Assembly (NCBI GenBank): GCA_035573895.1
Contig: DATLZR010000024.1
Span: 1-40,083, forward strand
Length of the DNA stretch: 40,083 nucleotides
Reading direction: 5' to 3'
From: Blastocatellia bacterium
GTDB lineage: Bacteria > Acidobacteriota > Blastocatellia > HR10
How positions within the stretch are numbered: the stretch's first letter is position 1; the number at the start of each line of letters is the position of its first letter. The position numbers and the translations under genes were made by a program. Positions 1 through 40,083 of the stretch are shown one piece after another. Below the pieces are notes generated by a model, which saw only the letters and a program-made list of their open reading frames with translations, did no database searches and was not told the origin of the DNA.

Positions 1-876
1 ACTGGCAATGCGAAATGACTCGACCAAAGTCACGCCCCCTTGTAGCAGCGTGGCGAGGCTTCGCGCCAGTTGCGTCACGGCCAGATCACGGATGATGGGT
101 CCGACGATGGGAATGCGCAGCAGCAGTCCGTCAACAGTTAATCGCCCTCGCGGCGTTCGCCGCCAGGCCGCCACGCCCAAAACTCCGCCGATGAGCGACG
201 GCAGAAGCCAGGGGAGACTCTCTTTGATCGCGTGACTGATCGAGAGGACCACTTGTGTGATGACCGGTAGCTCGCGACCGAAGTCTTCGTACAGTAGCGA
301 CACCCGGGGAATGACAAAACCCGTCATCACCGACACCAGACCGATGAGCACTATCAGCAAGAAGATCGGATACGTAGCTGCGGACCGAATCTTCCGTTTG
401 ACGGTCACCATCTGTTTGGTGTAGGCGATGTAACGGAGCAGGACCTCATCGAGATTTCCCGCCTTCTCTCCAGCCGTAACCGACGCCACGTACAATGGCG
501 GGAAGAGACCCCCATGCGCGGCGAACGCTTGCGACAGGGGCGTTCCCTCCCGGATGCGTTCTTCGATATCCTGAAGGACGGACCGCAGCACGGCATTCTT
601 TTGCCGTCGCGTGAGAAGCGTGATCGCCTGGAGAATTGGCAGGCCGGCGCGAACGAGCGCCGCCAGTTGTTGATTGAAGTGGAGAAAATCCTCGATCTTC
701 AGCGTCCGGAGTCGAGGACGAAAGTTTAGCGTCAGGCCCCCTTCCCGCTTGAGGGCGAAGACGTGATACCCCTCGCGCTCCAACCGATGACGCGCATCGT
801 CCTCGGCGATCGCTTCAATTCGCCGGGTGACGATCTCCCCACCAGTTGTACCCACACGACAGATATACACAGCCAT
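1..876 (-). CDS. gspF: Type II secretion/type IV pilus inner-membrane platform protein GspF/PilC (partial, C-terminus outside window)
   Basis: The minus-strand frame opens with MAVYICRVG at 876 and stays open for 292 codons to the window edge, so the C-terminal part is missing. The N-terminal part (about residues 60-175) is the first GspF domain, with FLHFNQQLAALVRAGLPILQ and the signature ASVTAGEKAGNLDEVL. A membrane segment follows (YPIFLLIVLIGLVSVMTGFV), then a second hydrophobic segment and the start of the second GspF repeat (LARSLATLLQGGVTLVESF). GspF/PilC proteins form the inner-membrane platform that couples the assembly ATPase to pseudopilin extrusion. It starts 6 bp after the pseudopilin-like gene stops, so it is co-transcribed with it. 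Whether it serves secretion or a pilus cannot be decided here, because the ATPase and secretin lie outside the window. Confidence 0.93.
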   Translation of the reverse strand, partial: MAVYICRVGTTGGEIVTRRIEAIAEDDARHRLEREGYHVFALKREGGLTLNFRPRLRTLKIEDFLHFNQQLAALVRAGLPILQAITLLTRRQKNAVLRSVLQDIEERIREGTPLSQAFAAHGGLFPPLYVASVTAGEKAGNLDEVLLRYIAYTKQMVTVKRKIRSAATYPIFLLIVLIGLVSVMTGFVIPRVSLLYEDFGRELPVITQVVLSISHAIKESLPWLLPSLIGGVLGVAAWRRTPRGRLTVDGLLLRIPIVGPIIRDLAVTQLARSLATLLQGGVTLVESFRIAS

Positions 877-882
877 GGCCAA

Positions 883-1869
883 TCACCGACGAGGATCGGG
901 AAATGGTGTGTTTCGTTGGCCCGGTAACGGTCGCTGCTCGCGCTGGGGGCCCGACTGGCCGGGAACGGCTCGGATGCGCCCTCGCGTCGGCATCGCTTCG
1001 GCCAGACGACGCAACGGATCGCTCGGATACATTACCGGACTGAGCAGCGCCTTGACACGCGCCTCTCCCACAGCCGCTGGCAGCAGCGGATCCGGTATGA
1101 ACACAAACGCCCAATCCCGGTAGGACTCCAGGTCATAGAAGACACGAACGGTTTTTTTCTCGCTCTTGCTGACAACCCCAATGACAGGCCCGGTGGCCTC
1201 TCCCTCCGCATCAGATTCCACCGATTGAGCAAGAAGGTCAAAATCGGTCTCCGCCTCCGACTGGGGGGGTGGCTGAGGCGAGACGGTTCTCGGCCCTGAT
1301 TGAGGCGACCGCGGGTTCATCGTCCTGGGCGACGGGCGGCCCGGTAAAGTGATCTGCCCGCCGCGCGTGAGAAACTGCAGCAGCACCGGATTGGGCGGCT
1401 GTCCGACGCTCTTCAAATACGCTTGAACAAATCGTCGAACGGCCGGGTCTCCCGGACGCAGAACCGCCCAGGGTTCATTGGTCAATGGATCAGTAAGCGC
1501 TGATGGTCTGACAAAGCGCAATCGCCGTCCGCCTCGCATCATAATTCCCTCGGCCAGCTCCTCCAGCGACATAGGATACCGATTGGTCGCCCGATAAAAG
1601 CGCTCCAATCCATCAACGATTTGCTGGCCGCGAAACAGCATCTCTTCCTCTCGCTCCCGTTGCAGGTCTCGCACAAGATCGGGAATAGCGGCTGAGGCAA
1701 CAACGAGAGCCACCGTCAGGGCTGCCACCACCGCAATGAGGATAGAGCCATTGGACCGTCGTCGCTCCGGAAGGCGACCATACCCCCACAGGCGTCCGCC
1801 GCGTGTGGGTTCGCCGTCGAATCTCACGCCACCTCTCCTCTGCCCCAAGATTACTCCCCTCATGGTCAT
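883..1869 (-). CDS. Pseudopilin-like (GspG/PulG-type) protein with long proline-rich C-terminal part
   Basis: This 328-residue protein has a basic leader of about 40 residues ending in RRRSNG. A hydrophobic helix follows (SILIAVVAALTVALVVASAAI) and then a polar helix with DLQREREEEMLFRGQQIVDGLERFYR and RYPMSLEEL. That is the layout of type II pseudopilins, whose N-terminal helix packs in the pseudopilus core. The Glu5 of canonical pseudopilins is not present after the presumed NG|S cleavage point, so it may be a minor or non-canonical member. The region around residues 180-330 is proline/serine-rich with no recognised domain. Its start overlaps the upstream stop (ATGA at 1866-1869), which argues for translational coupling; a second ATG lies two codons in. 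I am confident in the operon role and less so in the exact subunit. Confidence 0.75.
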   Translation of the reverse strand: MTMRGVILGQRRGGVRFDGEPTRGGRLWGYGRLPERRRSNGSILIAVVAALTVALVVASAAIPDLVRDLQREREEEMLFRGQQIVDGLERFYRATNRYPMSLEELAEGIMMRGGRRLRFVRPSALTDPLTNEPWAVLRPGDPAVRRFVQAYLKSVGQPPNPVLLQFLTRGGQITLPGRPSPRTMNPRSPQSGPRTVSPQPPPQSEAETDFDLLAQSVESDAEGEATGPVIGVVSKSEKKTVRVFYDLESYRDWAFVFIPDPLLPAAVGEARVKALLSPVMYPSDPLRRLAEAMPTRGRIRAVPGQSGPQREQRPLPGQRNTPFPDPRR

Positions 1870-3041
1870 TCTCTTGGTCGGTTCCTCATCCGCTGAAACT
1901 GCTCCTGCTGGAGCAACTGTTGTTGGAGGAGCTGCTGCTGAAGCTGCTGTCGCTGCCAGGGTTGAAGTCGTTGCTGCAGCAGTTGCTGCCGCAGCGGGGT
2001 TGCCTGCGGAGTCATGCCCGGCTGTTGTTGCTGAAGCTGCTGTTGAAGCTGTTGTTGCAGTAGGAGCTGCTGTTGCATCTGCTGCTGCATCTCCATCTGC
2101 TGCTGGAGTTGCTCCTGCAACATCTCCTGCTGTCGGAGCAGCTCCTCCTCGTCGTTGGTCATCTCCTCATCCTGCTGGGGTCGGAAGACACGAGGACGGT
2201 TCCCTCGCCCCCGCTCAACCGGCGATGTGGGACTCGATTGGCTCGATGCCGTCTGCCCCAAATCCATGTCCAGCCGATGATCCACCTTGATCAGGACGTC
2301 CTGGAGGATCAGATTGACATCGGTCGCACTCGCCACACGCCACCGAGGGTCTTTCTTAGCATCCACCAATTCCCCGATGCGCACGGCGTAGCGATCGTCG
2401 TCCTTCTTCAGGAAGACGAGATCGCCAATCCGACCCACATAGGTATAGGGGGGAGCCGGAGGTTCCAAAACGGGAATCTCCCTCGGCCCAGTGAAATCGC
2501 CGCGTCCATTCTTGACTTCCACCACGAGGCGTCCGGGCCCCGCAAGCAACGAACGATTCACTTTGGTCGCCAGTTCGGTTGGACTGACGAACTCTGTCGG
2601 TTGCGGTTGCCCATTCAGAAAGATCTGCACGTCCTGGGGGAATGCCTCTCCCGTCACGCGCAAAGGTATATCTCCGGTTCGGGCATAGAGGACCGAGGGG
2701 GTTATGTTGAGTAACCGTAGCGTCGGCGGTGGAGGCGGCGGGACTTTCACCTCTCGCTCGGGAGCCTCAGGAGCGTAGATGAAGATATTTCGCTGGATCT
2801 CCGCTGACGCCGACTTCACTTCCTCAAGCGCATACAGAGGGAGAGGGCGAAACCCTTCTTCCCTTCCCTGCTCTTTCGGGGTCGGCGTCCTCGCTCCAGG
2901 GCGTGTCGGTGAGGTCGCCGGTCCCCCTTTGCTCGTCGCTGCCGATCCGCCCCAGAGGAGATCCCCGTTGTAAATCAGCACGCCAATCAAAACGGCCACA
3001 AGTCCGATGAGAAGCGCGAGTTTCTTTTTCTCTCTCGTCAT
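1866..3041 (-). CDS. PilP-position assembly protein with IPT-like domain and Gln-rich C-terminus
   Basis: This 391-residue protein has one N-terminal membrane segment (LALLIGLVAVLIGVLIY) after a basic start. A low-complexity linker follows, then about residues 105-200 resemble an IPT/TIG-type immunoglobulin-like fold (LRLLNITPSVLYARTGDIPL, LVVEVKNGRGDF). A short PilP-like beta segment comes next (YVGRIGDLVFLKKDDDRYAVRIGE, VNLILQDVLIKVD). The last 90 or so residues are almost only Q, L, M and R. It sits where pilP stands in pilMNOPQ clusters, and the YVG...VFLKK...VRIGE pattern fits a PilP/GspC-like periplasmic connector. The SD is very strong (GGAGGGAGGAACC before the ATG). The Gln-rich tail is unusual; see the repeat entry. 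Confidence 0.75.
   Translation of the reverse strand: MTREKKKLALLIGLVAVLIGVLIYNGDLLWGGSAATSKGGPATSPTRPGARTPTPKEQGREEGFRPLPLYALEEVKSASAEIQRNIFIYAPEAPEREVKVPPPPPPTLRLLNITPSVLYARTGDIPLRVTGEAFPQDVQIFLNGQPQPTEFVSPTELATKVNRSLLAGPGRLVVEVKNGRGDFTGPREIPVLEPPAPPYTYVGRIGDLVFLKKDDDRYAVRIGELVDAKKDPRWRVASATDVNLILQDVLIKVDHRLDMDLGQTASSQSSPTSPVERGRGNRPRVFRPQQDEEMTNDEEELLRQQEMLQEQLQQQMEMQQQMQQQLLLQQQLQQQLQQQQPGMTPQATPLRQQLLQQRLQPWQRQQLQQQLLQQQLLQQEQFQRMRNRPRE
1880..2140 (-). repeat. Low-complexity CAG/CTG-rich tract encoding a Gln/Leu tail
   Basis: The plus strand here is an irregular run of gctgctg, gttgctg and gctcctg triplets. On the coding (minus) strand these read as QQQ, LQQQL and MQQQ units at the C-terminus of the PilP-position protein. 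The unit is imperfect, with no fixed period beyond the triplet. Several long plus-strand open frames rich in Leu or Ala are only mirror images of this composition. Confidence 0.8.
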
Positions 3042-3071
3042 GGTTCCTCCCTCCTGCCAACGCAGGGGAAT

Positions 3072-3776
3072 CTATCGCTGCCGCACGAGCGACGCGATTG
3101 CTCCTTGCCGACGATAGTAAACTGATAACCGGACCTCCAGCGAAAGCGTGACATCGGACGCCGCGCCCGTAGCCGCACGACCGGCTCTCCCTTCCTCCAC
3201 GCTCTTTAGTGCCAGCGATTCCACGATCAGAAAGATCGGGCCCCGTTCGAGTTCGACGAGGAACTGGCGAATATTGGGATAAGCACCGGTGACGGTGAAG
3301 GCCATCTTCAAGCCGGGATAGAACTGCCGTCCGCGACCCATGTTCACAGAAGGGGTCGCCTGCGGCACCTCGCCTTCTTCGATGGGATTGAAGGCGATGT
3401 CCGATAGCGTCACGCCCGCCCCGCGAGCAGTTTTGTTGATCTGGAGAATTACCGCCGAAAGACCGGCATCGGGATCGGTGAGATACTGCTGTTCAAACCG
3501 TTTCAAACTCTCGCGGATCGTTTCCGGTGTCGCCACCTCCGTCTTGGTGCTCGCCTGAAGGGCGCGGAGGCGTTCGCTGAGCAGTCGGATCTCCTCACGA
3601 TTGATCCGGAGGCGCTCTCGCTGCACCTCGACTCGCTGTTCCTGTTGGAGCCGACGAATGTAGAAACCGGCCGCCGTTCCCACCGAGGCCAACCCAATCA
3701 CGAAGCAGATGACCACTGTCGCGGTCCATCGGCGACCTCGATAAATTTTCCGATTTCTGATCACTAGTCCGGTCAT
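3072..3776 (-). CDS. pilO: PilO-like type IV pilus/T2SS (GspM-like) assembly protein
   Basis: This 234-residue protein has a single membrane helix near the N-terminus (TVVICFVIGLASVGTAAGFYI). A long coiled coil follows (about residues 40-95: LQQEQRVEVQRERLRINREEIRLLSERLRAL) and then a ferredoxin-like periplasmic domain. That domain carries the typical TVTGAYPNIRQFLVELERGPIFLIVESLAL segment (FxGxYxxlxxFlxxLe...ivv.sl.l), which is characteristic of PilO. PilO pairs with PilN through coiled coil and domain to form the inner-membrane alignment complex. It lies 36 bp after the PilN-like gene and 30 bp before the PilP-position gene, on one transcript. Confidence 0.85.
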   Translation of the reverse strand: MTGLVIRNRKIYRGRRWTATVVICFVIGLASVGTAAGFYIRRLQQEQRVEVQRERLRINREEIRLLSERLRALQASTKTEVATPETIRESLKRFEQQYLTDPDAGLSAVILQINKTARGAGVTLSDIAFNPIEEGEVPQATPSVNMGRGRQFYPGLKMAFTVTGAYPNIRQFLVELERGPIFLIVESLALKSVEEGRAGRAATGAASDVTLSLEVRLSVYYRRQGAIASLVRQR

Positions 3777-3812
3777 GACTTCTCTTGCCCGCTGCGCTGG
3801 GATCTTCGTCCT

Positions 3813-4403
3813 CTATCGGCGCCGTGCCTGATAGAGCGCCTCCAGTTCATACTCCGTCTCATTCGTGGCTTCAAGAGTGCTTTGTTTGCGCGGGAGGAAG
3901 CGGGAAAATTCGCCCGTCCGCTGCAACCGCTCGAGGGCCTGGAGGATGTCGGACAGCTCTTTTCCCACAATGGTGAGCGACACTTTCACCGGTCCTGCCC
4001 CTGGATTTAACGGATCCACCGGCACATCCTCGGCCGGTGCGACGCTAATCGTAGTCAGGCGGACATTGGGACCGAGGTGGCGCTCGATGACCTCCAACAG
4101 GCGTGACCAGCCAAAGAGCCGCCGCTCGATCAGGAAGCTGGCCGTGCGAATACCCTCCTGCTCTAAGGGGGTGAGCTGATCGGAGGGAACCGAGCGGGGC
4201 AGTTGCCGACGAAGCGACTGAAGCCGGCGTTCCTGATTCGCAATCTCGGACGAGAGCGCCTCGGCCTGCTGCGTAAGGACCCGGGATCGTTCTCCCCAGG
4301 CATAACTGAACAACCCCGAGGTCAGTGCGACCAGAGCCACAGCCAACACCCAGGGTCGCCGATTGTGAAATGGCTCCGTTGCGAGATTGACCCTGACCGC
4401 CAT
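3813..4403 (-). CDS. pilN: PilN-like type IV pilus/T2SS (GspL C-domain) assembly protein
   Basis: Starting at ATG 4403, this 196-residue protein begins MAVRVNLATEPFHNRRPW, the short cytoplasmic peptide typical of PilN (which binds PilM). A membrane helix follows (LAVALVALTSGLFSYAW), then a coiled coil (TQQAEALSSEIANQERRLQSLRRQL) and a small fold with LLEVIERHLGPNVRLTTISV and VSLTIVGKELSDILQALERLQ, as expected for PilN/Fimbrial_assembly. A longer frame opens at 4484, but its extra residues lack the family pattern. No pilM is found upstream: the next gene on this strand is the replication initiator, ending at 4614. A 20-bp palindrome lies 150 bp upstream. Confidence 0.85.
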   Translation of the reverse strand: MAVRVNLATEPFHNRRPWVLAVALVALTSGLFSYAWGERSRVLTQQAEALSSEIANQERRLQSLRRQLPRSVPSDQLTPLEQEGIRTASFLIERRLFGWSRLLEVIERHLGPNVRLTTISVAPAEDVPVDPLNPGAGPVKVSLTIVGKELSDILQALERLQRTGEFSRFLPRKQSTLEATNETEYELEALYQARRR

Positions 4404-4537
4404 AAGCACGACCTGTATAATAGCACCGAAACCTCTTGAAAGCGAACCAAATGTTGTGACGCCGAGAAGCGGCATGAGTTCCAAAAACTGGTCATTCTCT
4501 TAAGGGGCTCCCCCGAAGGTGAGATCATGCAGGGTAA

Positions 4538-4552
4538 CCTTTCGGCGAAAGG
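4538..4552. repeat. Short inverted repeat CCTTTC-GGC-GAAAGG next to the shared palindrome
   Basis: This perfect 6-bp inverted repeat with a 3-nt centre sits directly on the pilN side of the 20-bp palindrome. On the minus transcript it could form a small hairpin in the rep-pilN intergenic region. There is no T-tract, so it is not a convincing terminator. Confidence 0.4.
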
Positions 4553-4554
4553 CC

Positions 4555-4574
4555 GATGTGCGACGTCGCACATC
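4555..4574. promoter_or_regulatory. Shared palindromic operator candidate, copy 1 (upstream of pilN)
   Basis: This is a 20-bp perfect palindrome whose 18-bp core, ATGTGCGACGTCGCACAT, is identical to the copies at 8.73 and 10.34 kb. It lies between the end of the replication initiator gene (4614) and pilN (4403), centred about 160 bp before the pilN start. The half-site TGTGC with 6-bp spacing to GCACA has the geometry of a CRP/FNR-type site, but the regulator is unknown. Confidence 0.7.
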
Positions 4575-4613
4575 AGGGTTAAACTGCGTCTTTTCATTGA
4601 GTTCCAAGGAAAA

Positions 4614-6134
4614 TCAACTTTTCGTCCCCCGATCTTCGGCGCTTTTTCCCGAAGTCGCGCGCCAGGTGGCAAAATCGGGCAGATTCAACTCGGCCGCGAT
4701 GTCTCGCTGGCAGAGCACCGATACATAATCCTCCAGCGCCTGCTTGGACCAACGCTTGTAGAGGGCCCCCTGATCCGATCCGAGCAACTCCTTTTTCTTC
4801 GCCTCGCGCCGAGCTGCGTACTCCTCCGCCGGCACCGACTCAATATAGGCATCTACCGCCTTCTGCACGAACTCTTGATACGCCAATTCCTCGGCAGCCG
4901 TTGGCGCGGTGCTGGTCGGATTCGAGGGCTCGACAGCCGATTTCAGCGGTTCGGCCCGTCCATCTTTGATCAACGTCACTAACAGACCCGCGGGATTGAC
5001 AATCCCTCGCCCTCCCCGCGCCATCAGTCCGTCAAAGTAGCGAATCGTCGCTTCGACCGCTTCCAGGCTGTCTCGATTGGCTTCGACGATCTTCCTTGCC
5101 TGTGACGGGATGACCCCTCGCTCCACCAACTTTGCCACAAGCGCTTCCGCCTTCTCCTCCTCATCTTCCAGCGCTCGCACCGATTCGAACGGCAAATCAA
5201 GGGTGCGATACATTTGTTCGTCCGTCGTGTCGAACGGCTCATGCCGGGCGGCCTTCCCCTTGACGAACGAGATGATCCGCCCCTCGATCTTCCAGCTCCG
5301 CAAATAGCCTTCGTCGGTTAACTCCTCCAGCGCCGGTGTGAGCTGACGCGTAATCTCGGAAATGTAACGAAAGTTTCGACTCATGCCCAGGTGCTCGTGA
5401 GCCAGCTTGAAAATATCAATGGAAAACCTGTCGTCATTGCCGAATTTCTTATCCAGATAGCGGTAGAGCCTCCGGGATGTCGCCGTGCGCAAGCGAAAGT
5501 ACAGGTCTGTGTCGAGGAACTTGATGTAGCCACTTTTGAAACTCCGATAGAGCTGGTCGCTCCACATGATCCAACTCATCGGCTGCGATGCGCCGGCTTT
5601 GCGTCGTACCGTCTCATCGTAAAGGTGGTATCCCTGGATCAACGTGAATCCCACGGTGACATAGGCCCGCGCAGCATTGTCCCAAAAGGCATTCTGGGCG
5701 TGAATGAAAACATTGCTCAACCGCAGCAGCGATTCCTCCAACCGGCGGTAGCATTTCCCGCAGGGACACCATCCCAGACGCTTCACCAAATCATAGCGTG
5801 AAAACGGGACCTTCTGGTCGCCGAATCCCTGCTTCCGCGTCAGCTCCATGAGCGCCACATAGACGTCCTCGTCGGTCGAGGTCGGCAGTCCCACTTCTGA
5901 GCCCCCTTGAACCGTCCAGGTGCGGCGAACGATTTTCCCGTTCTCACCGATGATGGTGTCGCGGAACTTCAGCGAACGAATGTTTTTGGGAACACGCGTG
6001 TAAAGCGCCGCGATGGGAAAGACCGCGAGATTCATCTCATCCTTCCCCTCTCGCTCCTCTCGGGCAGTCTCAATCAAGACTGGCTGTCGTTCGCGAACGC
6101 TCGACTTGGTCCGTTTCCTCGCTCGCTTACTCAT
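4614..6134 (-). CDS. repA: Plasmid/chromid replication initiator protein, RPA (RepA) family
   Basis: Starting at ATG 6134 (SD AGGAG eight bases upstream), this 506-residue protein has a basic first 25 residues (SKRARKRTK). It then carries the RPA replication initiator pattern: NLAVFPIAAL, GLPTSTDEDVYVALMELTR, VPFSRYDLVKRLGW, YRRLEESLLRLSNVFI, SGYIKFLDTDLYFRLR and SRRLYRYLDKKF, followed by EHLGMSR and a winged-helix-like segment. The C-terminal 200 residues carry an AEALVAKLVERGVIPSQARKIV...NPAGLLVTLI segment, common in plasmid Rep tails. Such proteins bind iterons and open the origin. The frame extends upstream to 6380, but that part translates the AT-rich repeats and has no coding character. 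Upstream lie the AT-rich region, nine iterons, then parB and parA on the same strand. Confidence 0.88.
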   Translation of the reverse strand: MSKRARKRTKSSVRERQPVLIETAREEREGKDEMNLAVFPIAALYTRVPKNIRSLKFRDTIIGENGKIVRRTWTVQGGSEVGLPTSTDEDVYVALMELTRKQGFGDQKVPFSRYDLVKRLGWCPCGKCYRRLEESLLRLSNVFIHAQNAFWDNAARAYVTVGFTLIQGYHLYDETVRRKAGASQPMSWIMWSDQLYRSFKSGYIKFLDTDLYFRLRTATSRRLYRYLDKKFGNDDRFSIDIFKLAHEHLGMSRNFRYISEITRQLTPALEELTDEGYLRSWKIEGRIISFVKGKAARHEPFDTTDEQMYRTLDLPFESVRALEDEEEKAEALVAKLVERGVIPSQARKIVEANRDSLEAVEATIRYFDGLMARGGRGIVNPAGLLVTLIKDGRAEPLKSAVEPSNPTSTAPTAAEELAYQEFVQKAVDAYIESVPAEEYAARREAKKKELLGSDQGALYKRWSKQALEDYVSVLCQRDIAAELNLPDFATWRATSGKSAEDRGTKS

Positions 6135-6304
6135 AGGTCGTTCTCCTCTATGCAGTATCGTTGCCTTGGCGGTTGTTGATACCTCCCATGCGGGGACGAT
6201 GCCAACTGAATTGATTGCTCTTGGCTCGCTCTCGTCAGTGAGCCACCGTGGCGTCGGTTCCTCCAGAGATGGAAAAGTGCTGTCGCAGGTAACAACAAAA
6301 ACAG

Positions 6305-6340
6305 CAACAAGGGCAACAAGCAATGGATTTGCCCTTGTTG
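6305..6340. repeat. Inverted repeat CAACAAGGGCAA / TTGCCCTTGTTG
   Basis: Two 12-bp perfect arms at 6305-6316 and 6329-6340 are separated by 12 bp, inside the AT-rich part of the putative origin. The right arm overlaps the 22-bp palindrome that follows. Confidence 0.65.
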
Positions 6341-6356
6341 TTGTATACAACAACAA
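6335..6356. promoter_or_regulatory. 22-bp perfect palindrome in the putative rep promoter/origin
   Basis: The half-site TTGTTGTTGTA is followed directly by its inverse. The centre TGTATACA reads TATACA on the minus strand, a plausible -10, with TTGTTG 15 bp upstream. The palindrome would therefore overlap a rep promoter. Known Rep proteins of iteron plasmids often repress their gene through an inverted sequence there; here it does not resemble the iteron, so another factor (ParB or a host protein) is also possible. The leader to the Rep ATG would be about 200 nt. Confidence 0.5.
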
Positions 6357-6440
6357 ATACAACAACAAATAATACAACAAAAAAGCAAACGGCGTGCCAA
6401 AAATCTTTCGCCTAACAAGCGAAGGACCAGTACATTAGCG

Positions 6441-6632
6441 TTGTCCCCAATCCCAATAGTCTTGTCCCCAACCCCAATAGTCTTGTCCCGAACCCCAATA
6501 GTTCTTGCCCCGAATCCCAATATTTCTTGTCCCGAACCCCAATAGTTCTTGTCCCCAACCCCAATAAACTTGTCCCCAACCCCAATAGTTTCTTGTCCCG
6601 AACCCCAATAGTTCTTGTCCCCAACCCCAATA
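6441..6632. repeat. Array of nine iterons (replication origin)
   Basis: Nine copies of the 18-bp core TTGTCCCCAACCCCAATA start at 6441, 6462, 6483, 6505, 6527, 6549, 6570, 6593 and 6615. The spacing of 21-23 bp is about two helical turns, so all copies face one side of the DNA. Position 8 is C in copies 1, 2, 6, 7 and 9 and G in copies 3, 4, 5 and 8; copies 1 and 4 have T for C at position 11. The array lies between parB (ends 6677) and repA, next to an AT-rich stretch, the textbook layout of an iteron-controlled origin. Gaps of 3-5 bp between copies rule out CRISPR spacers. Confidence 0.9.
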
Positions 6633-6676
6633 ATGGCTTTTTCGTATCTCTTCGTTTGAACATCGCATTCCAGTAG

Positions 6677-7567
6677 TCACGAATCATCATCGCCGGCGAG
6701 AGACTCGATTGCGAGCTGAAGGGCGCGGGCAATTTGCACTTTAGAGACGTGGTATTTCTTGAAGGTCACCGTGACGGAGAAAGTTCGATCCTCCGGAGCG
6801 AAGCGAAACTGAAAGCGGCGACGTCTTGGGTTGCCTTTTGAGGGTTTGATCCGGCGCAGAGTCTTGACATTTATGGGTGTGCTCATGAGGCGGTTCAGGA
6901 GGGCTTCCATATCCGCCGGTGTCGGTTGCTGAGAGATGGCCAGCAGGTGTTCGCGGGAGGTTAGTCCCGACTCGAGGCAGCGGCGGCGCAAGGCCTCGGG
7001 AATGAGACTGAGCTTGAGGGTCTTGGAGATATACGTTCGACTTTTGCCGATAAGATGAGCGATTTGCTCGTGCGTGAGCCGAAACTCCTGCACAAGCAGG
7101 CGGAAGGCGTCGGCTTCCTCGAAAGGGGAGAGGTCATCCCGCTGGAGGTTTTCCACCAGTTGGTAGTACAGGCGTTGGCGCGGCGTGAGAGGATCCACGA
7201 CGATGCAAGGAACATCGCGGACACCGGCGAGCTGGGCGGCACGATAGCGGCGTTCTCCCGCGACAATCAGGTAGCAATCCTGGGTCGCATCGTACTGCAC
7301 AAGGAGGGGCTGAAGAATACCGTGCTGTTCGATGGAGGCAGCGAGATCGGTGAGAGATTTTTCGGAGAAGGTTTTCCTCGGTTGCGAGGGGTCGGCGACC
7401 AATCGCTCGATGGGGATGAGCCGGGCACCCTTCAGACGCGACGTTCCGGCAAAAGGGCCAGCCATGATGTCATCGGCGAGGTGAGCGCTGCGCTCGCCAA
7501 TCGAGGGGACCGAACTCAGGGTTTCTTCGGCCAGGTGACGGAATTTTTCCCGTTTCGACATGGTCAT
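6677..7567 (-). CDS. parB: ParB/Spo0J-family partition protein
   Basis: This 296-residue protein has the ParB N-terminal nuclease-like/CTPase domain with LIPIERLVADPSQPRKTF, IEQHGILQPLLV and the key GERRYRAAQLAG box (about residues 100-115). The conserved ENLQRDDLSPFEEADAF box follows, then a helix-turn-helix (LTHEQIAHLIGKSRTYISKTLKLS). The C-terminal 60 residues (RRRRFQFRFAPEDRTFSVTVTF) differ from chromosomal ParB dimerisation domains, as in plasmid types. ParB binds centromere sites and stimulates ParA. Its ATG overlaps the parA stop (ATGA at 7564-7567). No sequence matching the chromosomal parS consensus TGTTTCACGTGAAACA was noticed, so its site is probably replicon-specific. Confidence 0.93.
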   Translation of the reverse strand: MTMSKREKFRHLAEETLSSVPSIGERSAHLADDIMAGPFAGTSRLKGARLIPIERLVADPSQPRKTFSEKSLTDLAASIEQHGILQPLLVQYDATQDCYLIVAGERRYRAAQLAGVRDVPCIVVDPLTPRQRLYYQLVENLQRDDLSPFEEADAFRLLVQEFRLTHEQIAHLIGKSRTYISKTLKLSLIPEALRRRCLESGLTSREHLLAISQQPTPADMEALLNRLMSTPINVKTLRRIKPSKGNPRRRRFQFRFAPEDRTFSVTVTFKKYHVSKVQIARALQLAIESLAGDDDS

Positions 7568-8379
7568 GTCCTCTTGTCCCTCGTGGCCGTGCTGAGAGAA
7601 TCGCCCTCCGCCAGCGCCCGCGTGCGATCCAGAACTTCCGCTGCCAGGCGTCGGAACGTTTCGGCCTGCTCCGAGCGCGGCTGGTATAAGGTGATCGGGC
7701 TTTTCATCATGGCGGCTTCGGGGTATTTCACGCTGTCTCGGATGATCGTACGGAAGACCTGATCGCCGAGTTTGGCCCGCAGGGCATCAAGATAGCTCGT
7801 CTCCAGGCCACGGCGCAGGTCATACTTATTGATTACGTAGCCGAGGACGCGCAAGCGGGGATTGGCCCGGCGACGCACTTTCTCAATGATCTCCAGCAGC
7901 AATGCCGAACCCAGGGTTGCCCAGGGCTGACATTCGACGGGAATGATCACGCCGGAGGCCGCAACCAGTGCGCTGATTGTCATCAATCCGGAACTGGGTG
8001 GCGTATCAAGGATCATCACGTCGTAGCCATCAACCTCCTTAAGTTTATCCGAGACATAATACTGGGCATCATTATCACCGGCGAGTTGAAACTCGACCCG
8101 GCTCAGTTGCAAATTGGCCGGGAGAAGATCAATCCCCCGAAATGCTGTCGTTCGGATGGCCTCTCGGGTTGGGATGTCGGGAGTCGTGATTATATCGTAG
8201 ACGGTGGGCGCGAGTCCATAGGGATCTTCGATGAAAACCGAAGAGAGGTTGCCCTGCTGATCGAGGTCCACGAGCAGCACACGGTGGCCGAGATCGGCGA
8301 GGGCTCCGGCCAGATGGAGGGCGATGGTGGTCTTGCCCACGCCACCTTTAACCGTTGCGATGGCGAGAATCTCTGTCAT
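7564..8379 (-). CDS. parA: ParA-family partition ATPase
   Basis: This 271-residue protein has the deviant Walker A motif KGGVGKTT at residues 11-18, the VLLVDLDQQGN switch and MILDTPPSSG. That is the full set of a Walker-type ParA ATPase, which forms nucleoid-bound gradients that move ParB-DNA complexes. It has no N-terminal helix-turn-helix extension, so it is of the short (type Ib/chromosomal-like) form. The SD is AAGGA just before the ATG. It is the first gene of a parA-parB-origin-repA unit and has its own promoter and a TTCGCGCGAA palindrome upstream. Confidence 0.94.
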   Translation of the reverse strand: MTEILAIATVKGGVGKTTIALHLAGALADLGHRVLLVDLDQQGNLSSVFIEDPYGLAPTVYDIITTPDIPTREAIRTTAFRGIDLLPANLQLSRVEFQLAGDNDAQYYVSDKLKEVDGYDVMILDTPPSSGLMTISALVAASGVIIPVECQPWATLGSALLLEIIEKVRRRANPRLRVLGYVINKYDLRRGLETSYLDALRAKLGDQVFRTIIRDSVKYPEAAMMKSPITLYQPRSEQAETFRRLAAEVLDRTRALAEGDSLSTATRDKRT

Positions 8380-8440
8380 GTTCCTTATCAGTTGGCTCGA
8401 TCCTGCCGAGCCGCGCGCAGAGCGAATCCGCCTTTGGATG

Positions 8441-8450
8441 TTCGCGCGAA
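8441..8450. promoter_or_regulatory. Palindrome TTCGCGCGAA at the parA transcription start region
   Basis: This 10-bp perfect palindrome sits where the predicted parA transcript begins (about 8444), 60 bp before the parA ATG. Partition operons are commonly autorepressed at such sites. The role is inferred from position. Confidence 0.4.
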
Positions 8451-8479
8451 AGTCTATTCGCGTTGATGCTATTTGTAAA
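8451..8479 (-). promoter_or_regulatory. Predicted promoter of parA-parB
   Basis: On the minus strand, TTTACA (8479-8474) and TAGACT (8456-8451) are separated by 17 bp, a reasonable sigma70-type promoter. The predicted start is 65 bp before parA. Confidence 0.55.
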
Positions 8480-8718
8480 CAGAAATCTCAAAGCCAGGGC
8501 GGGAGGGAAGGGCAGGGACCGAGGTAGGAGACGGCTGCCGGGAGGGGGCCAGGCCAGAGCCTGAGTGGTAGCACCCGCACAGGCGACAGCTCGGAGGAGA
8601 CCGCCTCGCCCGTGAATAACCACCTGGGGGCTCCGGTCGGGGTGACAGGGGCCTGGAGGGCTTCGAGAACAATTCTTGTTGATGGGGTTCAATCCTCGAC
8701 ATTCCAATTGGTTATTGG

Positions 8719-8740
8719 AAATGTGCGACGTCGCACATTT
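8719..8740. promoter_or_regulatory. Shared palindromic operator candidate, copy 2 (O-antigen ligase promoter)
   Basis: This is a 22-bp perfect palindrome (AAA + the TGTGCGAC half-site + inverse) containing the same 18-bp core as copies 1 and 3. Its centre (8729/8730) lies about 44 bp before the start site predicted from the adjoining -35/-10 pair, and its right end touches the -35. That is near the class II activator position of CRP/FNR proteins (-41.5), which suggests activation, though a repressor is also possible. Confidence 0.75.
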
Positions 8741-8767
8741 GTCTTTTCTCCTTGCCGTTGCTATTAT
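8739..8767 (+). promoter_or_regulatory. Predicted promoter of the O-antigen ligase gene
   Basis: TTGTCT (8739-8744) and TATTAT (8762-8767) are separated by 17 bp. The start would be near 8774, 16 nt before the ATG at 8790, leaving room for the AGGA Shine-Dalgarno at 8780. Confidence 0.6.
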
Positions 8768-8789
8768 GGCGGCCTCTTAGGACCGATCC

Positions 8790-10265
8790 ATGCACGACAC
8801 CGTAAATGCGCGGAAACCGGTCCCGATGCATACGGGTGACCGGCTGCTCCTCGGGTGCCTGATCGCCTTCGCCGTAGCGGCCCCTCATTCCATCGCTCTC
8901 ACGCAAGCAGCCTTTGGAGCGGGTCTGATGGTCTGGCTGACGCAGCTCGTCCGCCGCCGGTACTTCGCCTATCGCCTGATGACGCTCGATCTCCCCGTGA
9001 TCCTCTTTGTGGGCTGGAGCATTCTCGCCGCTGTGTGTTCCTACGAACCCGCCGTCAGCAGCGGCAAGCTCCGCAGCGTGAGCCTTTTTCTCATCTACTT
9101 TCTGGTCGGACAGAATCTTCGGCGGCCGGAGTGGGGGAAACGCCTCGTGGTCGCGTTGATTGCTTCCTCGTTTCTCAATGTGGGCTTCGTCTTCTGGGAG
9201 AAAATCGCCGGCCGGGGTATGGTGATCGAATCCCTGGCAGAAGATAGTCCGTTACGGACCATCGGGATGGAGTCGGGAGATGTTCTGCTTCAGGTCGAGG
9301 GCAAAACGATCAATTCTCCGGACGATCTGGCCCGGGTGTGGGAGCGGCGCCGTGGTCAGCGACTGAGGGTCTTCTTCTTCCGACCGGAAGTTTATCTCAC
9401 CCGCGAGATCACCGTCCCTTCAACCGATTCGCAAGCTCTTGGAATTCAGTCCTACCGGCGGTGGAGGGAGTTTCGCGCAGCCGGTTTCTACGGCTGGAAC
9501 TATTTCACCTACGCGGAGGTCGTGCAATTGCTCGCCTCGTTACTTCTCGGCATCTGGCTCATGAGAGAGAAACGGTGGGATCGCCGGGGATGTGTAATTC
9601 TGGGCGGCGTGATTCTTCTCGGCATTGCGCTCCTGCTGACGGTGACGCGTGCGGCCTGGGTTGCTTTCGCTTTCTCGACGGCCGCCATGGTCGTTGTGCG
9701 AGTGGGCCGAAAGGGGCTTCTGGTTCTGGCCGTGTTTCTGCTTCTGCTCGCGCCGGCGGCATTTCACTTACTGGAGCGAACGCGGGGAATCTCCTCGCTC
9801 AATCTCCGGGAGCCGAGCACCTCATACCGATTGACAGTGTGGCGCGAGGGTCTGGAGCTTCTTGCCCGGCAACCGCGCCATTGGATTGTGGGGGTTGGAA
9901 TGGATAGCCTCAAGCGGCGGTGGCGAGAGTGGGGACTCTTTCAAGGAGGGCGACTGCCCCTGGGACATTTCCACTCGACGCCGATTCAGATTGCCGTCGA
10001 GCGCGGGTTGCCGGCCCTGGCTCTGTTTCTCTGGTGGTTCGCTCTTTATCTCAGACTTCAATGGCGATTGCTCAGGTCATCGCTTCCGGAAAAGGACCCG
10101 ATGGTCGGTGGAATTGTCTTGGGCACATTGGGCGGAACGCTGGGCTTTTTGTTGAGTTCGCTCGTGCACTATAACTTCGGCGATTCGGAGGTGGCTATGA
10201 TCGTCTACTTCCAGATGGGCCTCATGGAGGTGTTCCGCCGATGGAGTGAAGGAGAACGGGGCTGA
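8790..10265 (+). CDS. O-antigen ligase/polymerase (Wzy_C) family membrane protein with PDZ-like insert
   Basis: This 491-residue polytopic membrane protein starts at ATG 8790 (AGGA eight bases upstream). The second half carries the Wzy_C pattern: TVTRAAWVAF, then STSYRLTVWREGLELLARQPRHWIVGVGMDSL and HFHSTPIQIAVERGLPALALFLWW, with the conserved Arg and His of the large periplasmic loop. These proteins ligate or polymerise surface glycans on the periplasmic side. Residues of about 145-215 (GMVIESLAEDSPLRTIGMESGDVLLQVEGKTI...LARVWERRRGQRLRVFFFR) are not membrane-like. They read as a PDZ-like domain (ESxAxxSPxxxxGxxxGDxxLxVxGxxI) between membrane segments. Such an insert is not usual in this family. 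A shared palindrome lies just upstream. Confidence 0.87.
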   Translation: MHDTVNARKPVPMHTGDRLLLGCLIAFAVAAPHSIALTQAAFGAGLMVWLTQLVRRRYFAYRLMTLDLPVILFVGWSILAAVCSYEPAVSSGKLRSVSLFLIYFLVGQNLRRPEWGKRLVVALIASSFLNVGFVFWEKIAGRGMVIESLAEDSPLRTIGMESGDVLLQVEGKTINSPDDLARVWERRRGQRLRVFFFRPEVYLTREITVPSTDSQALGIQSYRRWREFRAAGFYGWNYFTYAEVVQLLASLLLGIWLMREKRWDRRGCVILGGVILLGIALLLTVTRAAWVAFAFSTAAMVVVRVGRKGLLVLAVFLLLLAPAAFHLLERTRGISSLNLREPSTSYRLTVWREGLELLARQPRHWIVGVGMDSLKRRWREWGLFQGGRLPLGHFHSTPIQIAVERGLPALALFLWWFALYLRLQWRLLRSSLPEKDPMVGGIVLGTLGGTLGFLLSSLVHYNFGDSEVAMIVYFQMGLMEVFRRWSEGERG

Positions 10266-10328
10266 GGGGCGGTTGGGTCCGAGGTTGTTTTTTACTGTAA
10301 CCCACGGATTTGAGGATGGATACAACAT

Positions 10329-10346
10329 ATGTGCGACGTCGCACAT
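10329..10346. promoter_or_regulatory. Shared palindromic operator candidate, copy 3 (upstream of the TPR/TonB-C gene)
   Basis: This 18-bp perfect palindrome, ATGTGCGACGTCGCACAT, lies in the 301-bp gap before the TPR/TonB-C gene (ATG 10567). TTGGGC follows its right edge, as TTGTCT does in copy 2, but no good -10 lies at normal spacing. Nothing else was seen in this gap. Confidence 0.7.
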
Positions 10347-10566
10347 TGGGCCCATCGGGTCCACTCTGGCGCGTATCCTTTGCCCCCTTGCAGCAATCCA
10401 CTGTGACCGAGCATCACTCCTGGCACTCAGTCGGGGCCGTGGGCTGCCGGGCGGTTTTCTCCAGCGTTGCGAGCAGAGAAAAAGTTTCGCCGCGACGTTT
10501 CGCCGGAGCGGGAGTTTTGCTAGAATGCCGGGCGCGCGAACAAAACCAGAGGAGGAACGAAAAGAT

Positions 10567-11664
10567 ATGCAGAAGGGTGTTCGTTTGTTTGCGAGTGTGG
10601 TCGCCCTCATGCTCATCGTGACGCTGGGGCAGGGACGGGGCAACCAGGCTCAGGAGGCGACGACGGCTGAACAGGATGTTCAGCGGGGTCGTCTTCTTTT
10701 CGCTCAGGGGAACTATCAGGGAGCGGTCGAGGTTTTGCGTCAGGCGCTGGCGAAAAAACCCGATCTGGCCGAAGCTCATTACTATCTCGGCATGGCCCTT
10801 TACCGCTTGAATATTTACGATCAGGCCGAGCCGGAACTCCGCGAAGCTCTCCGGCTCAAGGGGAATAATTATCCCGACGCTCATTTTGGTCTGGGGATGT
10901 TATATTTCCGCAAGCGGGACAATGAGGCTGCTGTGCGTGAGTTCAAGACGGCTATCGAGCAGCGCAACGGATCATTCCCCGACGCCTCGAATGTGCTCGG
11001 GGTGATTTATTTCAACCAGAAGAACTACTCGGAGGCCGTTGCTCACTTTCGCCAGGCCGTCGCGGGCGAGCCCAACCGACCCGAGTTCAACTTCAATCTC
11101 GGTCAAGCCGTCGAGAAGGAGTTGGTTGAAGGGACGGGATCGGCTCCGACCGGGACCTGGAGCGAAGCGATTGATGCTTACCGCAAGGCGGTTGAGAGTC
11201 GCTCGAACTATCTTCTCGCCCGACGGGCTCTTGGTCTCGCCCTCATCGGAACGGATAATGACGCGGCGGTAACCGAATTGCAATCGGTGGTCCAGCAGAT
11301 TCAACCTTCACCCGAACGAATGCAGCTTGAGGAGATTATTGATCTCATCAAGAAGCCGGAGGATCCCGCCGCTCAACCCGAAGACCTCAGCAAGGTGAAG
11401 GGTGTCAGTAAGCTTCCCCCCATTCACGCTCCGGCGGAGGCCATGAGGCAAAACGTTCAGGGAACCATCGTTCTCTCGGCTCTGTTTTGTTACGACAAGC
11501 GCGTGCGGGTGCTGAAGGTCGTCAAGGGGTTAGGGCGAGGTGTGGACGAGGTGGTCATTGATGCGGTTCGCCGCATCCAGTTCGAGCCATCGCAGGTGGG
11601 CGGGCGAGCCGTTTCCGAACGCCGCCTCATCAAGGTGGATTTTCCCGCTTCCGCTCGTTCTTGA
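10567..11664 (+). CDS. Secreted TPR protein with C-terminal TonB-like domain
   Basis: Starting at ATG 10567 (SD AGGAGG, spacing about 12), this 365-residue protein has a signal peptide (VRLFASVVALMLIVTLGQG, cleavage near NQAQEA). At least four tetratricopeptide repeats follow (GRLLFAQGNYQGAVEVLRQAL, AHYYLGMALYRLNIYDQAEPELREAL, FGLGMLYFRKRDNEAAVREFKTAI, NVLGVIYFNQKNYSEAVAHFRQAV). The last 85 residues are a TonB C-terminal type fold (GTIVLSALFCYDKRVRVLKVV...VDEVVIDAVRRIQFEP). The frame extends upstream without the family pattern, so the signal-peptide start is preferred. It is probably a periplasmic scaffold. TonB-C domains on such proteins need not energise transporters: there is no N-terminal Pro-rich spanning arm here. 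Confidence 0.87.
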   Translation: MQKGVRLFASVVALMLIVTLGQGRGNQAQEATTAEQDVQRGRLLFAQGNYQGAVEVLRQALAKKPDLAEAHYYLGMALYRLNIYDQAEPELREALRLKGNNYPDAHFGLGMLYFRKRDNEAAVREFKTAIEQRNGSFPDASNVLGVIYFNQKNYSEAVAHFRQAVAGEPNRPEFNFNLGQAVEKELVEGTGSAPTGTWSEAIDAYRKAVESRSNYLLARRALGLALIGTDNDAAVTELQSVVQQIQPSPERMQLEEIIDLIKKPEDPAAQPEDLSKVKGVSKLPPIHAPAEAMRQNVQGTIVLSALFCYDKRVRVLKVVKGLGRGVDEVVIDAVRRIQFEPSQVGGRAVSERRLIKVDFPASARS

Positions 11665-11667
11665 AAC

Positions 11668-11685
11668 GGTCCCTGTGGACCTTTC
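11668..11685 (+). terminator. Weak hairpin after the TPR/TonB-C gene
   Basis: GGTCC-CTGT-GGACC (11668-11681) followed by TTTC, four bases after the stop codon. The stem is short and the T-run poor, so termination strength is uncertain. Confidence 0.35.
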
Positions 11686-11913
11686 ACCGCAATGATGGGG
11701 GCCGACTTTGCCGTCTGCGTCCCGGCGCGGATGGGAGAGAGCCCCCGTCTCCGCATGACTCATTCTTCGGACCGGTTCTCACGCACCGGTACGCTGAATC
11801 GGCGATGTGATCCCAGGCTCGCGGACGATCCTGCCGGGGTCATGCTTTGGAGTTCATCCGCGCTTAGGGCTGTATCCATGGCCGTTTCGTTCGGCCTCTT
11901 GGCGTCGTTCGGC

Positions 11914-11941
11914 TTGAGAACGTGCCGGAAGACATTATAAT
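11914..11941 (+). promoter_or_regulatory. Predicted promoter of the serine protease gene
   Basis: TTGAGA (11914-11919), 16 bp, then a perfect TATAAT (11936-11941). The start would be near 11948, which makes the GTG at 11922 impossible as a start from this transcript and favours ATG 11961 with a very short leader. Confidence 0.65.
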
Positions 11942-11960
11942 TGAATCCGGGACGGTGGTG

Positions 11961-13160
11961 ATGACCGGACAGACAGCAAGAGATCACACGTCGGAGAGTG
12001 AACCAAGTCTGCTCCAACGTCCAAGGGCTGAGAAGCTGTGGCAGCTCGCTCACCTGGAAGAGGTCCTCCGGAAGTGGCTCTTTCTTGATCGGGAAACGAC
12101 GGCACGAGTGAAGGCCGCTGCCGTTTTCCTCGGCTTGATCATTCTCGTAGCGCTCATCTGGTTCATCGCTAACGAGTATACACTGCGGACTGGCGTGGAG
12201 GAGCTGAGCGGCCGCGTGCGCCAACAGCAGGAGACGCTGGAGCAGGTGCGAAAAGGGCTGGAAGACATCGCGCGGAAGGTTGAGATTCTTCGCTCCAGCA
12301 TCGAAGGCGAGCTGACGATGGCCGAGCGCATCTCCACCACCTATGGCCCGAGTGTAAGCCTCATCGAAGCCACCTACCAGTTTGTCGAGCGCGGGACGGG
12401 CCGCGTTCTCCGATACGCGACGGCAACCGAGTCGGGTATTGCCATCACTCAAGGAGACGAGAAATTTCAGGTGACGGTGGAGGGATCCGGTCCGGCTGTG
12501 GAAGAGACGGTCATCGGCACGGGCTTCCTTGTGGCTCGCGGTTTTCTCTTGACCAACCTCCACGTGGCGCGTCCCTGGTGGCAGAATGAAGCGGCTGAAC
12601 AGCTCATCGCGCAGGGATTCGAACCCCGGCTGATTTCGCTCCATGCCTACTTCCCCAATGTCCGAACACCACTGCGCCTGGAGGTGGCGCGGAGTTCGGA
12701 AGAATACGACCTCGCACTGTGTCGGTTCCCACCGAGTGACATCAATGTTCCCATCCCCCCGCTGGCCGATAAAGACGTGAAAGTCGAAGTCGGACAGCCG
12801 GTCGTTTTGCTGGGATATCCCGCGGGAATCGAGGCCATGTTGGCGCGGCTGGATGAAACTGTCGCTCGTCAGATTATCACGACAACAGCCATGCGTGCTC
12901 CTGACGTAGCGCGTGAACTGGCCACGCGCGGATTGATCCGCCCTCTGGTCACACAGGGTCATGTCAGTGCCCGTCTCCCCAGTCGCATTGTTCATGATGC
13001 CGCAACGACGACCGGAGGTTCCGGCGGTCCCCTCTTCAATCGCAGCGGAGTTGTCGTCGGAATCAATTATGCTGTGCTCAGAGAATTCTCGGCATCGAAT
13101 CTGGCCGTCCCGGCTCATCTGGCCCTTAAGCTTTTGCAGGAGCAGGGAATCGCGCCATGA
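11961..13160 (+). CDS. Membrane-anchored trypsin-like (DegP/HtrA-type) serine protease without PDZ
   Basis: Starting at ATG 11961, this 399-residue protein has a cytoplasmic segment of about 50 residues, then one membrane helix (VFLGLIILVALIWFIA). A coiled coil follows (VEELSGRVRQQQETLEQVRKGLEDIARKVEILRSSI) and then a chymotrypsin-fold domain facing the periplasm. The catalytic triad is visible: His201 (TNLHVARPW), Asp250 (EEYDLALC) and Ser354 (TGGSGGPLF). HtrA proteins normally carry one or two PDZ domains after the protease; here the chain ends right after the protease domain (LALKLLQEQGIAP). Substrates are unknown. The start was chosen because a strong promoter lies between it and the alternative GTG. 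Confidence 0.88.
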   Translation: MTGQTARDHTSESEPSLLQRPRAEKLWQLAHLEEVLRKWLFLDRETTARVKAAAVFLGLIILVALIWFIANEYTLRTGVEELSGRVRQQQETLEQVRKGLEDIARKVEILRSSIEGELTMAERISTTYGPSVSLIEATYQFVERGTGRVLRYATATESGIAITQGDEKFQVTVEGSGPAVEETVIGTGFLVARGFLLTNLHVARPWWQNEAAEQLIAQGFEPRLISLHAYFPNVRTPLRLEVARSSEEYDLALCRFPPSDINVPIPPLADKDVKVEVGQPVVLLGYPAGIEAMLARLDETVARQIITTTAMRAPDVARELATRGLIRPLVTQGHVSARLPSRIVHDAATTTGGSGGPLFNRSGVVVGINYAVLREFSASNLAVPAHLALKLLQEQGIAP

Positions 13161-13331
13161 CGTGGGGGATTTCACCCAGCCTGGGGCTGTCCTCGCGCGT
13201 TTTGGCAAAGATATACCGATGAGTTTTCTCCGTAGAACTCTCTGCTGTAACATCAATTGTGACGACAGCAGCATCGGTCTCCGGAAAATGGTATGGTGGT
13301 TGCTTGAGTGCCCATTGGGAGGATAAGAGCT

Positions 13332-13565
13332 ATGAAGATGCTGAAACTTATCGTGAGCCTCTTAGCAGCTCTGGCGCTGGTGCTCGGAGGGCTCACCTCC
13401 GGTGGCATCGGGAAACAGGAGTACACCAAGAAGGAAAAGAAACCCTGCACGTTTTGTCATAGCTCGAAGAGTCCAAAGGACTATTCCGAGAAAGACCTGA
13501 CGGATGCCGGGAAGTACTACAAAGAGAAGAAGACGCTGGAAGGGTACAAACCAAAGGGTAGCTGA
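13332..13565 (+). CDS. Small secreted CxxCH (monoheme c-type) protein, copy 1
   Basis: Starting at ATG 13332 (SD GGGAGG), this 77-residue protein has a signal peptide (MLKLIVSLLAALALVLGG) and a basic stretch KKEKK. One CTFCH heme-binding motif follows (C39-H43), and the tail contains SEKDLTDAGKYYKEKKTLEGY. The mature chain would be only about 50 residues, below the size of ordinary class I cytochromes c. It has no Met or His after the motif to act as sixth ligand; Lys, Tyr or an open site are possible. A second copy follows 90 bp downstream and the heme-attachment gene ccsA is next. Heme attachment is inferred from motif, export signal and neighbour. Confidence 0.82.
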   Translation: MKMLKLIVSLLAALALVLGGLTSGGIGKQEYTKKEKKPCTFCHSSKSPKDYSEKDLTDAGKYYKEKKTLEGYKPKGS

Positions 13566-13655
13566 GAACCTGAGATCCCCAGCAGGACAACCGTCAGGCT
13601 TTCGTACGCGTTGGGGATAAGACATTGACCGAAAAGTTCACAAGGAGGAGTGGCG

Positions 13656-13883
13656 ATGAGAATCCTCAAGTTCGTTGCGGCAATCGTTGCTTTTGTTGCG
13701 TTGGCTATGGCGACTCTTATGCCGGGGGCAACGGCTAAGCCGGAATTCTCTAAGAAAGAGAAAAAGGCGTGTACCTACTGCCATACATCGAAAAACCCGA
13801 AGGAGTATTCGGAGAAGGACCTGACCGACGCCGGCAAGTACTACAAGGAGAAGAAAACGCTCGAAGGTTACGTGAAGAAGTAA
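13656..13883 (+). CDS. Small secreted CxxCH (monoheme c-type) protein, copy 2
   Basis: Starting at ATG 13656 (SD AAGGAGG, spacing 6), this 75-residue protein has a signal peptide (ILKFVAAIVAFVALAMATLMPGATA), KKEKKAC and a CTYCH motif at C39-H43. Its tail is nearly identical to that of copy 1 (EYSEKDLTDAGKYYKEKKTLEGY). The motif falls at the same residue in both, so this is a tandem duplication. The signal peptides have diverged far more than the mature parts, which argues for selection on the mature domain. The gap between the copies contains a 7-bp inverted repeat (13575-13581 / 13612-13618). Confidence 0.82.
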   Translation: MRILKFVAAIVAFVALAMATLMPGATAKPEFSKKEKKACTYCHTSKNPKEYSEKDLTDAGKYYKEKKTLEGYVKK

Positions 13884-14351
13884 GGTTTGTCTTTCCGGTC
13901 GGCACCGCGAAGATCCCGAGTCTGGGCCCCGGGGGATGTGCCTTGAGCTGAAACGGGGGTGCAGAAAGGGAGTGGCTGAGGAGTATCCTTTGTGCAGGCC
14001 GGGCTAAGGTGAGACGGACACAGCGCGTCCGACCGTAGCAGGACACCGACCGATGACAAGCGCCGTCCGGGTGGCAGGAACAGTCCGGCTGACGGAAGAT
14101 CAGTTCGCCAAAAGAGGGATCCTGTCGGATCGTCGAGGGTGAGCAGCTTCACCCGTAGTGCTGAACCCGGACATTGTCGGTCCATCCTGTGGCCACGCAG
14201 GGCAGCGCGAAGGTGCTTGGCGAAGAGGTTTCTGTAAGTCCTGGTGCCGGCAGGAAACAAGCAACAGCGGATTAATTGGCAGGGATAGACGCGGAGTGAT
14301 TAACGTATCCGTGTTGCTTCGTGAGCATCTGTGAGGAATCCGGAGGCGGCT
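13884..14351 (+). other. Long non-coding, stem-rich gap before ccsA
   Basis: About 470 bp with no supportable gene on either strand. Several inverted repeats suggest a structured transcript. They are GCAgAAAGG...CCTTTgTGC near 13970-14000, CGGAC-ACAGCGC-GTCCG near 14015-14031, CCGTC...GACGG enclosing CGG...CCG near 14065-14097, and GGGTGA-GCAGCT-TCACCC near 14138-14155. I do not recognise a known riboswitch, RNase P, tmRNA or SRP RNA core in it. It could be a leader RNA of ccsA, an sRNA, or decayed sequence. Confidence 0.35.
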
Positions 14352-15818
14352 ATGGGTGAGAAATCGCTCGCAGCATCAGTCATGGTGAAGCCTGAAGGGA
14401 TGGGGCGGGTTTTCCTTTTCCTTCTCCCGCTTATTCTGGCAGGATCCTATCTGGTCCTGGCCTGGCAGAAGATCGCTCCTTTACCGGAAAGTGAGACGGT
14501 GCTGGTCGTCCTGGCCCTGATCAGCTATACCGGGTCTGCCGTACTCTTCCTGGCATTCCTCTACCTGCAGGAGCGGATCCTGGAGCGGACGGGGATTGTC
14601 ACAGCGGCAGTGGGTTTCGGATTGAACGTAGCGGCGTGGGGAGCACGCGGGTTACTGGTAGGTCATTATCCGTTGAGCAATCTCTACGACACCTCGGTCT
14701 TTTTCGCGCTGGCGACAGCAGGAGCCAGCCTCTTGATCACAGCGATCTATCGCCACCGATACGTTGGCGTGTTAACCATGCCGGTGGCATCTGTGCTTCT
14801 CGTCCTGGCGCTGCTTTACGGCGGCGACGCCCAGGATCTTCCTCCTGTGCTCGTGAGCTTCTGGCGTCCCGTTCACGTCACTCTGGCGATGGCGGGCTAT
14901 GCGGCGTGTGCCATCAGTTTTGCCACGGCCCTTCTTTATTTGCTCAAAGATGGAGTCCGATTTGAGCTGTTCGGCATCTGCGCGATGGGCATCGTGCTGC
15001 TGACCTTCGCGTTGCTCTCGGACGGAGCCGTTCTCCGTCAAGGAGTGTTTTACGTCAACTTCGTGATCGGGCGCGAGCGGATTCCCCTTGATCCCGAAGG
15101 CAAGACCTTCGTGCACGCGGCGATCCCGGTGGTGGGGCAGCTCTTTCGACTGGCATTTCTCACCGCTGTTGTTTCGATCATGGGGCTGGTTGCTTCTTTC
15201 ATTGGATTCGGGCGGTCCGGGTTGATCCGGCGACTCGGTTACGTGATGGCGTGGGCGACGGGCCTCGTTCAGCTAGCCGGACTGGGGCTTCTCGCTTTCA
15301 GATTGAGACATCCTCTTCGGGGAGTGGATCTGATTGATCCAGCGCAACGGGAGATCATTCCGGCGGCATGGCTCCAGCAATTTGGATCGCGAATGGAATT
15401 GAGTCTTCGGGGGAATGCTCTGGAGATCGCGGCTGTGGTGGCGGCCTTGATGTTGACGGCGTTCGTCGTCTTCTTCGGCTGGAAGCTCGATCGGATCCTC
15501 GCTCTGGCTCCATCGCTGGAGGCACTTGATCACCTCACCTATCGCGCTGTTGCCGTCGCCTTCCCCCTGCTGACGTTGATGATTGTCACTGGTGCGGTGT
15601 GGGCCAATGAATCGTGGGGTCGGTATTGGGCATGGGACCCGAAGGAAACCTGGGCGCTTATTACCTGGCTCATTTACGCCCTTTTCCTCCATACGCGGAT
15701 CACGCACGGATGGAAAGGTCGTCGCGCAGCCCTGTTCGCTGTCCTCGGGTTCATCGCCGTCATGTTCACTTACCTCGGTGTGAGTTTTATTCTTCCGGGC
15801 CTGCACTCATACGCCTGA
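14352..15818 (+). CDS. ccsA: System II cytochrome c biogenesis (heme lyase) protein CcsA/ResC
   Basis: Starting at ATG 14352 (SD GGAGG, spacing 7), this 488-residue protein has many membrane helices. The N-terminal half has the CcsA-type segment GHYPLSNLYDTSVFFALA and WRPVHVTLAMAGYAACAISFATALLYLL with a conserved His. The tryptophan-rich heme-handling motif WGRYWAWDPKETWALITW is at residues 422-439, followed by HTRITHGWKGRRAAL with a further His. CcsA with CcsB/ResB exports heme and attaches it to CxxCH proteins on the outer side of the membrane. ResB is not in this window. The position after two tiny CxxCH genes suggests they are clients; the decaheme protein at 19.9 kb would be another. Confidence 0.92.
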   Translation: MGEKSLAASVMVKPEGMGRVFLFLLPLILAGSYLVLAWQKIAPLPESETVLVVLALISYTGSAVLFLAFLYLQERILERTGIVTAAVGFGLNVAAWGARGLLVGHYPLSNLYDTSVFFALATAGASLLITAIYRHRYVGVLTMPVASVLLVLALLYGGDAQDLPPVLVSFWRPVHVTLAMAGYAACAISFATALLYLLKDGVRFELFGICAMGIVLLTFALLSDGAVLRQGVFYVNFVIGRERIPLDPEGKTFVHAAIPVVGQLFRLAFLTAVVSIMGLVASFIGFGRSGLIRRLGYVMAWATGLVQLAGLGLLAFRLRHPLRGVDLIDPAQREIIPAAWLQQFGSRMELSLRGNALEIAAVVAALMLTAFVVFFGWKLDRILALAPSLEALDHLTYRAVAVAFPLLTLMIVTGAVWANESWGRYWAWDPKETWALITWLIYALFLHTRITHGWKGRRAALFAVLGFIAVMFTYLGVSFILPGLHSYA

Positions 15819-15819
15819 C

Positions 15820-16149
15820 GCTCGTGAGAGATATGATAAAGCCGAGTTGTTGGACCTCATCGGGAGGATACCGCTGGAACAATTGAAAGAGTCGAGCATG
15901 TACCAATTTATCATCGAGGAGGGGCGCAAAGAGGGACTCGAAAAGGAGCTTCAGGAGGGCCTTCAACAAGGGCTGCAACAGGGAGTTCGACAAGAGGCGG
16001 TGACACTGCTTCGGCGATTGCTCGAACGCCGCTTTGGGAAGCTACCGGAGTGGGTCGGACAAAGGATTGAAGCGGCTGATCAAACCACACTCGAGGAGTG
16101 GGTCCTTCGAGTACCCGAAGCCCGATCTCTGGAAGACGTATTTGGATGA
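15820..16149 (+). pseudogene. C-terminal remnant of a DUF4351/Rpn-type protein
   Basis: The frame reads ERYDKAELLDLIGRIPLEQL, then KESSMYQFIIEEGRKEGLEKELQEGLQQGLQQGVRQEAVTLLRRLLERRFGKLP, ending SLEDVFG. This is the C-terminal part of the DUF4351/Rpn (PD-(D/E)XK transposase-like) proteins, with the usual EEGxxEGxxxGxxQG repeat and the RRFG end. The family-like sequence begins immediately behind the ccsA stop, without a start codon and without the nuclease domain that normally precedes it. A TTG at 15847 could allow a 100-residue product, but a truncated leftover is more likely. The junction with ccsA suggests a deletion or insertion scar. Confidence 0.65.
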
Positions 16150-16326
16150 AACCTCGCACCGGGATGGGTGTGAAATGGAACGTGAACCTTTGCGCCCGGT
16201 CCCGGAGTCTGCCGGTTCATGGCGTCACCCCAGCACACTTCCCTTGGATTGGCTGAGGAGAGGGGGAGGACTCAACGCTTCCTGTTCCTGCCATAACAGC
16301 TCGTGCTGGGCCCTTTTCTCGTCGGT

Positions 16327-17883
16327 TCAGAAGCGCGGATAGATCACGACCCGCCGGAAAGGTTCCTGACCTTTACTTTCGGAGATGAGGCCGTATCGCT
16401 GCACCAGTTCGTGCTGCAAGCGGCGAATATAGGCGTTTTGGGGAGACAATTCCACGGGTCGGCGGTGGGAGAGGACGGCTTCGATAGCCTCTTCTGCCTC
16501 ATTCAGTGCAGATTGTTCTGTGGATATCAGGGATTGGTCGGCTCTTTCGACCTCCGTTGGTGCACCGAGCCTGAACTCCTCGATGAGAAAGTTCTTCATT
16601 TGTGTGGTGGTGTTACTCTTGAGGACGGCGATGGGAATATTCCAGCGGGCGGCCTCGCGGAGTCGGCGTCCTTCGCTCTTGGCGTGAGATTTGAGAGTGA
16701 CGATAATGTCGGCTTCGGTCACGTTCGTCGTCACCTGAGCGGGAACGCCTAACTCCTCAATGGCTCGGCGGAGTTTATCCCGGCTGACGGCGAAGGGAAA
16801 GATTTTGAGCGGTGCACGCTGGCGAGCCGAAGGAAAAGTCGAAGGGGTTGGCGCCTTCTCGCTCTCCGTCGGCGGTGGAGGAAGAACCTGAATGTGGCCG
16901 CTTTCGCCACGAACTCGAATTTCAGGACGCGGAGCTATGCCGCGGAGCATTCGGTCTACCACAGTCGCTACATCATGGTGGATGGCGAAGCGATCTTTGT
17001 CCTGAATCTCGATCAGGACGTCGAAGGTCGGAGGCGCTTTGCGTTCGAGCACAGTTTTCTGCGTGCCACGTCGTTTTGCTTCCTCGTCACTCAGGGTCAC
17101 GGCCTGAATCCCGCCGATGAGATCGCACAGCGTCGGATTGATCAGGAGGTTATCGAGCGTGTTACCGTGGGCCGTCGCAATGAGCTGAACGCCACGTTCG
17201 GCGATGGTGCGAGCGGCCAGGGCTTCGGCTTCCGTTCCGATCTCATCCACGACGATGACTTCGGGCATGTGGTTTTCGACGGCTTCGATCATCACGGCGT
17301 GCTGCAATTCGGGGGAGGGAACTTGCATTCGTCGGGCTCGACCAATTCCCGGATGGGGAACATCGCCGTCCCCGGCAATTTCGTTGGAGGTATCTACGAC
17401 GATGACGCGTTTGCCCAGCTCATCGGCGAGCACGCGAGCGGCTTCGCGTAGGAGCGTCGTCTTTCCCACTCCGGGCTTGCCCAACAAGAGGATGCTTTTG
17501 CCCGATTCAATTACGTCCTTGACGATCTCCACCGTGCCAAAAACGGCGCGTCCCACCCGACAGGTCAATCCTACGACCTCGCCGCGCCGATTGCGAATGG
17601 CAGAAATTCGATGGAGCGTGCGTTCAATGCCGGCGCGATTGTCTTTTGTAAACGCACCGACGCGGCTCACCACGAATTGGAGATCTTCGCGGGTCACGGG
17701 TCCGTCGGTAAGATAGACGGCCCGTGAGGGGAATCGGGCCTCAGGCGGACGTCCGAGATCCAGGACGACTTCGATGAGTTCGCTGGCATCGGTTTGTCTC
17801 TTCAACTCCTCGCGGATGCGTGCCGGCAGCACTTCAAGCAGGAGGTCAAGATCATCGGTGATTTCAATACGTCGCTGTCCCAT
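16327..17883 (-). CDS. SpoIIIAA/Ycf45-like AAA ATPase with C-terminal R3H domain
   Basis: This 518-residue protein has an N-terminal domain with [10 protein letters not shown] and [52 protein letters not shown], as in SpoIIIAA. The ATPase core has Walker [10 protein letters not shown] (135-143), [25 protein letters not shown] and Walker [13 protein letters not shown] (about 210-220), then [16 protein letters not shown] linker and a segment resembling a small DNA/RNA-binding region follow. The last 60 residues form an R3H domain ([21 protein letters not shown]...FRRVVIYP) that binds single-stranded nucleic acid. The same architecture is known from cyanobacteria and plastids (Ycf45), where its task is poorly defined. 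It is monocistronic, divergent from folE. Confidence 0.9.
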
Positions 17884-18191
17884 CCCTTAATAACTCCTCG
17901 TCTCAACTCATCAATGATAGCCACGACCGGCAAGGATGTCCACGAGGGATTCCGGAGGAGTTCGCAGGGCTGAAGGTGCGCCACCTTACGCACAGAGCGT
18001 GCAGAAGATCCTCTCGATCGCCATCTGTGTCCCAAGCTTCGCCCTCGCTCACCGAAACCACATTGAGGAGATTCGTCGCCCCATCCACCCCCTCGTTCAC
18101 GACCTACATCTTCGCTGAAGTCGAGGGACAGCAACAGGCGGCCGCTCTGATTTTCTCGGAGACGGATTCTGTGCTATGCTCATCCCGAATT
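17884..18191. other. Divergent intergenic region between the R3H ATPase gene and folE
   Basis: About 308 bp without a supportable gene, although a frame stays open into folE. It contains the perfect inverted repeat AAGGTG-CGC-CACCTT (17973-17987), which could be an operator. Close to folE lies an extended -10 box (TGCTATGCT, 18172-18180) that would give a nearly leaderless folE transcript. Confidence 0.4.
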
Positions 18192-18800
18192 ATGGGAGAC
18201 GCGAGGCAGGAAAAAATCGTCCAGATCAGTCATCACCTTGAGCAGATTCTCAAACTGCTCGGTCTCACTCCCGAAAGCGATCCCGAGTTGAAGCAGACCC
18301 CCCGTCGGGCTGCGGAGTTTTTCGTGGAGATGCTGAGCGGCGATGGGAATGAGGTCGAGCCGGATCTGACCCGCCTCGATCATCCGGGAGATTCCCGGGA
18401 GATAATCGTCATCAGCCGGATACCGTTCTATTCCCTCTGCGTCCACCACTGGCTCCCGTTTTACGGTCGGGCGCACATCGGATACGTGCCCGGAGCGACT
18501 CTCGTGGGGTTCAGTAGCGTTGCTCGAATCGTCGAACATTTCGCCCGGCGGCTCCAGTTGCAGGAACGATTGACCGATCAAGTGGCTGACTATCTCCAGC
18601 GGGCGCTGGCGGCGCAGGGAGTCATGGTGATGCTGGAAGCGCGCCATCTCTGCATGGAAATGCGGGGTCGGCGAGCCCCTGGCTGGGTGACGACGACCGC
18701 AGCACGGGGCTGTTTCCAGGAGTCCACCTGGCGAGAAGAGTTTTTCGCCCGCTTGAGGAAGCAGTCGGGCAAGCACCGCGAGCCGGAATCCTGTGAATGA
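18192..18800 (+). CDS. folE: GTP cyclohydrolase I
   Basis: Starting at ATG 18192, this 202-residue protein is the usual length. GTP cyclohydrolase I converts GTP to 7,8-dihydroneopterin triphosphate, the first step towards tetrahydrofolate and biopterin. Zinc ligands are visible: Cys83 and His86 in SLCVHHWLPF, and Cys154 in ARHLCMEMRG. IGYVPGATLVGFSSVARIVEHFARRLQLQERLT is the conserved core. The usual CEHHLLPF is CVHHWLPF here, and the first Glu is Val. No good SD is visible; an extended -10 twelve bases upstream suggests a leaderless or short-leader mRNA. The frame upstream of this ATG has no family similarity. It overlaps the next gene by 4 bp (ATGA). Confidence 0.93.
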   Translation: MGDARQEKIVQISHHLEQILKLLGLTPESDPELKQTPRRAAEFFVEMLSGDGNEVEPDLTRLDHPGDSREIIVISRIPFYSLCVHHWLPFYGRAHIGYVPGATLVGFSSVARIVEHFARRLQLQERLTDQVADYLQRALAAQGVMVMLEARHLCMEMRGRRAPGWVTTTAARGCFQESTWREEFFARLRKQSGKHREPESCE

Positions 18801-19282
18801 CTCCCTTGCGGGAGGACGGGATCACGGATGCAATCGTCTCATGTGGGGGGATGATGAGTGGCGCGGATCACACGGTGGTGAAAGAGGCCAATCGTCGGTT
18901 CTATGAGGCTCTCGAACATCTCGACCTGCTTGCGATGGAACGGGTGTGGCTGCATGAGGACTGGGTCAAATGCATTCATCCGGGGTGGGAGATGATCACC
19001 GGCTGGCATAACATTCGCCGGAGTTGGGCCCAGATTTTCGATCACACACGGGCCATGCGCATTATCCTCACGGATATTTCCGTTCACGTCATCGGCGATG
19101 TTGGCTGGGTGACCTGTCTGGAAAACATCACGGCCTATCATGACGAGGGCATGTCGCCGGGATTGGCTCAAGCCACGAACATTTTTCTCCGCCGCCAGGG
19201 GGAGTGGTTTCTCGTTCATCATCATGCATCGCCCGTGGCCAGCGAGCTATCGTCGGAAGTAACGGGGGCGATAGTCCAGTAG
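18797..19282 (+). CDS. SnoaL/DUF4440-like (NTF2-fold) protein
   Basis: This 161-residue protein carries the NTF2-fold pattern of the SnoaL-like group: VVKEANRRFYEALEHLDLLAMERVWLHEDWVKCIHPGWEMITGWHNIRRSW, VHVIGDVGWVTCLENI, ATNIFLRRQGEWFLVHHHASPV. Small cone-shaped proteins like this may be enzymes or ligand binders, so the reaction cannot be named. The ATG at 18797 overlaps the folE stop, but GGGGGG before the ATG pair at 18851/18854 could drive a start 18-19 residues further in, exactly before SGADHTVVKEAN. Co-transcription with folE suggests, but does not show, a link to pterin or folate metabolism. Confidence 0.82.
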   Translation: MTPLREDGITDAIVSCGGMMSGADHTVVKEANRRFYEALEHLDLLAMERVWLHEDWVKCIHPGWEMITGWHNIRRSWAQIFDHTRAMRIILTDISVHVIGDVGWVTCLENITAYHDEGMSPGLAQATNIFLRRQGEWFLVHHHASPVASELSSEVTGAIVQ

Positions 19283-19287
19283 CCGCC

Positions 19288-19773
19288 ATGAACGATGAGG
19301 AGCGCAAAGCCGAGGCCCTGGCCTTGTGGCAGCAGGCCTATGAATGTCAGATGCGAGGGGAACTGGACCGGGCGATTGAACTCTACAAACGCTCCCTTGA
19401 GGTCTATCCCACAGCCGAAGCCCATACTTTTCTCGGGTGGACCTACAGCTTTCTCGGCCGAATTGATGAGGCCATTGCCGAATGCCTCAAAGCCATCGAG
19501 GTGGATCCTGACTTCGGCAATCCCTATAACGACATCGGTGCCTATTTGATCGAGAAAGGTCAGTTGGACGCGGCCATCCCGTGGTTGGAGAAAGCCAAGC
19601 GAGCGCCCCGCTACGAGGCGCGTTGCTACCCCTACGTTAACCTCGGCCGCATCTACGAGATGAAGGGAAAGTGGCAGGAAGCCGCGCGCGAGTATCGTCA
19701 GGCGCTAGAGATCGAGCCACGCTACCGCGCGGCCTACCTCGCCCTCAAGCGCGTCGAGAGCTTGCTCAACTAG
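19288..19773 (+). CDS. Tetratricopeptide repeat protein
   Basis: Starting at ATG 19288, five bases after the previous stop, this 161-residue cytoplasmic protein consists almost wholly of TPR units: ALWQQAYECQMRGELDRAIELYKRSLEVYP, AHTFLGWTYSFLGRIDEAIAECLKAIEVDP, NDIGAYLIEKGQLDAAIPWLEKAKRAP and YVNLGRIYEMKGKWQEAAREYRQALEIEP. There is no signal peptide or extra domain. TPRs bind protein partners; none can be named. It is the last gene of the folE operon. The terminator behind it serves mainly the convergent cytochrome gene. Confidence 0.88.
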   Translation: MNDEERKAEALALWQQAYECQMRGELDRAIELYKRSLEVYPTAEAHTFLGWTYSFLGRIDEAIAECLKAIEVDPDFGNPYNDIGAYLIEKGQLDAAIPWLEKAKRAPRYEARCYPYVNLGRIYEMKGKWQEAAREYRQALEIEPRYRAAYLALKRVESLLN

Positions 19774-19810
19774 GACTGATATTCCTGGCCCAAAAATCCT
19801 GAACCCCGAG

Positions 19811-19860
19811 AAGAAAAAATTGGGATAGAGCGACCGTCCCTGACGGGCGCCGCTCTATCC
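19811..19860 (-). terminator. Rho-independent terminator of the decaheme cytochrome gene
   Basis: The arms GGATAGAGCG (19823-19832) and CGCTCTATCC (19851-19860) enclose an inner hairpin CCGTC-CCT-GACGG. On the minus strand the stem is followed by CCAATTTTTTCTTC. It starts 9 bp after the cytochrome stop codon. The stem also works on the plus strand but lacks a T-run there. Confidence 0.88.
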
Positions 19861-19869
19861 GGTATCAAC

Positions 19870-21918
19870 CTAGAATGACCGCGTATCCACGCGGGAGTGC
19901 GCCTTCCGCACGGAGAACTCTTTTCCTTCTCCGTGGCAGACGGTGCAGGATTCGCCGAAGCTCGTCGTATTCAACTGCGCGTGAGCCGCAGCGTCAACCC
20001 CATCGTGGCAGGAGGTGCACACGGCGGCCATCGGCTTGGTGGGGTTCATGAACCCGCGTGGAGTGACCGTGGGAAGGAGGTCTCTAGGCATTCGATCCAG
20101 CAACCAGGTGTCCGTTCGATGGCATTTCTCGCAGTTGCGACGATCGGTGGGATAGCGTACCTCGCTGAAGTCAATTCGCGTCCCCACGGCGGGCGGGACA
20201 GCAAACCCGTAAATGACATAAGGCTTGTTTTGCAGCTCTTCGCCCGTATGAATCTTGTGGATCATCACCCGGAAGTCCACCGTCTCGGCGGGCATGACGT
20301 CAGGTGTGCGACGGTTGGCATCCGTCTGATTCGGATTATGGCACAGGACGCAGTGCTCCACGCTGCCGATGCGGTTGGATCCATGTAGTGACAAGCGATC
20401 GTGGCAGGCATTGCACTTGGCTATGTCAACGACGGCGCGGCGAGCAACGGGGGCGCTATCGGTGACGGCGAAATACTTCACCACGTTCGTTCCGCCATCA
20501 CGATAATTGATTTCCTCGCCGTCCTTGTTGATCTTGACCACACGCCGACCTTCGATGCCGATGGCCCACGTTCCGACGGCATCGGTGGGAAGAGCCCGAT
20601 TGAAGGTGTAGGTGTAATTGCCTTTGTCATCGGTCGTGGCGCTCGCACGGGGATCTTCGCTCCACCACTGGCTGTAATCCTTCGTCGGCCCGGCGATGAC
20701 TAGAGCCAGCCGATCCAGCTGAGCCAGAGGAATGACATTTCCATTCTTATCCTTGACCGAGAACGTGACGACTGGCTTCTGCCCCGGAGCCGTGTTGGTC
20801 ACATTGACGATGTCGTAAACCAGTCCGGGCCACTGGCTCGACTGCCATTCGATCAGATGAGCGCCGGCCACCGAGAGCTTATCAAACTCGTTGCCGGGTG
20901 CCTGTGTGGGAGTATGGCAGCGCGTGCAGGTGGAGTCGGAGCGAGCGACGATTCCCGGTCCGTGATTGGCTCCCGTTTCCCAGTTAATGTCATCATGGCA
21001 GGAGCCACAGGAGGCACGGGAGAGCTGATTGAGGTAATGATCCTGTTGACTGGCCCCGGAATGGCACTTCTGGCAGTTGCGAATGTCGGTGGGGAACTCG
21101 ACGGTCGAGAAGTCATGGACCGTTTGGCGGAATCCGATAATTTGGTAGGGATTACCGGCACGCACACTCGGCAACTCGGCGCCTCGGTGAATCTTGTGAA
21201 TCATGACCTTGAAGTCAACCGTGTTGCCTGTATCGGGATCCGCCGTCTGTGGCGTGTGGCACAGCACGCAGGTCTTAACGTCATTCCATCGGCCTCCGTG
21301 AGCGCCCAGGTTATCATGGCACTGATTGCAGCTTGCCGTTCCGACGACATCTCGAACCACCTGGGGTTCCCCTCCCGCCGGGACGAAGGTGAAGGTGTCG
21401 TCGTCGTAGTAGGTCTTGCCGTCAAACGCCGTGAGATTGCGACTCGCTCCAACGGCAACGGTATGGGTCGCCGTCGCTTCGTAATTCTCCGGCAAGGCGG
21501 TGCGGAAGGTGTAGGTATATTTGCCATCGCTCAAGAAGGTGAAGGTTCCGCCCGAATCGGTCGTCGCTTGCTCAACGGTTCCCAGGACCGCTCCCGTCTG
21601 GGTGCGCACGGTATAGGCTGTGTACTGGGTTTCGTTGGGCTTGATTCGTGCGATGACAAACCGGGCATCCACCGGCCCCATGGTCGTGACGCCGTTAATG
21701 TCGAGTGGATTGCCCGCTCCATCGGCTACGCTGAATGTCACCACCGGACGGCGGTCCTGCGGAATCGTCACCGAGAGAATTTTCACCTGAAGCCCCGGTT
21801 GCGTAATGCGGTGGTACTGATCATAATCCTGGCTCTTACTCTCCTGGAGAAAGATGAGTGCAAAAACTCCGACAAATAGTAAGAAGGCGAGCCTCTTGAT
21901 CTTTGCCCGACTTTTCAT
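19870..21918 (-). CDS. OmcA/MtrC-family decaheme c-type cytochrome
   Basis: This 682-residue protein has a signal peptide (IKRLAFLLFVGVFALIFLQ) and no lipobox Cys. Ten CxxCH motifs occur in two pentaheme groups: CNQCH, CVLCH, CQKCH, CGSCH, CTRCH, then CNACH, CVLCH, CEKCH, CTSCH, CTVCH. Each group is preceded by a beta-rich domain (KILSVTIPQDRRPVVTFSVADGAGNPL and DIVNVTNTAPGQKPVVTFSVKDKNGNVI). VDFKVMIHKIHRGAELP and VDFRVMIHKIHTGEELQ are near-identical repeats, so the protein looks like an internal duplication. OmcA/MtrC proteins pass electrons to metals or partners outside the cell. MtrA/MtrB-type partners are not adjacent, and the absence of a lipobox differs from the Shewanella proteins. The SD is GGAGGAACCGGGAT before ATG 21918. 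Confidence 0.93.
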   Translation of the reverse strand: MKSRAKIKRLAFLLFVGVFALIFLQESKSQDYDQYHRITQPGLQVKILSVTIPQDRRPVVTFSVADGAGNPLDINGVTTMGPVDARFVIARIKPNETQYTAYTVRTQTGAVLGTVEQATTDSGGTFTFLSDGKYTYTFRTALPENYEATATHTVAVGASRNLTAFDGKTYYDDDTFTFVPAGGEPQVVRDVVGTASCNQCHDNLGAHGGRWNDVKTCVLCHTPQTADPDTGNTVDFKVMIHKIHRGAELPSVRAGNPYQIIGFRQTVHDFSTVEFPTDIRNCQKCHSGASQQDHYLNQLSRASCGSCHDDINWETGANHGPGIVARSDSTCTRCHTPTQAPGNEFDKLSVAGAHLIEWQSSQWPGLVYDIVNVTNTAPGQKPVVTFSVKDKNGNVIPLAQLDRLALVIAGPTKDYSQWWSEDPRASATTDDKGNYTYTFNRALPTDAVGTWAIGIEGRRVVKINKDGEEINYRDGGTNVVKYFAVTDSAPVARRAVVDIAKCNACHDRLSLHGSNRIGSVEHCVLCHNPNQTDANRRTPDVMPAETVDFRVMIHKIHTGEELQNKPYVIYGFAVPPAVGTRIDFSEVRYPTDRRNCEKCHRTDTWLLDRMPRDLLPTVTPRGFMNPTKPMAAVCTSCHDGVDAAAHAQLNTTSFGESCTVCHGEGKEFSVRKAHSRVDTRSF

Positions 21919-22364
21919 ATCCCGGTTCCTCCTTCATGGCAATTCGTTCTGCTCGTCAACGACTGCTTCGGATCGTAGACAATGCAAATGCTATGCCACA
22001 ATTTGTCGGAGAGGATGGCAATCCCCAATGAGTTTTGTCAAAAGAAGTTAGACGAAAGCTTAAGTTCCCGTGGAAAGCGGCTGGGTAAAATGCCCCCGGA
22101 GGTGGGTGAGATGACGCAGTTTGATGGCGGGGCCTGAAAGTAATCATCATGGATCGTGCCTTGGTTTACTTGGGGATAAGGTGAGGAACCCTGAGGAACA
22201 GTCCTGTGGCATGGAGTTTGCAATAGAAAGGATGAACGCTCTGATCTTTGATCTTCGGCTGTCGTGGGGCCGCAGCAACCCTCACCTTGCATGGCCTTCC
22301 TACAAAAAAGAGACCTCACCGCAACGGCTGCCCCCCACGGCAGCCTTTTACTTTGGGCCCGACG
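21919..22364. other. Gap between the decaheme cytochrome and alcohol dehydrogenase genes
   Basis: About 445 bp without a supportable gene. The cytochrome promoter should lie in 21960-22060, but only weak boxes are seen (for example TTGTGG/TACGAT with 18 bp spacing on the minus strand). The right end holds a plus-strand terminator-like hairpin that no known plus-strand gene needs. Confidence 0.5.
22326..22354 (+). terminator. Orphan terminator-like hairpin on the plus strand
   Basis: GGCTGCC (22326-22332), a 6-nt loop, GGCAGCC (22339-22345) and then TTTTACTTT. No annotated plus-strand gene precedes it within 2.5 kb, so it may close a small plus-strand RNA from the gap. It could also act as a barrier hairpin after the dehydrogenase stop at 22365. 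Confidence 0.5.
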
Positions 22365-23429
22365 TCAAAAGGTGATGACGGCTTTGACGATTCGAGCTTC
22401 GGCCATTGCCCGGAAGGCTTCTGGTGTTCGGTGGAGAGGGAACGATTGGAGGTGAAGTTTCCTGGCCGTGATGATTCCTGCTGAGATCAACTCCAGGGCG
22501 CGTCGCGTATCGGGCGGCCCACAGGAATAGCTTGGTATCAGGCTGATCTCGTTCATGTAGAGGTGAAACGGCTCGATCTCGACCGTCTCACCCGGGGGAA
22601 GCGGTGTGAAGAGAATGATGCGACTGCCTCGCCCGGCACAGGCCAGGCCCAGGGCTACTGCTTCGCGCGATCCGGGACCGACGATAACGATGTCGGCCAG
22701 TTCTCCCCTGGTGATCTCGCGCACGCCTTCGATGACGGATTCGTTTAAGGGATTGAGGACAAGGTCGCAGCCCAGTTCCCGTCCGATTTGAATGCGCTGG
22801 GGAATCTTCTCAACGCCGATGATCGGATGAGCCCCCCAGGTCCTGCCCAGGAGCACGTGGAGCTGGCCCATGATTCCCAGCCCGATGACGACGAGGCTCT
22901 TGACATCTGGCCGAGCACCTGGCGGCGAACCCGGGACGGCGTCATCGCCCGGGGCGAGTCCAGCCTTTCTCAGCGATTTCACCACGCAGGCCGTTGGCTC
23001 GATGAGTACACCATCCTCGAACGAGACGCTCTCCGGCAGCAACAACGTGTCGGTCGCAAGGTTGGTCTCCGGCACGAGGAAATATTCGGCGATTCCCCCG
23101 GGAATGATTTTCGATCGCCTCCAGGTTTCGCAGAGGCTGTAGTCCCCGCGCCGACAGTGTTTGCACTCGCAGCAGGGAGCATGATGGTGGACAAACACAC
23201 GATCCCCCCTGCGAAATCCTCTGACGGCGGCTCCGATCTCGGCGATGATACCGACGGGTTCGTGGCCGAGAACGACGGGAGCTTTCCGTCGCACGTACCA
23301 GGGCATGATGTCGCTTGTGCAAATCCCGCAGGCTACGGTTTTCACCAATGCATCGCCCGGTCCGGGGCGAGGAATGGGTTCTTCCTCGATGCGAATATCG
23401 TCAACGTCGTACAACCGGGCGACCTTCAT
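22365..23429 (-). CDS. Zinc-binding medium-chain alcohol/polyol dehydrogenase, copy A
   Basis: Starting at ATG 23429 (SD AGGTGAGG), this 354-residue protein shows the MDR pattern: catalytic-zinc Cys in VACGICTSDIMPWY, GHEPVGIIAEIGAAVRGFRRGDRVFVHHHAPC, and the structural-zinc cluster CCECKHCRRGDYSLC. ILIEPTACVVKSL is present as LIEPTACVV, and the Rossmann glycine motif VIGLGIMG is in the nucleotide-binding half. It resembles sorbitol/threonine dehydrogenase-type enzymes that oxidise secondary alcohols with NAD(P). The substrate is unknown. A segment of about 15 residues (GDDAVPGSPPGARPDVKS) before the Rossmann fold is an unusual insertion. It lies 39 bp after the second dehydrogenase gene on the same transcript. 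Confidence 0.9.
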   Translation of the reverse strand: MKVARLYDVDDIRIEEEPIPRPGPGDALVKTVACGICTSDIMPWYVRRKAPVVLGHEPVGIIAEIGAAVRGFRRGDRVFVHHHAPCCECKHCRRGDYSLCETWRRSKIIPGGIAEYFLVPETNLATDTLLLPESVSFEDGVLIEPTACVVKSLRKAGLAPGDDAVPGSPPGARPDVKSLVVIGLGIMGQLHVLLGRTWGAHPIIGVEKIPQRIQIGRELGCDLVLNPLNESVIEGVREITRGELADIVIVGPGSREAVALGLACAGRGSRIILFTPLPPGETVEIEPFHLYMNEISLIPSYSCGPPDTRRALELISAGIITARKLHLQSFPLHRTPEAFRAMAEARIVKAVITF

Positions 23430-23468
23430 TGGCCTCACCTGTCGCGGGACGCCACGCTCGTGGTCCGT

Positions 23469-24494
23469 TTAGGGAATGACAGCATACTTCACGCAGTCGC
23501 CCCGTTGGAGGAGATCGAAGACTTCCAGGAGCCGAGTCAGTGGGAACTGCCCCGTAATGAGTTTGCCCACTTCGATCCGATTATCGCAGAGCAGTTCGTA
23601 GGCTTGCCGAACGGCGCGCCGGGTGTAGTGAAACGGGCTGATCAATGTGATCTGGTCATAGTGAATGCGGGCTGTATCCAAAGCGATCGTCGTACCCGAG
23701 GGGCACCCGCCAAACAGTACGACCTGGCCGCCGCGGCGCACAAGGGAAATCGCCTGTTGCCAGACTTCGGGCCGACCCGTGCACTCGATGACGATGTCAG
23801 CTCCCCGCCCGTCGGTGACCATCCGCACAACCTCCGCTGTATCCTCATGGTCAGCATCAATCACAATACTGGCTCCCAACTCGCGCGCCAGCCGGAGACG
23901 AAACGACCGCCGACCGGAAACCACAATATGACGCAGGCCAAACACACGCAACAACAGTACGTGCATGAGCCCGATGGCTCCCGCACCGATGATCAAAACC
24001 GTGTCGTCGCGGTGAAATTTCAAGAAACCGAGCCCGTGAACGACGCAAGCCAACGGCTCCAGTATCGCCGCTTCAGTGAAAGCCAGGTTCGGCGGTTTGG
24101 GGAACATGTTCTGCTCGACGATATGAGCCGGAACCTTGATGTACTCGGCGTACGCGCCCAAAATCTTGGCCGACATCGTCAGGTCGCAGAGATTGTCCTG
24201 TTGCTGCTGACAGTAGTAGCAGCGTCCACAGGAGGCCGAATGGACCGACATCACGGCATCACCTTCGCGGAACTGTCGGGTTCCACGCCCGACATCCGCG
24301 ATCTCACCAGAAAATTCATGACCAAAAAGCGTCGGCATCGGCATTTTGGGGTGGCCGCGCAGGTACGCCTTCAAATCGGTCCCGCAGGTCAGTGCCGCCC
24401 GAATCTTGACGACCACTTCGCCTGGACCCGGCGTGGGCTTTTCGACCTCTCGCAATTCCAGCAGCCCTGGACGAACAAGAACATTGGCTAGCAT
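23469..24494 (-). CDS. Zinc-binding medium-chain alcohol/polyol dehydrogenase, copy B
   Basis: Starting at ATG 24494 (SD AGGAG, spacing 8), this 341-residue protein has the catalytic-zinc region ALTCGTDLKAYLRGHPKMP, GHEFSGEIADVG and the structural-zinc cluster CGRCYYCQQQQDNLC. ILEPLACVVHGL and the Rossmann motif IIGAGAIGLMHVLLLRVFG follow. It is of the same group as copy A, but the two have clearly diverged, so they are likely an old duplication or a functional pair rather than a recent copy. They could act on successive or epimeric sugar alcohols. It is the first gene of the two-gene unit, divergent from the cupin gene. Confidence 0.91.
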   Translation of the reverse strand: MLANVLVRPGLLELREVEKPTPGPGEVVVKIRAALTCGTDLKAYLRGHPKMPMPTLFGHEFSGEIADVGRGTRQFREGDAVMSVHSASCGRCYYCQQQQDNLCDLTMSAKILGAYAEYIKVPAHIVEQNMFPKPPNLAFTEAAILEPLACVVHGLGFLKFHRDDTVLIIGAGAIGLMHVLLLRVFGLRHIVVSGRRSFRLRLARELGASIVIDADHEDTAEVVRMVTDGRGADIVIECTGRPEVWQQAISLVRRGGQVVLFGGCPSGTTIALDTARIHYDQITLISPFHYTRRAVRQAYELLCDNRIEVGKLITGQFPLTRLLEVFDLLQRGDCVKYAVIP

Positions 24495-24668
24495 CCCATT
24501 CTCCTCAACATGCCGTGATCAGTGACGCATGATTCTACTCCAAGGCCGGACACCTGCCAATGGCCGTGAGAGGCCTCCTGATATGGGACTTGGCCCTCCC
24601 CCGGAGACTACCCTCGAGAAGCCTCGCGCACCCTTGAAAGCCACCTCCGGCTCGAATACGATTGTGCC

Positions 24669-25325
24669 GTGAGCGATCACTCGGTTCATCTCGACCGAAC
24701 GAAGGCGGTGCCAGAGCCCGTCGTTTGCGACCTCTCCAATCCCGACACCGAAGCCGGTAACACCCCACGGGCCCGCTTTCCATCGGGAGGGGAAGCGCCT
24801 TCGGCTGAGAGTCGCTGTTACAAATTTCGCAGCGATTATCGCTGGGAGGGCGTGCCGACCCGACCGTACAAGGATGTTCCTGCCAATTGGGCGCAGGCCG
24901 TCCGTTGTGTTTTGATCGGTGCCGGGCAGGAAGCCACCGATTTTCATCTTCGCTATTTCGAGCTGGCTCCCGGTGGGTACACCAGCCTGGAGAAACACGA
25001 CCATGCTCATGTCATCGTAGCGGTTCGAGGGAAGGGAATTGTCGTCGCTGCGCCCCACCGATTCGATGTTGTACCCCTTGACACCGTCTACATTGCTCCG
25101 GAAGCGCCGCATCAGATCATCAACGCCGGCCAGGAACCCTTCGGTTTCCTTTGCATCGTGGATGCTGTTCGAGATCGCCCCCGCGCGCTCTCATCCGGTG
25201 AAGTCAGCCGATTGATGGAGAATCCCGCGCTTCGAGATCTGATTCGGACTGCTTCCAGCCAGGCTGTCTCCGGCACGCCCTGCCAGCCTATTGGCAACGC
25301 GAAAGGGGAATCCAACGGCGAATGA
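24669..25325 (+). CDS. Cupin-domain protein
   Basis: This 218-residue protein from a GTG start has residues of about 95-165 forming a single cupin barrel: FHLRYFELAPGGYTSLEKHDHAHVIVAVRGKGIVVAAPHRFDVVPLDTVYIAPEAPHQIINAG. The metal-binding positions His (EKHDHAH) and the second-motif His (APHQIINAG) are present. The N-terminal 90 residues include YKFRSDYRWEGVPTRPYKD, which I do not recognise. Cupins of this type bind a metal or small ligand; the reaction is unknown. The start is uncertain, since no clear SD precedes the GTG. It is divergent from the dehydrogenase pair and convergent with the hydrolase. Confidence 0.82.
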   Translation: MSDHSVHLDRTKAVPEPVVCDLSNPDTEAGNTPRARFPSGGEAPSAESRCYKFRSDYRWEGVPTRPYKDVPANWAQAVRCVLIGAGQEATDFHLRYFELAPGGYTSLEKHDHAHVIVAVRGKGIVVAAPHRFDVVPLDTVYIAPEAPHQIINAGQEPFGFLCIVDAVRDRPRALSSGEVSRLMENPALRDLIRTASSQAVSGTPCQPIGNAKGESNGE

Positions 25326-25351
25326 ACCCGACGGCACGTCCGCTCTTGACG

Positions 25352-25984
25352 TTAGCGCCTCACGCAGGTCAGGACGGCCGCTTTCAGCTCGGCGAGCTTC
25401 CCGGTGAAAAAGTGATCGGCCCCTTCGATATAAATGACCTCCTTGGGCTCCGGCAGTGTCAATAACAGTGCGTTCAGGTGCTCCACCGAGCCGAATTCGT
25501 CATTTGTCCCCTGGATGAAGAATTTGGGTTTGTAGCAGTGGGCGAGGAACTGAAAGTCGTTCGCGTCAACCGGCAGACCAATCCCGACCATGGCGGTGAC
25601 GCGTTCGTCACTACAAGCAACATTCAACCCCACCCAGGCCCCGAAGGAGTAACCGATGAGCCACAGGCGCGCTCTCTCATATCGGCGAGCCATGAAGTCA
25701 ATGACTGCCCGAACATCATCCTGTTCGCCGATGCCGAAATCGTATGTTCCCGTGCTCCGGCCCACGCCCCGGAAGTTGAATCGCAGGGTGACAAATCCGC
25801 TCTCTCTCAGAGCCTGAGCGGCACGGTAGACGACCTTGTTGTGCATGGTTCCGCCGTACTGCGGATGGGGGTGACACAAAATGGCCGCCGCCTGCGGCTC
25901 CGGTTCCCCTTCTCCTTCGAGCAGGCCCTCGAGCTGGCCATGAGCTGCTGGGATCATCACGTCCATAAGATGACGTCTTGTCAT
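25352..25984 (-). CDS. Alpha/beta hydrolase (COG2945-like)
   Basis: Taken from ATG 25984, this 210-residue protein has the short alpha/beta hydrolase pattern: AILCHPHPQYGGTMHNKVVYRAAQALRESGFVTLRFNFRGVGRS (oxyanion region), the nucleophile elbow GYSFGAWVG, the acid in IQGTNDEFG and the catalytic His in IEGADHFF. CHPHPxxGG is typical of the small COG2945 family, whose substrates are unclear. The frame could begin at TTG 26008 or at internal ATGs (25966, 25957); no SD decides. Its 5' end faces the divergent M28 peptidase gene. Confidence 0.87.
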   Translation of the reverse strand: MTRRHLMDVMIPAAHGQLEGLLEGEGEPEPQAAAILCHPHPQYGGTMHNKVVYRAAQALRESGFVTLRFNFRGVGRSTGTYDFGIGEQDDVRAVIDFMARRYERARLWLIGYSFGAWVGLNVACSDERVTAMVGIGLPVDANDFQFLAHCYKPKFFIQGTNDEFGSVEHLNALLLTLPEPKEVIYIEGADHFFTGKLAELKAAVLTCVRR

Positions 25985-26067
25985 AGCAAAAAACTTTGCA
26001 TCCGGCAATTAGCGGTGTTAGATTCTCATCCTGTTCGATGACCAGGTCTTTGTCGTGGGGGGAGTGT

Positions 26068-27927
26068 ATGGAAAGAGCGGTCTACACGACGCGGTGGAAC
26101 CGCACGATGGGATTTCTCACAGGCGGCGTGCCCGTCATTATCCTGGTAGCGGTGATGCTCTCGGTCTCGTTGGCCGTTGGCGAGAGGACGCCTCCACGCA
26201 GCGCCGCTATCACAGCCGAAGAAATTGACGCCCATATCCGATTCCTCGCCTCGGATGCGCTCGCCGGGCGACAGCCCGGAACCGAAGGGGCAGAGAAGGC
26301 GGCCGACTACATCGCTTCGGAGTTTCGCGCCTATGGTCTTCGACCGCTCGGTGAGCAGAATAGCTTCCGCCAGTCATTTTCCTTCGTATCGGGGATTCGA
26401 CTGGGTCCGGACAATGCTCTGACGCTGATGCGAGGATCACAGGAAGTGGCCTTTCGGCCAGGACGTGATTTTATGCCACTCGCGTTCTCCCGCGATGGAT
26501 CGGTCGAGGCGGATGTCGTCTTCGCTGGATTCGGCATCTCCGCCCCTGACCTTGGTTATGACGACTATGCCGGGAGCGACGTGAGCGGAAAGATTGTCCT
26601 TCTGCTCACAGGCAGCCCCGAGGGGGATGATCCCCACGGCCGATTCGGCCGCTACCTTTCGCCGCGCTATAAGACTGTTGCCGCTCGTGATAAGGGAGCG
26701 CGCGGCGTCCTGTTCATTGCATCCGAGGAGGATTTGTCGAAGGAGCCGCTGGCACGACTCCGCTACGATCATACATTCGGTGATTCGGGGGTCTTAGCTT
26801 TCGTCATCAGTCAGCGCGTGGCCGAGGAAATGCTGAGGACGGCAGGGAGAGACTTGACCGATGTCGTTCATCAAATGAGCACCAGGAAAGCACCCCATTC
26901 ATTCGCCCTTTCCTCGCTTCGCCTCCGGTGCCGCTCGGATGTGATTAAGGAGAGAAAGACGACGGCCAATGTCGTAGCTCTGTTGCCCGGGGCGGACCCA
27001 ACGTTCCGCGGGGAGTACATCATCGTGGGAGCCCATTATGATCACCTGGGCCGGGGAGGGGAAGATTCGCTCGCGCCGATGCAGACCGGGCAGATTCACA
27101 ACGGAGCTGATGATAACGCCTCCGGCGTGGCGGGATTGCTGGAGCTGGCACAGGCCCTGGCCGCCGAGCGCCGCCGACTCAAACGGAGCGTCCTCTTTGT
27201 CGCCTTTTCCGCAGAGGAGGAGGGGCTGCTCGGCTCGCGTCACTTCGTTGAGCATCCTCCAGTGCCCCTGGAGCGCGTCATCGCTATGATCAATCTCGAT
27301 ATGATCGGACGGATGAAAGACAATACGCTGATCGTTTATGGACTTGGGACGTCGCCCGTGTGGAAGCCGCTCCTTGAGCGACTCAACCAGGCGGCTCGGT
27401 TCCAGTTCTCGGGGCGAGATGATGGGGTCGGCCCGAGCGATCACACATCATTTTATCTCAAGGATATCCCTGTGCTTCACTTCTTCACGGGAGTGCACGA
27501 GGATTACCACAAGCCGTCGGATGACGCCGAGAAGATCAATGCTGAAGGCGAGCGTCGCATCGTCACGCTCGTGCGGGATATCGTGAAGGAGCTGCAACAA
27601 CAGCCGGAGCGACCCCTTTTCACCAAGACGAGGAGCCCCGAGCCGGATCGCACTCAGATGGGCTTCCGCGTCTCAATCGGGACGATCCCTGATTATGGGG
27701 CGGAAGTCGAAGGTGTTCGGCTCGCCGGCGTGCGCCCGGGGAGCCCGGCGGAGAAAGCCGGACTCCGCGCGGGCGATATAATCGTCCGCGTGGGACCACG
27801 AGATGTGAAGAACGTCTATGACTATACCTACGCCTTGCAGGGCTTGCGGCCAGGACAGGAGGTCGAGTTTATCATCCTGCGAGGAAGCGAGCGACTGACC
27901 GTCCGCGTTATTGCTGAACGTCGCTGA
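26068..27927 (+). CDS. Secreted M28-family zinc aminopeptidase with PA insert and C-terminal PDZ domain
   Basis: Starting at ATG 26068 (GGGGGAG just upstream), this 619-residue protein has an N-terminal membrane/signal segment (GGVPVIILVAVMLSVSLAVG). The prodomain-like start EEIDAHIRFLASDALAGRQPGTEG is typical of the family. A protease-associated (PA) domain is at about 130-270 (VFAGFGISAPDLGYDDYAGSDVSGKIVLLL). The M28 core follows with both-zinc ligands: His in IVGAHYDHLG, Asp in NGADDNASG, Glu-Glu in SAEEEGLLGS, Asp in INLDMIGR and His in GPSDHTSFY. The last 90 residues are a PDZ domain (GVRPGSPAEKAGLRAGDIIVRVG). It removes N-terminal residues from peptides in the periplasm or outside. It is a complete member of usual length. 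Confidence 0.93.
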   Translation: MERAVYTTRWNRTMGFLTGGVPVIILVAVMLSVSLAVGERTPPRSAAITAEEIDAHIRFLASDALAGRQPGTEGAEKAADYIASEFRAYGLRPLGEQNSFRQSFSFVSGIRLGPDNALTLMRGSQEVAFRPGRDFMPLAFSRDGSVEADVVFAGFGISAPDLGYDDYAGSDVSGKIVLLLTGSPEGDDPHGRFGRYLSPRYKTVAARDKGARGVLFIASEEDLSKEPLARLRYDHTFGDSGVLAFVISQRVAEEMLRTAGRDLTDVVHQMSTRKAPHSFALSSLRLRCRSDVIKERKTTANVVALLPGADPTFRGEYIIVGAHYDHLGRGGEDSLAPMQTGQIHNGADDNASGVAGLLELAQALAAERRRLKRSVLFVAFSAEEEGLLGSRHFVEHPPVPLERVIAMINLDMIGRMKDNTLIVYGLGTSPVWKPLLERLNQAARFQFSGRDDGVGPSDHTSFYLKDIPVLHFFTGVHEDYHKPSDDAEKINAEGERRIVTLVRDIVKELQQQPERPLFTKTRSPEPDRTQMGFRVSIGTIPDYGAEVEGVRLAGVRPGSPAEKAGLRAGDIIVRVGPRDVKNVYDYTYALQGLRPGQEVEFIILRGSERLTVRVIAERR

Positions 27928-27933
27928 TCCACC

Positions 27934-27955
27934 AGGGGTAACGTTTGTTTCCCCT
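27934..27955 (+). terminator. Hairpin after the M28 peptidase gene
   Basis: AGGGG-t-AAC-GTTT-GTT-t-CCCCT starts 7 bp after the stop codon. It lacks a T-tract, so it may protect the 3' end rather than terminate transcription. Confidence 0.4.
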
Positions 27956-28125
27956 GCGGCCAGAGGGTTACAAAAAATCGTCTTGAAAGCGGGAGATTGC
28001 GCACATAAAATCCAACTTGTCAGCGAATCCACAGGGTCAAAACCATTGTGTTGAGACGAATGTTGATCAGTTATGTGGGCATAAGGATTCGTTGACCATT
28101 TCAGGGGACAAGGAGGACTGAAGTG

Positions 28126-29556
28126 ATGTCGAGCCTGAAGGAAGCCACGAATTCGGCGGAGAAAATAAAGGAGCTTCTGGAGACCGGGCGTTTTGAAGAG
28201 GCGGAGAAAGCTCTAGCAGAGTTGAGCGGGAGTGAGGACCCCTTGCTCCGCATCCTTTCGGCGGAAGTCTCGTTGTATTTTTCCCGGTTTGAACCGGTCC
28301 CCCAATTGCTCGCTGCAATTGATCCTTTTTCCCTGGATGCGCGGACTTATTCTCGCTTCTTACTGGTGCAGGGAGATTACGCACTCAGTCAACTCGATCT
28401 TGACCAGGCGCGGCAGCGCTACGAAGCGGCTTATTTCAACTATCGTTTGTTCGGGGATCGGTACGAAAAAGCCAGTGGGTTACTTCGCTTGGGTCGAATG
28501 AGTTTCGTCCAGGGGAAAGTCGAAGAAGCCGCCACGCTTCTAACAGAGGCGGAGGGCTTGATCAAGAACGGAGAAACGCCCCGAAGCGAATTCCTGCTCG
28601 GTTTGGTACAGATGTCGCTGGGGGCCTGCCGCCTCTCCCTCGGGCAGACGGAGGCGGCCAAAGAGCTGCTTGATTCTGCTCTGCTGTTGCTTCAGGAGAC
28701 CGAGCGCTGTCGGTATTATGCCGCGACGCTGACTCTGGAAGGCGAGCTTCTGGCGGCGGCGGGAAGATACACGGAAGCCGTCGAGTTCCTCAATGAAGCC
28801 CATATCCTTTTGACCCGCTATTCCATCAGCGATGAACTGGCGCGAGCTTCCAGCCGGTTGGCGGCGACGCTCGTGCGGCTGGGACGATATGATGAGGCCC
28901 ATCGCGTGCTCCTTGACAGCCTCGAGGTCCATGAGCGGATGGAAGACACGCGCGGTGCCGCGCAGATCCTTTACGCCCTGGCTGATTTCCACCTGGAGCG
29001 GAACGAAATCCCCAAAGCTGAAAAGATCGCTGCCGAGGCGCTGGCGCAGGCCGCGAAGGCCAGAGACGATCTGCTTCAAGCGGCGATTCACATCGTCGCT
29101 GGTCGTGCCGCCGCCCGTCGTCGTGATACAGCCGCGGCTGAGAAGGAACTTCTGGCAGCCCTTCAGATCGCAGAGACCTATGGGGAGAAGCGGCTGGAGG
29201 GAATGTCCTGTCTGTATCTGGCGGAAGCCTACTACGGTTCCTCTCCGGTGAAGGCACAGGAATATGTCGCGCGCGCGAGCGAACTTCTTCAGACCTTGCA
29301 CGATCCGTACCTCGATCAGGAGCTGCAACGGATTGCTCAACGCTCGACCAGTGAGCGGATCAAACTCACTCCCGACAATAAATTGATCTTCGATGGGAAC
29401 TTTCTCCCTAACTGGTACTCAGCCAAGGAGGCGCTGGAACAGTTTTTGCTCAAAAACGCCCTCAAACAGGCTGGAGGAAATCTCACCAAGGCGGGGGAAA
29501 TTCTCGGCATCACGAAAGTTCACGTCCACAATCTTCGCAAGCAATTTGGAATTTAG
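28126..29556 (+). CDS. TPR protein with C-terminal Fis-type helix-turn-helix
   Basis: Starting at ATG 28126 (SD GGAGG; a GTG lies one codon earlier), this 476-residue cytoplasmic protein has about ten helical TPR-like units from residue 10 to 410 (for example AAATLTLEGELLAAAGRYTEAVEFLNEAHIL and ASSRLAATLVRLGRYDEAHRVLLDSLEVH). The end is a Fis/NtrC-type helix-turn-helix (FLLKNALKQAGGNLTKAGEILGITKVHVHNLRKQFGI). HTH_8 of this kind normally ends sigma54 activators, but here no AAA ATPase or receiver domain is present. It could be a transcription factor that senses a protein or ligand through the TPR array. The next gene follows 3 bp later, so the two are co-transcribed. Confidence 0.88.
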   Translation: MSSLKEATNSAEKIKELLETGRFEEAEKALAELSGSEDPLLRILSAEVSLYFSRFEPVPQLLAAIDPFSLDARTYSRFLLVQGDYALSQLDLDQARQRYEAAYFNYRLFGDRYEKASGLLRLGRMSFVQGKVEEAATLLTEAEGLIKNGETPRSEFLLGLVQMSLGACRLSLGQTEAAKELLDSALLLLQETERCRYYAATLTLEGELLAAAGRYTEAVEFLNEAHILLTRYSISDELARASSRLAATLVRLGRYDEAHRVLLDSLEVHERMEDTRGAAQILYALADFHLERNEIPKAEKIAAEALAQAAKARDDLLQAAIHIVAGRAAARRRDTAAAEKELLAALQIAETYGEKRLEGMSCLYLAEAYYGSSPVKAQEYVARASELLQTLHDPYLDQELQRIAQRSTSERIKLTPDNKLIFDGNFLPNWYSAKEALEQFLLKNALKQAGGNLTKAGEILGITKVHVHNLRKQFGI

Positions 29557-29559
29557 GCA

Positions 29560-30303
29560 ATGTCGGATTGGCTTGAAGGTAAGGTGGCCCTGGTCACTGG
29601 CGGCAGTCGGGGGATCGGACGGGCTATTGCCGAGGCGTTGCTTGACGCGGGAGCGTCGGTAGTGATTTGCTCGCGGCAGAGGGAGACGCTAGAGCGCGCG
29701 CTGAAGGATCTCGGCGAGCGCTTTGCTGCCCGCGCTCGCTCCGCCACTCAGCCCGTTGCCGGAATGGTCTGCGATGTCCGCGACTATGCTCAGGTTCAAC
29801 GTCTCGTGCAGTTCACCGTGGAGATGTTCGGCGGCGTGGATATTCTCATCAACAACGCGGGCGTGGGCATCTTTCGTCACGTCGCTGAATTGACGCCTGA
29901 CGAGTGGAATGATGTCATCGCGACGAACCTGACCGGGGTCTTCTACTGTTGCCGGGAAGTTGTTCCCGTCATGCGCCAGCGAGGAGGCGGCTACATCATC
30001 AATATCAGCTCACTTGCCGGTCGGAATGCCTTCGCCGGTGGGACGGCGTACAATGCCTCAAAATTTGGCCTCAACGGATTCACCGAGGCCCTCATGCATG
30101 ACCTGCGTTATGAGAACATCCGCGTGAGTGTGGTGATGCCCGGCAGCGTCAATACCGAGTTCGGGGGACGAACCAAAGAATCCGATGACTGGCGTCTCCG
30201 ACCCGAGGATGTCGCCCGCGTGGTGATGGCCCTCCTCCAGCACGATCCCCGCAGTCTACCGAGCAGCGTCGAACTGCGTCCGGCTAAACCGCCCCGGAAA
30301 TGA
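29560..30303 (+). CDS. Short-chain dehydrogenase/reductase
   Basis: This 247-residue classical SDR carries the cofactor motif TGGSRGIG (13-20), NNAG (98-101), and the catalytic Ser (150/151), Tyr164 and Lys168 (YNASK). ADVRDY is replaced by CDVRDY at the adenine-binding position. It reduces or oxidises a carbonyl/alcohol with NAD(P); the substrate cannot be told. Arg39 after the second beta strand (CSRQRE) fits NADP preference, as in FabG-like members. It starts 3 bp after the TPR-Fis gene. No strong terminator follows; an inverted repeat CCGGTCGTT...AACGACCGG lies at 30486-30534. Confidence 0.92.
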   Translation: MSDWLEGKVALVTGGSRGIGRAIAEALLDAGASVVICSRQRETLERALKDLGERFAARARSATQPVAGMVCDVRDYAQVQRLVQFTVEMFGGVDILINNAGVGIFRHVAELTPDEWNDVIATNLTGVFYCCREVVPVMRQRGGGYIINISSLAGRNAFAGGTAYNASKFGLNGFTEALMHDLRYENIRVSVVMPGSVNTEFGGRTKESDDWRLRPEDVARVVMALLQHDPRSLPSSVELRPAKPPRK

Positions 30304-30627
30304 ACAGAGCACGGACCAGTTAACGTTGATCGTTTCGAACCTCTGGAGAAAAGGGGCCTTTTCGGAGGCGATATTCTCCGCCCGCGGGAGAGGGAAGATG
30401 GCTCGTGTCCGAGCGGCATGAGGTGGCGGGCATTCATCCTCCGCCTACGACGTCAGTGACAGATAATGGCGGAGGTGAACCGTTCCCGGTCGTTAGGTCG
30501 TGAACTCATTGCATACCAACCCTTCAACGACCGGAAACCATCACTCAAAAATAAAGCCGTAGAGATCACCAGGGCGGCGGAGTCTTGTTCCCGGCTTCTC
30601 TCTACGGCTCTTTCAGGGGACAAGCTA
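30304..30627. other. Convergent gap between the SDR and FecR-domain genes
   Basis: About 324 bp without a gene. It contains the palindrome GAAAAGGGGCCTTTTC (30346-30361), the inverted repeat CCGGTCGTT / AACGACCGG (30486-30494 / 30526-30534), and the terminator of the minus-strand FecR gene. Confidence 0.6.
30543..30609 (-). terminator. Rho-independent terminator of the FecR-domain gene
   Basis: AGCCGTAGAGA (30555-30565) pairs with TCTCTACGGCT (30599-30609). On the minus strand the stem is followed by TTATTTTTGAG, 20-85 bp after the stop codon. The loop is long (33 nt) but the 11-bp stem is perfect. Confidence 0.8.
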
Positions 30628-31770
30628 TCACTGAGAAGTTCGTCCTTTTCCTTTTGGCCCGCTCAAAACGGGACCTGGAGCGGGCGTGAGAGGTCTTTCA
30701 GGGGCTGAACTCGGCGGAGGAAGTTGAAGATCTGTTCCCCGCATTCGACCAAATCCGTCATCGGTGGGGATTCGTCCCCTGCCGCCAGCATTAATGACCG
30801 GCGGGCGTAGACCGAAGCCCTCAGTCCGATTGAGCCGGGGCGTATTGACCCGGAGACCCAGTTTCGCCTCCGCTGGCGTCAGCGATGGCGCCGATGGGAC
30901 CCGGTCGCGTGAGTCGCCAGCTACGTTGCCCCCGGGATAACCGTAGGGGGTCCCCCACCAGTCGTAGTACCCATAGGGACAATAGACGAACGTTCGGCCC
31001 CAGGGAGAACGGTAGAAATAGCCGAAGGGAACGTAAGTGAAGAACCCAAAAACAGGATCGTAGACCCAGGAACCGGCTCGAAGGAACGCCCATTCGGTAA
31101 AATTCCGGCGTCGGGTGAGTGACAGATTCGCTGCCAGCATCGCCTCAGCGCGATCCTGAGCCCATAGGTCGAAATCATCCATCGGGTCATTCGCCTTGGC
31201 AATATGAATAGCTCCCTCCCGAATCTCGGCGGCGTTGCCCTTTTTTACCTTCAGCACTCGACCCCCGGCGAGGACGTCGAGCGAGCCCTTTCGCGTGCTG
31301 ATCCGGGTTGCTGAAGGGCTGACATCAATCCGAAACAGTCCATCGTCCTTAATGCGCAGAGTTGCCTGTGGTGTTTTCAGACGGAGAGTGATGTCCTTAT
31401 TGAGTTCTCCGGCCTCAAGGATCCCCCTGCCGGAGAGGAGCTCGATTTCGATGAGAGGAAGGTTTGTTTCTACCAGGACGGCTTCGCTGCCTCGATCCAG
31501 CCGGAGAACCGATCCCGGATTGAGTAGAATCTCAACGCGACCCGTCGAGCCGGTCATGACGTGATCTCCGTTATCGAGCTGATCCTGCCGCGTGAGCTTC
31601 TCCCAGGACATCCCCGTGCTTGACCTGTAGACAACCTCACCCTGCGTATAGTTGATCATCCCCGCCCGCGCCGAAACAACGTACTGTCCCGGGGCACTGT
31701 CGGCGAAGGTCAGGAGTGTGAGGATAGCTCCGAGACCTACCATCAGGAATGTTCTCACTGTTTTTCGCAT
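30628..31770 (-). CDS. Secreted FecR-domain protein with Tyr/Trp/Pro-rich C-terminus
   Basis: Starting at ATG 31770 (SD AGGAGG, spacing about 8), this 380-residue protein has a signal peptide (TFLMVGLGAILTLLTFADSAPGQ). A FecR-type beta domain is at about 40-190 (GEVVYRS, LDNGDHVMTGSTGRVEILLNPGSVLRLDRGSEAVL, STRKGSLDVLAGGRVLKVKKGNAAEI). A segment WAQDRAEAMLAANLSLTRRRNF and an aromatic-rich part (WVYDPVFGFFTYVPFGYFYRSPWG) follow, then a Pro-rich end. The same architecture recurs in Acidobacteriota, but the function is undefined. It is not next to a FecI sigma factor or TonB receptor, so iron signalling is unlikely. A good sigma70 promoter and a terminator make it monocistronic. Confidence 0.87.
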   Translation of the reverse strand: MRKTVRTFLMVGLGAILTLLTFADSAPGQYVVSARAGMINYTQGEVVYRSSTGMSWEKLTRQDQLDNGDHVMTGSTGRVEILLNPGSVLRLDRGSEAVLVETNLPLIEIELLSGRGILEAGELNKDITLRLKTPQATLRIKDDGLFRIDVSPSATRISTRKGSLDVLAGGRVLKVKKGNAAEIREGAIHIAKANDPMDDFDLWAQDRAEAMLAANLSLTRRRNFTEWAFLRAGSWVYDPVFGFFTYVPFGYFYRSPWGRTFVYCPYGYYDWWGTPYGYPGGNVAGDSRDRVPSAPSLTPAEAKLGLRVNTPRLNRTEGFGLRPPVINAGGRGRIPTDDGFGRMRGTDLQLPPPSSAPERPLTPAPGPVLSGPKGKGRTSQ

Positions 31771-31791
31771 CGTCATCACCTCCTGCTCGTT

Positions 31792-31819
31792 ATTCTACCG
31801 ATGAGCTTTGGCCTGTCAA
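31792..31819 (-). promoter_or_regulatory. Predicted promoter of the FecR-domain gene
   Basis: On the minus strand, TTGACA (31819-31814), 16 bp, then TAGAAT (31797-31792). This is a near-consensus sigma70 promoter with a leader of about 15 nt that still contains the AGGAGG. Confidence 0.75.
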
Positions 31820-32022
31820 TTTCTTTCTTCTTGGTGATGATTAAAATTTTGTAACCGGACAGGTCGTGGGACCGACGCAGCCGCCCCGGAATTCAGATGA
31901 TGCAGCGGTGATAAGCAACCGAGAGGAAATCGGATGGATGTCTTGCCCATTTTTCACGGGTGTAATGGGTGGCCTCATCCTGCTTGCCATGGTTCGGGCA
32001 TCTGGGTCATGATAGGGCCGTG

Positions 32023-32508
32023 ATGGAGAGAGGGTTTTTTCAACAAGCAACGTTATTCATGCTCGTGCTTACTGCTGCATGTCTGGCGCTGAATGTCGTG
32101 GGCTGGATTCGCTTGCGCGCGTTGTGGCGCGTGGCTTCGGGGAGGCAGGGAGCGCTTTCTCCGCGTGAGACCCACGGTCTCAATCAATTGACCGGCCTCA
32201 TTCGCCTGGAGGCCGGATACTTCACAATGCTTTTTCTCTATGTGCTGGTCTATCCAGGTGTGCTCGCCCTCTGGCCGGTTATCTTTGTCGTCCTGTATCA
32301 CTGGTTGGGGTGGGCAGCCAATGAAGTGACGCGCACGACCTTGCATCTCGCTGCCACTCTCCAACGCAAGGTGACTCCTCCTTCATCTTTTCGCCTGCGG
32401 GTGCGCCGCGCCCTCGCTGTGATTGGCGTGCTCGATGTCATCGAGGCGGCCATCCTCGTTTACATTATGATTGCACTCGGTAAATCCCTCCGTCATGTTC
32501 TCGGTTAG
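32023..32508 (+). CDS. Small integral membrane protein of unknown function
   Basis: Starting at ATG 32023, this 161-residue protein has about four hydrophobic segments: LFMLVLTAACLALNVVGWI, YFTMLFLYVLVYPGVLALWPVIFVVLYHWLGW (probably two) and ALAVIGVLDVIEAAILVYIMIAL. Short charged loops separate them. I do not recognise a family. The frame opens earlier (31969), but those residues are not membrane-like or family-like. It stands alone between the divergent FecR gene and a convergent coiled-coil gene. Composition and codon use fit its neighbours, so it is probably real. Confidence 0.75.
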   Translation: MERGFFQQATLFMLVLTAACLALNVVGWIRLRALWRVASGRQGALSPRETHGLNQLTGLIRLEAGYFTMLFLYVLVYPGVLALWPVIFVVLYHWLGWAANEVTRTTLHLAATLQRKVTPPSSFRLRVRRALAVIGVLDVIEAAILVYIMIALGKSLRHVLG

Positions 32509-32653
32509 CGATCTCAAAGATTTTGTGGTTAGAAGCCCGTCTCGGCTATCCCGATAATCCAACACTTGCGCTTCGTCGCTGGGAGCAGGATTTGCGTGAT
32601 GAGGAATGACGGCGGCTGTGCAGTCGCCCTTGGTGGCCGACCCGAGTACCGGG

Positions 32654-32992
32654 TCAGGCGCGAGGAGGAGCCGGCTTGAACAATACTTCCAGTTGTCGCT
32701 CGATTCGATCTAAGCGTTGTTCAACAAGTGCGATGCGTTGCTCGACGGCCACGAAGCGCTGCTCGAACCGCTTCTCGAGTGAATTGAATCGTTCGTCAAA
32801 CCGCTTCTCGAGCGAATTAAATCGCTCGTCAAAGCGCTTCTCGAGCGAATTGAACCGCTCGTCAAACCGCTTCTCTAACTGGTCAAGCAATCGCTCAACC
32901 TGACGCAGGTTGAGCCAGGAAGCGCCAAAGATGGCGAAGACCAGACTTGCCACGGCAATCGTCGCGGAGATGATCGCAACCGTCGGATTCAT
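32654..32992 (-). CDS. Small membrane-anchored coiled-coil protein with 11-residue repeats
   Basis: Starting at ATG 32992, this 112-residue protein has one N-terminal membrane segment (VAIISATIAVASLVFAIFGASW). A continuous coiled coil follows, in which the unit EKRFDERFNSL is repeated three times, then EKRFEQRFVAVEQRIALVEQRLDRIERQLEVL. The 11-residue (hendecad) period suggests a right-handed or straight coiled coil facing the cytoplasm or periplasm. The upstream part of the frame (to 33130) has no coding character. There is no obvious SD, so the start is tentative. Partner and function are unknown. Confidence 0.75.
   Translation of the reverse strand: MNPTVAIISATIAVASLVFAIFGASWLNLRQVERLLDQLEKRFDERFNSLEKRFDERFNSLEKRFDERFNSLEKRFEQRFVAVEQRIALVEQRLDRIERQLEVLFKPAPPRA
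32769..32880. repeat. 33-bp tandem repeat inside the coiled-coil gene
   Basis: Three full copies (32769-32801, 32802-32834, 32835-32867) plus a partial fourth, beginning CGCTTCTCGAG on the plus strand. The copies differ at only a few bases, so recent expansion and length variation are likely. Confidence 0.88.
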
Positions 32993-33432
32993 CGGATGCG
33001 AAGGATAGCATTCATGGCCCTGGATAAGCAATGCGGAAGACCATTCAATCAAGCGCTTCCGTGGAGGACGTGCGTGGTGCTGGATTCCTTCCTTTTCTCC
33101 TCTGCAAATAATGATCTCCCGGCGGATCACCGGCGGATGAAAGATTCTAACGGGTTACCGTTCGGTTGGTGAATTTCGTCCGTTGGCAAACGCACCCTCA
33201 TTCTATATGCCGTGCATGAGCACATGGGCCATCCCGTGTGAACGATCCTTTCCCCCTACAGCGCTCCTCTCCACTCAGAGGAGCGCGTGGTCAGACTTTC
33301 CAGGGCAGCTATGATCTTCCGGTGGGCCCGTTATTTTCATTGATCCTGTTCCGTGGTCCTGGTCTTATTTCGAGAGGGGTGAGTCTACGGGAGAATGCCC
33401 TAAGCTTTCGGGAAGATCCTGAACGTTCCCTC
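32993..33432. other. Gap between the coiled-coil and NxxGxxAF-repeat genes
   Basis: About 440 bp without a gene I can support. The one clear element is a perfect hairpin, GCGCTCCTCT (33261-33270) and AGAGGAGCGC (33277-33286) with a 6-nt loop. It lacks a T-tract on either side and lies 150 bp behind the end of the NxxGxxAF-repeat gene. Confidence 0.55.
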
Positions 33433-35865
33433 CTACATCCCGGGAGGAGCTGTTCGTCGAACGAGGAGAAGTGCCGTAGGGAAGGGAGAAAGATCAACTG
33501 CTGCCGACACGAGGATATCGCCCTGATTATTCAGAGTCACGCCGTGAAATTCCGTGAGCCGTCTCATTGTATCATCCGGCAGTGACTGGCCGTTGAGGAG
33601 AATGGGACTGAGGCCGTCAGTCGTGGAAAGAAAGATGCCGCGTCCGGCCGTCCCCCAGCGAGCATAAAAAGCAACATCACCTCGATCGTTGACAGCCGGT
33701 CGGGCGACCCCCCGAAAGACTTCGCCGTCAGTTCCGGGAGCTTCCATCCCGCTGATGGCGACAGCACGGAGCTGGTTTTGATCGTAGACGAAGACACCGC
33801 TTCGCTCTTCGCCGATGAAAACCGAGTCGAAGACGATGACCCCTTGATTGTTGATCATAACGCTGCCAAACGTTCCTAGAGCTTCTCCGTTCGTGCCCGG
33901 CACCGGTTGCTCTGAGCGGGCGATGATTCGGGTTCGCCCATTGGAGTAGAGGAGGACGGCCTCGGAGGTATCATCCAGTTCTGCTGTGAAGACAAGATCG
34001 CCTCGGTCATTTAGCCAGAGATCCTTCGAAGCCAGCAAGCCATATCGTAAACTGGTTCCTGGAACAAGCTGAGGGGTGATGGCGATCACCTGAAGAGGCC
34101 TGCTCGGTGGGGCAAGGACGATGGCTTCCTGTTCCGTCGCATTTTGATCAATGCTACAGGTGAAGGCCACGGTTCCTGCGGAGTTAATCACGGCGTGACC
34201 AAAGCCACTGAACGTCGCTCGGGCCAATCCGGGGACAGGTTGACCGGTCAGCGCGACTGCCTCCACCGTTTCTCCTGAAACCCGGAAAACGCCCATCGTG
34301 GCCGTCCCGCCGGTAATTTGAGCTGTGAATGCCAGGCGACTCTGGCCGGCAACCCGGCGACGCTGCGAAGGGGTTTCGCCGAGCGCCCGAAAAATTCCCC
34401 CGTTGGTTCCAGATGCTAACTTCCCCATGAGAATCCGGGGATTGGATCCCTCCTGGCTAGCGCGATAAATACCGAGTCCATTGCCGCTCATCTCGGCGGT
34501 GAAACTCACTTCTCCATCATCCCCCAGACCGACATCCGTTGACAGGCGAAGGTGGCGAGGGGCAGGGATCGTTGTTTCCGATGTAATCGCTGCGCGAATC
34601 TGGCCCGCCTCCCACAGATAGATTCCTTCGGTTGTCGGCTGGACCGTCTCACCAGCGAAAGCGAGAATTCCTGATGCATTCAGAGCAAGGTCGCCCGTTG
34701 GAATAAAGCGTCGAGCACTGCTTCCTGTCACGGTCTGTGCTGACAATATGACGAGATTCAGTGCGCCGCGGCGAAAGAGGAAGATTCCTCGGGCGTTGTC
34801 GTCAAACGTAACTTGGACAGCCCACTCACCGAGGAGATTACTCCTGACCGGCGAGAACGAAACAATCCGCCTTTGCCCGGCGGCGGGAATTGGCCGGCCT
34901 CCCAGGAGCACCGGCTGGGCAGTGCCGTTGGTGGTAGTGAAGATGCCACCCGCTGCTTGTCCCCCGATGACGGCCCCCTCAAACGCGACCTCACCACTTG
35001 TGGAGATGAGAGTGGCATTACTAAAGCGGCTGAATCGCCCACCGATTCCCGGAGCTGTTTGTCCTGCCACAACGACAGTGCTCCATGCTCCGGCCCGGAA
35101 GAGAAATAGACCGGAGGACGCCTGTCCCCCTTGAACGCCGGCTTGGATCAATATGGTTCCATCAGGTGCAAGCGCTTGGACACTCGCTGCGGTGAACTGA
35201 CCACCGACAGTCCCTGGAGCTGGCATGTTGAGGACGGCAACCGGTTGGAGAGTCCCGGCGAAAAGGAAAGCGCCCAGGTCTGTATCGCGGAACAGTCCCG
35301 TGAAGGCCACCTCTCCGTTATCCCCGACAAACACGTTCAAGAAGTCCTGGAACGAAGCGAAAACAGGCCCGGGCACCCGATCTCCGGAGGAAACGATGAC
35401 GCGAATATCCTTCGTCTCAGCCCGATGGAGGAAAACTGCAACTCCTCGCTGGCTACCAAAAAATGATGCGATAAAGGCAACATCCCCTCGATTGTTTATG
35501 CCCACGCTGGTGAAGCGGTCGAAAAAGAGGGAATCCCGTCCCGGCACCTTTTGCGCAGTGAGTGCAAGAGGGCTAATAGAATCTCGGGACTGCAAATACA
35601 AACCCGATCCCCCACCGGCAATAAAGGCTATCTGTCCGGCGTCGTTCAGCGCGATATTGCCAAATTGCGAGAAACTCCCCTCGGCCTCCAGAGCAGTGCC
35701 AGTCAGAGCGACTACCTGGAGGGTTCTCTCCGGCGGCGCTTGAGCACGGGCCAGGGGAGAGCAATAGTGAAGACCAATCAGAGCCCAGCAGATCGTTACA
35801 ACCAGATAGCTCTTGTTCTTTGAACTATCACAAACGACTAAGCTCAGAAGCCCCCGTCTCCACAT
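33433..35865 (-). CDS. Large secreted protein of NxxGxxAF-type tandem repeats
   Basis: Taken from ATG 35865, this protein is 810 residues. A signal sequence lies at about 15-45 (SYLVVTICWALIGLHYCSPLARAQA). The rest is built from about a dozen repeats of 50-70 residues around a core such as ALNDAGQIAFIA, INNRGDVAFIA, VGDNGEVAFTG, LGDDGEVSFTA, LNDRGDLVFTA and VNDRGDVAFYA. Between cores come GQxxPG...F..F and R-ILV strands, so a beta-propeller-like or stacked-sheet fold is likely. Proteins with these repeats are frequent in Acidobacteriota and related groups, without known function. Some cores are degenerate (APDGTILIQA). A GTG at 35874 is an alternative start. It probably lies at or beyond the cell surface; no anchor is seen. 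Confidence 0.87.
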   Translation of the reverse strand: MWRRGLLSLVVCDSSKNKSYLVVTICWALIGLHYCSPLARAQAPPERTLQVVALTGTALEAEGSFSQFGNIALNDAGQIAFIAGGGSGLYLQSRDSISPLALTAQKVPGRDSLFFDRFTSVGINNRGDVAFIASFFGSQRGVAVFLHRAETKDIRVIVSSGDRVPGPVFASFQDFLNVFVGDNGEVAFTGLFRDTDLGAFLFAGTLQPVAVLNMPAPGTVGGQFTAASVQALAPDGTILIQAGVQGGQASSGLFLFRAGAWSTVVVAGQTAPGIGGRFSRFSNATLISTSGEVAFEGAVIGGQAAGGIFTTTNGTAQPVLLGGRPIPAAGQRRIVSFSPVRSNLLGEWAVQVTFDDNARGIFLFRRGALNLVILSAQTVTGSSARRFIPTGDLALNASGILAFAGETVQPTTEGIYLWEAGQIRAAITSETTIPAPRHLRLSTDVGLGDDGEVSFTAEMSGNGLGIYRASQEGSNPRILMGKLASGTNGGIFRALGETPSQRRRVAGQSRLAFTAQITGGTATMGVFRVSGETVEAVALTGQPVPGLARATFSGFGHAVINSAGTVAFTCSIDQNATEQEAIVLAPPSRPLQVIAITPQLVPGTSLRYGLLASKDLWLNDRGDLVFTAELDDTSEAVLLYSNGRTRIIARSEQPVPGTNGEALGTFGSVMINNQGVIVFDSVFIGEERSGVFVYDQNQLRAVAISGMEAPGTDGEVFRGVARPAVNDRGDVAFYARWGTAGRGIFLSTTDGLSPILLNGQSLPDDTMRRLTEFHGVTLNNQGDILVSAAVDLSPFPTALLLVRRTAPPGM

Positions 35866-36014
35866 AGACGACACACTCTCGGACTGTGAGCGCGAACTTA
35901 CGCCTGACCCCCGGGATCCAGGACATTAATGGGGAAGCGACACATTGTTGAGGCTGTGTTCTCCTCTGGATGGCCGTTGCAGCTGACGTAACTCTGCATG
36001 TGGTCCCGGTCCGG

Positions 36015-36485
36015 TTAGTCGCATGTCCCCCATCTCTCGTTCACCATCCGTTCTCTCCCGCGAAATTGAATCGGGGGGATCAAGCGACCAACTATTGGTG
36101 TAATCGTGCGGTAGGTATAAAGTACCTCGACTTCAACGAGGTCACATGGCCCGCCGGCATTGTTCTCCCGTGCTGCGCCGGATGCACGACGACCTCTCCA
36201 GCTCCGGACATTGATATGGGCGTTCTGACCGGGCAAGAGGTCGCTCCACCGCTTGGCTGCCTGCTTGATCAATCCCAGCCGGGTCCCGTTCTGTTCGCCG
36301 ACGCCGGTGACGGCAAATCGAGCGCCGGCTCCGGCCGCATACTGAACTGTTACCCACGCGAAGGCCAATCGGCCGAGATCAACAATCGCAAGGATGAGGA
36401 AAAGAAGAAGGGGAATAACAAAGGCGGCTTCAACGAGCGACTGACCCCGCTGCCGGCGGCTCGTCCGTACTCGCGCTCGTTCCAT
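36015..36485 (-). CDS. TadE-like pseudopilin, copy 1
   Basis: This 156-residue protein begins with a basic stretch RRQRGQSLVEAAFVIPLLLFLILAIVDLGRLAFAW, the TadE signature (RGQxxVExAxxxP + hydrophobic helix + DxGR), followed by AAGAGARFAVTG. TadE/TadF are pseudopilin-like minor components of the Flp/Tad secretion system. The remaining part (QAAKRWSDLLPGQNAHINV) is usual. The Tad ATPases and secretin are not in the window. It follows the TadG-like gene by 130 bp that contain a strong imperfect hairpin. Confidence 0.88.
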   Translation of the reverse strand: MERARVRTSRRQRGQSLVEAAFVIPLLLFLILAIVDLGRLAFAWVTVQYAAGAGARFAVTGVGEQNGTRLGLIKQAAKRWSDLLPGQNAHINVRSWRGRRASGAARENNAGGPCDLVEVEVLYTYRTITPIVGRLIPPIQFRGRERMVNERWGTCD

Positions 36486-36520
36486 ACCCCTAGAATCAAA
36501 TCATACAGTGACCTAAGTGA

Positions 36521-36583
36521 GATGGGGCGGGCCTGCCCTTCACCTGTCGTCAGCTCGCCTTCTAGCGGGTCGCCTGCCCCATC
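36521..36583 (-). repeat. Inverted repeat between the TadG-like and TadE genes
   Basis: GATGGGGCGGGC (36521-36532) pairs with GCCTGCCCCATC (36572-36583) with one G-T wobble. There is no T-tract on the minus strand. It could stabilise or partly stop the transcript between the TadG-like gene and the downstream TadE gene. Confidence 0.6.
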
Positions 36584-36615
36584 TGGTTACGAAGGGTGAA
36601 AAACCCTGTCACGGG

Positions 36616-37917
36616 TTACTGGATCAGACGATATCCCAATTGCTGGCCGATCTTCTTGAACAAATCCCGGATGGCCGTGCTGTTGGGAGCAACATAATAG
36701 TGATCGTCCGTTCCAGGTCGAGAGGAGGCTACATACTTGAGGAGCTGTCCGTCACTATAGTCGGTGCAGCCATTCCTGCAGTAGCGAATGACAAAGATTT
36801 CAATCTTCTGCTGCTTGGCCAAATCTGCTTCAGTGCGAACGGCCTGATCAAGACATCCATTGTCATCGCAGTGGCAGGTAGTAACCCCCATTCCGTAATA
36901 GGCATTCGCGTCTGGATTCCGAGCCGTTCCGTCGCAATAGGTCGGCCCGTCGTCGTTCCCACCGTCAGTCAGCAGGATCATTACCTTGCGGAACCGGTCC
37001 GGATTCCCGCCTTCGCTGTAGGGAGGATCAGGGGTGAGTACGTGGCGCCCCCACTTGATCCCTTCGGAGATAATCGTCCCAGAGCTGGCAGTGGTTGTGG
37101 CCGGCGCGGTCATCTTTCTGATCGCATTCTTGATGGCGGTTTTGCTCGTCGTCAAGCCCATCGTTGGAGGGATCGGTACGAGACACGTTTCGTACACCTT
37201 CACCTGATTGAGGGTCCCGTCGGCATTCCGGCAACCGTCCGGTAGACCATCCACTCCCGCCGGGATGCGGACTTTGGATCGGAAGGGAACCAAACCGATC
37301 TTGACGGACTGAACGCTCCCCTCAGGCATGAGTAAATCCACAAGCTGGTTGGCAGCGTTTCGGACATTGGCGATTGGAGTGCCGTTCATACTTCCGCTGT
37401 TATCAATGACCATGACTACTTCCAGATCATTGAACCCAGCACAGGCCGATGCCGTCACGGTTCGACTCCGAATTCCTGCCAGGGCCAGGAATGTCATCGG
37501 AACATCCACCCGACCGTTGACGCAAAGCGTGCGGACCTGTGACCCCGGCTCCAAACTCTGTATTTGCGCCTCCGGGTAATTTCGTGTGAGATATTCTGAG
37601 GCTCCGGTAGACACTGCTCCTTGAGTCATATCCGGGTCGTCCGTGAGCCGAATCGCTCCCGCCAGGGCAGCCGAATCAACGGCTCCTTGCAACCTCACCT
37701 TGGCGATATAGACGCGCCCAAAGTCTATCCCTATCCCTGCCATACCAAGCACAATTGGCATGGCGATGGCGATGATGGGGAGTACTTGTCCGCCGGCACG
37801 TTCGCGCTGCCGAGTCTCACGGCACGGGCATGACCGTCCGCGCCCGGAGCTGAAACGGCGAGGGGACAATGTTCCGAAGAATGGCAACACTGCCGAAAAG
37901 TAAGAAGCGATACGCAT
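36616..37917 (-). CDS. TadG-like protein with von Willebrand factor A domain
   Basis: This 433-residue protein has a Tad-type N-terminal helix (GGQVLPIIAIAMPIVLGMAGIGIDFGRVYIAKVRLQGAVDSAALAGA). A linker follows, then a VWA domain from about residue 165 with the MIDAS motif VVMVIDNSGSMNG (DxSxS) and ILLTDGGNDDGP. Cys-rich insertions (YGMGVTTCHCDDNGCLD, RYCRNGC) stabilise it outside the membrane. TadG proteins lie in the envelope with the Flp/Tad apparatus; the VWA domain suggests metal-dependent adhesion. The start at 37917 is supported by GGAGGTGACCT just upstream although this overlaps the previous gene by 101 bp, an unusually long overlap. Confidence 0.88.
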   Translation of the reverse strand: MRIASYFSAVLPFFGTLSPRRFSSGRGRSCPCRETRQRERAGGQVLPIIAIAMPIVLGMAGIGIDFGRVYIAKVRLQGAVDSAALAGAIRLTDDPDMTQGAVSTGASEYLTRNYPEAQIQSLEPGSQVRTLCVNGRVDVPMTFLALAGIRSRTVTASACAGFNDLEVVMVIDNSGSMNGTPIANVRNAANQLVDLLMPEGSVQSVKIGLVPFRSKVRIPAGVDGLPDGCRNADGTLNQVKVYETCLVPIPPTMGLTTSKTAIKNAIRKMTAPATTTASSGTIISEGIKWGRHVLTPDPPYSEGGNPDRFRKVMILLTDGGNDDGPTYCDGTARNPDANAYYGMGVTTCHCDDNGCLDQAVRTEADLAKQQKIEIFVIRYCRNGCTDYSDGQLLKYVASSRPGTDDHYYVAPNSTAIRDLFKKIGQQLGYRLIQ

Positions 37918-38332
37918 AGGTCACCTCCACAGTCACCATATCTTGGCCGGAATTATCCCGCCCATACGTCACAGTTGTCGTCGGCCCGGGTCCTGGCAGG
38001 CGGTCGGTGAGCGTGCGCACAAGCTCCTGTACCTCTGAGACCGGGGCTCGCTCAGCAGCCAATCGCGCTCCATCTCGGCTCGCATTGTAAATCGTGAGAT
38101 AAGAATTAATCGCATTGCCGATCTCGATGAGCCCAAAGAGCAAAATCGCCACGATCGGGAGTACCAAAACGAACTCCACGAGCGCCTGCCCGAGTGCAGG
38201 ATTTTCGACCCGGTTCATCATGTTTCCAACCCGATAGTCAGTTTTTCGTTCTTGAGCACCTGTGCTTTTAGCTCGCACTGTTGTCTCTGCCTCTTTCATC
38301 TGTTGGAGCAGAGCCCAATCGGTTTGAAACAC
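37817..38332 (-). CDS. TadE-like pseudopilin, copy 2
   Basis: From the GTG at 38332 (AAGGAG upstream), this is a 171-residue protein. The TadE signature is NPALGQALVEFVLVLPIVAILLFGLIEIGNAINSYLTIYNASRDGARLAA. A basic, hydrophilic stretch of about 45 residues precedes it; a later start (ATG 38221 or 38218) would leave a more typical leader, but the SD favours the long form. It is the first gene of a TadE/TadG-like/TadE set; copies 1 and 2 are only distantly alike. Its promoter is probably TTGACT/TAAATT at 38385-38356. Confidence 0.87.
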   Translation of the reverse strand: MFQTDWALLQQMKEAETTVRAKSTGAQERKTDYRVGNMMNRVENPALGQALVEFVLVLPIVAILLFGLIEIGNAINSYLTIYNASRDGARLAAERAPVSEVQELVRTLTDRLPGPGPTTTVTYGRDNSGQDMVTVEVTYAYRFLLFGSVAILRNIVPSPFQLRARTVMPVP

Positions 38333-38355
38333 CCCTTCTCCTTGACGCCGAGGGC

Positions 38356-38385
38356 AATTTAATGATGGCTTACAAATGGAGTCAA
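38356..38385 (-). promoter_or_regulatory. Predicted promoter of the TadE/TadG-like cluster
   Basis: On the minus strand, TTGACT (38385-38380), 18 bp, then TAAATT (38361-38356), in an AT-rich gap 25 bp before the GTG start. Confidence 0.45.
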
Positions 38386-38557
38386 TCGGTTAAGCAGAGT
38401 ATTTTTCTTTGGGCCGACACCCGATAGAGGGAGGATGAGTGCTAAGCAATGTTCTGGCTCTTTCTTTACAGGCCAAGAAGATTACGGAGGTCCACGGAGA
38501 TTGATTCCTCTCATCCGAGCGTGGTAATGTGACAGCCCCTGAGCATGGAATTTTGTT

Positions 38558-39796
38558 ATGGACTGGAGGTGGCATCGGCGGTATCTTTTGGGTGCAGTTC
38601 TGGCTTTAGCCTTGGCGACATTCGTTTGGCAGGTGGATCGGTTTGCCGCTGAGGTTCAAGGGCAACGGTGGATTCTCGATGATTTTGCCGCATATTGGGC
38701 AGCCGCTCGACTCACTCTTTCCGGTGATGATCCCTATTCCCCCGGGAGTGTTGGTGCTGTTCAACGGCCGCTTGGATTAAGAGAGGATCAATTCCCCCTG
38801 GTGATGTGGTACCCGCCGTGGGCGCTTCCCCTGGTCCTGCCCTTCGGGCTGATGAGCTATGCCGGGGGCCGCGTCGCCTGGCTCTTGGTGAGTTTGCTCG
38901 CGTTGCTCATCGGTGCTCAATTGCTTTGGCGCACGTATGGAGGTGAGACGCGGCGGTACGGCTGGTCGTGGGTCATTGCTCTGACCTTCGTCCCCGCCTT
39001 TGCTTCACTGGTTTGGGGGCAGGTGGGGCCACTGATGTTGCTTGGTATTGCGCTCTTTCTTCGGTTCATTCTGGTCGGGCGTTGGGCGCTGGCTGGAGCA
39101 GCGACACTTCTTCTCGCACCCAAGCCTCATGTGCTCTACCTGTTTTGGATCGCTCTCGCTCTCTGGGTAATCTGGGAGCGACGCTATACGGTGATCGCTG
39201 CCACAGCCGCAGCACTCATGTTGGCGACGGGAATTTCTCTCGTTTTACGTCCGACGATTGTCGGCGATTACCTTCGCACAATGATAAATCAGGGACCTAC
39301 CTTCTGGATTACTCCAACTCCGGGAAGCTATCTCCGGCTTCTCGCAGGCCACGAAAATGTGTGGGTGCAGTTTCTGCCCGTTGGAATCGGACTGGTCTGG
39401 CTCATCCTCCACGGGTGGAAACGGAGGAACTCCTGGAGGTGGGATCATCAGCTTCCGACGGTGATCCTCGTTTCTGTGGTCACAACGCCCTTTGCCTGGG
39501 TGCATGATCAGGTTGTGTTCCTTCCCGCCCTTATCAGCTGTTTCCTCCAGTGGCGAAGAATGGGAGGCCGTCTGGCCGCGAAAGCTCTTGCTCTTTTGGG
39601 CTATGTCGTCGTTAATACACTCCCCTTCACGGCGGCTACGCCGACGATGAAAAGCCTCACGCCGGGGGTCATTGCCGATCGGTTGCCGCCAGGCCAGGCC
39701 AATCAGTTTTGGCTGGTCTGGATGGCGCCGGCATTTCTGGTGGGCTATTTGCTCTGTCGGCGGGCATTCGAGCATCCCACAGGTCGGTCCTCGTAG
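38558..39796 (+). CDS. GT87/DUF2029-family membrane glycosyltransferase
   Basis: This 412-residue polytopic membrane protein has an early periplasmic loop with DDFAAYWAAARLTLSGDDPYSP, the DUF2029/GT87 signature (DxxxYWxAAxxxxxGxDPY), where the Asp is the likely catalytic base. MWYPPWALPLVLPF, GQVGPLMLLGIAL and KPHVLYLFW, frequent in these enzymes, follow. GT87 enzymes (for example mycobacterial mannosyltransferases) use polyprenyl-phosphate sugars to build envelope glycans. About ten helices are visible and the length is usual. It is not flanked by other glycan genes on this strand, but the O-antigen ligase at 8.8 kb may belong to the same pathway. Confidence 0.88.
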   Translation: MDWRWHRRYLLGAVLALALATFVWQVDRFAAEVQGQRWILDDFAAYWAAARLTLSGDDPYSPGSVGAVQRPLGLREDQFPLVMWYPPWALPLVLPFGLMSYAGGRVAWLLVSLLALLIGAQLLWRTYGGETRRYGWSWVIALTFVPAFASLVWGQVGPLMLLGIALFLRFILVGRWALAGAATLLLAPKPHVLYLFWIALALWVIWERRYTVIAATAAALMLATGISLVLRPTIVGDYLRTMINQGPTFWITPTPGSYLRLLAGHENVWVQFLPVGIGLVWLILHGWKRRNSWRWDHQLPTVILVSVVTTPFAWVHDQVVFLPALISCFLQWRRMGGRLAAKALALLGYVVVNTLPFTAATPTMKSLTPGVIADRLPPGQANQFWLVWMAPAFLVGYLLCRRAFEHPTGRSS

Positions 39797-39814
39797 TACT
39801 GGTTTTCCTGGTGG

Positions 39815-39843
39815 CGCAGGCTTTCTGGCCTGCGTGTTTTTTT
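39815..39843 (+). terminator. Terminator of the GT87 gene (REP-like hairpin with T-tract)
   Basis: CGCAGGC-TTTCTG-GCCTGCG (39815-39834) followed by TGTTTTTTT, starting 18 bp after the stop codon. It is also the first member of the REP-like hairpins that follow. Confidence 0.8.
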
Positions 39844-39956
39844 CCACAGGCGTGAAAGGTTGGGTTACCTATAGCGCGGGCTTTCCAGCCTGTGATCTTT
39901 TTACGCAGACTGGAAAGTCTGCGTTCCATAAAGCCTGCGCTACAAAGTCTGCGCTA
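39815..39956. repeat. Cluster of REP-like hairpins
   Basis: Related short palindromes: CGCAGGC-TTTCTG-GCCTGCG (39815-39834), an imperfect GCGCGGGC-TTTCCA-GCCTGTG (about 39875-39894), and CGCAGAC-TGGAAA-GTCTGCG (39904-39923). Fragments reading gcctgcgctac and gtctgcgctac follow up to 39956. The shared loop and stem type point to dispersed palindromic (REP-like) elements between convergent genes. Confidence 0.7.
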
Positions 39957-40083
39957 CTTCCGCTCAAAGATGACGGCGCGATCGTCGCGATAGATTTCCT
40001 GCCATCGAGGGGACGAGCGAGCAGCGTCAATAGCCCTTTTCTGTTCGTGGGGGCTCAAAAGCAAGTACCTGATCTGATATTTG
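39954..40083 (-). CDS. C-terminal end of a probable membrane glycosyltransferase (partial)
   Basis: On the minus strand an open frame enters from the right window edge. It encodes 42 residues, YQIRYLLLSPHEQKRAIDAA, SSPRWQEIYRDDRAVIFERK, and stops at 39954. The W..IYRDD.A.IFER ending is typical of the C-terminus of polytopic glycosyltransferases (ArnT/PMT-like), whose final periplasmic segment ends this way. It is too short for a firm family call. The TAG falls inside the last REP-like fragment, so the repeats directly abut the gene. Confidence 0.6.
   Translation of the reverse strand, partial: KYQIRYLLLSPHEQKRAIDAARSSPRWQEIYRDDRAVIFERK

Follow-up and report, generated by a model that had tools for sequence, protein, structure and literature searches.

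Tandem genes for predicted minimal c-type cytochromes, stand-alone relatives of the Cyc2 heme module, in a Blastocatellia bacterium

Two small proteins under constraint

The window analysed here, the whole 40,083-nucleotide stretch of Blastocatellia bacterium DNA, carries on its forward strand two neighbouring open reading frames of fewer than 80 codons, each with a single CxxCH motif. Are frames this short real genes, do their products carry heme, and is there any known heme protein to which they are related? A reading made from the sequence alone had placed a tandem pair of tiny CxxCH proteins at 13332–13883, and both frames are found there. Copy 1, a predicted secreted mini c-type cytochrome of 77 residues, runs from an ATG at 13332 to 13565 (stop included), and copy 2, predicted to be of the same kind and 75 residues long, from an ATG at 13656 to 13883 (stop included). 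A GGAGG-like ribosome site stands immediately 5′ of each frame, and the two proteins are 61% identical. Both begin with a signal-peptide-like stretch of 27 codons (13332–13412 in copy 1, with probable cleavage after G27; 13656–13736 in copy 2, ending ATA), and the heme-c motif follows as CTFCH (13446–13460) in copy 1 and as CTYCH (13770–13784) in copy 2. With the cleavage sites placed by eye according to the −1/−3 rule, not by a signal-peptide predictor, the mature chains are predicted to have 50 and 48 residues, a pI of 9.4 and 14 lysines each. Apart from the one CxxCH, neither mature part has a His or Met, so that the chains of about 50 residues with one heme motif and no Met/His sixth ligand, as first described, hold up.

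The proteins end in a tail of 22 residues, YSEKDLTDAGKYYKEKKTLEGY, which is identical in both copies (13482–13547 and 13806–13871, same strand). In the DNA encoding it, 9 of 66 nucleotides differ between the copies, all at third codon positions; chance does not give such a pattern, which points to real, constrained proteins and bears out the strong conservation claimed for the tail. In the core, dN is 0.031–0.064 and dS 0.82–1.21 when copy 2 is compared with five relatives of the same family. Both frames are real proteins under constraint. A structure prediction of the window protein, made without heme, has a pLDDT of 56 and a pTM of 0.23, and its fold is uninformative, also as regards the three-helix fold around heme of class I cytochromes.

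An unmodelled acidobacterial family

Neither window protein reaches any Pfam or NCBIfam cut-off. The family search that the sequence-only reading proposed does find relatives, in two acidobacterial lineages, one Blastocatellia-like and the other Bryobacterales-like. The family profile, A2, is an alignment of 18 mature sequences out of the family members seen, with invariant columns that include C, C, H, L, G, K and G. It matches 12 of 58 related genomes at E ≤ 1e-3, 8 of these (G000–G007, the core carriers) at E < 1e-10, and 26 of 396 genomes of the phylum at E ≤ 1e-3, 6 of these at < 1e-10. The named relatives (10 loci) come from bins and metagenome-assembled genomes, namely HRbin10, HRbin08, JZ-3, an uncultured Blastocatellia bacterium and Bryobacterales/Solibacter-type assemblies, and those with an informative title are all acidobacterial. 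The window protein has no match at E up to 10 in the plasmid collection searched, and PDB searches with the single protein and with A2 return weak CxxCH-driven matches and a chance-looking match to parkin. The window proteins thus belong to an unmodelled family of minimal cytochromes, and to our knowledge they would rank among the smallest natural monoheme cytochromes.

Tandem pairs occur in 4 of the 10 relative loci (L029–L032). A tree of 19 rows, with 6 of its 16 inner branches unresolved, separates a Blastocatellia side from a Bryobacterales side with support of 96/99. The window pair falls on one side and the pairs of L029–L032 on the other, in different supported clades; on at least two occasions, then, pairing originated or was retained.

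Class I cytochromes c (PF00034/PF13442) resemble the window proteins in having a single CxxCH near the mature N-terminus, predicted secretion, small size and a basic character, but they are about twice as long and possess the distal Met/His region that the window proteins lack. Pfam class I models give no match to the window proteins at E up to 10, and the score of A2 against a class I profile is reached by 32 of 60 shuffles; for this control 16 of 30 class I loci were used, the script having found no in-frame CxxCH in the others. A distal Met or His C-terminal to CxxCH is present in neither window copy and conserved in none of the positions of the 18 aligned members. On these results we reject membership in class I. 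The proteins are, as had been proposed, smaller than class I cytochromes and without a Met/His sixth ligand, and with System II genes in the genome they are candidate carriers of the heme-c type.

Kinship to the heme domain of Cyc2

Each window protein can be read as a single heme module of about 38–50 residues. A short basic stretch at the N-terminus leads up to CxxCH; after it come a loop whose length varies, an L-[N/T]-x-x-G-K segment with a helix prediction, and Gly-Tyr/Ala at the end. In an alignment of 25 diverse members (A7), six positions are invariant, C, C, H, L, G and G, a pattern like the one published for the heme domain of Cyc2. According to the accessible text of PMC8406198, Cyc2 has a heme-carrying domain with the motif AXPXFAR[Q/K][T/Y] upstream of CXXCH and PXL downstream, and the Cyc2 of Mariprofundus oxidises Fe(II). 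Searching with this published motif, we find Cyc2-like heme domains in 110 of the 396 acidobacterial genomes, where almost all of them open a frame of about 380–1000 codons, and also in 9 plasmid records. As an observation in its own right, 110 of 396 is more than we had expected for putative iron-oxidation genes.

The comparison of profiles links the two groups. The Cyc2-like profile, A3, holds 18 of 20 fetched loci (L084 and L087 were left out), and A4 holds stand-alone intermediates between A2 and A3; the null was made by shuffling columns around the fixed C, C and H, 200 times. The hhalign score of A2 with A3 is 36.9, against a null with a mean of 19.6, a standard deviation of 2.8 and a maximum of 29.9, and none of the 200 shuffles reaches it. 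The same holds for A2 with A4 (49.5; 0 of 200) and for A4 with A3 (49.6; 0 of 200). When a Cyc2-like HMM ranks 317 CxxCH windows, the 24 Cyc2-like windows come out on top and A4 directly after them, with members of the window family lower down and mixed with some multiheme sites. Copy 2 scores 13.8 bits, level with several multiheme sites, and the direct link to Cyc2 therefore rests on the profile–profile comparison together with the intermediates. On these alignments we regard the module and the heme domain at the N-terminus of Cyc2-type cytochrome-porins as homologous, the link being strong through the A4 intermediates and moderate directly, and the window proteins as a known heme module in stand-alone form, not a wholly new kind. 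The suggestion of a new minimal heme carrier thus stands in so far as Pfam and NCBIfam have no model for it, but falls if "new" is taken to mean without kin.

The window proteins share with the Cyc2 heme domain the length before CxxCH, an Ala/Gly at position −12 from the first Cys, and the L-[N/T]-x-x-G and G-Y/G-F positions. They differ in having no porin, being 75 and 77 residues long as opposed to at least 365 residues with a fused 16-strand porin. The strict AXPXFAR[Q/K][T/Y] is absent, the corresponding stretches being, by eye, AKPEFSKKE in copy 2 and GKQEYTKKE in copy 1, and PXL is replaced by KDLT, since in the module the Leu is invariant and the Pro is not. The window proteins are also Lys-rich, with a longer loop after CxxCH and a KKTLE insertion. 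Lacking the porin and the strict motif, they are not Cyc2 itself. The published FeGenie rule leaves out proteins shorter than 365 residues, as given in the accessible text of PMC8406198, and by that account short stand-alone forms would be filtered out; marker searches filtered by length miss the wider module family. A literature search, to which subscription papers were mostly outside, found no paper describing stand-alone Cyc2-like small proteins.

Two further comparisons extend the picture. A7 matches the N-terminal heme stretch of OmhA, ATEQYAKDTGKNCSYCHQVP, at 22.2 bits and an i-Evalue of 7.8e-4 over the library. OmhA, the undecaheme cell-surface cytochrome of Carboxydothermus ferrireducens (PDB 6qvm, as identified in a table of PMC12203936), differs from the module in its 11 hemes and its chain of 681 residues, and it is the first half of the module that aligns with this stretch, whereas the second half, LTERG-like, gives a weak alignment at the site that follows. 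A group of more distant cousins (alignment A5; L018, L046 and L051–L058) comprises unmodelled CxxCH proteins of about 65–70 mature residues that end in DxxWLKxY and occur across Acidobacteriota, several in tandem copies. Their profile scores 51.5 with A2 (null maximum 31.9), and they differ from the window family in their longer N- and C-terminal parts. With the Cyc2-like profile they score 25.5, which 11 of 200 shuffles reach, and a direct Cyc2 link for these cousins is not separable from the shuffled null.

Architectures carrying the module

The module stands alone in the A2 and A4 sequences, and in the Cyc2-like frames it fronts a long, presumably β-barrel part. It also lies within a five-heme protein (L043). 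In two loci, a single predicted secreted protein holds two tandem modules (L071:7754–8311 and L072:7905–8504, both on the reverse strand). In same-order genomes (G006–G009) the module precedes a class I cytochrome c domain (L115, L125, L127 and L128), and at L073:2531–3457, on the reverse strand, it fronts a CopD-like membrane region and a cytochrome b5 domain (PF05425, PF00173).

Fixed N-terminal spacing

Counting back from the first Cys, all 20 target windows and all 24 Cyc2-like windows have Ala or Gly at −12, as do 17 of 18 other windows with the module. This spacing is fixed, unlike the gap after CxxCH, which varies. In many members this residue occupies −1 of a plausible signal-peptidase site, which would leave 11 mature residues ahead of the first Cys. 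Five of the 20 target windows have Pro at −3, which is atypical of a signal-peptidase site, and these five may be uncleaved anchors. The spacing, as read from the alignments, would fit a structural part played by the N-terminus, ligation included, but is no proof of one. More specifically, and as a long shot, the proteins might be the free form of a distinct, so far unmodelled class of minimal heme module. Its 11-residue spacing would then reflect ligation of the iron, in the sixth position, by the amine of the mature N-terminus or by a Lys close to it. Such amine ligation would resemble that of cytochrome f, and a literature search on it gave nothing usable. If this were so, a reducible six-coordinate heme would fit in fewer than 50 residues with no distal half, and the module, which also occurs alone or doubled, would serve for electron entry where it is joined to porins, to membrane proteins, to class I cytochromes and possibly to multiheme cytochromes.

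System II and the neighbouring ccsA

Downstream of copy 2, and on the same strand, lies ccsA (14331–15818), which encodes a CcsB/CcsA-type cytochrome c synthase subunit of System II with 495 residues (TIGR03144, 1.7e-69). The pair does sit next to ccsA, as had been noticed, but the gap is 447 nucleotides and an operon is not supported in this genome. ResB is encoded on another contig. Three other PF01578 frames in the genome read, from length alone, as CcmF-, CcmC- and HemX-like, so the window ccsA appears to be the genome's own CcsA and is likely to mature other cytochromes as well. Nor should the short chain hinder heme attachment, to judge from the accessible text of PMC8112865, in which CcsBA attaches heme in vitro to CXXCH peptides as short as 9–11 residues.

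Across genomes, ccsA adjoins the mini-cytochrome gene in all six genomes of family f1, and in L025 and L026 the gene lies within about 50–70 nucleotides of the longest ccsA reading frame. G006 and the Bryobacterales-type loci examined lack this linkage; flanking genes there encode a CBS-domain protein, a glycosyltransferase with MshEN, or other products. The linkage to ccsA is thus complete within f1 and lost in these other loci. Maturation by the adjacent CcsA as a special pairing does not survive this distribution, and we dropped such a partnership as a general rule and kept it for f1 only.

Multiheme cytochromes in the surroundings

On the strand opposite to the gene pair and 6 kb from it, the window encodes a decaheme cytochrome of the OmcA/MtrC family with 10 CxxCH (19870–21918), a candidate redox partner by context only. 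No redox gene forms an operon with the pair. Among genomes, OmcA/MtrC (TIGR03507) is found in 7 of 8 core carriers, the exception being G005 (73% complete), and in 2 of 50 other relatives examined. The co-occurrence with multiheme cytochromes, which the sequence-only reading had proposed to check, is confounded by phylogeny, as all 8 carriers belong to one order and the association may reflect shared descent.

The arrangement varies between carriers. The two genes are on different contigs in G001–G004. In G006, OmcA/MtrC lies 7.5 kb from the mini cytochrome and is followed by NrfH-like and DmsE-like cytochromes, and the same stretch holds an 11-heme/b561 protein and a class I cytochrome. G007 has a second copy about 20 kb off; OmcA/MtrC and two decahemes of the DmsE/GSU2203 type share its contig. 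Around the Bryobacterales-type genes lie a glycosyltransferase gene or unrelated ones, which counts against the role proposed below. Separately, at L066:11222–13366, on the forward strand, 11 CxxCH are fused to a cytochrome b561 domain (PF14522, PF01292) in a protein that adjoins an OmcA/MtrC–DmsE cluster.

Proposed role

With the gene pair, its selection, and the homology, distribution and fusions of the module in hand, we favour the reading that the two proteins are paralogous stand-alone heme modules of the Cyc2 type, matured by System II and working as periplasmic one-electron carriers, and consider it probable, with appreciable room for doubt. The two paralogous minimal c-type cytochromes would be secreted or N-terminally anchored. 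After export, System II, composed of the window CcsA and the ResB encoded elsewhere, would attach the heme. The His of CxxCH would be the proximal ligand, and the distal site may be open or filled by Lys, Tyr, the N-terminal amine or a partner. The small basic protein would then shuttle one electron in the periplasm, most plausibly from inner-membrane oxidoreductases to multiheme conduits of the OmcA/MtrC kind.

The main rival is a split Cyc2-like system, in which the mini cytochrome would be the separate heme plug of an outer-membrane porin or other membrane partner and fold only in complex. Homology to the Cyc2 heme domain suits this reading, as does the frequent fusion of the module to longer proteins elsewhere. 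The accessible text of PMC8406198 reports that in E. coli the porin was expressed but the Cyc2 cytochrome domain by itself was not, so a lone module may need a partner. We nonetheless find the split system unlikely, as no porin family match appears among the scanned window proteins, which cover part of the window's frames, and no Cyc2-like protein was found in G000, G001, G002 or G006. An open distal face could bind O2, NO, CO or peroxide, in which case the protein would be a small peroxidase, a gas binder or a sensor that uses heme; outside CxxCH, 10 of the 18 family members lack His and Met altogether, and none is common to all. Here the fusions seen point the other way, being with electron-transfer or membrane proteins and in no case with signalling or catalytic ones, and 14 Lys in 48–50 residues could ligate the iron, and we hold such a function to be distinctly improbable.

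The contiguity with ccsA in family f1, close in L025 and L026, is what would be expected of an accessory factor of cytochrome c biogenesis, a thiol or heme relay working with CcsA. Yet neither G006 nor the Bryobacterales-type loci keep the linkage, three genomes (G008, G009 and G010) have ResB and no core-family match, and the His of CxxCH is invariant where a thiol relay would not need it, so that we give this role little credence. CxxCH alone is no proof of heme; the motif could bind zinc, possibly at a site shared between subunits, or form a disulfide. This we judge the least probable reading, and a very remote one, because the proteins are predicted to be secreted, C-C-H is invariant in 25 of 25 A7 rows, the genome has System II, and the homologous module carries heme in Cyc2, in the accessible account of PMC8406198.

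If the window proteins are indeed periplasmic one-electron carriers, acidobacterial electron-transfer chains gain a candidate soluble carrier. Cyc2 is a marker of microbial iron oxidation whose heme domain is hard to study for want of expression without the porin, as set out in the accessible text of PMC8406198. Natural stand-alone relatives of 43–52 residues would offer a handle on the heme ligation and potential of that domain.

Other features of the window

A 567-codon open frame at 22788–24488, on the forward strand, has no Pfam match and, read as protein, was judged to be a spurious antisense frame. On the reverse strand, 4617–8379 encodes a replication initiator (PF10134 RPA, 4.4e-16; a weaker match to TrfA), then ParB and ParA, and about nine iteron-like direct repeats of 22 nucleotides stand between the initiator and ParB/ParA, at 6433–6634. 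The contig that holds the initiator, the repeats and ParB/ParA also holds housekeeping-type genes. The 4617–8379 region may be where a second replicon or chromid has its origin, or it may be an integrated plasmid.
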